Source: Synechocystis sp. PCC 7338 (GTDB taxonomy: Bacteria; Cyanobacteriota; Cyanobacteriia; Cyanobacteriales; Microcystaceae). Taken from it: a stretch of 64,000 bases of DNA. This document shows, piece after piece, positions 1 through 64,000 of this stretch. Each line of letters opens with the position of its first letter. Position 1 is the stretch's first letter. The stretch is from contig NZ_CP054306.1 in the NCBI RefSeq assembly GCF_018282115.1, positions 1,783,488 to 1,847,487 on the forward strand, written 5' to 3'. A program made the translations under genes and the position numbers. The notes under the pieces are model-generated. The model was given only the letters and a program-made list of their open reading frames with translations. It did not search any database and had not been told where the DNA came from.

Positions 1-781
1 TTGCCTCCGCCAGTTGGCGACTGGCCTGGGAGCGAGTTAGCCCTTTCGCTATGAGACTTCTTAGTTCGTCCCGAAGATTTTCCTCCGAGAAGCTGGGCCT
101 GTCGTCTGCTGGAGCCCCGGCAATTACCAAGCAAAATTCCCCTTTCGGTGTGTTTTCCGTGAAATAGGCGATCGCCGTTTGCAGATTCCCTCGCCAAAAT
201 TGCTCATGATATTTAGTTAATTCCCGAGCCACAGTTAAGTTCCGTTCTGCGCCTAAAACAGTCTGCAGATCGGTCAACGTGGTCAATAAACGGTGGGGCG
301 CTTCGTAGAGGACAATAGTGCGCTGTTCCTGTACTAGATTCTGTAACAATTGCTGTCGAGACTGATTTTTCGTGGGTAAAAAACCTTCAAAAACAAAACG
401 TTCCGTGGCTAAACCGGAACTAATTAAAGCCGCAATTAAAGCTGTTGCTCCGGGAATAGGTATCACCTCAATATTTGATTCTCCACAGGCCGCCACCAAC
501 TCCTGCCCTGGATCGGAAATGCCTGGAGTACCTGCATCACTCACCAAAGCAATGTTTTGTCCCTTTTGTAATTTGGCCAATAGCTCCTGGGTGCGGCCAT
601 GGCGATTATGGTCGTGGTAACTAATCTGGGGCGTGGTGATTTGGAAATGTTGTAATAACTTGCCCGTGTGCCTGGTATCTTCCGCCGCAATTAAATCAAC
701 CTCCTGCAGGATTTTGATCGCCCGAGGAGTCATATCGCCCAAATTGCCAATGGGAGTTGCCACCAGATAAAGAATGCCCAT
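1..781 (-). CDS. rsmI: 16S rRNA 2'-O-ribose methyltransferase RsmI, C-terminus cut by window edge
   Basis: The minus-strand frame is open from ATG at 781 to the window start (about 260 codons). RsmI methylates the 2'-OH of C1402 in 16S rRNA using SAM. Family motifs are visible in order: YLVATPIGNLGD at the N-terminus, AEDTRHTGKLL, VSDAGTPGISDPG (the SAM-binding glycine/proline loop), then PIPGATALIAAL. The tail reads into the usual basic helical region. The start ATG overlaps the stop of the small upstream gene by one base (TAATG), which fixes the start and suggests translational coupling. Incomplete only because the window ends. Confidence 0.95.
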   Translation of the reverse strand, partial: MGILYLVATPIGNLGDMTPRAIKILQEVDLIAAEDTRHTGKLLQHFQITTPQISYHDHNRHGRTQELLAKLQKGQNIALVSDAGTPGISDPGQELVAACGESNIEVIPIPGATALIAALISSGLATERFVFEGFLPTKNQSRQQLLQNLVQEQRTIVLYEAPHRLLTTLTDLQTVLGAERNLTVARELTKYHEQFWRGNLQTAIAYFTENTPKGEFCLVIAGAPADDRPSFSEENLRDELRSLIAKGLTRSQASRQLAEA

Positions 782-1008
782 TAAAGCCCCAAGTTTTCCT
801 GTTTTCTGGCCTTAAAAGAAGCCCTTAACCAAATGGTGCCGGAAATAAGGGAGGGAGCCAACACGAAGATAGTGCCGGTAATAATGGGATGTTGCCGGGC
901 AGTTTCCGAGGAAAGCATCACTGCCAAAATGAAGGCGCAATAGAGAACCCCCAAAAGGGGGACTCCCATCACCAATAGGGCAAATTTCGTGTCCTTATCC
1001 ATGGCCAT
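781..1008 (-). CDS. small two-TM hypothetical membrane protein
   Basis: 75 residues that I do not assign to a named family. Two hydrophobic segments are visible, at about residues 8-30 and 42-62, with a short charged N-terminus and a basic C-terminal tail, so an integral membrane hairpin is likely. Its stop codon shares a base with the rsmI start, and codon use matches the neighbours. This makes it a real gene in a short operon rather than a shadow frame. The position gives no clear functional clue beyond co-expression with an rRNA methylase. Confidence 0.7.
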   Translation of the reverse strand: MAMDKDTKFALLVMGVPLLGVLYCAFILAVMLSSETARQHPIITGTIFVLAPSLISGTIWLRASFKARKQENLGL

Positions 1009-1075
1009 AAGCGTAAAAGTCCTGAGAGGAAACTAGCAATAATGCCATTTTAAGAACTATTTCACCCCGCAATAC

Positions 1076-1987
1076 TTAAAACATTCCTCTGTTTTCCTGG
1101 ACTTGTACTAGTTTTGTCACCGAATCTAATAGGTTTCCCTGGTTAGCATCAAACCAATGGATGGCCGGATCCTTGCGGAACCAAGTGCGTTGACGTTTGG
1201 CAAATTGCCTGGTGTGGACAATGATGGACTCCGTCGCTTGGGGTAGGGATATTTGGCCTTGGAGATATTGTTTGATTTCGGCATAACCAAGGGTATGGAG
1301 CAGGGGTAATTTTTCCCCATATTGTTCTATTAAACGTTCGACTTCTTTCACTAAACCGGCCTCAACCATGGCATGGGTACGGTGGGCAATTCTCGGCTGG
1401 AGTTGCTCCGGTTCTAGCCCCAGGCCAATTTGTACAATGGGATAATTGGGGGGATTTTCCCCTTGGAGAACAGAAATGGGTTGCCCAGTGGTGTAGAAAA
1501 CTTCCAAAGCCCTTAGGGTTCGCACCACATCAGGGGGTTCAATTTTGCTTTGGGCCATGGGGTCAACCTGACCCAACAGTTGATAACAAAAAGTTTGTCC
1601 CAAGTTAGCCAACTGTTCCCGTAGATCGGCCTGGGGTGGAACGGCGGGAATTTTTAACCCCCGAACGATCGCCTGGATGTATAAACCAGTGCCTCCCACT
1701 AACAAAATCGGTTGGTTTAACTCTGCAATTAACTTCTGGGTTTGCCGTTGATATTCCGCTAGGGTGAAGTTTTCCGTCGGTTCGCAAATGTCAATCAGAT
1801 AATGGGGCACCCGTTGGCGATCGCCGAGGCTGGGTTTAGCGGTGCCAATGTCCAATTGCCGGTAAATTTGTCGGGAATCAGCCCCTAAAATAACTGCGTT
1901 TAACCTCTGGGCTAGGGCCATGGCCAGTTGGGACTTACCGCTAGCAGTGGCTCCACAAATCACAATCAGAGGCGGAACTTTGACCAT
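1076..1987 (-). CDS. miaA: tRNA dimethylallyltransferase MiaA
   Basis: 303 residues, normal family length. It transfers the dimethylallyl group from DMAPP to N6 of A37 in tRNAs reading UNN codons. Visible signatures are the P-loop GATASGKS (residues 12-19), DSRQIYR with the DIGTAKP stretch (37-50), HYLIDICEP, and GGTGLYIQA. The C-terminal region carries the basic RTWFRKDPAIHWFD motif typical of bacterial MiaA. The start is 7 bases downstream of the stop of the oxidoreductase gene on the same strand, so the two are probably co-transcribed. Confidence 0.97.
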   Translation of the reverse strand: MVKVPPLIVICGATASGKSQLAMALAQRLNAVILGADSRQIYRQLDIGTAKPSLGDRQRVPHYLIDICEPTENFTLAEYQRQTQKLIAELNQPILLVGGTGLYIQAIVRGLKIPAVPPQADLREQLANLGQTFCYQLLGQVDPMAQSKIEPPDVVRTLRALEVFYTTGQPISVLQGENPPNYPIVQIGLGLEPEQLQPRIAHRTHAMVEAGLVKEVERLIEQYGEKLPLLHTLGYAEIKQYLQGQISLPQATESIIVHTRQFAKRQRTWFRKDPAIHWFDANQGNLLDSVTKLVQVQENRGMF

Positions 1988-1994
1988 GGGGAAA

Positions 1995-3110
1995 CTACCG
2001 GGCCAACAGGCGATCGAGATCGGGCACAGTCACCCATTGCCGTTGCTGATGGGCTTGGTGGGTCAAATCCATTAATAGTTGGGAGTAAACCCCATGGCGT
2101 AAAGATGGTGTAGGAGTTCTCTTGTGGAAAATACTCTGTGCCCATTCATCTACCACCCGCACTACTGGAGCAAGGCGGCCATCGGCAAATACTTTAGGAA
2201 AATCTAAGCGGGCCGGCACTTTTAGTTCCTGCATTGGTTCCCCGGCAGGATGGTGGAAAATTTTGAAACCATGGACGTAATCCTTGAGGTTGTCACTGCC
2301 CAACACCAAGCTACCTTTTTCGCCATAAATTTCTAGCCAATGGCCCCGACCACCATGGGCGACGGAAGTAATATTGACTTGGCAGGGAACCTCATTGTCC
2401 AAAGTTAAACTGATTAGCGCTGTATCCTCCGCTGTCACCGGCTTCAGGCGATTATGGTCCGACGGATCGGGGCGTTCGGCGATCGCCACACTCAAATTAG
2501 CGGACAAACTGCGGGCTGGGCCGAATAACCAATGTAGATAGTCAAACGTGTGGGAAGCTAAGGCTCCTAACGCTCCTCCTCCCTTTTCCCGTTGTGCATA
2601 CCAGTTCCAAGCCCGGTCAGCATTGGCCCGACTGCCCACCAGCCAATCCACCTTAATTAACCTCAGTTGCCCCAAAATTTCCCGTTCTAAAAGTTCTGCC
2701 ACGTACTGCCAAGCCGGCACAAAACGAAACTCAAAATCTGGCATTACAGTCACCCCCCGTTGCTGGGCCAAGTAATAGAGTTCAATAGTTTCCTCTACCC
2801 GCAGAGTCATGGGCTTTTCCAGTAACACATGTTTGCCGGCCAAAATCGCGTCCCTAGCCATTTCAAAATGGAGGAAGGGGGGACTAGCAACAGTCACTGC
2901 TTTGATATTTGGATTGGCCAGCAAATCCGGCAAATTGTCATAGCTGTGGGGCAAACTGTGGGATTTAGCAATCTCCTGGGCCTGGGTCAAATCCCGATGG
3001 TAAATGGCGATCGCCTGGGTTTGATCGTGGTATTGCAGAACCGGCAAATGGATAGCCTGGCCAAAACCGGTACCAATGACGGCCACGGTTAGAGTTGGGG
3101 AACTAGTCAT
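1995..3110 (-). CDS. Gfo/Idh/MocA-family NAD(P)-dependent oxidoreductase
   Basis: About 371 residues from the ATG at 3110. An upstream in-frame start at 3206 would add 32 residues rich in Cys and Trp that do not look native. The N-terminal Rossmann fold shows VIGTGFGQ, and the family EKPMTL motif (catalytic-site Lys-Pro) follows at about residue 96. The C-terminal alpha/beta domain carries a DTALISLTLDNE-type sheet region. Members oxidise or reduce sugars, inositols or biliverdin-like substrates, and the substrate cannot be read here. It lies 7 bases upstream of miaA. Confidence 0.88.
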   Translation of the reverse strand: MTSSPTLTVAVIGTGFGQAIHLPVLQYHDQTQAIAIYHRDLTQAQEIAKSHSLPHSYDNLPDLLANPNIKAVTVASPPFLHFEMARDAILAGKHVLLEKPMTLRVEETIELYYLAQQRGVTVMPDFEFRFVPAWQYVAELLEREILGQLRLIKVDWLVGSRANADRAWNWYAQREKGGGALGALASHTFDYLHWLFGPARSLSANLSVAIAERPDPSDHNRLKPVTAEDTALISLTLDNEVPCQVNITSVAHGGRGHWLEIYGEKGSLVLGSDNLKDYVHGFKIFHHPAGEPMQELKVPARLDFPKVFADGRLAPVVRVVDEWAQSIFHKRTPTPSLRHGVYSQLLMDLTHQAHQQRQWVTVPDLDRLLAR

Positions 3111-3280
3111 GGACAATGGTTGGGAGCAACAGATTTCTACTCTCCCACACAGAGTCAGCCATAAACAAGCAGGGCAAATACTTACCAGCCCTTGGCTAAT
3201 GCCCAACCAAAACTTTGGCCAGGGAAAACAACACTATTCAAGGTTTGACTAGATGGAGTAATTAATGGACTAATTAAACG

Positions 3281-4192
3281 TTACTTGATCGCCGCCAAAT
3301 CAGCTTTATCCTGCTCAATGACTGATTTCAAGCGAGAAACTGCGGTGGAACGGGAATCTTCCCCAGCCCGACGGTAGAAGTATAAAGCCGGAGCAACCCC
3401 CAATAAAAAGCCGAGGAAAATAGGGGGATAAATATGGGCCCCAATGCTCATCACCATGGCGAAGCCAAAATTGCCTAGGTACATGGCCAAGGGAAGGGAG
3501 TAGTCAGCTTCAGGAATTTCAACCTTATTAATTCGCCACATAATTGTCGCCACGGTCATAAATACCGCCCCGGTGCAGAACCAACCGGCAAAGTTTTGAT
3601 AGGGCATACCGAAAAATCCCCCCGGCACATCCCACACCCAGAAGGGCATAGTGGTTTGGCTCATGGCAGGATCTAAAACAAAGTCCCAGGACATTAACAA
3701 AGTTGCCCCCACGGCGATCGCCGTCAACTCTTGGCCAAAGCGGGGTAAATTACTGTGGCGTAGCCCAGCCCTGACGAGGAGGTAGGAGCAAAATCCTAGA
3801 TAAAACCAGGAAAGGGGGATGGTGAAGGGCACTAGGCCGGAGATTTTGTAACCCAAGCCCGATAGATAGCGGTAGTAGCCAAAGGGAAAACCCGTGCTGG
3901 TCCCCAACAGTTCGGCGGAAACGGAAATGCCCAGGGCCGGAATCAAAAATCCGAGGGTGGGTAAAAGTCCCAGGGTGCGGAAGGCATAAACAGCCACAGC
4001 GGCAAAGCCCAAAATCATATAAGCTACGCCACCGCCGGCCATGGACCACTGGAAAGCTGTCTGGCCAATGGGAGGTAACTGGGCCACAAATTCTGGATGG
4101 GGTAACACCAGCAATAGTCCGGCCAGACCAAAACCCATGGAGGCAATGTGCCCAATTAGTAACAGCCGCTCAATCCGCATTAGTTTTTCCAT
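3281..4192 (-). CDS. cruF: carotenoid 1',2'-hydratase CruF
   Basis: 303 residues (a second Met, at residue 5, could be the true start). It is a polytopic membrane protein with about seven or eight hydrophobic segments of the DUF422/carotenoid hydratase family. Motifs include SAELLGTSTGFPFGYYRY and SWDFVLDPAM, with paired acidic residues in membrane segments as expected for a hydratase. In cyanobacteria CruF hydrates the psi end of gamma-carotene or related compounds on the way to myxol glycosides. The glycosyltransferase partner CruG, often adjacent in other cyanobacteria, is not next to it. The assignment rests on recognising the family; the exact substrate is inference. Confidence 0.85.
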   Translation of the reverse strand: MEKLMRIERLLLIGHIASMGFGLAGLLLVLPHPEFVAQLPPIGQTAFQWSMAGGGVAYMILGFAAVAVYAFRTLGLLPTLGFLIPALGISVSAELLGTSTGFPFGYYRYLSGLGYKISGLVPFTIPLSWFYLGFCSYLLVRAGLRHSNLPRFGQELTAIAVGATLLMSWDFVLDPAMSQTTMPFWVWDVPGGFFGMPYQNFAGWFCTGAVFMTVATIMWRINKVEIPEADYSLPLAMYLGNFGFAMVMSIGAHIYPPIFLGFLLGVAPALYFYRRAGEDSRSTAVSRLKSVIEQDKADLAAIK

Positions 4193-4301
4193 TCAGTCCC
4201 TACCGCTAAAACTACATTCAAATTCTAAGTCATTATAGTTTACAAATCTTTACTACCAGCGGTGGATTGCTGGCTCGGGATGACAACCTAATTCCCAGTC
4301 G

Positions 4302-5204
4302 TTATTTACGAGTTGCAGGGGAAACGGTGGGCCAACCACTTTTGAGGGGGGTGCCGGGGGTTTGGTTGAATTCATCCAAAGCTGGATTGGGTAATTGACC
4401 AGGGGCAAGGGATTTCTGACTTTCTAACCAGGATTGGTAATCGGAGACAGATTGCACCACTACAGGGGCTGTCATTAAAGCGAAGTAGGTGCCGCTAAAT
4501 TGGGAGTCGTGGAGTTTATATTCCCCCAGGCGATTGGGGGTAAAACTAAATTCGATTTCCCGGTTGGGCACAATGTCCTGCTTAATACGGAAATTAGGCA
4601 CGTAAAACCCGTGGAGCACGTCCGCTGAAGTCATGTTCAACGTTACCCGGCGATCGAGGGGCAAATGTAATTCATGGCTAGTCACCCCCGCATCACGATA
4701 GGTAAAAGTCCACAGCCATTGTTTCACTTCTACTCCAATTTTTTCGGGGTTGATATTGCTCCCCTGGGCCATGGCCAATTCCGCAGGAGGGCCGGCGGCG
4801 ATCGCCTTTTTCCCTAGCAATTGAGGCACTTCTACCACAGGTAAGGGGCCGAGCACATTCATCCGTTGGTAGATGACGTAGCTGTACCAAGCAATCCAGG
4901 CCACCAAAATAATCGGCACCACTGTCCAAAAAATTTCCAAACGGGCATTACCCCGAATAGGTGCCCCCTGGGGATTTTGCAGACTGAATCGATGGAAAAT
5001 AATGGAGTAGGCCATGGCCCCCGCTACTCCCAGAAAGACCACGCTACCAAGGCTAACCAAAAAACTAAATAAATCCCCCACAGGTTGTGCTTCCTGGGCG
5101 GCAGCAGGGGGTAACCATTGGTAAGCCCGTTGCCCCAGCCACAGACTAATTCCCAGGGTAAAAGCAACGTAAACTGCCAATAGGATGAGATTTTTGCGAC
5201 TCAT
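4302..5204 (-). CDS. ctaC: heme-copper oxidase subunit II lacking CuA ligands (alternative respiratory terminal oxidase)
   Basis: 300 residues: an N-terminal membrane anchor (7-25), a second membrane segment (about 45-70), then a periplasmic or lumenal cupredoxin domain. The fold motif DVLHGFYVPNFRIKQDIVP is present. Where CuA-containing subunits have Cys-x-Glu-x-Cys-x3-His-x2-Met, this protein reads D-S-Q-F-S-G-T-Y-F-A-L-M, so both cysteines and the second histidine are missing. That matches the alternative oxidase (ARTO, ctaCII type) of Synechocystis, thought to take electrons from quinol rather than cytochrome c. No subunit I or III gene is beside it, so the complex must be encoded elsewhere. 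Confidence 0.9.
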   Translation of the reverse strand: MSRKNLILLAVYVAFTLGISLWLGQRAYQWLPPAAAQEAQPVGDLFSFLVSLGSVVFLGVAGAMAYSIIFHRFSLQNPQGAPIRGNARLEIFWTVVPIILVAWIAWYSYVIYQRMNVLGPLPVVEVPQLLGKKAIAAGPPAELAMAQGSNINPEKIGVEVKQWLWTFTYRDAGVTSHELHLPLDRRVTLNMTSADVLHGFYVPNFRIKQDIVPNREIEFSFTPNRLGEYKLHDSQFSGTYFALMTAPVVVQSVSDYQSWLESQKSLAPGQLPNPALDEFNQTPGTPLKSGWPTVSPATRK

Positions 5205-5274
5205 AGTTAATCACTCTGGTTAGCCGTGGTCTAATGGGAAAGCTAGATTAGCTCAGTCTGCCGGGGGCAGGCAT

Positions 5275-6066
5275 TTGGTTACCGTGGAAACATTGAAGCC
5301 GGGTTTTGGTTTAGCCCTGGATAATGACAAGCAACAACCTTGGTTAGGCCTAATGATAGGCAACTCCCGTTTGCACTGGGCATATTGTAGCGGCAATACT
5401 CCCCTGCAAACCTGGGTTACAGATTACAGCCTCACTTTGGATCAGTTGCCGGTTTTGTTGAAGGAAGTGCCCTTTGTATTGGCGTCGGTAGTGCCGGAAC
5501 AAACCGAAGTTTGGCAAGCATATCAACCCAGAATATTGACCCTAAAGGATATTCCCCTAGGTAATATTTACCCCAGCTTTGGCATTGACCGGGCTTTAGC
5601 TGGCTTGGGGGCGGGGCTGGTCTACGGTTTTCCCTGTTTAGTCATCGATGGGGGCACTGCCTTGACCATTACTGGTTTTGACCAAGATAAAAAATTGGTG
5701 GGAGGAGCGATTCTGCCCGGTTTGGGATTGCAATTACAAATCCTTGGTGATCGTCTGGCGGCCCTACCCAAGTTAGAGTTAGGCTCATTAACCCAGTTGT
5801 ATCAGTTACCTGACCGTTGGGCTTTGGATACCCCCAGCGCCGTTTTTAGCGGTGTTACCTATGGAATGTTGGGGGCATTGCAAGGTTATCTTCAGGCTTG
5901 GCAAGCACAATTTCCTGGTGCCGCCATGATTATGACCGGAGGAGATGGCAAGATACTGCATGTTCTATTGGGGCAGCATTCCCCTAATCTTGCGGTGGCC
6001 CTGAATGACAATTTAATTTTTTTAGGTATGGCGGCCATACAACACGGTGATCGCCCCATCTGTTAG
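5275..6066 (+). CDS. coaX: type III pantothenate kinase CoaX
   Basis: About 263 residues from TTG at 5275, preceded by a GGGGGCAGG stretch; GTG at 5284 is an alternative. It catalyses ATP-dependent phosphorylation of pantothenate, the first step of CoA synthesis. ASKHA-fold signatures are visible: GNSRLHWA (phosphate 1), SFGIDRALAGLGA, VIDGGTALTITGF (phosphate 2) and GGAILPGLGLQ. The cyanobacterial form is diverged from the DxGNT consensus, with MIGNS at the first site. The end overlaps the next gene's likely start by about 20 bases, so the two are probably co-translated. Confidence 0.88.
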   Translation: MVTVETLKPGFGLALDNDKQQPWLGLMIGNSRLHWAYCSGNTPLQTWVTDYSLTLDQLPVLLKEVPFVLASVVPEQTEVWQAYQPRILTLKDIPLGNIYPSFGIDRALAGLGAGLVYGFPCLVIDGGTALTITGFDQDKKLVGGAILPGLGLQLQILGDRLAALPKLELGSLTQLYQLPDRWALDTPSAVFSGVTYGMLGALQGYLQAWQAQFPGAAMIMTGGDGKILHVLLGQHSPNLAVALNDNLIFLGMAAIQHGDRPIC

Positions 6067-7279
6067 GGTTAGGGGTCGGCATTGTTCTAGCGACGGAGAT
6101 TGGATCGGGGTGAATGTTGGCCAATGGCGGGAAATTTTGTCCTGGTTTTGTTTATTGCCCATAGCCGGCGGGATTGTGTATAACCTGCTGACGGTGGTTA
6201 CCACCAAGATTTTTCTGGAAAGATCCCTGCCCAAGCAAGATTTCCAACCTGGGGTATCGGTGTTGAAGCCAGTGCGGGGTTTGGAAAAAAACCTAGAAGT
6301 TAATTTACGCACCATTGCCCAGCAGAATTATCCGGCCTATGAAGTGATTTACTGTGTGCAAGATCCAGAGGATCCGGCCCTGGCCGTAGTCAAAAAGTTG
6401 CAAGCAGAGTTGAGGCCAGAAAAAATCATTGTGGCGGTGGATCAGGTCGAACAGGGGGCCAACGGTAAAGTCAATAATCTCCTGGGGGGATTAAAACAGG
6501 CTAAATATGACATTTTGGTGATTAGCGACAGTGACACCCATTTGCGCCCCGATTACCTGGCAACCATAGTCAGTCCCCTGGCCGATCCCCTAGTGGGTTG
6601 TGTAACTACTCCCTTTAAGTTGACCCAAGCCCAAACCTGGTACGAAGCTTTAGAACTGCTAACCATCAACGCTGACTTTATACCCAGTGTTCTTTTTGCA
6701 GAAGTAACCGGAGCCTCCAAAGCTTGTTTAGGCCCTTCCATTGCCATTCGGCGATCGACTCTGGTCCAATTGGGGGGACTAACCGCCTTGGCGGACTATT
6801 TGGTGGAAGACTTTGAACTAGGCAAAAGAGTTTGGACCAGTGGCCTAAAAATGGTGTTATTGCCCTATGTGATTGACGCGGTGGTGGATTTAGAACAATG
6901 GCAAAGTTGGTGGAGCCATCAGATTTATTGGGATCAAAATACCTATCTAGCCCGTCCCGCCCCGTTTTTAGCCACTGTCATCATCCGTGCCGTGCCCTTT
7001 GCCCTTGTATTAAGCCTTTGTCGCTGGTCTGAGCCCTGGGCTTGGTTAATTTTGCTCATAACCCTAGTCATCCGTTATGGGACGGCGGCCATGGTTGCCC
7101 AGGAGTTGGGGGATGGGCCGACCCTCCGCTATTTGCCGTTATTGCCGCTGAGGGATTGCTGTGGCTTAATTTTTTGGGCCCTATCCTTTTCCCAACGGCA
7201 AGTGCTATGGCGCGGGGTGCCCTATCGTCTCACCAAGGGGGGCAAAATGGTGCTGACTTCCCCTAACCCTAAAAATTAA
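6047..7279 (+). CDS. membrane glycosyltransferase, ceramide-glucosyltransferase-like
   Basis: Up to 410 residues from GTG at 6047, inside the end of coaX. A start at GTG 6110-6112, just before the first membrane segment, is also plausible. Fold GT-A: the acceptor loop SVLKPVRGLEKNLEVNL, then the metal-binding ISDSDTHLRPDYL (DxD), EVTGASKACLGPS, and the catalytic YLVEDFELGKRV. The usual (Q/R)xxRW signature is replaced by HQIYWDQNTYLARP. Two or three C-terminal membrane segments anchor it. It probably glycosylates a lipid or prepares a glycolipid precursor; the acceptor is unknown. Confidence 0.8.
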   Translation: MIAPSVRVRGRHCSSDGDWIGVNVGQWREILSWFCLLPIAGGIVYNLLTVVTTKIFLERSLPKQDFQPGVSVLKPVRGLEKNLEVNLRTIAQQNYPAYEVIYCVQDPEDPALAVVKKLQAELRPEKIIVAVDQVEQGANGKVNNLLGGLKQAKYDILVISDSDTHLRPDYLATIVSPLADPLVGCVTTPFKLTQAQTWYEALELLTINADFIPSVLFAEVTGASKACLGPSIAIRRSTLVQLGGLTALADYLVEDFELGKRVWTSGLKMVLLPYVIDAVVDLEQWQSWWSHQIYWDQNTYLARPAPFLATVIIRAVPFALVLSLCRWSEPWAWLILLITLVIRYGTAAMVAQELGDGPTLRYLPLLPLRDCCGLIFWALSFSQRQVLWRGVPYRLTKGGKMVLTSPNPKN

Positions 7280-7730
7280 AGCGGGATGATTTGAGTCGAT
7301 GTTGGCTAGCATTAGTCTTTGTGTATTGGCTAACCGAGGGGTTTCCCTTGGGATCAATTACTCCAGTGGCCGTTTTCCAAAGGCTACGGGGAGCGGGGGT
7401 AACAATGTAAATATTGGCTTCCTTGCGGACATAGTACCATTGCTTGCTTTGGCATTCCGGACACCAAAACTCCTCTAGCCATTCTCCGGTGAGGCTAACA
7501 GTGGGGCGATCGCCGAGGACAAGACTGGCTTTTTTATGGGTGTAGCCCCGGCTCCGTAGTTGGACAATTTGATCGGCGTAGAGTCCATGTTTTTGGCTGA
7601 CGCTATCTAGGTAACAACCGTGGATAGGGCAATGGATGGGGCGGCGTTTAGACCTTTTCCGGTTGCGGGAACGTTTAGGGTGTCTAGTCGGGAGAAAAGT
7701 GATATTGGAAGAAAATTCTGAAGAACCCAT
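7269..7730 (-). CDS. small zinc-ribbon-like hypothetical protein
   Basis: 153 residues, very basic at the N-terminus (HPKRSRNRKRSKRRP). Cys/His pairs at HCPIHGC and, about 50 residues later, WCPECQ look like a split zinc ribbon. The last 11 bases overlap convergently with the glycosyltransferase gene. I recognise it as a type conserved in cyanobacteria but know no function. The basic tail and zinc-ribbon geometry suggest nucleic-acid binding, which is inference only. Confidence 0.7.
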   Translation of the reverse strand: MGSSEFSSNITFLPTRHPKRSRNRKRSKRRPIHCPIHGCYLDSVSQKHGLYADQIVQLRSRGYTHKKASLVLGDRPTVSLTGEWLEEFWCPECQSKQWYYVRKEANIYIVTPAPRSLWKTATGVIDPKGNPSVSQYTKTNASQHRLKSSRFNF

Positions 7731-8228
7731 AAATATATGACTGCCTAAAAAATAGGGCGTCGATCAGAGCGGCAATTTACCTCTCTCGTTCAGCTGAACT
7801 GTATCACAATCACCGCGATTTCGACCTTGTTGATCCGGAATAAGTTCAAGAATCATCGTTGCAGAACGTCAAATATGGCGTGGATTGTCAGATATGGGAA
7901 CTTTTGGCACTTCCGTCCCAATCTATAGGCCCAGCTTACTCACCCTGCCCTGGGCGATTTGTAAACCGAATGTTACAAATTGACTTATCCGGTATAGGAT
8001 GTTAAGCATATTTGCCTAGACAATTGGTTTTGACAGTGCTTGCTGAACAATCCCATCGGATGCTAAAAACACATTGGTTAATAAACATAATTTGTTGATC
8101 TTGTCTGGGTTGTCCTGGGATGGACGTTGGTGGGGTGTGGGCAACCATAAGTTGACAATTCCCCTGACAACGAAACCAAAGGACTGGTGTTAACTTTTGT
8201 CCCCTTTTGTTGGAGGTTGTGAAAACCC
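7731..8228 (+). other. 498-base intergenic region upstream of murA
   Basis: No convincing coding frame or RNA gene seen. It separates the divergent zinc-ribbon gene (minus) and murA (plus), so it should hold both promoters. The only site I would single out is GGAGG at about 8213, which can act as the murA ribosome-binding site. Confidence 0.5.
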
Positions 8229-9545
8229 GTGCTCCAAGTTGCTACCCCTACCGCTACCGAAGAAACCCAGACGGTCATTGAAATTGAAGGTCGGGCCTCC
8301 CTACGGGGGGAAGTCCGCATTAGTGGGGCCAAAAATTCTGCTTTGGCCATCATGGCCGGCACCATTCTTTGTTCCGATGATTGTCGCCTTAGTAATCTGC
8401 CTGCCCTAGCCGACATTGACAAAATGTGCCAAATTTTGGCTGCCATTGGGGTCAAGCTGAAACGAGATGGCGATCGCCTGGTGGTGGATGCCCGTCAGGT
8501 GGGCCATGGCCCTGCCCCCTATGAGTTAGTCTCCCAATTGCGGGCTAGCTTCTTCGTCATTGGGCCTTTACTGTCTCGTTTAGGCATGACAAAAGTACCC
8601 CTGCCTGGGGGATGCGCCATTGGTACCCGGCCCGTTGATCTCCATGTGCGGGGTTTACAAGCCATGGGCGCCGATGTCCACATTGAACACGGGGTAGTCA
8701 ATGCCAGCATCAAGGGCAATGGCCGTCGTTTGACCGGGGCTAAAATTTACTTGGATTATCCCAGTGTGGGGGCCACGGAAACCATATTGATGGCTGCCAC
8801 CCTAGCGGAAGGGGAAACGGTCATTGATAACGCCGCCCGGGAACCGGAAATTGTTGACTTAGCTAACTTTTGCCGTTCCATGGGAGCCCAAATCCGAGGG
8901 GATGGCTCCAGTCGCATTATTATCAACGGGGTGGAAAAACTCCACAGTACCGACTTCCCCATTATTCCTGATCGCATTGAGGCGGCCACGTTTCTCTGTG
9001 CCGGGGCCATCACCCATTCCGAAATTAGCCTTTTCCCTGTGGTGCCAGATCACCTGGCCTCCGCCATTGCCAAGTTGCGGGAAATTGGCCCAGAAGTGGC
9101 GATCGATGCCCCTGATAGGGTGCGTTTGATTCCCCGGGATCTGCGGGGCACAGATATTGAAACCCTTCCTTACCCTGGTTTTCCCACCGATATGCAGGCC
9201 CAGTTCATGGCCCTGTTAGCGATAAGTGAAGGTAACAGTGTGGTCACGGAAACTGTATTTGAAAACCGTCTCCAACATGTGGCGGAGTTACAACGTATGG
9301 GGGCTAATATCAAGCTCAAAGGCAATGCGGCCTTTATTCAAGGGGCGCCCTTCCTATCCGGCGCGCCGGTTATGTCCACCGATTTGCGAGCTTCCGCCGC
9401 GTTGGTAATTGCAGGGTTGGCCGCCGAAGGTAAAACCATTGTCCAAGGTCTGCGCCATTTGGATCGGGGTTACGAAGATATTGAAGGCAAATTGCGTAAG
9501 CTGGGGGCTAAGTTAACCAGGATTGAACAGCCCGTCAGTCTTTAA
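8229..9545 (+). CDS. murA: UDP-N-acetylglucosamine 1-carboxyvinyltransferase MurA
   Basis: 438 residues from GTG at 8229, with GGAGG upstream. It transfers enolpyruvate from PEP to UDP-GlcNAc, the first committed step of peptidoglycan synthesis. SGAKNSALA (Lys35, substrate binding) is near the N-terminus. The [12 protein letters not shown] loop holds the catalytic Cys at about residue 129, so the fosfomycin target Cys is present. [15 protein letters not shown] lies near the C-terminus. A strong terminator follows the stop, so it is probably monocistronic. Confidence 0.97.
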
Positions 9546-9567
9546 AAATTCTGTTGATTTGATGGGG

Positions 9568-9600
9568 GGACTAATGGGCGATCGTCTGTTAGTCCTTTTT
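9568..9600 (+). terminator. rho-independent terminator after murA
   Basis: Stem GGACTAA/TTAGTCC (9568-9574 with 9589-9595) around a loop that contains a CGATCG core, followed directly by five T. It lies 23 bases after the murA stop and about 50 before fumC. Confidence 0.8.
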
Positions 9601-9652
9601 GCTGATTGTTTGTCAGAGCGTTGCCACTAGAAAAACATTTGCAAATTTCGCC

Positions 9653-11089
9653 ATGGTAAATTCCCACCGTCTTGAAACCGATAGCATGGGTCTCTTAGAA
9701 GTGCCGGCCGATCGCCTATGGGGGGCCCAAACCCAACGCTCCCTGATGTTTTTTGGCATTGGGAGTGACGTGATGCCACCGGATTTAATTCGAGCCTTTG
9801 CCGTGCTGAAAAAAGCGGCCGCGATTACCAACCGGGATCTGGGTAAATTGCCAGGGGACAAGGCAGAGTTAATTATTCAGGCGGCGGATGAAATTATGGC
9901 CGGGCAGTGGTTAGACCATTTTCCTTTACGGATTTGGCAGACCGGCAGTGGCACCCAAACCAATATGAACGTTAATGAAGTGATTGCCAATCGGGCGATC
10001 GCCATGGTGGGGGGAGAATTGGGTAGTAAAAATCCTATCCATCCCAATGACCATGTCAATATGTCCCAGTCCTCCAACGACACTTTTCCCACGGCGATGC
10101 ACATTGCGGCAGTGGAAGGTCTGCAAAGTAAATTAATTCCCAGTTTGCAAGCTCTGCGGGATAGTCTCCAAGAAAAAGGGAATAGTTTTGCTAGTATCAT
10201 CAAAATCGGCCGTACCCATCTGATGGATGCAGTGCCCCTAACTTTAGGGCAGGAATTTTCCGGTTATGTAGCCCAGTTAGACCAGGGGTTAACCCAGCTT
10301 AATCATTGCTTACCAGGATTGTTAGAACTGGCCCTGGGGGGAACGGCGGTGGGCACCGGCTTAAATAGCCATCCCCAATTTGCCGAAAAAGTAGCCCAGG
10401 AAATTGCCCAGTTAACCGGCTATCCTTTCGTTTCTGCCCCCAACAAGTTTGCCGCCCTGGCCGGCCACGAGGCGATCGCCTTTGCCAGTGGCGTGCTGAA
10501 AAGTATTGCCACTTCCCTAATGAAAATCGCCAATGACCTACGCTGGATGGGGTCTGGCCCCCGCTGTGGCCTAGGGGAATTGGTGCTCCCAGCCAATGAA
10601 CCGGGTTCTTCCATCATGCCGGGGAAAGTAAATCCGACCCAATGTGAAGCCCTGACCATGGTCTGTGTGCAGGTAATGGGCAACGATGCCACCATCGGCT
10701 TTGCCGCCAGCCAAGGCAACTTTGAACTGAATGTCTTTAAACCTGTCATCATCCACAACTTTCTCCAATCCATCCATTTGCTCAGTGATAGCTGTGTCAG
10801 TTTCCGGCAAAATTTGGTAACAGGATTGGAAGTAAACGAAGGCAAAGTCAAAGAATTTTTAGACAACTCCTTAATGCTAGTCACCGCCCTCAATCCCCAC
10901 ATCGGTTACGACAATGCTGCCCAAGTAGCCAAAACCGCTTTTAGTGAAGGCATTACCCTCAAACAAGCGGCGGTGCATTTGGGTCTATTAACTCCAGAAC
11001 AGTTCGACGCTTGGGTAATTCCGGAGCAGATGATTGCCCCGATCGCCGATGAGCCCATTCATCCAACTCAAAATTTCCTGAAGCTTTAA
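9653..11089 (+). CDS. fumC: class II fumarate hydratase FumC
   Basis: 478 residues from ATG at 9653. An earlier TTG at 9599 lies in the murA terminator and is rejected. It interconverts fumarate and malate in the TCA cycle. Superfamily signatures: [48 protein letters not shown], and the mobile-loop signature [13 protein letters not shown] at about residue 320. This is the iron-free, oxygen-stable type, which suits an oxygen-evolving organism. Full length with no anomaly. Confidence 0.97.
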
Positions 11090-11145
11090 ACTGTCATGGG
11101 GCAGCTCTGGATTTTCATGCTGGCGATCGATGATAAATTACTGGG

Positions 11146-11286
11146 GTGTTTGACAACATCTGTAAATACCTCGCCGAAACCTTTTCCCAGAACCATGCCA
11201 CCTGGCTTCTCGGAAAACCCGTTACCCTCACAGCCCTCAGTCCCAAGGAATTATCATTGGAACCCATCCGGGCCGACGCCTTAACA
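11146..11286 (+). pseudogene. N-terminal stub of an Rpn/PD-(D/E)XK-type family protein
   Basis: From GTG at 11146 the frame reads about 47 residues resembling the N-terminus of the Rpn-type (recombination-promoting nuclease-like) proteins common in cyanobacteria: VFDNICKYLAETF, then ATWLLGK and LSLEPIRADAL. The similarity stops exactly where the TnpB-type element begins (about 11287). I find no continuation beyond the element's right end, so the rest of the gene, including the nuclease core, is gone. Assignment by pattern recognition only. Confidence 0.6.
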
Positions 11287-11390
11287 AAAATATGGCACGG
11301 GAATTCCCCTCCCTAAAGGAAGGGGATGTACCGAGAGCCTTAATTCCTTGCTAGTCTTGTGCTGCCGATAATCGGTAAGTCATTTTACGG

Positions 11391-12712
11391 TAATACTTAG
11401 AGCAACTAGGTTTCGCATTTATCCGACAGCAAAGCAGGAGCTACATTTCAGACGTAGCTTTGGGTGCTGTCGTTTTGCGTATAATTTTGCTCTAAACCTT
11501 GTCAATGAGACTTACAAGGAAACGGGGAAAGGATTGGGACGATTTGCAATCCAAAAGGCAATCACCGAACTCAAAAAAGAAGACGAATGGATGAGTGAGC
11601 CGTACTCGCAATGTTTGCAAGTGGTGGCGTTGAACTTGTCCAGGACATTTATTAACTTTTTTGAAAGACGTGGGGACTATCCCCGGTTCAAGTCTAAGAG
11701 CCTGTTTGGAAAGTTGAGTTTTGGCTATCTAATCCCCCCTAGCCCCCCTTGGGAAGGAGGGAAATGTCACAAAAGCCCCCCTTTTTAAGCCGGAGCTTTA
11801 GTGAGGAGATTTAGGGGGATAAATACCTAGCTTTGTACTTTTCAAACACTTTCTAAGCATTGGCGGCAATCCATTAGCTACCCCCAAAATGTCAAGGTTG
11901 TTGATAATGGCATCAAATTCCCAAAAATAGGAAAAGTTGATGTTGTTATTCACCGGGATATAGAAGAGGCAGTGAAGACTGTTACTGTTTCCATGAATGC
12001 CAAGGGACAATACTTTGCCTCTCTCTTAGTGGATGATGGTAACGGAATTCGCAATCAATCCGTGGACGGTAAAGCGGTCGGAATTGACCTAGGGCTAACT
12101 CATTTTGTCATTACCAGTGATAGCTCCAAGTTCAATAATCCCCGCTGGTTGAGCAAGCATGAGCGCAACCTGAAGCAAAAACAGAAACGGTTATCCCGCC
12201 GCAAAAAAGTTTCCAATAACCAGAATAAAGCTAGGCTACAGGTAGCGACTGTTCACGATAAAATTGCCCGTTGCCGGGAAGACTTTCACCATAAGCTATC
12301 ACGCAGGATAGTAGACGAAAACCAAGTCATCGTGGTGGAAAATCTAGCTGTACGGAACATGATGCAAAACCACTACCTTGTCCAGTCCATTGGACAAGTG
12401 GGATGGGGTGAATTTTGCACCATGTTGAAATACAAGTCGGAGTGGGAAGGAAAGGTCTATGTTGAAGTGGATCGTTTCTTCCCATCTTCTAAAACCTGTA
12501 ACGTTTGCCTAAACGGGTTTGCCAGCCTTCTCCTGGATATTAGGTTCAAATGCGGTACTAAACATGACCGTGATATAAATGCCGCACTCAACATCCGAGA
12601 CGAAGGACTGCGTATTTTGACCTCTGGAACGGGGGATTCCGCCTATTGTCTAGCTGTAAGACAAGGTAGTAAAGGACGCAAGTCTTATACCACTTTGCAG
12701 GCTACTGGATAG
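11391..12712 (+). pseudogene. tnpB: tnpB (IS605-type RNA-guided nuclease), split and damaged
   Basis: The N-terminal part reads ATRFRIYPTAKQE and RRSFGCCRFAYNFAL and continues to FKSK at 11698. The frame is then broken by a 154-base insertion and resumes at 11858 with HWRQSISYPQNVKV, running to the stop at 12712. The RuvC residues are all there: GIDLGLTHF (Asp), VVVENLAVRNM (Glu) and HDRDINAALNI (Asp). The zinc finger is damaged: after CNVC the second CxxC half reads RFKCGTKHDRD, which looks like a four-residue deletion that removed one cysteine. No good start codon is visible at the 5' end. Not expected to be functional. Confidence 0.8.
11699..11852. repeat. MITE-like insertion inside tnpB
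   Basis: Flanked by a direct repeat TCTAAG (11693-11698 and 11852-11857). Imperfect terminal inverted repeats: AGCCTGTTTGGAAAGT on the left, and the complement of the right end reads AAAGTGTTTGAAAAGT (12 of 16 match). Inside are GC-rich palindromic blocks (ATCCCCCCTAGCCCCCCTTGG and, near the right, TTAGGGGGAT). Too short to encode a transposase. Removing it together with one copy of the repeat restores the tnpB frame exactly. Confidence 0.8.
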
Positions 12713-12774
12713 GAAGCTCCCTCCTTTAGGGCGGAGTAGTTCACAATGCTCCTCGGTTCGCCCACAAGTTTCGG

Positions 12775-12866
12775 GGGTGACTAGAATAAACTCCCCCAGC
12801 ATTGCGGTTGCTTTAGTGGGTCGATCAAGGAGGCAAACTGCAACTTTGCCAACAGGCTCTTAAGTT
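12775..12866 (-). repeat. diverged copy of the palindromic repeat, reverse orientation
   Basis: On the minus strand the sequence from about 12866 downward begins TTAAGAGCCTGTTGGCAAAG, close to the left end of the insertion in tnpB. It then contains CCCACTAAAGC between C-rich and GGGGGAG arms, as in the related repeats at 11.8 and 52.6 kb. The distal end is uncertain. It lies between the TnpB element and the rnd gene. Confidence 0.5.
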
Positions 12867-12869
12867 GGG

Positions 12870-13523
12870 CTAACCGGGCCCGCCATGCTCAAACACATTG
12901 CCATACATACCTAAATCCAGTGTTACCATCACCGGCAAACACTCAAAACACCGTTGGGCTAACCTTAAACGATCCTCCCTAGCGAGCATTGCTTCTAACT
13001 TGTGCCGTAGGGGAATCAAATAACGCACATCATTGGCGGCATAGGCTAATTGATCCTTACTCAAATTGGCAGCGTTGCCCCAATCAGAACATTGGGAAGA
13101 TTTATCCAATTCCACTCCCACCAACTCCTGCACCAGCGTCTTGAGTCCATGGTGGGAAGTGTAGGTGCGGGCGATTTTACTGGCAATTTTACTACAAAAA
13201 ATTGGATAGGTTTTAATGTCAAAGGTGTGTTTCAGTTGGGCCGTGTCAAAACGAGCAAAATGGAAGATTTTTGTTATGGCTGGGTCTTGCATCAGCCGGG
13301 CCAAGTTGGGAGCTTCCTCCTGGCCCTTGGCAATGCGTAAAGCCGTTACATTACCCTCTGGATCACAAATTTGCACCAAGCAGAGGCGATCTCGATGGGG
13401 ATTTAAGCCCATGGTTTCCGTATCCACCGCAACTTCTTTGCAAGACAAAAGCTGCTGGCAAACGTCTTCGGGTAAATCGTAATCAAAAACTTGGAACTGA
13501 TTCAAAATATCGGCAGAGGGCAT
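12870..13523 (-). CDS. rnd: RNase D-like 3'-5' exonuclease
   Basis: About 217 residues from ATG at 13523 (a TTG three codons upstream is less likely). DEDDy exonuclease: AVDTETMGL (Asp34/Glu36), FHFARFDTAQL, and the Exo III motif YAANDVRYL with the Tyr of the DEDDy class. It lacks the HRDC domains of E. coli RNase D, so it is a short single-domain form, usual in cyanobacteria. Probable role is tRNA or small-RNA 3' trimming. The stop lies just after the repeat copy. Confidence 0.88.
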   Translation of the reverse strand: MPSADILNQFQVFDYDLPEDVCQQLLSCKEVAVDTETMGLNPHRDRLCLVQICDPEGNVTALRIAKGQEEAPNLARLMQDPAITKIFHFARFDTAQLKHTFDIKTYPIFCSKIASKIARTYTSHHGLKTLVQELVGVELDKSSQCSDWGNAANLSKDQLAYAANDVRYLIPLRHKLEAMLAREDRLRLAQRCFECLPVMVTLDLGMYGNVFEHGGPG

Positions 13524-13561
13524 GGTTAGCAACCAAAATCAATGAAGGAATAGTTAGTTTC

Positions 13562-14452
13562 CTAAGGGCGAAAATCCGCCGGGGTAGGGGTGCGGCGTCG
13601 GGGAGGATTGGGGGTGACTACGGGGGCTGGTTTGGGAGTAACGGTTTCCATTTCCTTGGCAACGGAGTTTTCTTCGGTCACAGTGGTGACACTCTCCTCT
13701 TCCACCACCATACTGGACTCTTTGTCAGCGGAATCTTGCTGCTGAATAATAATTTCTGTCTCGGTTTCTGTTACCTCCGTTATTCCTGTTGCCGTAGGGG
13801 GATTATCCTCCAGGGGCTGAACTGGTTCCGGGGCAATAAGCTCCTGTTTTTCCTGGGTGATTGGTTCTGGGGCCACAGGGCTAACGGCCGTTCCCCCGAA
13901 GATGGCCGCCTGGGTGCCACTGATGTAGTAGTGCCCTAAAACTTGACCTTCGTAGGTGCGTTTGGTGAACTGCCAGCCTGGATTGAGCTGTACCTGCATG
14001 AAGCCTGCGCCGATGCCTTTGGTGCTACCGACAATAAGTTCGGGGCCGCGGCCGTTACGGGAAGTGGCCACCAACACCAGTTCATTGCCCCTGGGCACAA
14101 GACGCAGTAGGTAATCCAAGCCATAGTCCTGGCCATCGATGCGGATGGAATAGCCGTTGCTGTCTGTGGCACGGCGACAGTGGCCAGTAAAGTCAAAGTT
14201 TAACAGCAGGGGATCCACCATGGCCGGCGCTCCGGGGGTGACGTCCCAACATTTATTTTTGCCGGGAATCTGCTCAATTACCAAAAGGTCGTATTTGGTG
14301 GTTTCGACGCCGTAGGGACGGGCCACCGCAATTACCTCAGTTTGCTCGATCGCCGTTTCGGTGAAGGTGCTAGCGGCGAGGGGAGTGAAGGGAGCTAGGG
14401 CAACCCCGACAGCCATGGCCAAGAAGGGGTGTGGGAAAAATTTCCAATTCAT
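13562..14452 (-). CDS. DUF3747-type exported protein
   Basis: About 296 residues from ATG at 14452. The N-terminus has a signal-peptide-like hydrophobic stretch (FLAMAVGVALAPFTPLAAS). The conserved body resembles the cyanobacterial DUF3747 family: IEQTEVIAVARPYG, CWDVTPGAPAMVDPLLLNFDFTGHC (two Cys, possibly a disulfide) and YYISGTQAAIFGG. A long low-complexity Glu/Thr/Val/Pro tail follows, ending in a basic proline-rich stretch. Probably periplasmic or cell-surface; function unknown. Confidence 0.75.
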   Translation of the reverse strand: MNWKFFPHPFLAMAVGVALAPFTPLAASTFTETAIEQTEVIAVARPYGVETTKYDLLVIEQIPGKNKCWDVTPGAPAMVDPLLLNFDFTGHCRRATDSNGYSIRIDGQDYGLDYLLRLVPRGNELVLVATSRNGRGPELIVGSTKGIGAGFMQVQLNPGWQFTKRTYEGQVLGHYYISGTQAAIFGGTAVSPVAPEPITQEKQELIAPEPVQPLEDNPPTATGITEVTETETEIIIQQQDSADKESSMVVEEESVTTVTEENSVAKEMETVTPKPAPVVTPNPPRRRTPTPADFRP

Positions 14453-14728
14453 AGGGCAAATAGTCAACGTGGCATAGGATTGTTAACCCCATCAAGCCCG
14501 AAAATGTTCCCCAACGGAGCCCTGGAGAGACAGTCTACAGGTTGGAACAGACCGCCTGGGAACCAAGCTCAGTCAGGATTGCTGGCCCATTCTACCAAAC
14601 AGGCCCACGGTGCTTTGCCCCTGTTCTGAAAATCGAGGAATGGCAATGTCCTTTGAGCTTTTCTAGCGGTTGGGGGGAGAGGATGTCAAAATGGAACAAC
14701 ATAATACAGGTGACATTCTCGTTTTTCT

Positions 14729-15949
14729 ATGGATACCAAAGCTTTTAAACGGTCTCTGCACCACTCCGACAATTACCACCGCAAGGGATTTGGCCATGGG
14801 GAAGAGGTGATGGGGGTGATGAATACGGAATATCAAAGCCACCTAATCCAGGAAATTCGTCAGAATAATTACCGCCTGGAGCGGGGAGATGTCACCATTC
14901 TCTTGGCGGAGGCCTTCGGTTTTTGCTGGGGGGTGGAACGGGCAGTGGCCATGGCCTACGAGACCCGCCAACATTTTCCCCAGGAACGGCTTTGGATTAC
15001 CAACGAAATTATCCATAATCCTTCGGTTAATCAAAGGCTAAGGGAAATGGAAGTGAATTTTATTGATGTGGTTAACGGAGAAAAGGATTTTAGTGGCGTG
15101 GCCAAGGGGGATGTGGTGATTCTGCCCGCCTTTGGAGCCAGTGTGGAGGAAATGCAGCTACTCAACGACCGGGGCTGTACCATTGTCGATACCACTTGCC
15201 CCTGGGTTTCCAAAGTCTGGAATTCGGTGGAAAAACATAAAAAGAAAGAACATACTTCCATCATCCACGGTAAATACAACCACGAGGAAACCATTGCCAC
15301 TAGCTCCTTTGCTGGTACCTATCTAATTGTTTTAAATATGGCCGAAGCCCAAAGGGTTTGTGACTATATTCTCCACGGTGGCGATAAAGACGAGTTTTTA
15401 GCTTATTTTGCCAATGCCCATTCCGCTGGTTTTGATCCAGACCGAGATTTAGTTCGTTTGGGGGTGGCCAACCAAACCACCATGCTTAAAAGTGAAACGG
15501 AAATGATTGGCAAATTGTTTGAAAAAACCCTGTTGCAAAAATATGGCCCCACGGAGCTCAACAATCACTTTATGAGCTTTAACACCATCTGTGATGCTAC
15601 CCAGGAGCGACAGGATGCCATGTTTGATTTGGTCAAAGAAGACCTGTCTTTAATGGTGGTTATTGGTGGTTTTAATTCTTCTAATACCACCCATTTACAG
15701 GAAATTGCGGTGGAACATGGTATCCCCTCTGTTCACATCGACAGCGGCGATCGCATTGGGCCGGGCAATCGGGTCGAGCATAAACCCCTAGGCAAGGATC
15801 TGGAGATGCTGGAACCCTGGCTACCAGACGGAAAAATTACGGTAGGCGTAACTTCCGGGGCCTCTACTCCCGACAAAGTAGTGGAGGAAGTGATGAAAAG
15901 GATTGTGGCGATTAAGGAAGCTCAACCCGTCTTAGAAATTGCGGGATAG
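14729..15949 (+). CDS. ispH: 4-hydroxy-3-methylbut-2-enyl diphosphate reductase IspH
   Basis: 406 residues, the usual cyanobacterial/plant length. Last step of the MEP pathway, giving IPP and DMAPP with electrons from ferredoxin. The three cluster cysteines are at about residues 66 (FGFCWGVE), 157 ([11 protein letters not shown]) and 288 ([13 protein letters not shown]). [15 protein letters not shown] and [15 protein letters not shown] confirm the family. The 3' end overlaps the convergent DUF3318 gene by 18 bases. Confidence 0.97.
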
Positions 15950-16570
15950 GGTGGGATCGGAGCTGGCTTGGCTGTTGAGCATAAGGCGTAAGTTTTGACA
16001 GCGCAACAGTTCATTGAAGCTGAGGGTGCTACGGTTTTCAATCCGGGCGGTGTTTTCGATCGCCGTTAATAGGACCTGGATGGCCTCTTTTTGGTTGTAG
16101 CCCCGACGTACAGCCACCTTAAGAGCTTGGGCATCGGCCTCGATTTCCCGTTCATTACTTTGGTAACCCCGCCAAATTTGTTGGGCCGCCAAAGCCGTGA
16201 GGCCACCGGCCACGACCATACCGACACCATCCCTCTGCCAAAGTTGCACCCCTACGGCGATCGCCCCCGCCACGGTCAATCCCTGGTACAAATCAGGCTT
16301 GAACCAGCGAATATTAACCAAACGACAGACGATGCTCAGCATGAGTAAATCCCGTTCCTGGATGGTCAACTCCCACCAAAGACTGAAATTAATTTTCACC
16401 AGGCGATCGCCAAATTGCCAGGGCTTAGGAAAATCACAATCGATCACCCGGGACTGTTTCGGTTGAGCAAGGAGTTTGACTAGCATCCGCCCCGAAGCCG
16501 GCATCAACTCTTTTAGACGACGAATTTCCGTTTCTTGGTCACTGCCTTGATAGGTTCCCTGGCGGTTCAT
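15932..16570 (-). CDS. DUF3318-type cyanobacterial membrane protein
   Basis: 212 residues. The N-terminal soluble part ([20 protein letters not shown], then [16 protein letters not shown]) is followed by two hydrophobic segments (about residues 93-110 and 117-130), then an acidic/basic helical tail with an [11 protein letters not shown]-type motif. I recognise it as the cyanobacterial DUF3318 family; no function is known. Convergent with ispH, overlapping by 18 bases. Confidence 0.75.
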
Positions 16571-16875
16571 GGTGATTTAAATCTTAGCTAGCATTGACTT
16601 CAAGTCTGACACATACTTTCGACAACATTAAACAATAAATGTTGGCAATTATTATGGCAATGTTTAGCGGATTGTATGCCCTTTCCGTTTCAGCTTGACG
16701 TCAAGGGAACCGTTTTGGTGAACAATTAATGAACAATCGTCAAAAATCCGAGTCAGTGGCCTAAGCATTCCAGCCCTTTGCACTTTCAGTCTGACCTCTT
16801 TCTTCTTCCCCCTGGAGGAAAATAGCCAGTTGACCGATTGCCGCCACCTTGACTTTTCCCTGTTCCCCACCATCC
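16571..16875. other. 305-base divergent intergenic region
   Basis: Lies between the divergent DUF3318 and MidA-like genes. I see no gene. It is AT-rich near 16620-16670 and should contain two outward promoters. Confidence 0.4.
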
Positions 16876-18072
16876 ATGGCCCAGAATATTCTCCCCGCTC
16901 TCCTTGACCACATCCGCCAAAGCCCCCAACAACGGCTCACTTTTGCGGAGTTTATGGAGTGGGTGCTCTATCAACCCGATTATGGCTATTACAGCAGTGG
17001 TCAGGTGGACATTGGCATTCGAGGGGATTTTGTCACAGCGATCGCCTTGGGGGCGGATTTTGGGGAACTGTTAGCTGAGCAATTTCTGGAAATGTGGCAA
17101 CGGCTGGGGGAACCGGATCGCTTTGATCTTTTAGAATTAGGCGCTGGAACGGGGGCCTTTGCCCAAACAGTATTGGCCCAGGCACAAAAGCTACATCCCG
17201 AATTTTTCGCCGCCTTACAGTACCACATCATTGAGGAGTCCGCCGCTCTCCGCAGAAGACAAACTGATCTATTAGAGCCCTGGCGGGAAATCGGCAAAAT
17301 ACAATGGCAAACTTGGCCGGAGTTGGCCAATGACAGCTTAGTGGGCTGTTGTTTTAGCAATGAATTTTTCGACGCTCTCCCTGTCCATCGGGTGGGCATC
17401 AAACAAGGGGTTTTGCAAGAGCAATATATTGAGGCGGGGGCAACGGACTTTATCAGTGTTTGGGACGATCTTTCCACTGAAAAATTAGTGGATTACTTTG
17501 CCAGCTTTGGTTTGCAACTGACCTGCCCCCCCTACAAGGAGAATTATGAAACCGAAGTTAATCTGGCCGCCCAACAGGCCCTAGAAGAAATTGCACGGAT
17601 TTTAGCCCAGGGGTGGGTATTAACGGTGGATTATGGCCATCCAGCGGGGAAATACTACCATCCCCAACGCTCCGGAGGTACTTTGCAATGCTATTTCCAA
17701 CAACGGCACCACGACAATCCCTTTGTCAATTTGGGGCAACAGGACGTCACTGCCCATGTCAACTTCACTGCCCTGGAATGGTGGGGAGAATGCTATGGTC
17801 TGAACCGTTTAGACTTTAGCCAACAGGGGCCTTTTTTGATGAATCTTGGCCTTGGCGATCGCCTAGCAGACCTATCCAGTGGTCAGTATGATCTGAACGA
17901 AATTTTTTCCCGACGGGCTATTTTGCATCAATTAATTGATCCCAATGGCCTTGGTAAATTTGGAGTGCTACTACAGGGTAAGGAGCTAAATACCTCGATG
18001 AAGGAACCAACTTTGCGGGGTTTTAAGCCCCCAACGGCGTTAGAAATGGGAAATTTACCAATAGCGGGCTAG
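16876..18072 (+). CDS. MidA/NDUFAF7-like SAM-dependent methyltransferase
   Basis: About 398 residues from ATG at 16876. Family signatures: LTFAEFMEWVLYQPDYGYY near the N-terminus, DFVTAIALGADFGELLAEQF, the SAM-binding LLELGAGTGAFAQTVL, and FSNEFFDALPVHR (the NEfxDAlP motif). In mitochondria the homologue methylates an arginine of a complex I subunit. Cyanobacteria have the related NDH-1, so a role in NDH-1 assembly is possible, but this is inference. Confidence 0.85.
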   Translation: MAQNILPALLDHIRQSPQQRLTFAEFMEWVLYQPDYGYYSSGQVDIGIRGDFVTAIALGADFGELLAEQFLEMWQRLGEPDRFDLLELGAGTGAFAQTVLAQAQKLHPEFFAALQYHIIEESAALRRRQTDLLEPWREIGKIQWQTWPELANDSLVGCCFSNEFFDALPVHRVGIKQGVLQEQYIEAGATDFISVWDDLSTEKLVDYFASFGLQLTCPPYKENYETEVNLAAQQALEEIARILAQGWVLTVDYGHPAGKYYHPQRSGGTLQCYFQQRHHDNPFVNLGQQDVTAHVNFTALEWWGECYGLNRLDFSQQGPFLMNLGLGDRLADLSSGQYDLNEIFSRRAILHQLIDPNGLGKFGVLLQGKELNTSMKEPTLRGFKPPTALEMGNLPIAG

Positions 18073-18099
18073 ACGGCAAACTTTTCCAATCGAGAAATT

Positions 18100-19164
18100 C
18101 TAGGCAGCCAGCCCCCGTTGTTTCAATAGGGTTTGTCTTTTCTTACGGGCAATTTCCTGGAGGTCAATGTTTTTGTCGGTTTCATCGACAATTTCCCCCG
18201 TTAAAACTTCAATTACGTCCTCTAGGGTAACAACCCCCGCAACGCCGCCATACTCATCAATAACCACCATTAAATGTTCCCGTTTTTCTTGGAATTGTTT
18301 AAGTAATTTATCTGCCCTCATGCCCTCGGGCACAAATTGGGCTGGCCTGGCTAATTCACCAATGGTTTTATCACCTTCACCTTGGATTAAAGCAGTTAAT
18401 AAATCCTGTTTGAGGGCAATACCTAGCACTTCATCGATATATTCATCAACAATCAAAATCCGGGTATGTTGGGATTGGATAATATCCTGTTGACATTCCC
18501 CTAGGGTTAGCTCTCCCAAAAGATAGGTGATAATCACCCTTGGGGTCATTAAATCCACCGCCATTAAGTCATTAAGCTGGAAAACCCGCTGAATCATTTG
18601 TTCTTCATCCCCCTCAATTACCCCTTCTTTATAACCAAGGGTAGCTAGAAACTTAATTTCAGCCTCGTTGGTGCTGGGCATTCTTTTCCCGTGGGTGAAG
18701 GGATTAGTAATCTGCTCAATTAACCACACTAAAGGAGTAAAAAGTAAAGTTAAAAACCTTAGGGGAATGGCGATCAACAGGGAGATGCTAGTGGCGTATC
18801 TCTCTCCTAGAGTTTTAGGAATAATTTCACCAAAAACAATAATCAATAGGGTCAATACCCCAGAAAAAACTCCCATCCAAGCATCTTGCAGGTGTTTGGC
18901 CGCCAGACTGCCGATGGTGATACTACCGACGATATTAAAGATGTTATTGAGTACAACTATGGTACCAATGGGACGATTCATCTTGTGGCGAATGGCCTGC
19001 AGGGCAACAGCGGAAGGATTATTTGATTGGGACAACTGCCGCACTTTGACCAGGGGCACAGAAAACAAAGCTGCTTCGGAACAGGAACAAATACCAGAAC
19101 CTAATAAAACAACGAGAATAACCGCCAGAATTTCCAGCATAAAAGCCCAAAACGAATCTACCAA
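18100..19164 (-). CDS. CNNM/CorC-HlyC-type membrane protein with CBS pair
   Basis: Up to 354 residues; Met9 (19140) could be the start. The N-terminal CNNM (DUF21) domain has three or four membrane segments with GICSCSEAALFSVPLVKVRQL, VLNNIFNIVGS and FGEIIPKTLGERY. Two CBS motifs follow (about residues 205-325), including MVVIDEYGGVAGVVTLEDVIEVLTGEI. The C-terminal CorC/HlyC FAD-like domain is missing, so it is a short form. Members are linked to magnesium or cobalt efflux. Confidence 0.85.
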   Translation of the reverse strand: MVDSFWAFMLEILAVILVVLLGSGICSCSEAALFSVPLVKVRQLSQSNNPSAVALQAIRHKMNRPIGTIVVLNNIFNIVGSITIGSLAAKHLQDAWMGVFSGVLTLLIIVFGEIIPKTLGERYATSISLLIAIPLRFLTLLFTPLVWLIEQITNPFTHGKRMPSTNEAEIKFLATLGYKEGVIEGDEEQMIQRVFQLNDLMAVDLMTPRVIITYLLGELTLGECQQDIIQSQHTRILIVDEYIDEVLGIALKQDLLTALIQGEGDKTIGELARPAQFVPEGMRADKLLKQFQEKREHLMVVIDEYGGVAGVVTLEDVIEVLTGEIVDETDKNIDLQEIARKKRQTLLKQRGLAA

Positions 19165-19245
19165 AATTATAGACCATGGCTATTTTCCCCTAGACTGGAG
19201 GCCTAAGGACAAAATCTTCACGAATTCTGCACATTTTTCTTTCCC

Positions 19246-20598
19246 ATGGCTGACCCCACCAAAATCATTGTCATTGATGATGACCCTACCGGTTCCCAAA
19301 CGGTTCACAGTTGCTTATTGCTGATGCAGTGGGATGTGGCAACTCTGCGGCGGGGCCTGCAGGATCAAAGCCCGATTTTTTTTATCCTCAGCAACACCAG
19401 GGCCTTGCCTCCAACGGAAGCGGAAGAGGTGGTGACGGAAATTTGCCGAAACTTAAAAGTGGCCCTAGCGGCGGAAACCGTCGATCACTACTTGGTGGTG
19501 AGTCGTTCTGACTCCACCCTGCGAGGCCATTACCCCTTGGAAACCGATGTGATCAACCGGGAGTTGGGCCCCTTTGATGCCCATTTTCTAGTGCCAGCAT
19601 TTTTTGAGGGGGGAAGGGTGACCAAAGACAGTGTCCATTACTTGATTGTGGACGGTGAATTTGTGCCAGTGGCGGCAACGGAATTTGCCCAGGATTCGGT
19701 GTTTGGCTACCACCATAGTTATTTGCCCGATTATGTGGCGGAAAAAACCCAAGGTAAGATTGAGGCAGCCCAGGTGGAGCGCATCACCCTGGGGGATCTT
19801 AGTGATGCCGATAATGCTTCCTCGGATAAATCCCTCGGCGATCGCCTGATGGGTTTTACTCATAACCAGTGTGTGGTGGTGGACGGGGAAACCCAAAAGG
19901 ATTTTGATCGGTTGGCGGCAAGTATGCTCATAGCTAGTGACCAGGGCAAACATTTTTTGTTGCGGAGTGCGGCCAGTATCCTCACTTCCCTGGCTAATTT
20001 GGGCCCCCAGCCGGTGGCTCCGGTGGCGATGGCTACCTATAAACCGACCGACCAACCAGGGATAATTTTAGTGGGTTCCCATGTGCAAAAAACCACGGAA
20101 CAGTTGATGACATTGCTCAAGGACGAAACGGTGCAGGGCATTGAAGTTCCAGTGCAACAATTGCGAGATAATCGTGACAGTGAAAGCGAAATTATTGCCA
20201 AAGCTTTAACGACGGTGAATGAAATTCGGGCCGGGGGCAAAACGCCAGTAATTTATACTAGTCGAGGGGAATTAAGTTTTGCTTCGGTGCAGGCACGATT
20301 AGATTTTGGCGTTACCCTGTCCCAACTGTTAATGAAAATTGTTCAACAATTGCCCCAAGACATTGGCTTTTTGATCAGCAAAGGAGGTATTACTTCCAAT
20401 GATGTACTCAGCGTGGGCTTACAGTTAACTTCTGTGCGCTTGTTGGGACAGATTATTCCCGGTTGTTCCCTAGTGAGAACTGCCGAAGATCATCCCCGTT
20501 TTCCCCTTTTGCCGGTGGTGTTATTTCCCGGTAACGTGGGCAATGCTCGGGGTTTAGCCACGGTTTATGAACGTTTGTCCCAAAAGCCTAATTCGTGA
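19246..20598 (+). CDS. DUF1537 four-carbon acid sugar kinase family protein
   Basis: 450 residues. The N-terminal DUF1537 motif IVIDDDPTGSQTVH binds substrate, and LVVSRSDSTLRGHYPLE is the second N-domain motif. The C-terminal nucleotide-binding part shows GFLISKGGITSNDVLS and the VLFPGNVGN-type end. Characterised relatives (OtnK, DtnK) phosphorylate four-carbon sugar acids at O3 or O4. No partner isomerase or aldolase is beside it, so its substrate in this organism is unknown. Confidence 0.8.
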   Translation: MADPTKIIVIDDDPTGSQTVHSCLLLMQWDVATLRRGLQDQSPIFFILSNTRALPPTEAEEVVTEICRNLKVALAAETVDHYLVVSRSDSTLRGHYPLETDVINRELGPFDAHFLVPAFFEGGRVTKDSVHYLIVDGEFVPVAATEFAQDSVFGYHHSYLPDYVAEKTQGKIEAAQVERITLGDLSDADNASSDKSLGDRLMGFTHNQCVVVDGETQKDFDRLAASMLIASDQGKHFLLRSAASILTSLANLGPQPVAPVAMATYKPTDQPGIILVGSHVQKTTEQLMTLLKDETVQGIEVPVQQLRDNRDSESEIIAKALTTVNEIRAGGKTPVIYTSRGELSFASVQARLDFGVTLSQLLMKIVQQLPQDIGFLISKGGITSNDVLSVGLQLTSVRLLGQIIPGCSLVRTAEDHPRFPLLPVVLFPGNVGNARGLATVYERLSQKPNS

Positions 20599-20746
20599 GC
20601 CATTGTCCCGATTTACCCCAATCATTACCGTCAATTTCCCTACTGATAGCTTTTGAAGTAGGGCTCTTGTCATTGGTGATCGCCGGCCGTGGATAACAGC
20701 GACTTTACTACGCTACTTCGCCCGTTCCTCACACAAAATTACTGCT

Positions 20747-22261
20747 ATGACCATTGGCATTTGGGTATTGGGAGATCAACTTTGGTCGGGGCAAGCGGCC
20801 TTAAATAGCTATCAAGATAATTGCTCACAAGTCCCCATTCTCCTGATTGAATCGGCAGAATTTGCGCGCCAACGCCCCTACCATCGCCAAAAATTAGTGT
20901 TGGTTTGGTCCGCCATGCGGCACTTTGCAGAGGAATTGAGGGCCGAAGGCTGGTCGGTTACCTATGAAATCGCCGAAGACTTCCTCACCCCCCTATACCA
21001 TTGGCTCAAAACCCAGGGCATTAGCCATCTCCAAGTCATGACCCCCAGCGATCGCCCCTTTGCAACTTGGTTACGGTCTCTTACTCTGCCCTGTGAACTA
21101 ACCCTATTGCCCAACAATCATTTTCTCTGGTCTAAGGAGGATTTTGCCTCTTGGGCTGGCGATCGTCAGCGCCTATTGCTAGAGGATTTTTACCGGGCCG
21201 GGCGCAAACGTTGGCAAATTTTAATGGCGGACGGCCAGCCCGTGGGGGGCCGCTGGAATTTTGATCAGGAGAATCGCAAGCCGGCCAAAAAGCACCTTTC
21301 TCCCCCCATGCCCCTCTCCTTTGTCCCCGATGACATTACCCAGCAGGTTATCGAACGGGTAGAGCAATTAAATTTGCCTGGTTATGGGCAATTATCTAGC
21401 TTTCAATGGGGAGTTAGCCGTCAAGACGCTCTGCAAGGGCTGCAATACTTTATAGATGTCGGTTTGAGTCAATTTGGTACCTACCAAGATGCCATGGTGA
21501 TGGGGCAGAAAACCCTATGGCACAGTCTCATTTCTCCCTATTTGAATTTAGGAATGTTGACTCCGTTAGAAGTTATTGAAGCAGTTACCAATGCTGTTGC
21601 CACCCAAAATATTTCCCTGAACAATGTGGAAGGTTTTATCCGTCAAGTTTTGGGCTGGCGGGAATATCTGCAGGGCATTTATCAATGGGTAGAAGAAGAC
21701 TACGGCCAGAATAATTGGTTTAATCACGACTTTCTTTTGCCCGAATTTTATTGGCAATCCAGCCAAACCAAGATGAATTGTTTAGCTACTGTTTTAAAAC
21801 AGGTTGAACAGACGGGTTATGCCCACCATATTCAACGGTTAATGATCCTTAGCAATTTCTCCCTCATTGTCGGCGTCAATCCTCAACAACTCCAGCAATG
21901 GTTCCATGCGGCTTTCATTGATGCCTACGACTGGGTAATGCAAACTAATGTGTTAGGAATGGGGCAATTTGCAGACGGAGGATTATTGGCATCAAAACCC
22001 TATGCTGCTTCTGCTAACTACATCAATAAAATGAGTGATTATTGTCAACAATGTCCCTATAATCCCAAAGCCAGAACTGGCAAAGATGCCTGTCCTTTTA
22101 ATTATTTCTATTGGGACTTTCTCGCACGGCATCAAGAAAAACTACAGCATACTGGGCGGATGGGCCTTATTTTGGCTAATTTGAAACGTATTGATCCAAA
22201 GGAAATGTCGGCAATACAGAAGTTGGCAGAGGACTGGCGCCAGGTTCATGTAAGCCCATAG
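20747..22261 (+). CDS. iron-sulfur photolyase/cryptochrome (FeS-BCP, PhrB/CryB class)
   Basis: 504 residues. N-terminal Rossmann-like antenna domain (WVLGDQLW start, as in PhrB), then a helical FAD domain. Four cysteines at about 345, 433, 436 and 449 have the same spacing as the [4Fe-4S] ligands of Agrobacterium PhrB (350/438/441/454). GFIRQVLGWREYLQGIY and NVLGMGQFADGG are class signatures. Expected activity is light-driven (6-4) photoproduct repair or blue-light signalling, with a 6,7-dimethyl-8-ribityllumazine antenna in this class. Confidence 0.9.
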   Translation: MTIGIWVLGDQLWSGQAALNSYQDNCSQVPILLIESAEFARQRPYHRQKLVLVWSAMRHFAEELRAEGWSVTYEIAEDFLTPLYHWLKTQGISHLQVMTPSDRPFATWLRSLTLPCELTLLPNNHFLWSKEDFASWAGDRQRLLLEDFYRAGRKRWQILMADGQPVGGRWNFDQENRKPAKKHLSPPMPLSFVPDDITQQVIERVEQLNLPGYGQLSSFQWGVSRQDALQGLQYFIDVGLSQFGTYQDAMVMGQKTLWHSLISPYLNLGMLTPLEVIEAVTNAVATQNISLNNVEGFIRQVLGWREYLQGIYQWVEEDYGQNNWFNHDFLLPEFYWQSSQTKMNCLATVLKQVEQTGYAHHIQRLMILSNFSLIVGVNPQQLQQWFHAAFIDAYDWVMQTNVLGMGQFADGGLLASKPYAASANYINKMSDYCQQCPYNPKARTGKDACPFNYFYWDFLARHQEKLQHTGRMGLILANLKRIDPKEMSAIQKLAEDWRQVHVSP

Positions 22262-22308
22262 CAAATTGCCAATCAAGACACTCCGGGAAGTTAAAACAAT
22301 ACCTGGAG

Positions 22309-25101
22309 TCAAACTTTTTCCGGTAAAGAATAATGGGCATTGAGCCAGGCTTCTTCCTGTTGCCGATCGCCTAATTCTCCGTCTAGACAAGCGTTTAATA
22401 AATCGGCCAAAATTTGCTTGAACTGAGGTCCTGGTTTATAGCCCAACGCTTTGAGGTCATGGCCAGTTAAAAATGGCGATACTTGACATAACTGATTGAA
22501 ATAAAACCAAATTTGCTTTCTCAACAGCTTATGCCCCCTGGCGGCCACTAAAAATAAATAGGCACGGTCATAGCCTTTCAAAGTCTGGTAAATAACGCTG
22601 GCCCTGGGGCATGGCTGGGAACCCAAACCTTCGGCGATCGCCGTTTCCATTCTTTCCAGGTGAGCCAGTCCATCAATCATGGTCTTGGGTAACTGTAATC
22701 CCGTAGCAATTTTAATTCTTTCCTGCTGGGGTAAAGCCCCCAATAAAATCCCTAGTCGCAGTAACCAATGCTCCAATTGTCGTTCTGGATCTAGCCAGCG
22801 TAACCAACGGGACAAACAGCGCACTTGCCACCATAATTGCTCCGTTAGCTTTAGCTCTGGATGGAGGCATTTAAGAGCATCTAAATCCGCCAGTAACGTT
22901 AATGCCCCTTTCCAGTAGGGCGCTTTGAGAATAATGGACAACTCAGCCTTTAAACGGGTAGTTAAGGCTGGGGTGGGATGCTCCGTTAACCGCCAACGTT
23001 CATACACTCCACTAGCGATCGCATAACGGATATAGGTTTCCGTTTGGGGTTCCAGGTCAAAACCGAGGCGCACCACAAAGCGGACAGCTCGATAGATACG
23101 GGTAGGGTCTTCAATGAAACTATTGGCATGGAGCACCCGCACTTGTTGGTTTTGCAGGTCATTCATGCCACCAAAAAAATCCAGCAATTTGCCGGGGCTG
23201 GGATTGGTAAGACGGATGGAAAGGGCGTTGATGGTAAAATCCCGTCGGTATAAATCCTGACGAATGGAACTCGCTTCCACCTCCGGGTTGGCCGCTGGGT
23301 AGGGATAAAATTCCGTTCTGGCAGTGGCAATGTCTACCCAGAGGGAATCTAGCTGGGGATCTTTGTGCCAAAGTAACGCTGCCGTTTGAAATTCTCCATG
23401 CACCGATAACCTCGCGCCGGGATAGTCTCCCTGCAGAGCTTGGGCCAATTCCACCCCTGCCCCCACATCGGCCTTGGTATGGAAACCGTCCACCACCAAA
23501 TCAATGTCTTGGAAGGCAATATTTTGGTGTTTTTCTGCACCCTGGGAATGGCGGAGCCACAGATCCCGCACTGCTCCTCCCACTAGATATAAATGCCAAC
23601 CCCTAGCCTGAGCTTGGTGAGCCGCTATGGTTAGCAATTGCCAGGTGGCCGTCGGTAAATGGGTTTTGAGTAGTTGCAGTAGGCTGCCTTGGCCAAAATT
23701 CTGACCAGGAGTGGCCAGGCGATCGCCAAACCGTTCCGATTGCTCCTGTTTATCCTGCAATAATTGCCGCAACACATCGGTGCGGGTAACAATGCCCACC
23801 AGGGTATCCCCAGCCATGACCGGTAAGCGCCCCACATCGTCGGCCACCATAATGGCTTCAATGCGAGGCAGAGGAGTGTCAGGATCAATGGTTTTAACGT
23901 TACGGGTCATATAACCTTTCACTGGGGCATGGCTAAAGCCGTGGTGCAGAGCTAAATCCAAATCCCGACGGGAAATGATGCCCACCAATTTTTCCTCCTG
24001 GTTAACCACCGTCAAACCAGAATGGCCATAACGAAACAAAATCCTTTGGGCCTGCTCAATGGTGGTGTGGGGTCGAATAGTGCGCACCGGGGAAGACATA
24101 AAATCCCTAGCCAATAAGGGTTTGGGAATTTGTCTTTGCAAACCTTGGTAAATATCCGCCATAACCTCCGTGGGTTCAATATCTCGCAAATTCACCGCCG
24201 CCGCCTGGGCATGGCCACCACCACCATAGGGTTCCAGCAGTTGGGTTAAATCAGTATCGGGGATACGAGTCCGGCCAATGAGGGAAAAGCGTTGGTTATC
24301 AGTGGCTCCGGTTTTTCCTTGCTCTCCACTGCTTTTAGTTTTATCTTTACCTTTGTCGTAAACATGACCCAGCAATAGGGCGTCACATTCTGTCAGGGAT
24401 AACAACCTTTCCGTGAGATGGGATAACCCCGGCACAAAACTTTCCGTGGTTAACAGCACCGAACCGAGCCAATAACCCCGTACCATTTCCTTACGGAGGT
24501 TTTGCATCGCTTCTGCAAACAAAAATTGTAGGGGAGGGGGAAATCCGGGGTCGGCGTACTCCCCAATCAAACGTAAATTGGCCCCCTGTTCCATCAACCA
24601 AGCCAGGGCCTTTACGTCCCGCACAGTGGTTTGGGTAAAGGTTAAACTGCCCGTGTCCACATGGATGCCCAAGGCCATCACGGAAGCTTCCACCATAGAA
24701 AGGTTGATGTCTGTCCTTTGTAATTTCTCCACAATTAAGGTCGTACTGGCTCCCACCGCTTCCAGTTCCAAAATATCCGCTTCAATATCCCTAGGACTGT
24801 TGAGGTGATGGTCGTAAATAGCAACCTGTTGCACATGGGGTAACGTTAACCAATCCGTCGCTTTGCCCAGGCGATCGCCTTGTTGATTATCGACAATGTA
24901 GAGAGAACGAATTTTATCGGAGTTAACGCTACGGAGTTCAATTAGGGGAAATTCGTTACGATGGAGCGCTAAAAATTGCCGCACCGTGGGATGGGAACCC
25001 CCAGTGAGCACAATGCGACTGCCAGGATGGAGTTTAGCTAGCCCTACCGCGGCTCCCAACACATCAAAGTCCGCCGTTTGGTGACAAAGGATTAAATCCA
25101 T
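22309..25101 (-). CDS. DHH/DHHA1 - CBS pair - tRNA nucleotidyltransferase fusion
   Basis: About 930 residues from ATG at 25101 (an upstream ATG at 25137 adds 12). Three modules. First, a DHH phosphoesterase at about 1-315 ([19 protein letters not shown], and [14 protein letters not shown] as the DHHA1 signature). Second, two CBS domains at about 325-450 ([32 protein letters not shown]). Third, a class II tRNA nucleotidyltransferase/poly(A)-polymerase head from about 500 ([33 protein letters not shown]) with its RNA-binding C-terminus. This resembles the A-adding enzymes that split CCA addition with a CC-adding partner; which bases it adds cannot be told from sequence alone. Confidence 0.9.
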
Positions 25102-25171
25102 AGGTTTTCTGACAAAGGATGTATCCCAAATAAGCATTTTATTTACCCCACCGCCTTCGCCGGCTCAGGCA

Positions 25172-25206
25172 CCTCCCCTGGTTAGGGGAGGCTGGGAGTT
25201 TTTTTT
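25172..25206 (+). other. GC hairpin followed by eight T, orphan
   Basis: Stem CCTCCCC/GGGGAGG (25172-25178 with 25185-25191), then seven bases and T8 at 25199-25206. It looks like a plus-strand terminator, but no plus-strand gene ends here. Both neighbours are on the minus strand, where no T tract follows the stem. It may be a remnant of a mobile element end. Confidence 0.4.
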
Positions 25207-25288
25207 AAAAAATGGGATGGGCTCTCTAACAAACCTTGGTTAAAGCCAGATATCAACATGGCCTTTCGTTTCCAATTATTGAAACTGG

Positions 25289-26068
25289 TTAAATATATCG
25301 GGTCAATTGGATGCGATAACGTTCCTTTTTGGTGACCGTAATTTCGCCTATTTCTAGTCTACCTTTCCCCCGATAGGTAACTAAATCCCCCGCTTTGAGG
25401 GCATAGCTAGACTGGGTAACAGGCTTCCAATTGACCTGCACATTGCCCTGGTTGACAGCTTCGGCCATTTTACTGCGGGACAAACCAAACCCCGCTGAAG
25501 CAATGGCATCCAAGCGCAGGGAAGCTTCCACAGTGGTCATTTCTTTGGTTTTGGGGGGGCGAATTTTTAACTCTTCCGGCGTAATTGCCTTAGCTTTAAC
25601 CGGTACAGTGCGCACCTGGGTTAGATGGAGACTGACAAATTCCGCCACCTCCGGCACCACGATCGCCTGGGCACCCCGTTCTCCCAACAAAATAATGTCC
25701 CCCACTTTTTCCCGCACTAACCCCGTGCCTAACAACGCCCCTAAAAAGTCCCGATGACTGGCGGGATCAAAGAGAAAATTACCAGCCATATCCAATACAG
25801 TTAGGGGGATTTGTTCCGTTTCCAGGGGTATCTCCGCCCTAGCAATGGCCACTCTCTGTCGTTCCGCTTGGGGATACCCCCCCCAGGGTAGAAAATGTAA
25901 TTCCGTTAGGGAACCAAAACGGGTTTGAATTTCTGCAATCAGAGGGGGCGCACAAAAATCCGTCACCACCACTTCCCACGTACGAAGGGCCTGTTCCGCC
26001 TGGTCAATTACCCTGGCGATCGCCTCCCGGTCTTGGGTTCCCTTCAATAAAGCTTCTCTTGGTAACAT
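25289..26068 (-). CDS. photosystem II S4-domain protein (YlmH-like)
   Basis: 259 residues. N-terminal YlmH-type RNA-binding region (PREALLKGTQDREAI, LTELHFLPWGGYPQAERQR), a middle region with DFLGALLGTGLVREKVGDI, and an S4 domain at about 184-245 (RLDAIASAGFGLSRSKMAEAV, then YALKAGDLVTYRGKGRL). This is the cyanobacterial/plastid S4 protein reported as linked to photosystem II function. YlmH relatives act in ribosome rescue, so an RNA or ribosome role is also possible. Confidence 0.88.
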   Translation of the reverse strand: MLPREALLKGTQDREAIARVIDQAEQALRTWEVVVTDFCAPPLIAEIQTRFGSLTELHFLPWGGYPQAERQRVAIARAEIPLETEQIPLTVLDMAGNFLFDPASHRDFLGALLGTGLVREKVGDIILLGERGAQAIVVPEVAEFVSLHLTQVRTVPVKAKAITPEELKIRPPKTKEMTTVEASLRLDAIASAGFGLSRSKMAEAVNQGNVQVNWKPVTQSSYALKAGDLVTYRGKGRLEIGEITVTKKERYRIQLTRYI

Positions 26069-26198
26069 CGAGCAACGGCATTAGCTAACAAATCATTGTG
26101 GTAATTTTGATGACCAGTTTGTCAAGGGGCTACAATGCGCCTATGTGTTCGCTTTTAAAGGCAGAAACAATTGCCTTCCTATTCTTTGACCCCTGGCA

Positions 26199-26999
26199 AT
26201 GACCCAATCAATCATCTTGGCAGAATTAGGCTCCTGGCTCCGGCGATCTGGACAAGCAATTTTATTGTTGGGCAACACTTCTTTTCAGCTTTTTACCGGC
26301 AGAATTGATGGGCACAATACCACTCAACAGTTAATGTTTGTGGGCCCCGCTTCCTTACCTATTACCCTGATTACCGCCGCCGTCATCGGCATGATTTTCA
26401 CCATCCAGGTGGCCCGGGAATTTCTGGCTTTTGGGGCAGGTAGTGCGGTGGGAGGAATTTTAATGTTAGCCCTGGGGCGAGAACTATGCCCGATTATGAC
26501 AGCGGTGGTGGTGGCGGGGCGAGTCGGCTCAGCCTTTGCGGCAGAAATTGGCACCATGCGGGTAACAGAACAAATCGATGCTCTCTATATGCTTAATACC
26601 AACCCAGTGGAGTATTTAGTTATTCCCCGGCTCTTGGCCTGTTGCATTATGGTGCCCACCCTTAGTGTGCTGGCATTAGTCACCGGCATGATGGGAGGGG
26701 CGATGATTTCCAGCAACGTTTACGGCATTGCCAACCAGGTATTTTTTGAATCAATACAGACCTTTGTGACTCCCTGGGATATCTTTTGTGGTCCCATCAA
26801 GGGCATTGTGTTTGGCGTTTTAATCGCCATCATCGGTTGTAACTGGGGTTTAACCACCAGGGGCGGGGCTAAAGGAGTGGGGGAATCCACCACCGCCGCT
26901 GTGGTAACTTCTCTGTTAGCAATTTTTGTGAGTAATTTTCTGATGTCTTGGATTATGTTCCAAGGCAGTGGTTCCGGTGCCGTGCTAATGGGTAATTAA
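26199..26999 (+). CDS. MlaE/TGD1-type ABC transporter permease
   Basis: 266 residues with five or six hydrophobic segments and the MlaE family core: FVGPASLPITLITAAVIGMI, GRELCPIMTAVVVAGRVGSAFAAEIGTMRVTEQIDAL, NPVEYLVIPRLLACCIM. It is the membrane part of an importer-like lipid transporter; the plastid homologue TGD1 moves phosphatidic acid. No ATPase or MCE-domain gene is adjacent, so partners are encoded elsewhere. The coding region is normal up to the border of the defence island. Confidence 0.9.
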   Translation: MTQSIILAELGSWLRRSGQAILLLGNTSFQLFTGRIDGHNTTQQLMFVGPASLPITLITAAVIGMIFTIQVAREFLAFGAGSAVGGILMLALGRELCPIMTAVVVAGRVGSAFAAEIGTMRVTEQIDALYMLNTNPVEYLVIPRLLACCIMVPTLSVLALVTGMMGGAMISSNVYGIANQVFFESIQTFVTPWDIFCGPIKGIVFGVLIAIIGCNWGLTTRGGAKGVGESTTAAVVTSLLAIFVSNFLMSWIMFQGSGSGAVLMGN

Positions 27000-27194
27000 G
27001 CGTTTAACCCAGGCGATCGCCTAGGCGGAGGAAATCGCTACAGGAAGAGACATGATCAACCGTGTGCTTTATGTGGAAATGGATGGATCACTCTTCTTTG
27101 AACCTATGCCAAGCTGAAACTTAGGGAATTACAACCACAGTCAGGCATAGGCGATCGCCATACCAAAATGCAAAATCCACACTCACTCTCACAC
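27000..27194. other. 195-base non-coding junction between the permease and the IS701-type element
   Basis: Contains two HIP1 sites and no gene I can support (a 21-codon frame at 27054-27116 is too short to call). If the insertion had been clean, this side should continue drmA at motif VI (IQATSRVGR-like). It does not, so it is the far side of a deletion or rearrangement. Confidence 0.5.
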
Positions 27195-28589
27195 TATCCC
27201 TCTTCCGTCAGACTGAGGGAATTAAAATGGAGATAAAAGGCTGAAAAGCGCGGAGGGAGAATGACAAAGACAAGAGAGGCGAAAAAGACAGTACAGTGTG
27301 TAGACACATATAGTGAACTGTATAAAGATATATTTCCAGAAGTGAGGTCTTATGAGTCATTTAAATATATCATTGTGGGAATATTAAGTGATATAAAAAG
27401 AAAGAGTTTACCTGCAATAGCATCATCACTAGGATTGAAAAATGAACAGGGATTACTGCATTTCATGACAGATTCTCCTTGGGAATTAAAAGAATTAGAA
27501 AAAAGAAGATTAAATATTATCTTAGAAGTTTTAGAAGGAAGAGAAATAATAGTAATAATAGATGAAACAGGAGACCCCAAAAAAGGGAAAACAACAGATT
27601 ATGTAAAAAGACAATATATTGGAAATTTAGGAAAAATAGAAAGCGGTATAGTGTCAGTAAATGCCTATGGTTACTGCAATGGAGTAACGTTTCCTCTAGA
27701 ATCAAAAGTATTTAAACCAAAAGAAAGATTAAAAGAGGGAGATAAGTATAAAACAAAGCCGGAATTAGCAGTAGAGATAATAAAAGAACTAGAAGAAAGT
27801 GGTTTTAAAATAAAAAGAGTAGTGTCAGATAGCTTATATGGAGAAAGCCATAGCAATTTTATCAGTGCCGTAGAGGAATTAAAAATAGAATATGCAGTGG
27901 AAATCCGGAGCAATCATGGGGTCTGGCTTCCAAAGGAAGCTAAAGTAAGGGCAAATAAGTGGAGGAGGTTTGAACATATAAGATGGGATGGAAAACAGGA
28001 AGATAGGTATATCAGAGAAATAGTTTATGGCAAAAAAAACGCAATAAGATATTGGGAAATTAAAACAGAAACAGAAAAAGAGGAGGAAAAAGCAGGATGG
28101 TTTGTAATGACTCGAATACCAGATATTAAATATAAAGAAGTTGTCAGAATATATGGGGTAAGGTCATGGATAGAATATGGATTTAAGCAATGCAAAAGTG
28201 AATTAGGATGGGCAGATTTTAGGGTAACTCATTATGAGCAAATTCAAAAATGGTGGGAATTAGTGATGTGTGCATATTGTATGATTTGTTTTTATGATGA
28301 GAATTTTAATCCGACTCTAAATTCAACGTCAAAGTATCATCAAAAGCATGAAAAATGGGATAAAGAAGAAGGGTGGAAAAAATGGCTAAACAACCTACGA
28401 TTAGTGATCTCTGTATTTAATGCAATAAATCTTATCAAAAAGTGGTTAAAAGTATTTCCATTTGCCCATGTTTTGGATGAGTTAACTAAACTTTACAACA
28501 AGGTTGATAAGCTAGATCGATTAAAGTATTTGCTAAATTCATGGAATACATTCTATTCTTCTTCTGCCTAGATTGATGAAAGAGGGATA
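27195..28589 (+). mobile_element. IS701-type insertion sequence
   Basis: About 1395 bases, AT-rich and free of HIP1 sites, unlike the flanks. Terminal inverted repeats: TATCCCTCTTCCGTCAGA at the left, and the complement of the right end reads TATCCCTCTTTCATCAAT. Flanking four-base words differ (ACAC left, TTCC right), so there is no target duplication. One transposase gene fills it. Confidence 0.85.
27261..28571 (+). CDS. IS701/IS4-related DDE transposase
   Basis: 436 residues, apparently intact. DDE RNase-H-like core: the first Asp in IVIIDETGDPKKGK, the second in VVSDSLYG, and the Glu probably in the YGVRSWIEYGFKQCKSELGW region (the Y-(2)-R-(3)-E-(6)-K signature is visible). The N-terminus carries RKSLPAIASSLGL as in the IS701 family. 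Lysine-, glutamate- and isoleucine-rich composition matches the AT-rich DNA and marks recent arrival. A GGAGGGAG ribosome-binding stretch precedes the ATG. Probably active. Confidence 0.88.
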   Translation: MTKTREAKKTVQCVDTYSELYKDIFPEVRSYESFKYIIVGILSDIKRKSLPAIASSLGLKNEQGLLHFMTDSPWELKELEKRRLNIILEVLEGREIIVIIDETGDPKKGKTTDYVKRQYIGNLGKIESGIVSVNAYGYCNGVTFPLESKVFKPKERLKEGDKYKTKPELAVEIIKELEESGFKIKRVVSDSLYGESHSNFISAVEELKIEYAVEIRSNHGVWLPKEAKVRANKWRRFEHIRWDGKQEDRYIREIVYGKKNAIRYWEIKTETEKEEEKAGWFVMTRIPDIKYKEVVRIYGVRSWIEYGFKQCKSELGWADFRVTHYEQIQKWWELVMCAYCMICFYDENFNPTLNSTSKYHQKHEKWDKEEGWKKWLNNLRLVISVFNAINLIKKWLKVFPFAHVLDELTKLYNKVDKLDRLKYLLNSWNTFYSSSA

Positions 28590-31500
28590 TTCCGCTGTAT
28601 TTTTTGGTTGGCCACAGGCCACCATTAAACCTAACCGCCGCACATCTACCCCAACGGAAATCATGTTGGTGGCCAGAATTACATCGAGGGGACGACTTTT
28701 TTGGCGAGATTGCCCCTGGGATTTTTGATCCTTTGTAACTGTCAAGGATTTCACCTCAAAAGGCTGTTCCAGGGCATCTAGGATTTTCGGGATGTCGGTG
28801 GAGCTTTTACGGGAAGTTAATTCCTCAATGCGGTTAAGGTAGCGTTTTGCCAGTCCCCGTTCATCCATTTTGCTCAAACAGGTGGTGATGTCATCATCCA
28901 CTAAACGACGGGTGCCTCCTAACTCCCGTAGGGAATTGAAATAGCCCACTAGGGTCATCCAAGCATCGGCATTGTACCCTTCGTCCATTAGCTGTTGGGC
29001 GGCAGATAGGGCCACCAGATAGACCCGAATCAAAGCGGCTTTTAGACGGCGACTGGGGGCACAAATGCCCAAATATAATCGACCCGGATAATCCTCACCG
29101 GGGGGACGTTGACGGGAAAAGAAGTTGTCTTCAATGGCGATCGCCTGGGGAGGGAAAATCGCTAGTTTACGGGCAAAAAGATGATGAACTTGAATAGGAG
29201 CTTGGCGAATAGTGGCGGTGGAAGCAACGATTTTGGGTCGCACGTTTTTACCCTCCACTTCCCAAGTACAGAGGGCATCGATCGCCGTTTCATAGAGGCC
29301 CACTAAACTACCCAGGGGGCCACTGATCAAATGTAACTCGTCTTGAATGATTAGATCCGGTGGTCGTAGGGAAGGATGGGGTCGAGTTTTAGCGGCGGGT
29401 AATTTGCTGGTTTTGGGATGGCTGTCACTGTCTTCCAGATCAGGACAGCGGAATCCATGGCGATCGCAGTAACCATTGACTTTGCCGAATAGCATTTGGA
29501 TTTTGCCATTCCAGGGCATCTGGGCAAATTTATCCACTGTGGCAATGACTAGGGCCGGTAGGCGGCGATAGATTTCCTCATCCACCGTAATAATGGGCAA
29601 CCCTTCATGGGGGGACTTTTTACGACTGAAGAGACATTTACCCAACTTGTCACCACAGTAAACCAAGGTTCTGCCTTGATCCTTTTCAAAGGATTTCACT
29701 TCAATGTCTCGACCGGCATTAATTTCTGTGCCGCACCAAGGGCAATTGGTGAGTTGATGGGGAGTGCCGGTATTGCCGCTGTAACCCTGGCCCTTTTCCT
29801 GTTTGATGACTTCTTCACTTTGCTTTGTCCAGTTGGGGGTGCTGTTGTTGCCCACCCATAGCCCGATGCGAAAGGGTTCCTGGCCCCATTTTTTAGGATT
29901 TTCTCGCCGCAGGTCTTCACAGGCACAAATTAAAGTGGTAGCTCGTTGGAATTGTTGTAGGGTCAACAACCGCAGGGTATAACGCATCAACACTGCTATC
30001 CCATGTTCTCCATCATGGCCCGCTACGGTTCCTTGGAGTCTTCTAATAGCCAAGGTATAGGCAGTTAATCCTAAATAGGCTTCCGTCTTGCCACCCCCGG
30101 TGGGAAACCAAAGTAAATCACATAAGCCCTGGCGATCGCCGTGGCGGTCGGGATGGTGCAGATCCGTGAGACTGGGCAGGTTGATCAAAATAAATGCCAA
30201 TTGGAAGGTGCGCCAACTATGGTTTTTTTCTTGATCTAAGGAATCTAGGGTGACTTTTTTTCCCTGGCGTATTTGTTCGGCATACATTCCCCGTACCCTT
30301 TGTTTGGCCATAGCCCCATTCATAAATTGAAATGCTTCCACTGCCTGGGCATTGGTTTCGAGGAGTTCTATGCCAGCTCGGATGCGTTCTAGGGCCTGTT
30401 GGCAATTGCCCAAATTATTGGCGGCGGCGGATCGATAGCTGGGAGGATCTGAGGGAAGTTGAGTGGTTAATTGTTGTTGTTCCCCCAACCATTGCTCGTA
30501 GGCGGTGACGAGGGGATAAAGGATGGGGGGCAGGGCTTCTGGCTCCACTTTGGCTAGCACTTTCATATCGAGGATTAAACCCTTCAAGCCCGGAATTTCG
30601 ATCTCATCGGGGGGTGTGGTTTGGGGGACTTCATAACGGGGTATAACGCTGGTTTTGAGGCAATGGGCACGGGTTTTATCCTGGGGGTCAACATCAGTAT
30701 GAATACTCGTATTGTGACCAACGGCAAATTCTTGGATATTGCGGTAGAGCAGTTGGAGTGACTGTTGCTCGAAACGGACGCTATCGTCGAGTTTGGTACT
30801 GGCGGGGAGGGGTTTACGGACAAAGATTGAGGTTTTGTCGGGGCTAGTAATTTTAAGTTCCGGTTGAAATAACCAGGCTCCATCCCGATTTTTTTCCGGT
30901 TCCAGTTGGCGATTCTCTAGAAAGACAGTGACAATCCAATCATCTTTTAAGCGACGGCTTTTGAGGGTAACAACAACTTCCGGTGCGTCTTGAGGGCAGG
31001 GAACCCAATCTGATTTTTCTGTCCTTTCTTGCAATGAAAAGACCTTTCTTGCCTCCATGGGGGTACGCACCCAAACGGTTTTAGGATTGCCTGCTTCGGT
31101 GGTGATACTTTTACTTTCTTCCCTCTCATAGCGTCCCCACTGGGCATGGATCTGAATTTCTGATGCTTGCCCATCAACACAAAAACTTAGCCCCAAGGAA
31201 TAAGGGAAAAGACTACTGGGAGGGGCTATGTCCTCACTGTCCCCATCGTCGTTGCTCTTTTTGCCGGTGGCGGCGAGGCTATCCTGTTGGGCGGGGTCAT
31301 CTTCTTTGATTTCGGTGCTTTTCTGACTCCGTTTACGGGGGGCGATCGCCCCGACTAGGTATCTTTCGGTGAGGCTCGGTTCGTCCACTTCTTCAAATTC
31401 ACCGCCGGTAGGCCCCAACAGATCTTTGTAAATCATGGTGACGAGGCGATCTCGGATCTGATTTGGACTGAGGACTTTGGAAGCAAGGACAGAGTTTTCT

Positions 31501-31853
31501 TTCTCTGGGTCTGTATTCTGGGCAGGAATAAATTCAGTATCAAGTAGTTCTGATTGCCCACTTTTGTTATTGGGTTGAGCAGGAACCAATTTTTCTTGAA
31601 AAAGTTTCCCTTGGGATGATGACTTAACCGACTTTGATGATGATGGTGGTTTTTCCGGCGGCATACCAAGGATAGCCAAAAGCCGATTGGCAAGCTTTTC
31701 CGAAAGACTATCTCCCCCTAGTTCAGTGATTGCTTCAGCATCTAACCCCTGTATCAAAAGAGCTAGATGGGTATCCTTCACTTCTTCGACTAAACTCCAA
31801 TTCAGTTGGGCTGTTCCATGGAATTTGGCATTTCCTAGACGGCGGTCTCGCAC
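28539..31853 (-). pseudogene. drmA: DISARM helicase DrmA, C-terminally truncated and fused to the tail of DrmMI
   Basis: 1104-codon frame from GTG at 31853. Residues 1 to about 70 look like the C-terminus of a DISARM methylase (RRLGNAKFHGTAQLNW), then a linker. DrmA proper starts near residue 130 (QIRDRLVTMIYKDLLGPTGG, ERYLVGAIAPRKRS). Helicase features: Walker A WFPTGGGKTEAYLG (about 583), a zinc-finger-like CPWCGTEI, DELHLISGPLGSLVGLYETA, IVASTATIR, LGICAPSRRLKAALIRVY and ATNMISVGVDV. The frame enters the IS at 28589, inside KNTAEY, just before the expected motif VI (IQATSRVGR-like), so the arginine finger and everything after are lost. The last 17 codons are IS-derived. Confidence 0.85.
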
Positions 31854-32703
31854 CCGTCGGCAAAATTAGGGGGTAATCGTAGGTATCAAGGCGAATCAAC
31901 TGATAAAAACGCTTAATGCGGTGCCACAACTGGGGATCATTGCCACAGCGCACCAGATAACGGGATTCCTCGTAATGAGAAAGGGTTACTTCCGCCCCCA
32001 CTAACTTTTCTAAAGCCTTAACACTGCGCCCTGTTTCCTTTTTGAGAAAAGTCAATAACGGCTCTGACCCCTGGATTGCTAACTCCTCCAATACTTCCAG
32101 GGCAATCTCCGGCTCCTTATTCTTGGTGCCCGCCAACCCCAAAATAGTCGTTTCCGCCCGCACCGCCTGGTGGTCTAATAGACCCTCATAGACATGGCCA
32201 ATTTGCTCCACCTCAATGGTCTTAAACGATAACCGTCGGGATTCAACCCCCATGCCCGGTACCTTGATTTGTAGAATTTGTAATGACTCCAACAAATGCA
32301 GAACGGTGCGATTATCTACCTGAATCGGCTTCTGCCTAGTGCCAAACCGTCCTTCCAAAAAAGGAAACTTGTCCGGGTTAAACAAATCACCTCCCCTGGC
32401 CGGAATTGCTAACAGGTCGTGGTAGGCTCCCCCATGTACCGCCCGAAACAAAGCCAATAACCGACACCAGGCATCATAATTGCGTTCGAGGATTTCCTCC
32501 CCATACTGATCCGCAAACTCCCGTAGCCCCTGCTGTAGGGTAGAAACTGCATAATTTTGGTCATAGCGTTCAGCACTGATGCCCGTTTGCAGTAATAGCC
32601 CCCGCTCCTCCGCACAGAGAAAAAATACCAGGCGCATCATCACAAAACAGGCCGCCTCATACAACTCCTGGGTTGTCCGCCCCGCCAATAACCCCCCCTG
32701 CAA
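31735..32703 (-). pseudogene. drmMI: DISARM methylase DrmMI, second fragment
   Basis: Continues the upstream fragment in another frame (homologous reading from about 32727: FDRLNGDLQGGLLAGRTTQELYEAACFVMMRLVFFL), and resembles the N-terminal half of type IIG-like DNA methylases (LCAEERGLLL, then HVYEGLLDH). It runs to YDYPLILPTGA near 31862. The following expected region, with the SAM-binding and NPPY catalytic motifs, is absent. The sequence jumps to the C-terminal tail that is now read as the start of the drmA frame. The last 40 codons of this frame are out-of-frame noise. No catalytic function is possible. Confidence 0.75.
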
Positions 32704-33458
32704 ATCTCCATTGAGGCGATCGAACTTTTGAGAATTTCCACCGCTTTCCGCACCTGGAACCCAAGCTGATCTGTTACCTCCTGCTGGCTGTCCTTACTGC
32801 GGTCAAACAACAGGGGCAGGGTTTGCTCTGGATTGCCAAAAAACCGCCCAATGCCCAACAGCGATCGAAATGACCTAACTGTGATTTTTTCCTCTACCCA
32901 GAGATTGCCATACCAAGAAACCTGGGTGGCACTGGCTCCCCTGGGGGCATGGATCAGCATCCACTGTTCCCCATTGGTGAGTAACCCCAACCGCTGATTG
33001 GTGCCCCGCAATAACTCGATCATTTGGGTAGCTGGGGACGCAGACCAACCCGCTTTTTTCATCGTCCCTTCTAACTTCTGTTGGGGGGCTACCTGCTGAA
33101 TTAATAACAACGGCTGTTCCGTATCCGGATCCACCAACAGGCGATCGGGACTGAGAGTAAGTTGATGTTCCGCCAGGGTTAACTTGCAACTCGGGGGAAT
33201 TTCCTGCCCACTGCGTAAACATTCCGCCGGATATTCCAAAGTATTTTGCAAAACCCAATCAATCCAAACCCGATGGATGGCGGGATCTCGTTGGCTCTCC
33301 GTCCATTCTTGGTAAGCTTGTTTCAGTAACCGATAATGTTCCGCGTCGTGGGCCTCTAGTCCCTGGGGAAAGACCTCCAACAACACTTCCAGGCTCAAAA
33401 ATGGGCCAACAATTTCAGTTAGGGCAAGCCATTCGGCATGGTGGCGGGCGGTACTCAT
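32640..33458 (-). pseudogene. drmMI: DISARM methylase DrmMI, N-terminal fragment
   Basis: 272-codon frame; true homology runs to about 32728 (KAVEILKSS), after which a missing T shifts the frame. Starts HHAEWLALTEIVGPFLSLEVL, followed by the restriction-methylase-like N-terminal domain with LLTNGEQWMLIHAPRGA and a DRSKDSQQEVTDQLGFQVRKAVE region. The ATG abuts the mazF stop with no gap (TAAATG), so it was translated directly after the toxin gene. Together with the next fragment it accounts for about half of a normal DrmMI. Confidence 0.75.
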
Positions 33459-33809
33459 TTAACTTTGTCCAGGTAGATCAAGGGCAATTAACAAAGCCTG
33501 TTCCAGTTGACCCAGGGTTATGGCGGGCAAAGTGCCCCGCAGTCTGAGTAAACGCTGTTTCGATAGCACCCTGACCTGATCTGCCATGGCGATCGAATCA
33601 TTGGTTAAACCGGCTTCCCCAGCTCGGATCAATACTTGGGTGGGGTAAACCTTTCTAGGGGGACGGTGGGTAGTGCAGGGCACAGCCAAAACCACAGGAC
33701 TATTGGTATTAATGGCGTCACGACTAACAATAATTACCGGGCGAGTTCCCCCCTGTTCAGATCCCTCCACGGGCTCAAGGCGGGCATCAAACACTTGTCC
33801 CCGTTGCAT
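33459..33809 (-). CDS. MazF/PemK-family mRNA interferase toxin
   Basis: 116 residues from ATG at 33809, which overlaps the antitoxin stop by one base (TAATG). PemK/MazF features: MQRGQVFDARLEPVEGSEQGGTRP (beta1-beta2 loop with the catalytic-site Arg), PVIIVSRDAIN, VVLAVPCTTH, and SIAMADQVRVLSKQRL (the conserved Asp-Gln-Val-Arg). Expected to cleave mRNA at short sites. Intact, although the genes around it are broken. Confidence 0.88.
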   Translation of the reverse strand: MQRGQVFDARLEPVEGSEQGGTRPVIIVSRDAINTNSPVVLAVPCTTHRPPRKVYPTQVLIRAGEAGLTNDSIAMADQVRVLSKQRLLRLRGTLPAITLGQLEQALLIALDLPGQS

Positions 33810-34081
33810 TATGGGTTTTCCTCTAGCAACAAAGCTTCCCAACTGGCATTGGCAAATTCCCTTTCTATTTGTAGAACCTCTGCTTGATATTCTTCGTCCT
33901 CGGCCATTTCTGCCAGGGCCGCATCAACTTCGGCTCTTTTCAGGGCCGCTAGTTCATGTTGGAGTGCTTTAGCAATAAATTGATTGCGACTAGGAGCTTT
34001 ACCTTGACTAACAATCTTGTCGGTTTCTGCCAACAATTCTGCGGGAAGGGCTAGGGTGGTTCGCACGGTGGAGTGGGCCAT
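33809..34081 (-). CDS. ribbon-helix-helix (CopG/MazE-like) antitoxin
   Basis: 90 residues. N-terminal RHH motif STVRTTLALPAELLAETDKIV followed by SRNQFIAKALQHELAAL, then an acidic C-terminus (EMAEDEEYQAEVLQIEREF) suited to wrapping the toxin. Its stop and the toxin start share a base. Expected to neutralise the toxin and to repress its own promoter. The 51-base gap to the drmD fragment contains a partly palindromic stretch (GATGATATTAAGCGCATC) that could be an operator. Confidence 0.82.
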   Translation of the reverse strand: MAHSTVRTTLALPAELLAETDKIVSQGKAPSRNQFIAKALQHELAALKRAEVDAALAEMAEDEEYQAEVLQIEREFANASWEALLLEENP

Positions 34082-34132
34082 GATGTTAAATCTGATGCGC
34101 TTAATATCATCACTATAACTTTTGAAGCGAGT

Positions 34133-34912
34133 CTAAAACACCTTGGGCGGCACCAAAAAGGCGATCGCCAGGGGAAATAAGCGGGCTGTGGGTTGGGCAT
34201 AGCGTTGCCGGATCAACTCCTGTTCCTTAGCCAATTCCACCGGGATTTGTTCGAGTCGTAATTGTAAGCCCTGGCGGTTGCGCTCAAATTGATCTTTTTC
34301 CAGAGAACTAAATAAATCCAACTGTTGGGGTTGACTGGCGGTTTTTAGCTCCTGTTCGATGCTCCGTTGCAACTCAGTCAAGATCGCCTCAATGTCCCCG
34401 AGTTCCTGTTGTTCCCTCTCCTGCAATTGCTTTTGTAAGGCCTCCTGGCGATCGCCCATGCGTTTTTCCAAACTGGCTTTGAGGGGTTGAGAGTAGGTAT
34501 CCCAAAGCTGAACTAGGGATTTAGTAACAGCATCGGGCACAGACTCAGGAGTCGCCGCCTGTAAAAATTGATTCAATTCCAACACATTTAACCGCCGAAA
34601 TCGCCCTTCCCGAATCACACCCCCCGCTGTAATCACCTCCTCGTTGAGCCGTTGTTGGTCACCCCCTAAAATCACCAAACGACCATAGGCCACCAGCACG
34701 GGAACTTCACTCAATCGACTGGGAATTTGTTGCACTGTCACCCGATGGAGTTTTTTGACATCTCCCCGTGACCACACTTCCGCCCGCAGTAATTGCAGAT
34801 ACATTTGTACTAAAAGATGGTTTAAATGGGCCAAGCCTTGACTAGCCACGCTCCAACTGCCCGTAAAGGCGGGTAAACGGTATAGCCCTGGTTCTTCTGG
34901 GACAGCCATCAA
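34133..34912 (-). pseudogene. drmD: DISARM SNF2-like helicase DrmD, C-terminal fragment
   Basis: Reads in the frame following the upstream fragment. It begins at or before ATG 34909, overlapping that stop (TGATG). Typical DrmD tail: EPGLYRLPAFTGSW, HLLVQMYLQLLRAEVWS, VPVLVAYGRLVILGG, then a Gln/Glu-rich coiled region and the LFPLAIAFLVPPKVF end. The family usually has about 25 more residues between the GSW motif and the HLNHLLVQ motif, so a small in-frame deletion is possible. One missing T would explain the frame change, since the frames read QQPL and then MAVPEEPG. Confidence 0.75.
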
Positions 34913-36516
34913 AGGGGCTGTTGGGCCAACTGCAATCCCACCTGGACGACTTGCAAAATATTGGCTGGATCGAGGCGGAGATCCTGTCGGGTCTGATCCA
35001 ACTTTTCCTTGAGTTTGGCTATTTCATCCTGCACCTTGCGCTCAAATTTTAATAACCGTCGTAGGGGTTCCGATTCCCGTTCCGCTTGAATCGTATCTAG
35101 TTGCACCCGTTGCCCCAGCATGGCTTCTTCTACCTGGGCGGCAATGACTGGCCCTACTTTGCCTAAGTCTTCCCGGATGGTGTTGATTTTTTGGGCCGCC
35201 CGCATCAAAAATTCCAAGTCTCCTTCCAATTCCCCCGGTTTACAACCCTGGGTGGCTTGGTCTTGATAACCTTTGCCGACAAAGTGGTAGATCAACACCT
35301 CCTTCGCTTTTTGCCCATGGCGATCGATCCGCCCGTTACGTTGCTCCATGCGGTTGGGATTCCAGGGAATTTCGTAATGGATTAGTTTGGAGCAATGATT
35401 TTGCAGGTCTAACCCTTCGGAAGCGGCATCGGTAGCCAAAAGAATCCGCACGGGGGCAGTATCAGGATGGGCTTGGAAAGCGGCTTTGATTTTTTCCCGT
35501 TCATCGCTGGCCATGCCCCCATAGAGAATCATTAGACGGTCTGCTTCCCCCAACCCTTGACTGAGTAGCAAGTCCGCTAACCATTTTTGGGTGGCACGAT
35601 ATTCCGTAAAAATAATCACCCGCTCCTTTGACCATTGGCCATTCGGTCGCAAATGGGCTTCTAGCCACCGTAATAGTTCCTGGGCCTTGCTATCACTACG
35701 TCGAGAGGCCTGTTCTGCCCACTGGGTTAATTGGGTCAATGAAGCTCGTTCTGCGGGGGAAAGGGCACGGAAGAGAGAACTGGTTTGACTCAAAACATCA
35801 TCGGTGGTTTCCTCATATTGGTTATCATCCCCGAACTCCTCCTCCACAGCTTCTAGTTGTCGTCGCAGTAGCCCCTCCGTAGGTTGACTCAGACGTTTGA
35901 CCTTCCCCCGCCTATTTTCCACGGTGTCAATATGTTTCAGTAAAGTCGTCAAACAAGCCTGGGGACTAGAAAATAACCGTTTTTTCAGCAGCTTCAAGAC
36001 AAATTCCGTGGCGGTTTTCTCCAGGCGACTCTCTGCCCCTTGCCGTCGCAGTTGGGTATATTCATTCAATTGCCGATTGGCTTGCCGTTCTGCTTCGTCA
36101 TAATCAACGGTGATCGCCGCTAAACACCTTTCGGGAAAACGGGGGGTTCCATCCCATTTGGGAGGTAGATCTCGCTTCAAACGCCGCACCATAATTAGGT
36201 GTAATTGCTTGGGGTCAAGTTGGATTTCCCTGGCAAACCGTTGGGAATCTAGCAGTTCTAGCAGAGCGGTAAAGCTCTCGGGATAACCATTATGGGGAGT
36301 TGCGGAGAGAAATAATTTATGTTCGCAATGGGGCACCAAATATCGATTTGCCGCTGTCCTTTGGGAATCCACTGCATATTTACCCCCGGCCGCCGGAGCT
36401 ACGTTATGGGCTTCATCGACAATCAATAGGTCAATTCTGCGGGGATAGAGGGATTCCCCTTCTCTTGGCAGGGTTTCCCGCAACAGTTGCAATGGGCGAT
36501 CGCCGATTTGAAACAC
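34909..36516 (-). pseudogene. drmD: DISARM SNF2-like helicase DrmD, N-terminally truncated
   Basis: 535 codons from GTG at 36516, with a stop codon two codons upstream. Opens in the middle of the first RecA domain: RPLQLLRETLP, then motif II LIVDEAHNVAP (about 31-41), LFLSATPHNGYPESFTALLELLD, VRRLKRDLPPKWDG, LKLLKKRLFSSP, LLATDAASEGLDLQ, and motif VI MEQRNGRIDRHGQ (about 390). The Walker A (GLGKT) region and some 400 N-terminal residues expected for DrmD are missing, so ATP hydrolysis is not possible. These motifs are very close to DrmD of complete DISARM systems. Confidence 0.85.
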
Positions 36517-36631
36517 TTTTTAGGCAATCAACCGGCGGAAGATGATGTCACCCTATTGATTCTTAAGCAAAAGTAGTTGTCTATACCTATTCCACTACTG
36601 CAACGACTTGTTATGTGGATTTGACAAGTGC

Positions 36632-38647
36632 TCAAACTAATGGTTTTTGGACGAGCTTTTTATTGAATTCCTGAGTTTCAACGCTCCAATCTTCAATTGA
36701 TAGCTCAGCCGTTTCTATTGCTTTCATGCAGAACATATAAATGTCCTGAGCTGACAAGTTAACTTCGATAAAAGCCCCATTATGAAGCTTTCGTGTACTA
36801 CGAAAACTTTTTTCATCCCATCCTATGAAGCGAGGAAATTGCTCCATTATCTCTTTGAAAGAATCGGGCTCTAAATCAGCAATTTTATTCAACGTAGTTT
36901 CTACAACATCTCGCCAGCTTTTTACAACGCATTCCTCACCAAAACAAAAAAGAGTTTTTGGGATAGTTCCTTTTAAGCTACCCGACTGAGAAAGTTGTGC
37001 TGATTCCTCACCAAAGTAATTCCAAATTTGTAGGGCAATATCAGCAAGATGCTCTGATCTTTCCTCAATATCTTTTCTAAGCCAGAATGTTTTGGATTGA
37101 AAATATTTATTTAATTCCAAGTGACTATTTTTAAAGTGCTCTTTTTTTTGTTCAAAAGTATCGTTAGAAAGTTCTGGATTATATGCAGTAAGTGTTAAAT
37201 TACCTATTGTATGACGGAGAAGTTCATGTGTTATAGACCAATCTTCTCCCAAATTTTCTTTCCAGACCTCATTTAGAGTTTGCGGCATAATATGTTCAAT
37301 GGAAAGACCTTCAAAAGGAACTTGTTCTTTGTGTCGAAAGAATTCCTCGATAGATTCGAGCATAAGTTTGCATTTTTCGGAACGATTACCACCATATAAT
37401 TTGACATCAACTAATCTAGCTCTAAACTCTCTATCTTTAGGATAATCTCGATTTTGAAGGGTCAACTTCAGTCTCTCAACAAAATTATCAGAAGCAATAT
37501 CAGCACCTTTCCTTACCTGTGAATAGAGTAGAGCAAAAATTCTGTTTAATCCTCTTGTCTGGATATTACAAACAAATCGGCGGAGAATGAAATTTTCGAG
37601 AACTTGAAGGACGGAAACGAATTCTTGCTCCGTAATTATATTTTTCATCCAATCATCATAGCAATTCAAGAGAAACGGATAAACGGTCGCAACTTCTAAG
37701 CGATTTATTCTACAAAGGTATTTACGGACAAGTTCCTTAGGTTCTCGCTCTGGATTCAAAAGTCTTGAATAGTATTCGGAATAGATGCACAAATTTTTCA
37801 AGTAAGAGAGTGCATCATTGTTGCTAATTCTATCTTTGATCTCAAAATAAATCTCATTTTGTTTAACTTCAACGCCAGTTTTAGTTAAATAGTGACGAAT
37901 AAATTCTGTTAAGTTATCATTCAGCAAATCTTGCATTGGCTGCCAATATTTAGCATATACAGATTCTTGAGAGTCTGTATGAATTCGCATAAAAAAATAG
38001 TTGCGAATCAAATCTGCCTGAGTAAGAGGTCTTCCTTTTGCATTAAGACTCTCAAAAACCAAATAGGGATCATCATCGGAACTAAGAACTACACTAACAA
38101 GAGAAAGATTACTACAAATAACTCTTTTAATTCTTTGAAGTTCTAGTGACAATTTACTCTGTCGAATTTTCTTTTCAAAAAAACGATAACATTCTAAAAC
38201 ATTGCTTTCATTCACTTGATCTTGTAGATGTATTATTTGATGAAATGCTACACGATCTACTTGCGTAGGTTGTAACTTATAATAATCGGAACCTTTTTTA
38301 TAGGGATTAACTAAAATAGTATTGTCAATTTCTGCTGCTAGCTCTTCTTGTGATTGTTTTGCGGCATCCCTTAGTGCAGAGAGCAATATAAAAACAGTGG
38401 TCAATCTTTGCTGTCCGTCAATCAACAAGTACTTACTAACGCCTTCGGGTACGGATATGGTAGGCATAGTGACAATAGAACCCATAAAATGAGGACGAGG
38501 ATTATCCGCCTTACAGAGTTCTACAAGATCATTCCACAATGCTTGCCACTCAGACTTTTTCCAGCTATATGGTCTTTGAAAGAGAGGGACAACGTACTGC
38601 TTTGTCCCCTCAATGATTTGCTGTAGCTTGGTTTCTGATGCTTGCAT
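36632..38647 (-). CDS. DUF262/DUF1524 protein, GmrSD-like
   Basis: 671 residues, full length. The DUF262 domain has FQRPYSW (23-29) and LLIDGQQRLTT with the DGQQR NTP-hydrolysis motif (77-81). The C-terminal half has the DUF1524 HNH-type motif LSIEHIMPQTLNEVW (about 447) and HTIGNLTLTAYNPELSN. About 100 additional C-terminal residues form a domain I do not recognise. GmrSD enzymes cut DNA carrying modified cytosines; relatives act as stand-alone anti-phage proteins. Base composition is AT-rich and has no HIP1 site, unlike the drmD region, suggesting separate, recent transfer. Probably intact. Confidence 0.85.
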   Translation of the reverse strand: MQASETKLQQIIEGTKQYVVPLFQRPYSWKKSEWQALWNDLVELCKADNPRPHFMGSIVTMPTISVPEGVSKYLLIDGQQRLTTVFILLSALRDAAKQSQEELAAEIDNTILVNPYKKGSDYYKLQPTQVDRVAFHQIIHLQDQVNESNVLECYRFFEKKIRQSKLSLELQRIKRVICSNLSLVSVVLSSDDDPYLVFESLNAKGRPLTQADLIRNYFFMRIHTDSQESVYAKYWQPMQDLLNDNLTEFIRHYLTKTGVEVKQNEIYFEIKDRISNNDALSYLKNLCIYSEYYSRLLNPEREPKELVRKYLCRINRLEVATVYPFLLNCYDDWMKNIITEQEFVSVLQVLENFILRRFVCNIQTRGLNRIFALLYSQVRKGADIASDNFVERLKLTLQNRDYPKDREFRARLVDVKLYGGNRSEKCKLMLESIEEFFRHKEQVPFEGLSIEHIMPQTLNEVWKENLGEDWSITHELLRHTIGNLTLTAYNPELSNDTFEQKKEHFKNSHLELNKYFQSKTFWLRKDIEERSEHLADIALQIWNYFGEESAQLSQSGSLKGTIPKTLFCFGEECVVKSWRDVVETTLNKIADLEPDSFKEIMEQFPRFIGWDEKSFRSTRKLHNGAFIEVNLSAQDIYMFCMKAIETAELSIEDWSVETQEFNKKLVQKPLV

Positions 38648-38808
38648 CTACTTCTATTTCTTTATAATTTTGACTACACTGACGAGCGCCATATTATGCT
38701 TTATAGATACTACTCTGTGTTAAGACTTAATGCCAATCACGTAGAAATAATGCAAATGTCTGTCACGCGCCAAGGTCATGACCGATCAGTGAGAATTTGC
38801 TGCATGTT

Positions 38809-39405
38809 CTAATTTTTGCCGTAGTAGTGTTTTTCCCTGGCAATTAACCAAGCGGCGATCGCCCCACCGATGAAGCCGAATAAGTGGCCTTGCCAAGAAA
38901 CCCCCGGCCGACCGGGTAGTAAGCCCCAGAGAGCACTGCCGTAGAGCACTAGGACAATAATGGACAGGACAATAGAAGCCAGATTTTTTTGGAACCAACC
39001 CCGCAATAATAAAAATCCCAGGTAACCAAAAATCAGAATGCTGGCTCCGACGGTGACAGTGTTAGGGGGCGCGATCAACCAGACCCCCAAGCCTCCCACC
39101 AGCATGGTGATAACGGTCACAATCCAAAAGTCGCTCACTTCCTGGAGCATCACCAACCAAGCCAAAATGACAAAGGGAACGCTATTAGCAATTAAATGAC
39201 CAAAGTCGGCATGGAGAAAGGGGGCAAATAGGATTCCCCTCAGACCTTCCAAGGAGCGGGGGTAAATGCCAAATTGGTCCAGGCTACCCCGAAAAACAAA
39301 CGCATCCAAGATTTCTAGGAGCCAAAAAACGGCTAAGAAACTGACAATAATCGAGAACTGACTTTGCAGGGTGGCCCGCAATGGAGTTTGGGGACTTTGG
39401 CTCAT
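38809..39405 (-). CDS. rhomboid-family intramembrane protease-like protein
   Basis: 198 residues with six hydrophobic segments. HADFGHLIANSVPF carries the N-terminal HxxxN motif. The catalytic Ser122 lies in GASILIFGYLG, and His173 in WQGHLFGFIGGAIAAWL. The GxSG consensus here reads GASI, i.e. the glycine after the serine is an isoleucine. Both dyad residues are kept, so activity is possible but not assured. Confidence 0.82.
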   Translation of the reverse strand: MSQSPQTPLRATLQSQFSIIVSFLAVFWLLEILDAFVFRGSLDQFGIYPRSLEGLRGILFAPFLHADFGHLIANSVPFVILAWLVMLQEVSDFWIVTVITMLVGGLGVWLIAPPNTVTVGASILIFGYLGFLLLRGWFQKNLASIVLSIIVLVLYGSALWGLLPGRPGVSWQGHLFGFIGGAIAAWLIAREKHYYGKN

Positions 39406-39508
39406 GGTAATCAGAAAGAGCGATGGCTGAGGCTAGGGGGACAGGAACCCATCCCTGATCAAGGATAACCAATCACCCTAGAATGGGACAGACCAGAAAC
39501 TAGATCCT

Positions 39509-42500
39509 ATGGCGACTATCCACGGTAATTGGCAACCTTCCCACGGGGAAAACGGCGGCAAACTGTTTCTTTGGGCGGATACCTGGGGTACTACCATGCC
39601 AGAAGCCACTGGCGATCGCCATCCCTTTGCGTTGGACGTGCCGGCCTTGGTTCAAGCTTGGTCTAATGTGCCCCTGCCTTTTCCCCCACTGGACAAGGTC
39701 ACGGAGCAAACTTTAACGCTGCATTTACCGAGCCATCGTCAGCAAAACATCCCCCTGCCCTTTGTGACAGGGCAAGACCCCGTGGCCATGGATGCGAAAT
39801 ACCTCCACTGGCGATCGTGGCAAGTTACCGGGGTGAGTTTGACTCCCAAGCAAACGTTGACGTTGCTACAATCCATTCCCCTGGGAGGCCAGGTGCTAAC
39901 CAGCTTGGGATCAGAATTTTATTTTTACGGTCAACTGCACCGCTGGTGTTTGGATTTAGTTCTACGGGGCAAATTTGTGCCGGGGCTGGGACAAATGGGG
40001 CAAGACGGCAGTTACTACGCCCAATGGATTCCCATCCTCGATAGCATCCAAGACCAAACCTATCTGGCCCAATTTACCCAGAGAGTCCCTCCCTGTGCCC
40101 TGGCCCTGACGCCCAAAACCCAAGCGGCCCAAAGGATAGTGGTGGATTTACTCCAACAATTAGTCCAAGCCCAGGTGGAGGCCACCAGTCCCACCATTGG
40201 TAATGCCAAAGAAGCTTGGTTAAATAGTTGGCTCAAGGGCCTGACCCAGCCGGAGCAAACTTCCCTGGGTAGCGGTAAAGCTCTGCAACGTTTAGCCACA
40301 TCCTTAGACCACTGGTATCTGCCGGTCCAGGGTTATCTAGGGCAACAAAACAATCAAGCCCTAGCTCAACGACAATGGCGGGGCGCCCTGCGGTTACAGC
40401 CCCCAGTGGACGGCGCTGGCGGCATTTGGCAGTTGGAATATGGTTTACAAGCCTTGGATGATCATAAATTCTGGTTACCGGCCGCTTCCCTCTGGGCCAT
40501 GACCGGCGATCGCCTAGTGTGGCAGGGACGGAGAGTGGATCAAGGGGCAGAAAGTTTACTGCGGGGCTTGGGGGTAGCGGCCCAAATCTATGAACCCATT
40601 GCCGACAGTTTGGCCCAACGGTGTCCCACAGGATGTGAACTAGATGCCATCCAAGCCTATGAATTTATCCTGGCGATTGCCCGTCAGTTGCGAGACCGGG
40701 GGTTGGGGGTAATCCTCCCGGTGGGTTTAGAACGGGGCGGCACCGCTAAACGGTTGGGGGTCAAGGTAGTAGGGCAAGTGCAACGACAAAAAGGCCAACG
40801 GCTGACCCTGCAAAGCTTAATTAACTACGACCTACAGTTGATGATGGGCACCGGGGACAATGCCCGACGGTTAACCACTGCAGACTTTGAAGGTTTGCTG
40901 GCCCAAAAATCTCCTCTGGTGGTGTTAGACGGGGAATGGATCACCCTGCAACCAGCGGACGTGCGGGCCGCCAAGGCCATTCTCCAGCAACAACAATCCG
41001 CCCCGCCCCTAACGGTGGAAGACGCCCTACGCCTCAGCACTGGTGATTTGCAAACCGTATCTAAGTTGCCAGTGACCCAATTTGCCGCCCGGGGCATGTT
41101 ACAGGAGTTGATTGATACCCTCCGCAATCCCCAGGGAGTGGAGCCCATTGCTACCCCACCAGGTTTTCAGGGCACCCTGCGGCCCTACCAAGCCCGGGGA
41201 GTGGGTTGGTTAGCCTTTTTGGAACGCTGGGGTCTGGGAGCCTGTTTGGCAGATGATATGGGTCTAGGTAAAACTCCCCAACTACTGGCTTTTTTGCTCC
41301 ACTTAGCCGCTGAGGACATGCTGGTTAAGCCAGTGCTGATCGTTTGTCCCACATCGGTGCTGAGTAATTGGTGCCACGAAATTAATAAGTTCGCTCCCCA
41401 ACTGCAAACCGTCTTGCACCACGGCGATCGCCGGAAAAAAGGGCAACCGTTGGTCAAACAGGTCAAAGACCAGCAAATTGTTCTCACCAGTTACGCTTTG
41501 TTGCAACGGGACTTTAGCAGTTTGAAATTGGTGGACTGGCAGGGGGTGGTGCTGGACGAAGCCCAAAATATTAAAAATCCCCAGGCTAAACAATCCCACG
41601 CGGCCCGGCAATTGCCAGCGGGTTTTCGCATTGCCTTAACGGGGACTCCGGTGGAAAATCGACTGACGGAACTCTGGTCAATTTTGGAATTTTTAAATCC
41701 CGGTTTCCTGGGCACCCAAAGCTTTTTCCAACGGCGCTTTGCCAACCCCATCGAAAAATTTGGCGATCGCCAGTCCCTGTTAATTTTGCGTAATTTGGTG
41801 CGACCGTTTATTTTGCGACGCCTGAAAACAGACCAAACTATTATCCAAGACCTGCCCGAAAAACAGGAAATGACCGTTTTCTGTGACCTCTCCCAAGAGC
41901 AGGCCAATTTATATCAACAATTGGTGGAGGAATCCCTCCAGGCGATCGCCGACAGTAAAGGCATTCAACGCCATGGTTTAGTTCTCACCCTATTGACCAA
42001 GCTCAAACAGGTCTGTAACCATCCCGATTTATTGCTGAAAAATCCCGCCATTACCCATGGACACCACTCCGGCAAACTCATCCGTCTGGCGGAAATGCTC
42101 GAAGAAATGATCAGCGAAGGCGATCGGGCGTTAATCTTCACCCAGTTTGCCAGTTGGGGCCATCTGCTCAAACCCTATCTGGAAAAATACTTCAACCAAG
42201 AGGTCCTCTATCTCCACGGAGGCACCCCCGCCGCCCAGCGGCAAGCTCTGGTGGAACGATTCCAGCAGGATCCCAATAGCCCCTATTTATTTATCCTTTC
42301 CCTCAAGGCCGGCGGCACAGGGCTTAACCTCACCAGGGCTAACCATGTGTTCCATGTGGACCGGTGGTGGAATCCAGCGGTGGAAAACCAAGCCACGGAT
42401 CGGGCCTTTCGCATTGGCCAAACCCGCAACGTCCAGGTACACAAATTTGTTTGCACGGGCACTTTGGAGGAAAAAATTAACGCCATGATGGTCGACAAAC

Positions 42501-42628
42501 AACAGTTGGCGGAACAGACAGTGGACGCAGGGGAAAACTGGCTTACCCGTTTGGACACTGATAAGCTCCGTCAGTTATTAACTCTATCGGCCACCCCGGT
42601 GGATTACCAAGCCGAAGCGTCCGATTGA
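39509..42628 (+). CDS. SNF2/RAD54-type DNA-dependent ATPase
   Basis: 1039 residues, complete. The N-terminal 500 residues include the bacterial SNF2-associated domain. The ATPase begins near 570: RPYQARGVGWLAFLERW, motif I LADDMGLGKT (about 580), II VLDEAQNIKNP (about 684), III LTGTPVENRL. The second RecA domain has IFTQFASWG, LKAGGTGLNLT and motif VI NQATDRAFRIGQTRNVQVHKFV. This HelZ/RapA-like type remodels protein-DNA or RNA polymerase complexes; the role in cyanobacteria is unknown. Unrelated in sequence detail to drmD. Confidence 0.92.
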   Translation: MATIHGNWQPSHGENGGKLFLWADTWGTTMPEATGDRHPFALDVPALVQAWSNVPLPFPPLDKVTEQTLTLHLPSHRQQNIPLPFVTGQDPVAMDAKYLHWRSWQVTGVSLTPKQTLTLLQSIPLGGQVLTSLGSEFYFYGQLHRWCLDLVLRGKFVPGLGQMGQDGSYYAQWIPILDSIQDQTYLAQFTQRVPPCALALTPKTQAAQRIVVDLLQQLVQAQVEATSPTIGNAKEAWLNSWLKGLTQPEQTSLGSGKALQRLATSLDHWYLPVQGYLGQQNNQALAQRQWRGALRLQPPVDGAGGIWQLEYGLQALDDHKFWLPAASLWAMTGDRLVWQGRRVDQGAESLLRGLGVAAQIYEPIADSLAQRCPTGCELDAIQAYEFILAIARQLRDRGLGVILPVGLERGGTAKRLGVKVVGQVQRQKGQRLTLQSLINYDLQLMMGTGDNARRLTTADFEGLLAQKSPLVVLDGEWITLQPADVRAAKAILQQQQSAPPLTVEDALRLSTGDLQTVSKLPVTQFAARGMLQELIDTLRNPQGVEPIATPPGFQGTLRPYQARGVGWLAFLERWGLGACLADDMGLGKTPQLLAFLLHLAAEDMLVKPVLIVCPTSVLSNWCHEINKFAPQLQTVLHHGDRRKKGQPLVKQVKDQQIVLTSYALLQRDFSSLKLVDWQGVVLDEAQNIKNPQAKQSHAARQLPAGFRIALTGTPVENRLTELWSILEFLNPGFLGTQSFFQRRFANPIEKFGDRQSLLILRNLVRPFILRRLKTDQTIIQDLPEKQEMTVFCDLSQEQANLYQQLVEESLQAIADSKGIQRHGLVLTLLTKLKQVCNHPDLLLKNPAITHGHHSGKLIRLAEMLEEMISEGDRALIFTQFASWGHLLKPYLEKYFNQEVLYLHGGTPAAQRQALVERFQQDPNSPYLFILSLKAGGTGLNLTRANHVFHVDRWWNPAVENQATDRAFRIGQTRNVQVHKFVCTGTLEEKINAMMVDKQQLAEQTVDAGENWLTRLDTDKLRQLLTLSATPVDYQAEASD

Positions 42629-42641
42629 TTGATGAAAGCAC

Positions 42642-42677
42642 AAAAAAATACAGTAGGGAAAATTGATCTCCTACTGT
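42642..42677 (-). terminator. rho-independent terminator reading on the minus strand (for apcF)
   Basis: Stem ACAGTAGG/CCTACTGT (42650-42657 with 42670-42677). On the minus strand it is followed by ATTTTTTTG. It is 190 bases beyond the apcF stop, with a repeat lying between. Confidence 0.7.
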
Positions 42678-42706
42678 GGCCCTCGGTTTAACTTGAGGTC
42701 GAGTTA

Positions 42707-42826
42707 TACCAAATCTTAAAATGATAGATACGATTCAGAATTCCCCCGCCTATCGGCTTCCCCCCTTACCAAGGGGGGCTAGGGGGGATATATCTTGATC
42801 CGTCGCTAGAATTTAACGAATTGGTA
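42707..42826. repeat. 120-base MITE-like palindromic repeat
   Basis: Ends are imperfect inverted repeats (TACCAAATC... and ...GAATTGGTA) with TTA on both sides (42704-42706, 42827-42829), which may be a target duplication. The centre is a long GC palindrome (CCCCCCTTACCAAGGGGGG then CTAGGGGGGAT). Reversed, the centre matches the core of the MITE in tnpB at 26 of 28 bases. Confidence 0.6.
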
Positions 42827-42868
42827 TTATTTATTTTGCTAAGGCAATTTCCCTGCTTAGAAAAATTG

Positions 42869-43378
42869 CTAGACAGAAACTTCGCTTAATTCCCTGGTCA
42901 TGTGGTCAAAGGGAGAGGCAATGAAATCTGCGGTGCTCAGATTGGTTTCCTCCGCCATGGCTTCAATCATTTCCTTCATGATCTGAATACCACGCACGGT
43001 GGGCCCAATGGGTACCCCGAGGGAATTGTAAGTTTCCCGCAGTCCTTGCAGAACCCGCTCATCTAGCACGTTGTTGTCCCCTGCAATGAGGGCATAACTG
43101 GCATAGCGCAGGTAATAGTCCATATCCCGCAAACAGGCAGAAAAACGACGGGTGGTATAGGCATTACCACTGGGGCGGATTAGTTCGGGGATTTCTTCAA
43201 ACAATTGGGCGGCGGCCCGTTTGACGATGGTGGCCGAATTTGCGTTAATCATGGCGGCGGCGGCAATCCTAGCCGCACCGGACTCAAAATAAGCTTTGAG
43301 CTCGTCCATGGCGTTCCGGTCTAGATAACGACCGGTCAAATCATAGTTTTTTATTAAAGTGGTAACCGCGTCTCGCAT
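42869..43378 (-). CDS. apcF: allophycocyanin beta-18 subunit ApcF
   Basis: 169 residues, phycobiliprotein fold. Chromophore Cys82 in FSACLRDMDYYLRYASYALIAGD, and Asn72 (usually methylated) in PSGNAYTTRR. NNVLDERVLQGLRETYNSLGVP is typical of the beta subunit. Differences from ApcB (GNAYTTRRFSA, TFIKE-type changes at the C-terminus) favour ApcF, the core subunit that pairs with the ApcE chromophore domain and passes energy toward photosystem II. Monocistronic, with its own terminator. Confidence 0.88.
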   Translation of the reverse strand: MRDAVTTLIKNYDLTGRYLDRNAMDELKAYFESGAARIAAAAMINANSATIVKRAAAQLFEEIPELIRPSGNAYTTRRFSACLRDMDYYLRYASYALIAGDNNVLDERVLQGLRETYNSLGVPIGPTVRGIQIMKEMIEAMAEETNLSTADFIASPFDHMTRELSEVSV

Positions 43379-43587
43379 TTAAAAGGTTCTCCCAACGGCA
43401 GTTTATAGTTAAGGGGCTTGGGCAAGCCATTTTAGTTCTCCTACCTATCATTATTTCCGAGTGAACGCAAGTCAAGGGAGCCCTTAACCCTGCAATAAAA
43501 CTACATATTCCGGCCGTCAGGTCCTTAAATTTTTGCATTGTTCTTGCTCTGATTCGCCGGATCTAATGGCTATAAATGATAGATCTA

Positions 43588-44769
43588 TTAACTGATTGGT
43601 ATGCTTTGCCCAATTAAGCCCACGAGGGCGCCAAAGACCACTAACCAATGGGAACTGATGGAAAATCGTCCCAGGGCGATCGCCCCCAGCAGCGCTAAGC
43701 AGATAGTCAAAGGATCAATTAGAACAGAACGGGCCAAACCAACGGTGGTGACCACCATTAAACCCCAAGCCCCGGCATTAACACCATCGAGAAAAGCCCG
43801 GAAAATTAATGACTTTTGCAGAACATTAACCCAGGGATTAACCAGGGCCACCAGTAAAAAGGAAGGTAGAAAAATTCCCACCGTAGCGGCGATCGCCCCC
43901 GGGTTGCCGGCCAGGAGGTAACCAATAAACGTTGCTGTGGTGAATAGCGGGCCTGGGGTAATTTGGCCAATGGCGATCGCATCAAGGAGTTGTTGGGAAG
44001 TTAGCCATCCCAGACGATCCACTAGATCAGCTTGCAAAAAAGCAAACAATACGTAACCGCCGCCATAAAGTAGACAACCGATTTTAAGGAAAATACCAAA
44101 CACAGACCAGGCATTGATGCCGCTGACGGCTAACACCGGAGAAGCATTAAGTTGACCCAAGGGCAAAAAAATCAGCGGTAAAGACTGGAAACGTCCCCGC
44201 CCCATTTGGATCAATACCAGGGCTAAACCGGCCAGCAGTAACAGTAAAATTTCCGGCTTACCCCAGACTGTGCCCACCATCACCAACACCGCCGCCCCGA
44301 TGGCAAGGGGAGTTTTCAACGCCTTTTGCCCCAGTTTCCATAACGCTTGCCCGATCAGGGGAATAATCATGGGCTGAATGCCGTAGAGCATATTACCCAC
44401 CGCTGGCACTGATTGGTAGTGAACATAGGCGATCGCCAATAACCAAACCACCACCATGGCCGGCAGAATAAAGGAAACTCCAGCAATAATCAAACCGGCC
44501 CATTTACCCCGTTCATAGCCCAAGTGGATGGCCAACTCGGTGGAATTTGGCCCGGGGATGAGATTAGTTACCCCGATCAGATCCAAAAATTTCCCGTGGC
44601 TGAGCCATTGTCGCCGCCGCACCACTTCCTCTTCCATCATCGCAGTGTGGGCCACAGGGCCGCCAAAGGAAAAAAGTCCTAAACGGAAAAATAAAAGGCC
44701 TAACTCCTGCAATCTTTGCCGTTTTTGCAGAGGCGTTAAAGTTCCATAATCCGCTTCTAAGGTTTCCAT
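43588..44769 (-). CDS. chrA: chromate transporter ChrA, two-domain form
   Basis: 393 residues from ATG at 44769 (an upstream start at 44823 adds 18). Two CHR domains, each starting with the family motif: FFRLGLFSFGGPVAHTAMMEEEVVRRRQW, and FLKIGCLLYGGGYVLFAFLQADLVDRLGW. GVTNLIPGPNSTELAIHLGY and AIGQITPGPLFTTATFIGYL are the internal-repeat signatures. About ten membrane segments. Such proteins export chromate; chromate enters by sulfate transporters, and the sulfate ABC operon is less than 1 kb away. Confidence 0.9.
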   Translation of the reverse strand: METLEADYGTLTPLQKRQRLQELGLLFFRLGLFSFGGPVAHTAMMEEEVVRRRQWLSHGKFLDLIGVTNLIPGPNSTELAIHLGYERGKWAGLIIAGVSFILPAMVVVWLLAIAYVHYQSVPAVGNMLYGIQPMIIPLIGQALWKLGQKALKTPLAIGAAVLVMVGTVWGKPEILLLLLAGLALVLIQMGRGRFQSLPLIFLPLGQLNASPVLAVSGINAWSVFGIFLKIGCLLYGGGYVLFAFLQADLVDRLGWLTSQQLLDAIAIGQITPGPLFTTATFIGYLLAGNPGAIAATVGIFLPSFLLVALVNPWVNVLQKSLIFRAFLDGVNAGAWGLMVVTTVGLARSVLIDPLTICLALLGAIALGRFSISSHWLVVFGALVGLIGQSIPIS

Positions 44770-44940
44770 CGGGGGTTTATTACTCACGGTTAATAACCAA
44801 CGAAAACCATAATAAAACTTCACCCTAAGGCAACTACTGGTTAATGTATATAGGTTGGCAACAGCAAGAAATAATTCTTAATTACTCCCAGTCTGTCATT
44901 CATTAAAATAAAGCAAGATTTAAAGTAAATTTAAGTAATC

Positions 44941-45519
44941 ATGGCAACAACATCAGATGAAGTATGGCAACTCCTCGGAGAGTTAGTCCAGACACAAAAG
45001 GAAACGGAACGACTCATGAGGGAAAAAAGTCAAGAAACAGATCGCCGTTTTCAGGAGACCGATCGCCAAATCCAAGAATTGGGCAAACAAATTGGTGGTC
45101 TGGGCAAAAAATTTGGCAGTTTTACCGAAGGGTTGGCCCTGCCTTCTATGGAAACTATTCTCTATGAAAAATTTGCCATGGAAGTTGTAACCCCCAGCGT
45201 TTGAGCAAGTAAACAGGGCAAACATATTGAACTTGATGTCATGGCCTATGCCAATGGGGATGTGAAAACCGCCATTGTAGTAGAAGTCAAAAGCCATGCC
45301 CGCCCAGAATCCATCGGCCAATTAATCAACCATCTCCAGCGATTTCGGGAATTTTTCCCCGAACATCAGGACAAGAAACTCTATGGCATTTTCGCCGCGG
45401 TGGATCTTTCCAATGCCCTCAGAGAAGAGGTATTAAAAGCCGGGCTGTACGCCGCCCGTATTCGCGACGAAATTTTTGAACTGGATACCCCTGCTACTTT
45501 TCAGCCTCGGGTTTGGTAA
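44941..45519 (+). pseudogene. DUF3782-type PD-(D/E)XK nuclease-like gene with an in-frame stop
   Basis: One reading frame interrupted only by TGA at 45202-45204. Before it: a coiled-coil N-terminus (QKETERLMREKSQETDRRF, repeated ETDR heptads) and GLALPSMETILYEKFAMEV. After it the same frame goes on: KHIELDVMAYANGDVKTAIVVEVKSHARPESI, with Asp and Glu-x-Lys typical of PD-(D/E)XK folds, to the stop at 45519. The expected codon at the break is probably CGA (Arg), so C to T gives the stop. Readthrough or a sequencing error cannot be excluded. Confidence 0.75.
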
Positions 45520-45541
45520 TGTCTTGACTCCATGTTAAAAA

Positions 45542-46609
45542 TCAAATGCCCGTACCATAAATAAAATGGGTGGAAGCAGCGGAAGAAGCTCCAGCAAAAA
45601 CCTTAGCAACCCGGGGCTTAATAAATACTTTTTGTCCAACTTTCGGATTAAGTTGTTGCCGTTGCTCTCGGTTCAGGTAAGCAAGCACAGTGGTGTTGTC
45701 CGTTAACAGTACCTCCACCTGTATTTCTGAACCCAGGTGAATAACCCTTTTGATGGTGCCCGCCACGCTAGCGTCGTCCGCTTCCGTTAATAGTTCAAAG
45801 TCGTGGGGCCGAACAAACACAGGGTCTTGATGCCTATTATCATTGTGGTGGGGTTCAAAAGCGTGGTAGTTAAACAGAGATGCAGTGCGGGGCAAAACGT
45901 TAACTTCACCAATGAAACTCATCACAAAGGGACTAGCGGGATTTTCATAAATTTCTTCCGCCGTGCCCACCTGTTCGATTTTGCCGTTACTCATAACCAC
46001 AATTTCATCGGCCACTTCCATGGCTTCTTCCTGGTCGTGGGTAACAAAAACACTGGTAAGGTGTACTTCATCGTGTAGTTTCCGCAACCAACTCCGCAGT
46101 TCTTTGCGAACTTTGGCATCCAGAGCTCCAAAGGGTTCATCCAATAGTAAAACCTGGGGTTTTACGGCTAAAGCCCTGGCTAAAGCTACCCGTTGCCGTT
46201 GCCCCCCGGAGAGTTGGGAAGGATAGCGGTTTCCCAGCCCTTCTAATTGAATGAGGGAGAGTAATTCTTCCACTTTTTCTTTGGTTTGGGCCTTGGTAAA
46301 TTTACGAATATCTAAACCAAAAGCAATGTTTTGACGAATAGTTAAATGTTTAAACAGGGCATAGTGCTGAAAAACAAAACCAATGTTGCGTTTGCGAATG
46401 TCCACATGGGTGGCATCTTTACCATTAATAATAATCTGTCCTTGATCCGGGGGTTCCAATCCGGCGATCGCCCGTAGTAGGGTAGATTTTCCAGAACCAG
46501 AAGGCCCCAGTAAAGCCACTAATTTACCATTGGGAACTTCCAGATTAATATCTTTCAGTGCACTAAATTCTCCAAAATTTTTGGAAACTTTGGTGATTGT
46601 AATACTCAT
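45542..46609 (-). CDS. cysA: sulfate/thiosulfate ABC transporter ATPase CysA
   Basis: 355 residues from ATG at 46609 (the longer frame adds a non-native hydrophobic leader that runs back into cysW). Walker [11 protein letters not shown]-loop QHYALF, signature [15 protein letters not shown], Walker [13 protein letters not shown] and H-loop VTHDQEEAM. The C-terminal TOBE-like domain includes [11 protein letters not shown]. Last gene of the sulfate operon. Energises import through CysT/CysW. Confidence 0.95.
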
Positions 46610-46682
46610 GGAAATTACCTCAAATAAATATAAAAAACAAGTTAGAACGTCAAAAAAGGGAGAAAGGATTATTGCCAGGAAA

Positions 46683-47513
46683 CTATACAGATCGATGGTG
46701 TCCTGTGCGTCGCTCCACAATCTCCTTTAACACTAGGGTCACCACGGCCAATAGAGCTAAAACCACCGCCGCCCCAAAGGCCGCTTCTGTTTGATAGTTC
46801 TTATACTCTTGCTCCACAAAAATAGGCAATGTACTGGTTTTACCCAAAATACTGCCGGAAACCACCGCCACTGCGCCAAATTCCCCCATGGTCCTAGCGT
46901 TGGTTAACAGAACCCCATAAAGTAAGCCCCAACGGATATTGGGCAACGTCACTCGCCAAAAAATTTGCCAATCTTTTGCCCCTAAAGTGCGGGCGGCTTC
47001 TTCCTGTTCCGGCCCTAATTCTTCTAGTACAGGAATCACTTCCCTCGCCACAAAGGGCAAGGTGACAAAAATAGTGGCGATCGCCATGCCGGGCACAGCG
47101 AAAAGTAGTTGTACATCGAGGGCGGCAAACCAACTACCAATCCAGCCATCCTTGCCGTAGAGCAGGACAATCATTAAACCCGCTACTACGGGGGAGATGG
47201 AAAAAGGTAAGTCTAAAACACTTAAAAATAGGGCCCGACCGGGGAATTGATTGCGGGCTAGAACCCAGGCGGCACAAAGTCCAAACACCGTGTTCAAAGG
47301 GACAGAAATCAGGGCCATCACAATGGTCAATTGCAGGGCGGACTGAAAATTACGATCGCCCAGGGCTTCTATAAATGGCCCCACCCCTTTATGAAAAGCT
47401 TCATAAAAAACGGCGATCGCCGGTAGTAACAAAACTAAAACTAGATAAAATAAAGCTAGGGCAATCAGTAAATTCTTAACCTTAAAAGTCTTGGGTAAAT
47501 TAATCGTTAGCAT
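46683..47513 (-). CDS. cysW: sulfate ABC transporter permease CysW
   Basis: 276 residues, six membrane segments. The EAA loop ([30 protein letters not shown]) docks onto Cys[29 protein letters not shown] is the sulfate-class signature. Its start overlaps the end of cysT by 14 bases, showing tight coupling. Confidence 0.95.
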
Positions 47514-48360
47514 AGCGGCGGCCCCATTGTTGCAGTAAGTTAATAATGAGCAGTAGGATTAGAGAAACAAACAACAGTACTGTCCCAATTACCGTTGCCC
47601 CGGAATAATCATATTGTTCCAATCGCTCAAACACTAATACCGGAGCAATAAGATCTTTAAAAGGAATGTTAGAAGCAATTAAAACGATGGAGCCATATTC
47701 CCCCACCGCCCGGGAAAAGCCCAAAGCCACTCCGGTTAAAATGGGGGGAATTAAAGGAGGAAAAATAACCCGCCAAAAGGTTTGAAATTCCGTTGCCCCC
47801 AAAGACCAGGCCGCTTCCTCTGCTCCCTCTTCCAATTCTTGTAGAACCGGCTGTAAAGTCCGCACAATAAAGGGTAGGGAAATGAAAACCATCGCCACAA
47901 ATACCCCCGCACGGCTGAAAGCAATTTTGATGCCAAAGGGGGCAAAAAATTGACCGACCCAGCCGGTTTGACTGTACAAAGTGGCCAACACCAAACCAGC
48001 CACGGAGGTGGGTAGAGCAAAGGGTAAATCCACCGTGGCATCAACAATTTTTTTGCCTGGAAACTGATAGCGGACTAGCACCCAAGCTACTAAGGTTCCC
48101 ATCACACCGTTGACAATGCCTGCGGCTAAGGCCGTGAGAAAGGTGACGTTATAAGTCGAAATAGCAATGGGAGTGGTGGCAATTTGCCAAAATTCTTCAA
48201 AGCCTAAGGAAGCGGATTTAACTAAGAGAGCCGCAATGGGTAATACCAGAATTAGTAACAAATAAATAATTGTTACTACCCAGGGTACAGAAATAGATTG
48301 CCAAAAATTAAACTTAGAAAGCTTTTTGAGAAGGGGGGATAAACTAAGATTTGTGGTCAT
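47500..48360 (-). CDS. cysT: sulfate ABC transporter permease CysT
   Basis: 286 residues with six membrane segments; the EAA loop reads EEAAWSLGATEFQTFWRVIFPPLIPPILTG. GEYGSIVLIASNIPFKDLIAPVLVFERLEQYDY is the CysT class signature. It partners CysW and CysA. One base separates it from the NIL-domain gene. Confidence 0.95.
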   Translation of the reverse strand: MTTNLSLSPLLKKLSKFNFWQSISVPWVVTIIYLLLILVLPIAALLVKSASLGFEEFWQIATTPIAISTYNVTFLTALAAGIVNGVMGTLVAWVLVRYQFPGKKIVDATVDLPFALPTSVAGLVLATLYSQTGWVGQFFAPFGIKIAFSRAGVFVAMVFISLPFIVRTLQPVLQELEEGAEEAAWSLGATEFQTFWRVIFPPLIPPILTGVALGFSRAVGEYGSIVLIASNIPFKDLIAPVLVFERLEQYDYSGATVIGTVLLFVSLILLLIINLLQQWGRRYAND

Positions 48361-48361
48361 G

Positions 48362-48655
48362 TTACCAGCCGTCGGACTCCTGATCTAAAACTATGGTGAC
48401 TTGCAATTCCTCTAGGTACGCTAAGGCATCATTAATTGCCTGGGCATGGCCAATTAAAGTTAATTTAAATTGACCTTGACCACCATTTGTGCCTAAAGTG
48501 GCCGCCAGGATATTTACCTGGAGTTTATAGCGGCTAACCAGTTGGGTCACGATGGGTTCCTGCCGATAGCTTACGGGAATAGTTAGGTAAAGGGTTACTT
48601 CGGTGGTTCGTTGGGAACTCTGGATATTGAGGTGGGAGAAAGTTAATGCTTGCAT
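48362..48655 (-). CDS. NIL-domain small protein of the sulfate operon
   Basis: 97 residues. Beta-alpha-beta pattern of the NIL domain (YLTIPVSYRQEPIVTQLVSRY, then VNILAATLG, GQFKLTLIGHAQAINDALAYLEELQVTI), which in MetN-type ATPases binds substrate to inhibit transport. Here it is a free polypeptide between sbpA and cysT. A role as sulfur-compound sensor for the transporter is inference. A homologue lies at the same place in Synechocystis sulfate operons. Confidence 0.8.
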   Translation of the reverse strand: MQALTFSHLNIQSSQRTTEVTLYLTIPVSYRQEPIVTQLVSRYKLQVNILAATLGTNGGQGQFKLTLIGHAQAINDALAYLEELQVTIVLDQESDGW

Positions 48656-48691
48656 GGGTTAATTGGCTTCAATCAAAACTGCTTGGAATTG

Positions 48692-49750
48692 TTATTGCTT
48701 ACCAATTTTGGTAATAACTTGGTCGAAAATACCCCCTTCATCAAAGAATTCTGCCTGGGCTTTTTTCCAACCTCCAAACTCTTCAATGGTGGCCAAATTT
48801 TCAACTTTGGGATATTGGCTAGCAAACTTAGCTAAAATTTCTTCATTCACAGGACGAAAGCCAGTTTCGGCAAAAATTTGTTGCGCTTCTGGGGTGAACA
48901 AATATTGCACAAAGGCATCGGCCACTTCCCTGGTTCCTTTTTTATCGACATTGGTATCCACAACAGCCACCGGGCCACTAATGGAAACATTGAAATCCTG
49001 GGGAATAATATAGGGTTGCTCTTCCCCTTTTTGTTTGGCTAACAGCACTTCGTTTTCATAATTGAGCAAAACGTTGCCCTGACCCTGTTTATAAAAAACG
49101 TCGGTGGACTCCCGAGCATCTTTTGGTAATACTGGTGCATTGGCTAAAACCTTGCCAGCAAAGTCAAAGGCTTGCTCTTCTGTGCCTCCGGTTTTGGTCA
49201 CTGAACCCCAAAGGCCGAGGAAATTCCAACGGGCTCCCCCGGAAGTTTTCGGGTTAGCGGTAATAACTTTCACTTCAGGGTTAGCCAAATCTGACCATTT
49301 TTCCACTTTGATGTTGTCCGATGCTCTGGTCACAAAGGCGATGACGGAGTTGGTCACAATCGATCCATTGGGGGCTTCCCCTTCCCAACCGGGTTGAATT
49401 AGCCCGGCACTTTCAATTTTTTGCACGTCGGAACTGAGGGCCAGGGCAACAATATCCGCATCTAGCCCATCCACCACAGCCCTAGTTTGACTACCGGAAC
49501 CACCATAGCTTTGCTCAAAAGTCACGTCCTGACCGGTTTTGCTTTTCCATTCCTCACTAAATTTGGGAATGATTTTTTCAAAGGCATCCCTGGTGACGGC
49601 ATAGCTGACCAAGGTCAAATTGGCCGGAGCTTGACTAGCATTTTCCCCTACCCCTGGCTCAGTGGTGGCGGTGTTATTGCAAGCGGTGATACTGCCCATC
49701 ATCAAAACGGCGATCGCCGAAAATCCCCAACCAAAAGCAGATCGAGCCAT
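48692..49750 (-). CDS. sbpA: sulfate-binding lipoprotein SbpA
   Basis: 352 residues. Signal peptide with a lipobox-like SITAC (Cys at about 24). Family motifs: NLTLVSYAVTRDAFEKIIPKF, EQSYGGSGSQTRAVVDGLDADIVALAL, ITANPKTSGGARWNFLGLWGSV and VLLNYENEVLL. It binds sulfate outside the inner membrane and hands it to CysT/CysW. First gene of the operon; the upstream 228 bases are shared with the divergent regulator. Confidence 0.95.
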   Translation of the reverse strand: MARSAFGWGFSAIAVLMMGSITACNNTATTEPGVGENASQAPANLTLVSYAVTRDAFEKIIPKFSEEWKSKTGQDVTFEQSYGGSGSQTRAVVDGLDADIVALALSSDVQKIESAGLIQPGWEGEAPNGSIVTNSVIAFVTRASDNIKVEKWSDLANPEVKVITANPKTSGGARWNFLGLWGSVTKTGGTEEQAFDFAGKVLANAPVLPKDARESTDVFYKQGQGNVLLNYENEVLLAKQKGEEQPYIIPQDFNVSISGPVAVVDTNVDKKGTREVADAFVQYLFTPEAQQIFAETGFRPVNEEILAKFASQYPKVENLATIEEFGGWKKAQAEFFDEGGIFDQVITKIGKQ

Positions 49751-49978
49751 CGTTAACTCCTTGAAATTGTGACCTGTGTGTAACTTTGATAAATCATACT
49801 TGAATTTGAAATGTTTTACAATTTATTTTCAGAGTGTACATAAAAATATTTCGCTCGTATCGTCAGCGTGTTGTTATCGGTGTGAATTCTCCGTTCTGCC
49901 GGGATTCGGTCTGTGTCATGATTGAAGTGGGATTTGCCCGACCGTGAACTGGGGCACTGGAAGTTATCTCTGAGTTCT
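49751..49978. promoter_or_regulatory. divergent control region of the sulfate operon and cysR-like gene
   Basis: 228 bases, AT-rich (49790-49855), between sbpA (minus) and the regulator (plus). No binding-site assignment is made; an inverted pattern around TTTTACAATTTATTTTCAG is the only candidate seen. Confidence 0.45.
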
Positions 49979-50764
49979 ATGGCTAAACGATCGCCTGCTT
50001 TATCCCCTGCCCTGCCGGAACGATTAGTACAAGAAAGCTATCTTTTTCGGGGCATGGACCTCCCATCAGTGGCGGATTATCTTGCTTCAGCAGAACTTAA
50101 AATTGAAAAACTATTCTCCAATCGCCCCATTTACACCGCATTTCTGCCCGACCAAACCCTGGATAGTCTTTATGTGATGTTGGATGATGGTGTCGTCATC
50201 ACCCGCAGTACTCCCCTAGACCGCATCATTGCCATTAACTATGCCGGCAGTTGCTTTGGTTGGCGTAGTTTGCCCTTTAGCTATGGTTTAGCCAGTAAAT
50301 CTTTCCCCTGTTCCGTCGAGGTTTATAAAACTACCCACGTCATTAAAATTCCCCTGGCCACCGTTCAGGAAATTTATGAAAATAGTGAAGTTTTTCGGGA
50401 ACGGTATCGTTTTCTATTTGAATTACAACAAAAATTTGAATATCATCTGCTCAATTGCAGCACCTATCCCCCCCAAGCGGTGGCGAGTTTACTGCGGGCG
50501 TTGATTTATCAAGAAAGAGAACTGGGCAACCAACCCGATCGCCAGGGGAATTATATTTTCGATTTGCCCATTGATATGATCGCCAGGGCTTGCCAGCTCA
50601 ATCAAAGAACGGTGGAGCAGGTGCTGAAGGGTATGCAAAAACACCATCTGATTGCCATTCCCAAGGGGGAAAAGGAAGATCTAATTCAAATTCTGGCCCC
50701 GGAAGGACTCAAGGAAGTGTACAGTGCCACCCGGGAAAAGGTTAACTGGTGGCCCTTGAAATAA
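49979..50764 (+). CDS. Crp/Fnr-family transcription regulator, CysR-like
   Basis: 262 residues from ATG at 49979 (a TTG at 49922 would add 19). An N-terminal cyclic-nucleotide-binding-like fold without a clear cAMP-binding Arg/Glu signature. C-terminal winged helix IDMIARACQLNQRTVEQVLKGMQKHHLIAI. Divergent from sbpA, as with cyanobacterial CysR, which controls genes for sulfur starvation. So it probably regulates the sulfate operon, but this is from position and fold only. Confidence 0.78.
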   Translation: MAKRSPALSPALPERLVQESYLFRGMDLPSVADYLASAELKIEKLFSNRPIYTAFLPDQTLDSLYVMLDDGVVITRSTPLDRIIAINYAGSCFGWRSLPFSYGLASKSFPCSVEVYKTTHVIKIPLATVQEIYENSEVFRERYRFLFELQQKFEYHLLNCSTYPPQAVASLLRALIYQERELGNQPDRQGNYIFDLPIDMIARACQLNQRTVEQVLKGMQKHHLIAIPKGEKEDLIQILAPEGLKEVYSATREKVNWWPLK

Positions 50765-50828
50765 GGACTAAGAAGTTAACAGTAATGGCTAAATTGTTAC
50801 CCGCACAACTCAACCGGTAGGAGCCGCA

Positions 50829-51614
50829 TCATTCAATCGCTTGCCGTTGCCTTTGTCGTTGGGGAATGGATAAAGGTTCTTGGCGAATGGGAGATTGTCC
50901 GCACTGCTGGAGCAAATGCAACGCTACCCGTTGTAGGGCCGGATCCTGTTCAATATCTAAAAAAGCTTGGAGGTATAGGGCCAGTTCCCTCGGGTTCGGA
51001 GAGTCTGGGCTGGGCTGATTTTGCCATTGTTGTAACTGACGCAGGGCAATTAATTTCTGCAGGCGATCGCCGTGGGCCAGGTAATGCAAACAACGGTCAA
51101 AATCGGAAACTGGAGCAGTGAGTAACTTGGGGGCAGTCATTTTTTGCCGTTGCCAGAGTAAAAGCCCCACCGTAGCGAGGGAACCCAAACCCTGCAAAAT
51201 AATGCCCGTGGCTAGCCAAGGGTTTTCTACTTCCGACCAAACCATGGTGGCCATGTAGGTGCCGACCGCAGTTAACCCCCCCCCACCGCCGGCAATGGTC
51301 AATCGACCTTGGGGCCCGGAAAAAAACTGGTGCCATTGTTTGGCTTGGAGTTCCTGGTGATGGGTCAAAAGCCAATAGACCAGCCGCATACTACCCACCC
51401 CTAGGCCCGTGGCAAGCATCAGTCGCCATTCCGTTGCCCAGAGCATAGTTGCCAAAAAAGCGCCCCCACTCCAGGGGCCCCAACGGTATAGCCAGCGGTA
51501 ATCGCTCAAACGAAGGCCTAGGGCTGTAACCTCCTTGGGGGAAAGCGGCAAAAACTGACTGGGTGATTTCACAGTCTTAGCCGAATTTTTGGAGGGAAAC
51601 CAAACCTGGGTCAC
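50829..51614 (-). CDS. membrane protein of unknown function
   Basis: 261 residues. Four hydrophobic stretches (at about residues 47-62, 66-83, 107-125 and 135-155), then a soluble C-terminal domain of about 100 residues with leucine-rich helices (LHYLAHGDRLQKLIALRQLQQW, PALQRVALHLLQQC) resembling armadillo/HEAT-type repeats. I recognise no named family. Divergent from the inositol-phosphatase-like gene. Confidence 0.7.
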   Translation of the reverse strand: MTQVWFPSKNSAKTVKSPSQFLPLSPKEVTALGLRLSDYRWLYRWGPWSGGAFLATMLWATEWRLMLATGLGVGSMRLVYWLLTHHQELQAKQWHQFFSGPQGRLTIAGGGGGLTAVGTYMATMVWSEVENPWLATGIILQGLGSLATVGLLLWQRQKMTAPKLLTAPVSDFDRCLHYLAHGDRLQKLIALRQLQQWQNQPSPDSPNPRELALYLQAFLDIEQDPALQRVALHLLQQCGQSPIRQEPLSIPQRQRQRQAIE

Positions 51615-51689
51615 AGCAAATTCCTGCGATGTGTGATGATGGCCATATTGCCCTTGTCAGGCAGTCTATTTACTATATCAAGATTCGAC

Positions 51690-52496
51690 ATGGAGACTTT
51701 TTGGCCAGAGGTTTTGAGCTTTTGTCAGTCCACTACCAAGGCGATCGCCACAGAGTTGGTGGCCCAATCCGCCAGAATCCCTGCCCAACGCAAAGCCGAT
51801 GGTAGTTTGGTCACCGCCGCTGATCAATGGTCTGACCAGGAGTTGCGTCAGCGCATTGCCGCCCAATTTCCCGACCATGGGGTGCTGACGGAGGAAACGG
51901 CCCACATTTTTCCCGCTAACGATTGGTGTTGGATTGTCGATCCCATTGATGGCACCACCAATTTTGCCAGGGGCATTCCCATTTGGGGCATTTCCCTCGG
52001 TTTACTGTACCGGGGGACGCCGGTGTTTGGCTTCCTCCATTTTCCTCTACTACAGCAATCCTTTTGGGGCTATTGGCTAGAAAACTCCGGCTTAACAGGT
52101 CCCAGTGGTGCTTTTTTGAATGGAGAACCGATCCAGGTGAGCGAGGCCGAGCCTAGTCAAAATCATTTGTTTAATCTTTGTGCCCGCAGCGCTGGCATTT
52201 TAACCAATCCCTTTCCCTGCAAATTGCGCTTAATTGGTGTGAGTAGTTACAACATGGCCCTGGTAGCCCTAGGGGCAGCCCTGGGAGGGACGGAAAAAAC
52301 ACCCAAAATTTGGGACATTGCTGGGGCCTGGCCGATCCTGTTGGCCGCCGGAGGAGAATTTCTCTGTCTCCGACCTGAACCGTTGTTTCCCCTCACCCCA
52401 GGGGAAAATTATGGCGATCGCCCCTATCCCTGCATCACCGCCAGTGGTCGGGAACTAATGGAACAATTCAAACCCCTAGTTTTAGCTGTCCAGTGA
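51690..52496 (+). CDS. inositol-monophosphatase-family phosphatase
   Basis: 268 residues from ATG at 51690. Li-sensitive Mg-dependent phosphatase fold: GSLVTAADQWSDQELR, EETA (metal Glu), the DPIDGTTNFARG signature, and WDIAGAWPILLAAGGE. It could act on inositol phosphate, histidinol phosphate or 3'-phosphoadenosine phosphates. The exact substrate is not clear, although PAP would suit a place near the sulfate genes. Confidence 0.85.
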   Translation: METFWPEVLSFCQSTTKAIATELVAQSARIPAQRKADGSLVTAADQWSDQELRQRIAAQFPDHGVLTEETAHIFPANDWCWIVDPIDGTTNFARGIPIWGISLGLLYRGTPVFGFLHFPLLQQSFWGYWLENSGLTGPSGAFLNGEPIQVSEAEPSQNHLFNLCARSAGILTNPFPCKLRLIGVSSYNMALVALGAALGGTEKTPKIWDIAGAWPILLAAGGEFLCLRPEPLFPLTPGENYGDRPYPCITASGRELMEQFKPLVLAVQ

Positions 52497-52824
52497 AAGT
52501 ATCCCTGAATAGGTTTTAAAAAAACAGATTCCTCAGTTTTGGGGCAAAGTAAATCAAATTCCCCTAGTCTTGCGATAGCTTTAGTGGATAGATTGAGGGG
52601 ATAAATTAGAAATTTTAGGCTCTCGAATATTGTTTCTATTAACCATTAGCCTTTCAAAAGTTGATCGTTTATTGACGGAAATGGTACAGACAAATAACAT
52701 TATGACGAGCAAATTCTTTATATTTTTTGCAGATTTGCTCCCCTAGGCAGGTAACTGTTGTTACAAAGCCTTGACATTGACTTTGTTAGATTAGCAAGGA
52801 ACTTTCAGTCAGGGGTCTAGATCG
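52497..52824. other. 328-base intergenic region with a copy of the palindromic repeat
   Basis: Contains, at about 52548-52605, a diverged palindromic repeat (complement ATCCCCTCAATC...CCACTAAAGC...AGGGGAATTT), like the ones at 11.8 and 12.8 kb. The rest is AT-rich and should carry the promoter of the response regulator gene. No gene seen. Confidence 0.5.
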
Positions 52825-53577
52825 GTGAATCCAGTCTACATATCAGTCGTAGAGGGTAACCCCCATCTCCGCTCTCTATTAAGCTGGCATCTGCAGCAGA
52901 GCGGCTACCTTGTCCAACAATGTAGCGGTTTTCACCAGGCCCGCCAGGCATTTAATAATCAATTACCTACCCTGGCCGTGATCGATTCCGACCTCACCGA
53001 TGGGGATGGCATTGAGCTTTGCCGTTGGTTATATCAACAGCACCAATCGATGATTTTTATTCTTTCCGCCAAGGACACAGAAAAGGATATTGTTCATGGG
53101 TTAAAGGCGGGGGCCGATGATTATTTGACCAAACCCTTTGGTATGCAGGAATTTTTAGCCCGCATAGAATGTTTAATTCGCCGAGTCCGCACTGTGGCCG
53201 CCCCTTTATTGTTGGATTATGGCGTACTAAAAATAGATTTGGTACAGCGGCGGGTGGAATACCAGGGTAACTTTGTTGATCTTACCCCCCAGGAATTCAG
53301 TTTGCTCTACGTGCTTACCCAGGCCGAAGGTAGTGCCCTCAGCCGCACAGAATTGCTCCGCCGGGCCTGGCCTGAGGCGATCGATAACCCCCGCACCATC
53401 GATACCCATGTTCTTTCCCTCAGGAAAAAAATTGAGACAGACCCCAGGCAACCCAGCCTAATCCAAACCGTGCGGAATGTGGGCTATCGTTTCAACTCCT
53501 CCATTTTAGAAGAGAAAAAAGTAGTGGCGGAGAAACCCGTTTCCCTTTCCCCCGCCGGGGTTTCTGTACTTACCTAG
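52825..53577 (+). CDS. OmpR-family response regulator with atypical receiver
   Basis: 250 residues from GTG at 52825. Receiver domain with the phospho-acceptor Asp54 (VIDSDLTDGDG), Ser81 and Lys103 (LTKPFGM), but the acidic pair at the N-terminus reads Glu10-Gly11 instead of two acids. C-terminal winged-helix (VDLTPQEFSLLYVL, DTHVLSLRKKIE, IQTVRNVGYRF). A modified acidic pocket recalls NblR, the cyanobacterial regulator of phycobilisome breakdown that works without normal phosphorylation. The NblR identity is a guess from that feature. Confidence 0.85.
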   Translation: MNPVYISVVEGNPHLRSLLSWHLQQSGYLVQQCSGFHQARQAFNNQLPTLAVIDSDLTDGDGIELCRWLYQQHQSMIFILSAKDTEKDIVHGLKAGADDYLTKPFGMQEFLARIECLIRRVRTVAAPLLLDYGVLKIDLVQRRVEYQGNFVDLTPQEFSLLYVLTQAEGSALSRTELLRRAWPEAIDNPRTIDTHVLSLRKKIETDPRQPSLIQTVRNVGYRFNSSILEEKKVVAEKPVSLSPAGVSVLT

Positions 53578-54997
53578 GGGAAGACAAACTGCCGTAATAA
53601 AGCTCCTCTGTTTTGACCGTCAACACCTGGGGAGGGGTAGCATCGGGGGGATACATTAAGTCCACCGTCACTTGTCGTTGTTCCCCTGGTTCCATATTCA
53701 AGGTAATTAGGGGATTGCTCATTTCCCCCCGCCTTTGGGTAAGGTGAAAGAATCTTTCCTGGGGTTGGTTTTGGCTATCGGTGTAGCTGACCCTAACCGT
53801 ACCCCGGAAAAAGACTTGGCCGGTGGGTTGGCGGATAAAGAATAGGCGATCGTTATATTGATCTTGTTTGATCGGAGTTTGCAGGGTGAGGGAAACGCTC
53901 TGTCGGTTATTAGTGACGTTTTTCAGGGGTAACTGCAATTGATAATGCACTCCATAGTTCCCGTGGGCTAGGTAGGCCGTGTCGGGGTAGCGAGCCAGCA
54001 TGGGAGCGCTCTGTACCTGTTGGGTAGCATAGGTGCCCACACTAACGGTGCTGAGGGGATAGGAAAAAGCTCTCCCCCGTTGGGGAATACTGAGGAATTG
54101 AGTCTTGGGATTGTCCACTAGGGTGGCTTGCCAAGAAGCGCCTTGGGAAATACCGGCCACTCTGCCATAGATGGGGGTGCGGGGAGCCCCAGGGCGAATT
54201 TGGTCGGGGGGAGTGGGGGCCAAATCCCTGGGGTAAGCTAGATAGCCGCGGTATAGCATCGCTTGCCAATTGTCTAAGGTAGGAGGGCGGTAGGTCACCG
54301 TGGGGGTGGGCAGGTTAGCACCGGCGCTCGCAGTATCCACCACTGGAGCATATTCCGGCACGGCAAACATTGCGAGGTTAGCCATGTAAACAGGGCCGTC
54401 ACTCTGGAGCCGGAGATAAGTAGACCTGGCACTACTGCGATTGATGGCCAGGGAAAATAACAATCTAGTGTGTCCTGGGGGAATAATAATCTGACTAGGA
54501 AAACCGGCCTGGGTGTTACCCCGCAGTAATTGACTCATTAGTTTAGAGCCGGGGCCGGAAAAGAATTGTCCGTGGGGATCTTCTACGGTGGGGGCCAGAT
54601 TAATAAAGGGGGCATCAGGGCCAGTGAGGTAACTGCCACCCTGGAGAATGCGGACAGTGATGGTTCTGTCGGTGGGGTTGCCCATTAACACTCCTTGGTA
54701 AAGGGTGCGGGAATCCCTTGGCCGGGCGATGTGATGGGAGAAGAAGTCAAAACGACCGTTGAGGGCTTTGTTGAGGTGGGCGTTGGGGTAGTATTTCCGG
54801 TCGGTGGGAAAGGTGGAAAGTAAAATTCCTTCCCCTTCTACTACTTCTGGACTATTACTGTTAAAAACGGGTATCTGGTCTAATTGCCCTGGTAATGGTC
54901 TTATTTCCTGCGGCTGGACAATATAATCTGCTTGAATTGGCTGGATGGGGGCGGTGACGATTTGAGCCAACATCATGGGGGAAAGCAGTGGGATCAT
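53570..54997 (-). CDS. DUF3370-type exported protein
   Basis: 475 residues, with a short hydrophobic N-terminus (PLLSPMMLAQIVTAP). Body resembles the cyanobacterial DUF3370 family: QEIRPLPGQLDQIPVFNSN, GRFDFFSHHIAR, GPGSKLMSQLLRGNTQ and FFIRQPTGQVFFRGTVRVSY. Extended, beta-rich and proline-rich, so probably periplasmic or surface. The stop overlaps the end of the response regulator gene by 8 bases. No function known. Confidence 0.75.
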   Translation of the reverse strand: MIPLLSPMMLAQIVTAPIQPIQADYIVQPQEIRPLPGQLDQIPVFNSNSPEVVEGEGILLSTFPTDRKYYPNAHLNKALNGRFDFFSHHIARPRDSRTLYQGVLMGNPTDRTITVRILQGGSYLTGPDAPFINLAPTVEDPHGQFFSGPGSKLMSQLLRGNTQAGFPSQIIIPPGHTRLLFSLAINRSSARSTYLRLQSDGPVYMANLAMFAVPEYAPVVDTASAGANLPTPTVTYRPPTLDNWQAMLYRGYLAYPRDLAPTPPDQIRPGAPRTPIYGRVAGISQGASWQATLVDNPKTQFLSIPQRGRAFSYPLSTVSVGTYATQQVQSAPMLARYPDTAYLAHGNYGVHYQLQLPLKNVTNNRQSVSLTLQTPIKQDQYNDRLFFIRQPTGQVFFRGTVRVSYTDSQNQPQERFFHLTQRRGEMSNPLITLNMEPGEQRQVTVDLMYPPDATPPQVLTVKTEELYYGSLSSPR

Positions 54998-55193
54998 AAT
55001 TTGTCCGCTGAAATAAAGAATTTGACAGGCTGTTGGAGGTCAAAGGAAATTAACTTCTACTTAGAGTGCTATTTGGAACTTGTCTTGTCAAGTTGCCGTC
55101 TCGGACTGTTTGGCTTTCCGGAGACAGAAGCTGTGGTTTTTCACCGGAGACCAATGACCAAATTCCTGGGTAGGAACACTTGATGGAGGAGCC

Positions 55194-55913
55194 ATGGGGG
55201 CATTGTTTCGTAGTTGCTTGAGCTTTTGGCCTGCTAACTTTGGGCTCTTGTTGGCGATCGCCAGTGGGGGAATGGGGGGGCAAGCCTGGGGACAGACGCC
55301 GCCGGAGGAAAACCCGTTGGATTTGGAGCCGGCCCTGGTGGAAAATAGCCCCACTTTGCAACGATGGTGGGACGAAACCCCGGATTTGTTTGAGCAAAAT
55401 AGCAATGATCCAGCTTTTCTAACTAGGGTGCGCTTGGGTTATAACTATTTTCCCGACGATGATCAATCCAGTGGAGCGGCGATCGGTGTAGAAGACCTAT
55501 TCATTGGTCAATCCCCTCTGAGCTTGAGCGGCGATTACTACACCAATTTTGCTGGACAACAGGGGGGCGGGGGCAATCTGCAATACTATCTTCTGCCCCT
55601 GGGTTGGTATGTAAATGTTACTCCCCTGGTAGGTTACCGGGCGATCGCCCAAAATGACTACCACAGTGAGGGGATTAATGTGGGGGGCAAAGTGGTTTTA
55701 GCCCTTTCCCGCACTGGAGCAGCGGATATTAGTTTTAGTCAAAATTTTGTTGCCCCTGGCGGCACCGCAGAAGTGGGCATTAGCACCCTTTCTGTGGGCT
55801 ATGCGTTGACTCCCCAATGGCGTTTGGCAACGGATTTGCAACGGCAAAATTCCCCCGCTTACCGGGAAAGTCGTTTTGGTGTTTATCTGGAGTGGCAACC
55901 CCAACCACGCTAG
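55194..55913 (+). CDS. exported, outer-membrane-barrel-like hypothetical protein
   Basis: 239 residues from ATG at 55194 with GGAG 6 bases upstream. Signal-peptide-like start (FWPANFGLLLAIASGGMGGQAWGQ), followed by alternating hydrophobic/polar strands (RVRLGYNYFP, LSLSGDYYTNF, WYVNVTPLVGYR) and an aromatic C-terminal strand (RFGVYLEWQ). A small outer-membrane beta barrel is likely. Divergent from DUF3370. No family recognised. Confidence 0.65.
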   Translation: MGALFRSCLSFWPANFGLLLAIASGGMGGQAWGQTPPEENPLDLEPALVENSPTLQRWWDETPDLFEQNSNDPAFLTRVRLGYNYFPDDDQSSGAAIGVEDLFIGQSPLSLSGDYYTNFAGQQGGGGNLQYYLLPLGWYVNVTPLVGYRAIAQNDYHSEGINVGGKVVLALSRTGAADISFSQNFVAPGGTAEVGISTLSVGYALTPQWRLATDLQRQNSPAYRESRFGVYLEWQPQPR

Positions 55914-56000
55914 CTCCACTGAAAATCTTGCCATACCGGTGGAGGAAACTTTCTGTGGTATGATGCTTAATCGCCGATGGATCGGCGTGCCCCAATTGTT

Positions 56001-56086
56001 GGGGGTGTGGCGGAATGGTAGACGCTGCGGATTTAAAATCCGTTGAGCCTTATAAGCTCGTGAGAGTTCGAGTCTCTCCACCCCCA
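56001..56086 (+). tRNA. tRNA-Leu (anticodon UAA)
   Basis: 86-base class II tRNA. Acceptor GGGGGTG pairs with CACCCCC (56079-56085), followed by A. The anticodon stem GCGGA/TCCGT holds the loop TTTAAAA (anticodon TAA). A long variable arm with GAGCCTTATAAGCTC and the T-arm GAGAG-TTCGAGT-CTCTC follow. No group I intron interrupts it, although many cyanobacteria have one in this gene. No CCA is encoded. Confidence 0.92.
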
Positions 56087-56122
56087 TTAAAGGTTTCTCT
56101 GTTTTCCCTTTGTTAGGGCTAG

Positions 56123-56989
56123 CTAGTCACCGGCCCCCATCATCTGTCCTAGGGTAGCTTGGCTGGAGGCTTGGTAAATTTGCGTCAATGCCTGTTTAAT
56201 TTCCCTGGCCACCTCATAATTTAAGGGCAGATCCCCTAGGCGTTCAATTTGCTGCATGGGGTTATCCGGTGGGGCGATCGCCGTTAATTCCGGGGCCAAT
56301 TCCCCTCGATACTGCCAAAATTGTTCGATGGCTTGCTGTTGCTCTGCCTTAGTTTGTTTTTGGGGCTTGGCGGTTGTTGCCCCTTCTTCTATATCAATGG
56401 CGATCGCCGTAGAATCATTGCAAAGATCTGGGTCATAGCTGGCCAATTGAGCTGGACTAAGGTGTCGATAACAACTCAACTGCTCCAACAACTCACCCCG
56501 ACTCCGACCCCGCAGACGAAAAATCACAAAGGGGTCCTCTTGGAAGTGATCTGCCAATTGGTAGTACACCGCACCGATATGTTTACAGGGATTAGCCTTA
56601 TCTGGACAACTACAACGGGAATGAACCTCCCCCAGGGTGAAGGGGAACAAATTTAGCCCATTTTGGACAAACACCTGTTCGATGCTAGGAGGCATGGCTC
56701 CACTAAGCAATTGGGCCGCATACAGAGCTTGTTCTGCCAAGGTAGCCACCACATAATGCCAATCCTCATCGCTGAAGCAATCCAACCCCAAAGTAACCTG
56801 GTATGGATCCACTTCTGTGCCTTGCACCAGGGCAGTTAGCTTACTCTCCACAAACTGCAAACTAAGGACATTACCCTCCCTGGCATAATTCCTGGCCCGT
56901 TCGAGGCGCTTTTTAAATCGGTAGGAATCTAATAGTTCTAACCATCGATCCACCCACCATTGTCGTTGTTCAATCTGCGTTGCTACCAT
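56123..56989 (-). CDS. SWIM zinc-finger protein
   Basis: 288 residues. SWIM motif CSC-x6-CKH at Cys126, Cys128, Cys135 and His137, in front of a YYQLADHFQEDPF helix. N-terminal helical part with RARNYAREGNVLSL, and an acidic and Gln-rich C-terminal region. Proteins like this often accompany SNF2 ATPases. One such ATPase (39.5-42.6 kb) is in the window but not adjacent. Function unknown. Confidence 0.82.
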   Translation of the reverse strand: MVATQIEQRQWWVDRWLELLDSYRFKKRLERARNYAREGNVLSLQFVESKLTALVQGTEVDPYQVTLGLDCFSDEDWHYVVATLAEQALYAAQLLSGAMPPSIEQVFVQNGLNLFPFTLGEVHSRCSCPDKANPCKHIGAVYYQLADHFQEDPFVIFRLRGRSRGELLEQLSCYRHLSPAQLASYDPDLCNDSTAIAIDIEEGATTAKPQKQTKAEQQQAIEQFWQYRGELAPELTAIAPPDNPMQQIERLGDLPLNYEVAREIKQALTQIYQASSQATLGQMMGAGD

Positions 56990-57327
56990 AGTTCAGTAAT
57001 TTTATACATCCTAACCACAAGCTTTTAACGAAAGTCATTGCTAGCATTGACATCGACTTTCCCCTCACCATCCTATACTTCTTTCTTAGGAAATCATGAA
57101 CCCACTCCTGTTGACGGAATAAATCACCCTACACTTCTCCCTGGGGGATTGCCATCTAAATGGAGTTACACCATCATGGATATAGAAAATGGGTTCTGGG
57201 CAACAGTTAACTATTAACGCCCAACATCACAAAATGTTCAGCAATCAATATAGTCATGGCTCATTTAACAGAAAGTGGAAAAGAACCATAGACTTAAATG
57301 ATTGTTTTACCGACTTGACAGGAGTTT
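56990..57327. other. 338-base divergent intergenic region
   Basis: Holds promoters of the SWIM (minus) and GAF-domain (plus) genes. No gene or clear RNA structure seen. Its right end has CAGGAG seven bases before ATG 57328, a good ribosome-binding site. Confidence 0.45.
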
Positions 57328-58890
57328 ATGTCATCCCGTTCTTATTCTAGTCAGTTATACGGATATGGATTAAGTTGTACCTTAGATGGATTATCTATGG
57401 TGGATCGACGGGCCCAGAGACAAAAAAAACTCTCGGAGTTGGGCCTGCTGACCAATGGAAATAATACTTTTTTTGAAGAAGCCACCCAAACCCTTGCCCA
57501 GAGTCTGGGATTACCCATTTGTATAGTGGGTTTGATGGTGCAGGACGAGATTCACATTGCTTCTGCGGTGGGCATATGTAGCTTGGGCGTGAATGATTCC
57601 CTGGTGGTTTCCCGGCGCTTACAGCGAAATGAAGCTTATTGTACTATGGTGGTGGATAGTGCCATGCCGCTCGTGGTTAATGATGCTTTAGCAGAACCAT
57701 TTTTTATCCAGGGGGAGTTGTACCAACGTTATGGTATTAGATCTTACCTAGGCACTCCTCTGCTAACCCGAGATGGTGTGTGCCTCGGAACCCTAGCGGT
57801 GCTAGACTTTTGTTCCTATGATTTTACGGAGCAGAATGTGGCTCTGCTTAATATGACTGCCCGTTGGTGCATGGGGGAAATTGAACACCAAGCTTGTCTC
57901 GGTGCCAACCAGAGGCAACATGACCGCAATTCAAATGATATTGGGTTGAATTTGGTTACCATGGGGGGCAATGATATCTATTCCTCTAAGGGGAATAACC
58001 TAAATAAATTGCATACGTCAGGGCGATCGGCCCATTCTCCAGAGGCAGTCAAACTGCAATTGGTTCCCCATTACCTGATCCGTACCCAGCGGGACCTCAC
58101 TGCGGTGATCGGCATGGCTAGTGTTGTACGGGACGGGGTTTTTGGCGACCTTAATGAGAAGCAAAAACAGTATCTAGAAATTATTCACCAGAGTGGCCAA
58201 CGGGTTAACCAAGCCATTGAGGAAATTATTGAACTGGAGCAAATTAAACCCGATCGCCAGGGCTTGAGAATTGTCGATGTCAATCTGGCCCTACTGGGGG
58301 AGTATTGGCGCGATAAAATGGCCGCCGTCCTCGGTCAAAATCGGCTTGCCCTCAAACTTTCCCTGGAATCGGGGTTAAGATACTGGCCCCTAGATAAAAT
58401 CAAAGTCAGACAGGGAATTTACTATCTGTTACTGAGTTTGTTGGACCAGGGGGTAACGGATGGCACACTGCGTATCCACGCTTCTGCCGGTCAAGAGTAT
58501 TTACACTTAGCTATTTGGGTTGATTTGCCCCAGGGCCGGAACCTGCCCCATGTACCCCTAGAGAATTTACTCACAGAAGGGGAAGCCAACCAGACAGAGG
58601 TAAATATTCAGTTAACACTAGAACATTTAGCCCTAAAACTTCAGGGCCATAAGCAGGAAAGTCAGGGCCACCATTGCCAACAAATTCTAGCTTTAACCCT
58701 CAGTTTTTATTTCATCAAAAGCCATCAGGGACACATTACTTTGCAGGGCAGTGCCGAGCGTGGTTACTGGTATTGGGTACAGTGGCCCAAAATATCGGCC
58801 GAAACCACCGCTGATTATAGTGGACACAACCTTTTACCGTTAATACATCCCCCCTCACTCAACCTAGCTCACAATAATGGCGAAATCTGA
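57328..58890 (+). CDS. GAF-domain histidine-kinase-like protein, probable pseudokinase
   Basis: 520 residues; the start is supported by AGGAG. GAF domain at about 45-190 (LGLPICIVGLM, NEAYCTMVVDSAMPLVVNDAL, YLGTPLLTRDGVCLGTLAVLD). From about 245 it resembles a His-kinase dimerisation helix (HYLIRTQRDLTAVIGMASV, FGDLNEKQKQYLEIIHQSGQRV), but the phospho-acceptor His (HELRTP) is not at its usual position. The ATP-binding N-box and G-boxes are also not recognisable. The catalytic part is therefore probably inactive, with the protein acting as a sensor or scaffold. Its end overlaps the next gene by 32 bases, tail to tail. Confidence 0.75.
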   Translation: MSSRSYSSQLYGYGLSCTLDGLSMVDRRAQRQKKLSELGLLTNGNNTFFEEATQTLAQSLGLPICIVGLMVQDEIHIASAVGICSLGVNDSLVVSRRLQRNEAYCTMVVDSAMPLVVNDALAEPFFIQGELYQRYGIRSYLGTPLLTRDGVCLGTLAVLDFCSYDFTEQNVALLNMTARWCMGEIEHQACLGANQRQHDRNSNDIGLNLVTMGGNDIYSSKGNNLNKLHTSGRSAHSPEAVKLQLVPHYLIRTQRDLTAVIGMASVVRDGVFGDLNEKQKQYLEIIHQSGQRVNQAIEEIIELEQIKPDRQGLRIVDVNLALLGEYWRDKMAAVLGQNRLALKLSLESGLRYWPLDKIKVRQGIYYLLLSLLDQGVTDGTLRIHASAGQEYLHLAIWVDLPQGRNLPHVPLENLLTEGEANQTEVNIQLTLEHLALKLQGHKQESQGHHCQQILALTLSFYFIKSHQGHITLQGSAERGYWYWVQWPKISAETTADYSGHNLLPLIHPPSLNLAHNNGEI

Positions 58891-60784
58891 CCCCCAACTG
58901 CTCCACTGTTAAATTTTGCGTCCAATATTCCAACAAGGCATGGCCAAAAGCCCAAGCATTGCGATCCGGGGCCACCGGATTGTCTAGCAATAGGGGCCAT
59001 AGGGTCAGTAAATCAAAGGTTGTGTCATCGTTATCCGCCGCCAATAAATTAAATAGGTCATAGGCTAACTGGAGCTTGCCCAACACCAATGGCAGTTGCT
59101 CAATGGGAATTTGCTCCGCCAGTAGATAGGCCAGGGCTGGGGAACCGGTGGTCAAACTAGAAACAAATTGCAACACTGGACTTTTTAACAGAGCTGTCAC
59201 CCCTTGGGTAGTGGTCATTTGCAGAGCATAACGGTCAATGATCCGGGCCGCCGCCAGGGAACGGGCCTCTAGGTTACGCAAAAAGCGGGCTAGTCTTTGT
59301 TGTTGGGCTGGGCTAACCACAGTCACTAGGGCCACGGAAAGTTCTGCCAGGCCCCAGGGCGATCGCCCTACCGTTTCATCCCCACTCACAATGGGCAAAA
59401 TTTGTTCACAATACTGGCCCAATTGCTCTACCCGATATTGCACCGCTTCCCGAATTGATTTTTCCTTAGCCTGATCTCCTGATCGCCAATCGTAGGGGGG
59501 TTGCCATTGCCGCACAGGGCGCAGTCGGTCCACCTGGGTTACCAAGAGGATTAAAGGTCGTTCTCCTGCCAGGGTTTGGACATCCTTCACAAAGTCCGCA
59601 TCCATCTGCAAAGCCGGATCCAAAGCGGGATTGAGCAACAAAATGACGTCGGCCCGTTGGGCATAGTCCAACACCAATTGTCTTAAGTCCGACTGTTGCC
59701 CCTGCTCATAACCGGGACTGTCCCAGAGGAACAGGGTTTGGCCGTCCTTAGTTTGCCATTCATACTTAGTAATTTCCGTGGTGCTGGGTAGTAAATCCGT
59801 TACCGCCAAATTAGTTTGAAAGAGGGCATTAATGAGGCTACTTTTCCCCGCCCCAGTGCGTCCCACCAATAAAATATTGACCGGCTGTTGCTCCACTTCC
59901 TGGGGGGATTGCCCCTGGGACAAAATATTTTGCAAAGTCTGGCTTTTGGCCTTCACTAGCCCCGGAACTGGGTTACCCCCACTGGCAAAATTGTCCGGCA
60001 AATTACCACTGACCGGATTATACAAGGCGATCGCCTGACGGCAGAGGGTACGTAAAGTCGCTTCCCGCAGTTGTTGACTAAGATTGACTAACAATTGTTG
60101 GGTAGCCTGCTGACTGCTTTGTTGACTGGCTAGCCGAGCCGCCGCCGCCACCGGATTGAGCACCCACTGACCCCAGTACCACACCTGCCAAATTTTTTTC
60201 AGGGATGGTTCTAGCTTCTGGTAAACCTCGTAGGATTGATACACCTGGGCCAAAGAGACTTGATTGAGGGTGGGGGAAAGGTTGGCAACCCAGCGGTCCA
60301 TATCATCCACCGTGCCCCGGATTAAACCATAGGCATCTGGCACATAAATATTTAGTAAAGGGTATTTAACTTCCGGGTAATAGGTCTGGGCCACTGCTGT
60401 CACCACTTGTTGACATCTCTGCCAAAACAAGGGCCAATCCTGCCACACTGGCACGTCTTGGCGGGAAGCTTGGAGAATCTTGTTTAACGCTTGCTCGATT
60501 TTCTCCACGGTAACGTCCGTCGTGGGTGCTCCCAGGGAAACAGCGGGGAAAGATGCTTCCCCATTGGGGGCTGCCAGAGGAGCTGTCCACCGCACCAACA
60601 GCCAGCGCCAGCCCAGGAAAACTAGTACCACCACCGCCCAAATCCAGTTCAAGTGCCAAGCATTAATTTGCCAACTGGCCGCCACCAACAAAAAGGTTAT
60701 TACCCCCGCAATGGGTAACACTAAAACCACTCCCTGCCAGGGGCGGAGACGGACATTGGCGATCGCCATGGGGGCTCTCAACAA
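58859..60784 (-). CDS. membrane-anchored GTPase
   Basis: Up to 641 residues (Met6 at 60769 is a second start). Two N-terminal membrane segments (about 17-35 and 44-62), then a GTPase: G1 GRTGAGKSSLIN (about 307-318), G3 LWDSPGYEQ, G4 LLVTQVDRLRP. Helices follow with ALVTVVSPAQQQRLARFL and AARIIDRYAL. TRAFAC class of the type seen with DUF697 (YcjX/HSR1-like). A role in membrane or stress physiology is likely but unproven. Confidence 0.85.
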   Translation of the reverse strand: MLRAPMAIANVRLRPWQGVVLVLPIAGVITFLLVAASWQINAWHLNWIWAVVVLVFLGWRWLLVRWTAPLAAPNGEASFPAVSLGAPTTDVTVEKIEQALNKILQASRQDVPVWQDWPLFWQRCQQVVTAVAQTYYPEVKYPLLNIYVPDAYGLIRGTVDDMDRWVANLSPTLNQVSLAQVYQSYEVYQKLEPSLKKIWQVWYWGQWVLNPVAAAARLASQQSSQQATQQLLVNLSQQLREATLRTLCRQAIALYNPVSGNLPDNFASGGNPVPGLVKAKSQTLQNILSQGQSPQEVEQQPVNILLVGRTGAGKSSLINALFQTNLAVTDLLPSTTEITKYEWQTKDGQTLFLWDSPGYEQGQQSDLRQLVLDYAQRADVILLLNPALDPALQMDADFVKDVQTLAGERPLILLVTQVDRLRPVRQWQPPYDWRSGDQAKEKSIREAVQYRVEQLGQYCEQILPIVSGDETVGRSPWGLAELSVALVTVVSPAQQQRLARFLRNLEARSLAAARIIDRYALQMTTTQGVTALLKSPVLQFVSSLTTGSPALAYLLAEQIPIEQLPLVLGKLQLAYDLFNLLAADNDDTTFDLLTLWPLLLDNPVAPDRNAWAFGHALLEYWTQNLTVEQLGVRFRHYCELG

Positions 60785-60951
60785 AAAACATTGTCTCCAT
60801 GGTATGGGCCCGGTGACAAAGTTTCAACAGGTATACCATGATAGACTAAAAGGTTGGATTATGCCTGCCTGGAAAGCTGATTAACGACCTTACCCCTACC
60901 AGGATTTGTCTCTAGATATACTTGCAAACCAACTTTTTTACCTCTTCAACC

Positions 60952-63069
60952 ATGGCTGACGATATTCGCATTTTGATGTGCCCCCCCGACCACTACGACG
61001 TGGACTACGTAATTAATCCTTGGATGGAGGGCAATATCCACAAATCCTCCCAGGAGCGGGCCGTAGAGCAATGGAAAAAACTACACCAGACCATCAAAGA
61101 ATGCGCCATTGTAGATTTGGTGAAGCCGGCAAAGGGTTGGCCTGATATGGTTTTCACCGCCAATGCAGGCTTAGTATTGGGGAAAAATGTAGTACTCAGC
61201 CGTTTTTATCACAAGGAGCGCCAGGGGGAAGAACCCTATTTCAAAGCTTGGTTTGAAGAAAATGGTTTCACCGTTTATGAACTTCCCCAGGATTTACCCT
61301 TTGAAGGGGCTGGAGATGCCCTGTTTGACCGGGAAGGCCGTTGGTTATGGGCCGGGTACGGTTTCCGCTCCGAACTGGATTCCCATCCCTACATTGCCAA
61401 ATGGCTGGATACGGAAGTCGTCTCCCTGCGGTTAATTGACGAGCGTTTCTATCACCTAGACACCTGTTTTTGCCCCCTGAGTGGTGGTTATTTGCTCTAT
61501 TACCCCCCTGCCTTTGACGCCTATTCCAACCGGGTAATTGAAATGCGGATTCCCCCGGAAAAGCGGATTATTGTTGAAGAGCTAGATGCGGTTAATTTTG
61601 CTTGCAATGCAGTCAATGTTAACGACATCATCATCATGAATTTGGTCAGTCGAACCCTAAAGGATAAGTTGGCGGAGGCCGGCTTCACGGTGCGGGAAAC
61701 TCCCCTGACGGAATTTTTGAAAGCGGGGGGAGCCGCAAAATGTCTGACCCTGCGGGTAACGGAGCCTATTCTGGAAGATGTCCATGCCAACGTTTCCATT
61801 GAAAGTCGGGTAATTCGCATGGAAGGCCATTTGCTCGATGCCGGCATCCTCAACCAAGCTCTGGATTTAGTGGTGGAAAACAGCGGTAGTTTCCGGGTGT
61901 TGAACTTCAATTTGGGGGTAGAGCGCAACAGTACCTCCAGCGCGGAAGTCAGGGTTTCGGCCCCCTCCCACCAGATTATGGAAGAGATCATGACCGAACT
62001 GATTGATCTCGGCGCAGTGCCGCCTCCCCAGGAACTCTGTGATATCAACACCGAAACGGTAACCCAATGGGGGGTCGCTCCGGATGATTTCTATGTCAGC
62101 ACCATTTATCCCACGGAGGTACGGGTTAATTGCGAATGGGTCCAGGTGACAGGACAACGGATGGATGCGGCCATTGTGGTCACTAGCAATCCCCCTTCGG
62201 CCCGCTGTGTCCTTCTTCGGGATCTCCAGGTCGGCGATCGGGTCATGGTGGGGGTCGAGGGTATCCGTACCATCAAAAAAGTGGAATCCCATGACGGCGG
62301 AGCCCGCAAAGAAAATAAAGAGTTTGCCTTTATGGCGGCGGGGGTTTCCAGCGAGCGTCGGGTAGAACTTTTGGTAGAACAAATTGCCTGGGAAATGCGG
62401 CAAATCCGGGATCAGGGAGGCAAAATTGTTGTCACTGCGGGGCCTGTGGTGATCCATACCGGCGGAGCCCAACACCTTTCCCATCTGGTGCGGGAGGGCT
62501 ATGTCCATGCCCTGCTGGGGGGCAATGCGATCGCCGTCCATGACATTGAGCAGGCCACCATGGGTACGTCCCTGGGAGTGGATATGCAACGGGGCATCCC
62601 AGTGCGGGGGGGGCACCGTCACCATCTGAAAATCATTAACACTGTGCGACGCTACGGTGGTATTCGTCAGGCGGTGGAAGCGGGGTTTATCACCAAGGGG
62701 GTGATGTATGAATGCGTTAAAAACAACATTCCCTATTGTTTAGCCGGCTCCATTCGGGATGATGGCCCCCTGCCCGATACGGAAATGGATTTGGTTAAGG
62801 CCCAGGGTTGCTACAGTGAAATGATCCGGGGTGCAGATATGATTTTGATGTTATCAAGCATGCTGCACTCCATTGGCGTGGGCAATATGACTCCTTCGGG
62901 AGTGAAAATGGTCTGTGTGGACATCAATCCCGCTGTGGTAACTAAGCTCAGCGACCGGGGCTCGGTGGAATCCGTCGGAGTAGTCACCGATGTGGGTTTA
63001 TTCCTCAGTCTTCTGGTGCGACAACTGCAACAACTCACCAGACCCTATAGCCTGAACGAAACCTTTTAA
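60952..63069 (+). CDS. argZ: arginine dihydrolase ArgZ with LOR/SDH domain
   Basis: 705 residues from ATG at 60952 (a TTG at 60922 would add 10). From this start the known catalytic positions fall in place: Asn71 (FTANAG), Asp126, His168 (FYHLDTC) and Cys264 (AAKC), as in the Synechocystis arginine dihydrolase. It turns arginine to ornithine, CO2 and two ammonia, starting the ornithine-ammonia cycle that stores and releases nitrogen. The C-terminal half is a LOR/SDH-type domain (VVTAGPVVIHTGGAQHL, NAIAVHDIEQATMG). In Anabaena AgrE this part makes proline from ornithine; here the second activity is uncertain. Confidence 0.96.
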   Translation: MADDIRILMCPPDHYDVDYVINPWMEGNIHKSSQERAVEQWKKLHQTIKECAIVDLVKPAKGWPDMVFTANAGLVLGKNVVLSRFYHKERQGEEPYFKAWFEENGFTVYELPQDLPFEGAGDALFDREGRWLWAGYGFRSELDSHPYIAKWLDTEVVSLRLIDERFYHLDTCFCPLSGGYLLYYPPAFDAYSNRVIEMRIPPEKRIIVEELDAVNFACNAVNVNDIIIMNLVSRTLKDKLAEAGFTVRETPLTEFLKAGGAAKCLTLRVTEPILEDVHANVSIESRVIRMEGHLLDAGILNQALDLVVENSGSFRVLNFNLGVERNSTSSAEVRVSAPSHQIMEEIMTELIDLGAVPPPQELCDINTETVTQWGVAPDDFYVSTIYPTEVRVNCEWVQVTGQRMDAAIVVTSNPPSARCVLLRDLQVGDRVMVGVEGIRTIKKVESHDGGARKENKEFAFMAAGVSSERRVELLVEQIAWEMRQIRDQGGKIVVTAGPVVIHTGGAQHLSHLVREGYVHALLGGNAIAVHDIEQATMGTSLGVDMQRGIPVRGGHRHHLKIINTVRRYGGIRQAVEAGFITKGVMYECVKNNIPYCLAGSIRDDGPLPDTEMDLVKAQGCYSEMIRGADMILMLSSMLHSIGVGNMTPSGVKMVCVDINPAVVTKLSDRGSVESVGVVTDVGLFLSLLVRQLQQLTRPYSLNETF

Positions 63070-63274
63070 CCGCTGTCCTAGTCTTCGGCCCCAGGGCGTT
63101 GTCTGCGGGCCCAGGGCTAGTAAATTAGAAATATCAAAAAGTAGGTAAAAAAGTTTTAAGGGATGGGGTCAAACCTTCCCCGTCTCCGAGGAACTATATT
63201 ATACTTTTAGCGTCGGGGTCTGGATTTTGGCCCTAGCTAAAAATTGATTTTCGTGATTCACAAGCGAGGTTATC

Positions 63275-63832
63275 GTGTTAAACAAATCTGTTCAAACCCT
63301 CTCTGGAGTTTTGCTTGCTGCTGCGGCCCTAGGTTTTGCTGCCCCCGCCCAAGCTGAGCCTTTTCAAACTAAGGGTAACATTTTATTGAGCCAGCTTCCT
63401 GGCCATGACATGTATGCCCCCATCAACGAGCAAATGAGCTTCGATGGGCTGGCGATCGGTCGGGTACGGGGTAAGGTTGGTAGTATCATCCAAGTTGAAC
63501 TGTTGCCCTATGGTGACTTCCCCGGTTATATCGAAGTGAGCGACAACAGCCGCATCTACCACTGGGACGGCGCCGGTGCTGCTGAACCCGGTGATGACGT
63601 TTTGCTCCAGCCCGTGTTCGATGACAATGGTAACTATATCCGTACTGATTTCTATTCTGCGGCCCACCCCACTTGGTTGACCCGTTTGGATCTCAAGGAA
63701 GTTCAAGAAGTCACCATTTCCGAAATTAACTTCCAATCCTCCGAACCTGTTGGTTTGCCCCCCGTGACCCGGTCCGCCCCTGCTCCTGTGGCCCCCGCCC
63801 CTGCTCCCATGCCCATTCGTGGTCTTTGGTAA
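63275..63832 (+). CDS. secreted small protein with proline/alanine tail
   Basis: 185 residues from GTG at 63275, with GCGAGG upstream. Signal peptide VQTLSGVLLAAAALGFAAPAQAE, then a compact beta-rich body (DGLAIGRVRGKVGSIIQVELL, DDVLLQPVFDDNGNY). The last 25 residues are an Ala/Pro/Val linker ending in RGLW. Probably periplasmic; no family recognised. A strong promoter-like AT-rich stretch (TATATTATACTTTTAG, about 63197) lies upstream and terminators follow. Confidence 0.75.
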   Translation: MLNKSVQTLSGVLLAAAALGFAAPAQAEPFQTKGNILLSQLPGHDMYAPINEQMSFDGLAIGRVRGKVGSIIQVELLPYGDFPGYIEVSDNSRIYHWDGAGAAEPGDDVLLQPVFDDNGNYIRTDFYSAAHPTWLTRLDLKEVQEVTISEINFQSSEPVGLPPVTRSAPAPVAPAPAPMPIRGLW

Positions 63833-63903
63833 GCCGTCGGGTTACGCGATGAACTTATTTTACCGGCTTGTTTAATAGCCGGACTTAGTGTCTACATTCT
63901 CCT

Positions 63904-63930
63904 AAGCGTTGTGTTCACAGCGCTTTTTTT
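63904..63930 (+). terminator. rho-independent terminator after the secreted-protein gene
   Basis: Stem AAGCGTTGTG/CACAGCGCTT (one G-U pair) followed by a T tract that continues the last stem bases. A second short hairpin (CCGGCT/AGCCGG, about 63862-63881) lies just before it. Confidence 0.8.
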
Positions 63931-64000
63931 GGCGATCGCCATTTCCCTGCAAACAACTAAAGTTCCCGTCGTCCTTCTAGGGCCCGAGCCAGGGTAACCT

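Follow-up and report, generated by a model that had tools for sequence, protein, structure and literature searches.

A putative Rpn-family gene of Synechocystis very probably split by reciprocal exchange at the edge of a TnpB element

Background

Elements with a lone tnpB gene make up what we take to be the IS1341 type, the tnpB-only members of the IS200/IS605 superfamily, and MITEs with a TNA target duplication and GAG... ends are known for some IS5-family groups. For the IS-rich chromosome of the cyanobacterium Planktothrix, in which IS200/IS605 elements are abundant, an IS-linked inversion of about 270 kbp is described (PMC9366434). For a Helicobacter pylori island, loss of the 3' half via IS605-mediated deletion is presumed (PMC3120642). 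Of the Rpn (YhgA-like) recombination-promoting nucleases, Kingston et al. 2017 (PMC5350276) suggest that they may derive from mobile elements by erosion and that their action may yield substrates for microhomology-mediated assembly.

Here we describe a locus of Synechocystis sp. PCC 7338 at which an rpn gene ends beside a TnpB element; the window is the whole stretch of 64,000 nucleotides that was analysed (NZ_CP054306.1, positions 1,783,488 to 1,847,487). Like the Rpn nucleases (PMC5350276), the gene has several paralogues in its genome and an intact homologue that matches TIGR01784; it differs from them in being split. The far half of a gene or island gone beside an IS605-type element, as in the H. 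pylori case (PMC3120642), was also the history assumed by the original prediction, in which the arrival of TnpB was followed by deletion, whereas the far half of the window gene survives elsewhere in the same chromosome. With the Planktothrix case (PMC9366434), the locus shares a very probable large inversion in an IS-rich cyanobacterial chromosome with abundant IS200/IS605 elements, but here both junctions are resolved to the base, an element stands at only one of them, and the exchange seems to have run via TTAA and not via two element copies. The listed titles and abstract openings of open-licence literature on TnpB/IS605, on MITEs and on inversion breakpoints contain no description of this junction. 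A plausible but wrong deletion history is replaced by a base-resolved reciprocal exchange, and the locus gives one clear case in which the edge of a TnpB element coincides exactly with a rearrangement junction; before concluding that the "missing half" of a gene was deleted, one should look for it in the rest of the genome.

Results and discussion

The genus sample comprised five genomes (G000 to G004), of which G000 contains the window and G004, a draft of about 120 contigs, corresponds to Synechocystis salina LEGE 00031. From left to right the locus consists of fumC (9599-11089, plus strand), an rpn 5' stub (11146-11284, plus strand), a single base C, the tnpB-only element (11286-12744, plus strand), the remnant of an older MITE-like repeat (12745-12862) and an intact RNase D-like gene on the minus strand (12870-13532), whose ancestral neighbour sits at the other junction described below. 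The names fumC, RNase D-like and permease-like are presumed from our own reading of the sequences.

The stub comprises codons 1-46 of rpn and is cut at TTAA (11281-11284). Its residues 1-47 are 91% identical to an intact gene of 275 codons in G003, which also lies after fumC and matches TIGR01784 "Rpn family" with E=3.1e-37 and 128.9 bits (cut-off 52.1). The predicted Rpn-like N-terminus was therefore borne out through a syntenic homologue, and the intact gene that was to be sought in related genomes was found next to fumC. A profile search had been named beforehand as the test of the Rpn similarity; it supported the similarity for this homologue and not for the stub itself, which alone matched no family in Pfam or NCBIfam at E<=1. 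The intact G003 gene gave no Pfam match at E<=0.01 and no related solved structure at E<=0.001. Stub matches were present in 30 of the 38 genomes searched and, among the matches listed, most stop at query residues 46-48, the cut site of the stub. Six other rpn genes are found in G000. We read the window gene as a split member of the Rpn family, a putative nuclease; the stub looks dead, and the locus does not look like a working system.

The far part of the gene, which had been thought missing, lies on the opposite strand of the same chromosome about 378 kb away (L066:6601-7009; G000:C1 about 2,173,601-2,174,008). Its middle part is 91% identical to the G003 gene, and it is open from about codon 46 up to an interrupting IS701 copy, beyond which the remainder of rpn, 75% identical to G003, continues with one stop before the expected end. 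Against TIGR01784 the displaced part scored 48.3 bits (E=1.2e-12), under the cut-off of 52.1. The DNA past the displaced half is that which follows rpn in G003 and fumC in G004. On its other side a permease-like gene starts at L066:7008, and in both G003 and G004 this gene is directly upstream of the RNase D-like gene; the DNA joined to the displaced rpn is thus the DNA that directly precedes window position 12745 and onwards in these two genomes. At the bases themselves, G003 rpn reads GCGTTAATTTTGGAG and the window reads GCCTTAAC up to the element, while the second junction reads GAGAGTTTTTAATTTTGGAG and the G004 spacer GAGAGTTTTTTAAATGCTTCTAATGCTCC. Both crossovers fall at TTAA, which is present in both parental sequences, and zero rpn bases were lost, which refutes the view that TnpB arrival was followed by deletion: the 3' part sits at the reciprocal junction.

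The two junctions are reciprocal, lie on one replicon and have opposite orientations, as expected of an inversion. The four sides of two ancestral neighbourhoods have changed partners on a single chromosome, at points about 378 kb apart and with opposite orientation, which makes a reciprocal, inversion-type exchange very probable. The microhomology at TTAA is weak, suggestive evidence as to the route, because 1.9% of random point pairs from the window share a run of at least four bases. At the chromosome scale the stretches sampled from G002 and G003 are so heavily shuffled in gene order relative to G000 that the inversion does not stand out as a reversed block. The relative orientation of the two regions in G003 is unlike that predicted from a single inversion, so further rearrangements must have occurred; as rearrangements are evidently common in the genus, the exchange is less surprising.

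The IS701 copy in the displaced rpn half is 99.9% identical to a copy at 27195-28589 of the window. The latter ends within a DrmA-like (DISARM) gene (28539-31853), removing the 3' end of that gene.

The TnpB element is 1459 bp long including an inserted MITE, with its left end set by comparison with two other elements and its right end by comparison with nine. Its identity as a TnpB element was confirmed by family profiles and by the right end AGTTCAC (ending at 12744), which is common to nine of the ten other aligned copies. In the profile search, the tnpB part after the MITE matched NF040570, NF038281, PF01385 and PF07282, and the part before it NF038281 and NF040570; the post-MITE part reached 219 bits with NF040570 (cut-off 100) and 240 of 425 bits with the stricter NF038281, which for this fragment is under the cut-off. 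The ends are defined, there is no target duplication, and the target stands directly before the left end, all as in IS200/IS605 elements. The element itself carries tnpB only and no Y1 transposase; PF01797 had no match in G000 at E<=0.001 and had matches in three of the five genus genomes. A search of 11000-13000 against Rfam, for a guide RNA or any other family, gave no match at E<=1, and no empty site of the window element was found.

The tnpB gene (11393-12712, plus strand) does not have an intact frame with start codon and zinc finger. It carries ATA where relatives carry ATG, a loss of 12 bases from the zinc-finger region, which by our reading removes a Cys, and the MITE, which keeps the frame and introduces stops; it reads as a pseudogene broken in three ways. 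With the presumed IS1341 type the element shares a lone tnpB, a left end after a short T-rich target and a conserved right end, and it departs from them in this threefold damage and in its target, TTAAC instead of TTATC. The TTATC stands before the left ends of six other elements, which were placed by eye (two in one alignment and four of 15 loci in another).

Of 38 genomes, 26 contain relatives of TnpB at E<=1e-40. Outside G000 the top match, in genome G025, has 75% identity and an open frame of 414 aa, and its DNA has no insert at the position of the MITE. Within the genus, matches at this threshold were limited to TnpBs with 45-46% identity (three in G000 and two in G003), and a DNA search there yielded a 443-bp fragment, 88% identical, together with shorter pieces of the right end. 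Such pieces, of about 90-107 bp and without adjoining tnpB, occur at G000:C1:2451671, 222730, 2821251 and 3537794 (L075-L078) and at G004:C70:16777 (L079); they are possibly non-autonomous derivatives of the TnpB element.

How the element came to stand beside rpn is a separate matter. According to the original prediction TnpB had inserted inside the Rpn gene. The element does abut the stub; insertion into rpn is doubtful, since the C between TTAA and the element, the last base of TTAAC (11281-11285, plus strand), is absent from both G003 rpn and the second junction. The element and the exchange interrupt the older MITE-like repeat on its left side; in G004 this repeat is present without the TnpB element (84% identical over 122 bases), and in G003 it is absent. 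It has four distant matches of 73-81% identity, and two of the three aligned distant copies read TTTTACAA at the matching place, close to the predicted empty site, TTTTTAAC followed by AATG. The absence of the C from G003 rpn, the T of rpn that the second junction keeps, and the TTTTACAA of the older-repeat copies together favour an element that originated on the RNase D side and reached rpn through the exchange. Before the exchange it would then have stood next to the RNase D-like gene, within the older MITE, without ever having been inserted in rpn. We are less sure of this origin than of the exchange: G004 has eight or nine extra bases at the predicted insertion point, the window has TTAAC where six other elements have TTATC, and among the five genomes of the genus none shows the intermediate arrangement. 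The exchange and the RNase D-side origin taken together are, in our judgement, somewhat favoured.

Under this history the older repeat would have entered the spacer between the permease-like and RNase D-like genes first, being common to G000 and G004 and absent in G003. The tnpB-only element would then have landed at TTAAC (or TTATC) within this older MITE, and the exchange would have run by microhomology via the TTAA just left of the element, leaving the latter against the rpn 5' half. The young MITE landed in tnpB later than the element arrived, be it ahead of the exchange or following it, and the IS701 copy landed in the displaced 3' half of rpn.

The strongest competitor, which we consider unlikely, has the element inserting in rpn first, at a TTAAC made by one base change, with the exchange then breaking at its right end. 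This would account for the element abutting rpn and for a left flank that ends in C like the flanks of related elements. However, it needs a base change in rpn that the second junction, which keeps TTAATTTTGG, does not show, as well as a break exactly at the right end and the loss of a few spacer bases. Less likely again is an exchange that came first and joined the TTAA of rpn to CAATGCTCC, the element inserting later at the resulting TTAAC. The joined bases give TTAAC followed by AATG with no further change, but the insertion would have to fall within one base of an existing junction, a coincidence that the favoured order has in another form, and a strain with the empty junction was not found among the five genus genomes.

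Recombination between element copies is the usual route by which such elements cause inversions, and two inverted copies, one in rpn and one in the spacer, could in principle have recombined, with the copy at the second junction later excised precisely. We hold this to be very improbable: no element is present at that junction, G000 has no near-identical second copy (the nearest is the 88% fragment), and the C and the T are placed opposite to expectation if rpn had the G003 sequence. An assembly artefact, for which one could cite the recurrent IS701 copy 400 bp from the second junction, is hardly credible, as neither crossover lies in a repeat common to both places, and the same four bases make the junctions exactly reciprocal, which a misjoin at a repeat would not do. 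Least credible of all is a deletion with an unrelated paralogue at 2.174 Mb, for although G000 has six other rpn genes from which a stray 3' part could stem, this one is 91% identical to the fumC-linked G003 gene, begins at the TTAA of the stub, is followed by the same DNA as in G003 and forms a reciprocal junction.

Strand transfer of the Y1 type exactly at the end of a 5-base target was also considered and rejected. Assuming the G003 sequence for rpn, it predicts TTAAT before the element and TTAAC at the second junction, and the reverse is seen.

The favoured history, with an exchange that carried the element from the RNase D side to rpn, retains part of the nested history first proposed for the locus: the three-layer anatomy and the order in which the MITE came after TnpB hold, and the deletion does not. 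The MITE inside tnpB was verified by copy alignment and end searches. It is 156 bp long (11698-11853), not 154, with ends GAGCCTGTTTGGAAAGT and GAAAGTGTTTGAAAAGT, and its target duplication is 3 bp (TAA, at 11695-11697 and 11854-11856) and not six bases, the apparent extra duplicated bases being the last C and the first G of the MITE and one chance T. Its long left end was found at 11 places in the genome (0 for a reversed-pattern control), and four copies are 96-98% identical. The alignment comprised the window copy and 13 others, and ten copies had two clear ends; eight of these ten have the same TNA on both sides, the exceptions being L085 and L058. Copies L061-L064 were left out of this count on account of a missing or diverged end, and the diverged L064 also has TAA on both sides. 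A looser pattern of the ends matched 58 places in G000 and 3 in the control. No two end matches in G000 lie 0.2-8 kb apart, so an autonomous, full-length partner was not seen. The element is short, contains no gene, and has inverted ends, several copies and a target duplication, as MITEs do. In these features, its many copies and the TNA duplication it resembles the MITEs of some IS5-family groups, and it differs in that no full-length partner with its ends was found.

A side lead concerns HIP1. The sequence GGCGATCGAT (11122-11131, plus strand), a HIP1 derivative, is placed at exactly -24 relative to the start of the rpn stub. Among 22 other rpn copies of the genus, the HIP1 palindrome GGCGATCGCC was located exactly 24 bases before the start codon in 11, and no more than 100 bases past the stop in 10. 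The copies examined for this lead were L003, L048, L068, L186-L189 and L191-L202, and the count of 22 excludes the window copy, G001:C61 and truncated pieces on G003:C3. As a control, 189 ORFs of at least 200 aa in 360 kb of G000 were inspected; GGCGATCGCC occurred at -24 in 0 and within -40 to 0 in 5 of them. Pairwise comparison of 16 copies gave 120 pairs; 43 of them begin their similarity at -24 and 80 of them within -23 to -30, but on the right only 3 of the 120 end it at CGATCG, so the right-hand test failed. The flanks beyond HIP1 are mostly unrelated between rpn copies. Because the copies are related to each other, these counts do not represent independent events, and for three loci across the five genus genomes no clean empty site was found.

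Evidence tying HIP1 to site-specific recombination is noted in a paper on HIP sequences (PMC4390886). Speculatively, and against the odds as we see them, the rpn genes of Synechocystis might be mobile cassettes delimited by HIP1, with HIP1 sites as their points of entry and exit, and cutting by their putative nucleases could seed microhomology exchanges like that in the window. If true, this would bear on the role of HIP1 and on the mobility of Rpn genes. HIP1-bounded rpn genes are not described in the listed titles and abstract openings of open-licence literature on HIP1/GCGATCGC, Rpn and DUF4351.

Further changes around fumC and rpn occur in the genus. The native stop of fumC, TAG in G003, G004 and a G000 fragment, reads GAG in the window (10999-11089), which extends the window fumC by about 12 codons. 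Beyond rpn, both G000 (L066:4683-4857; G000:C1 about 2,171,682-2,171,856) and G003 (L048:7846-7989) carry a displaced piece of the fumC 3' end. In G004 no rpn follows fumC, and the end of fumC continues like the displaced G000 piece, a pattern that loss of rpn through recombination of one fumC end with the other would leave. In another rpn copy (L197; G003:C2:12500-16500) the sequence diverges 152 bases after the start, near the position at which the window copy is cut, and rpn 3' pieces are located close by in changed order.
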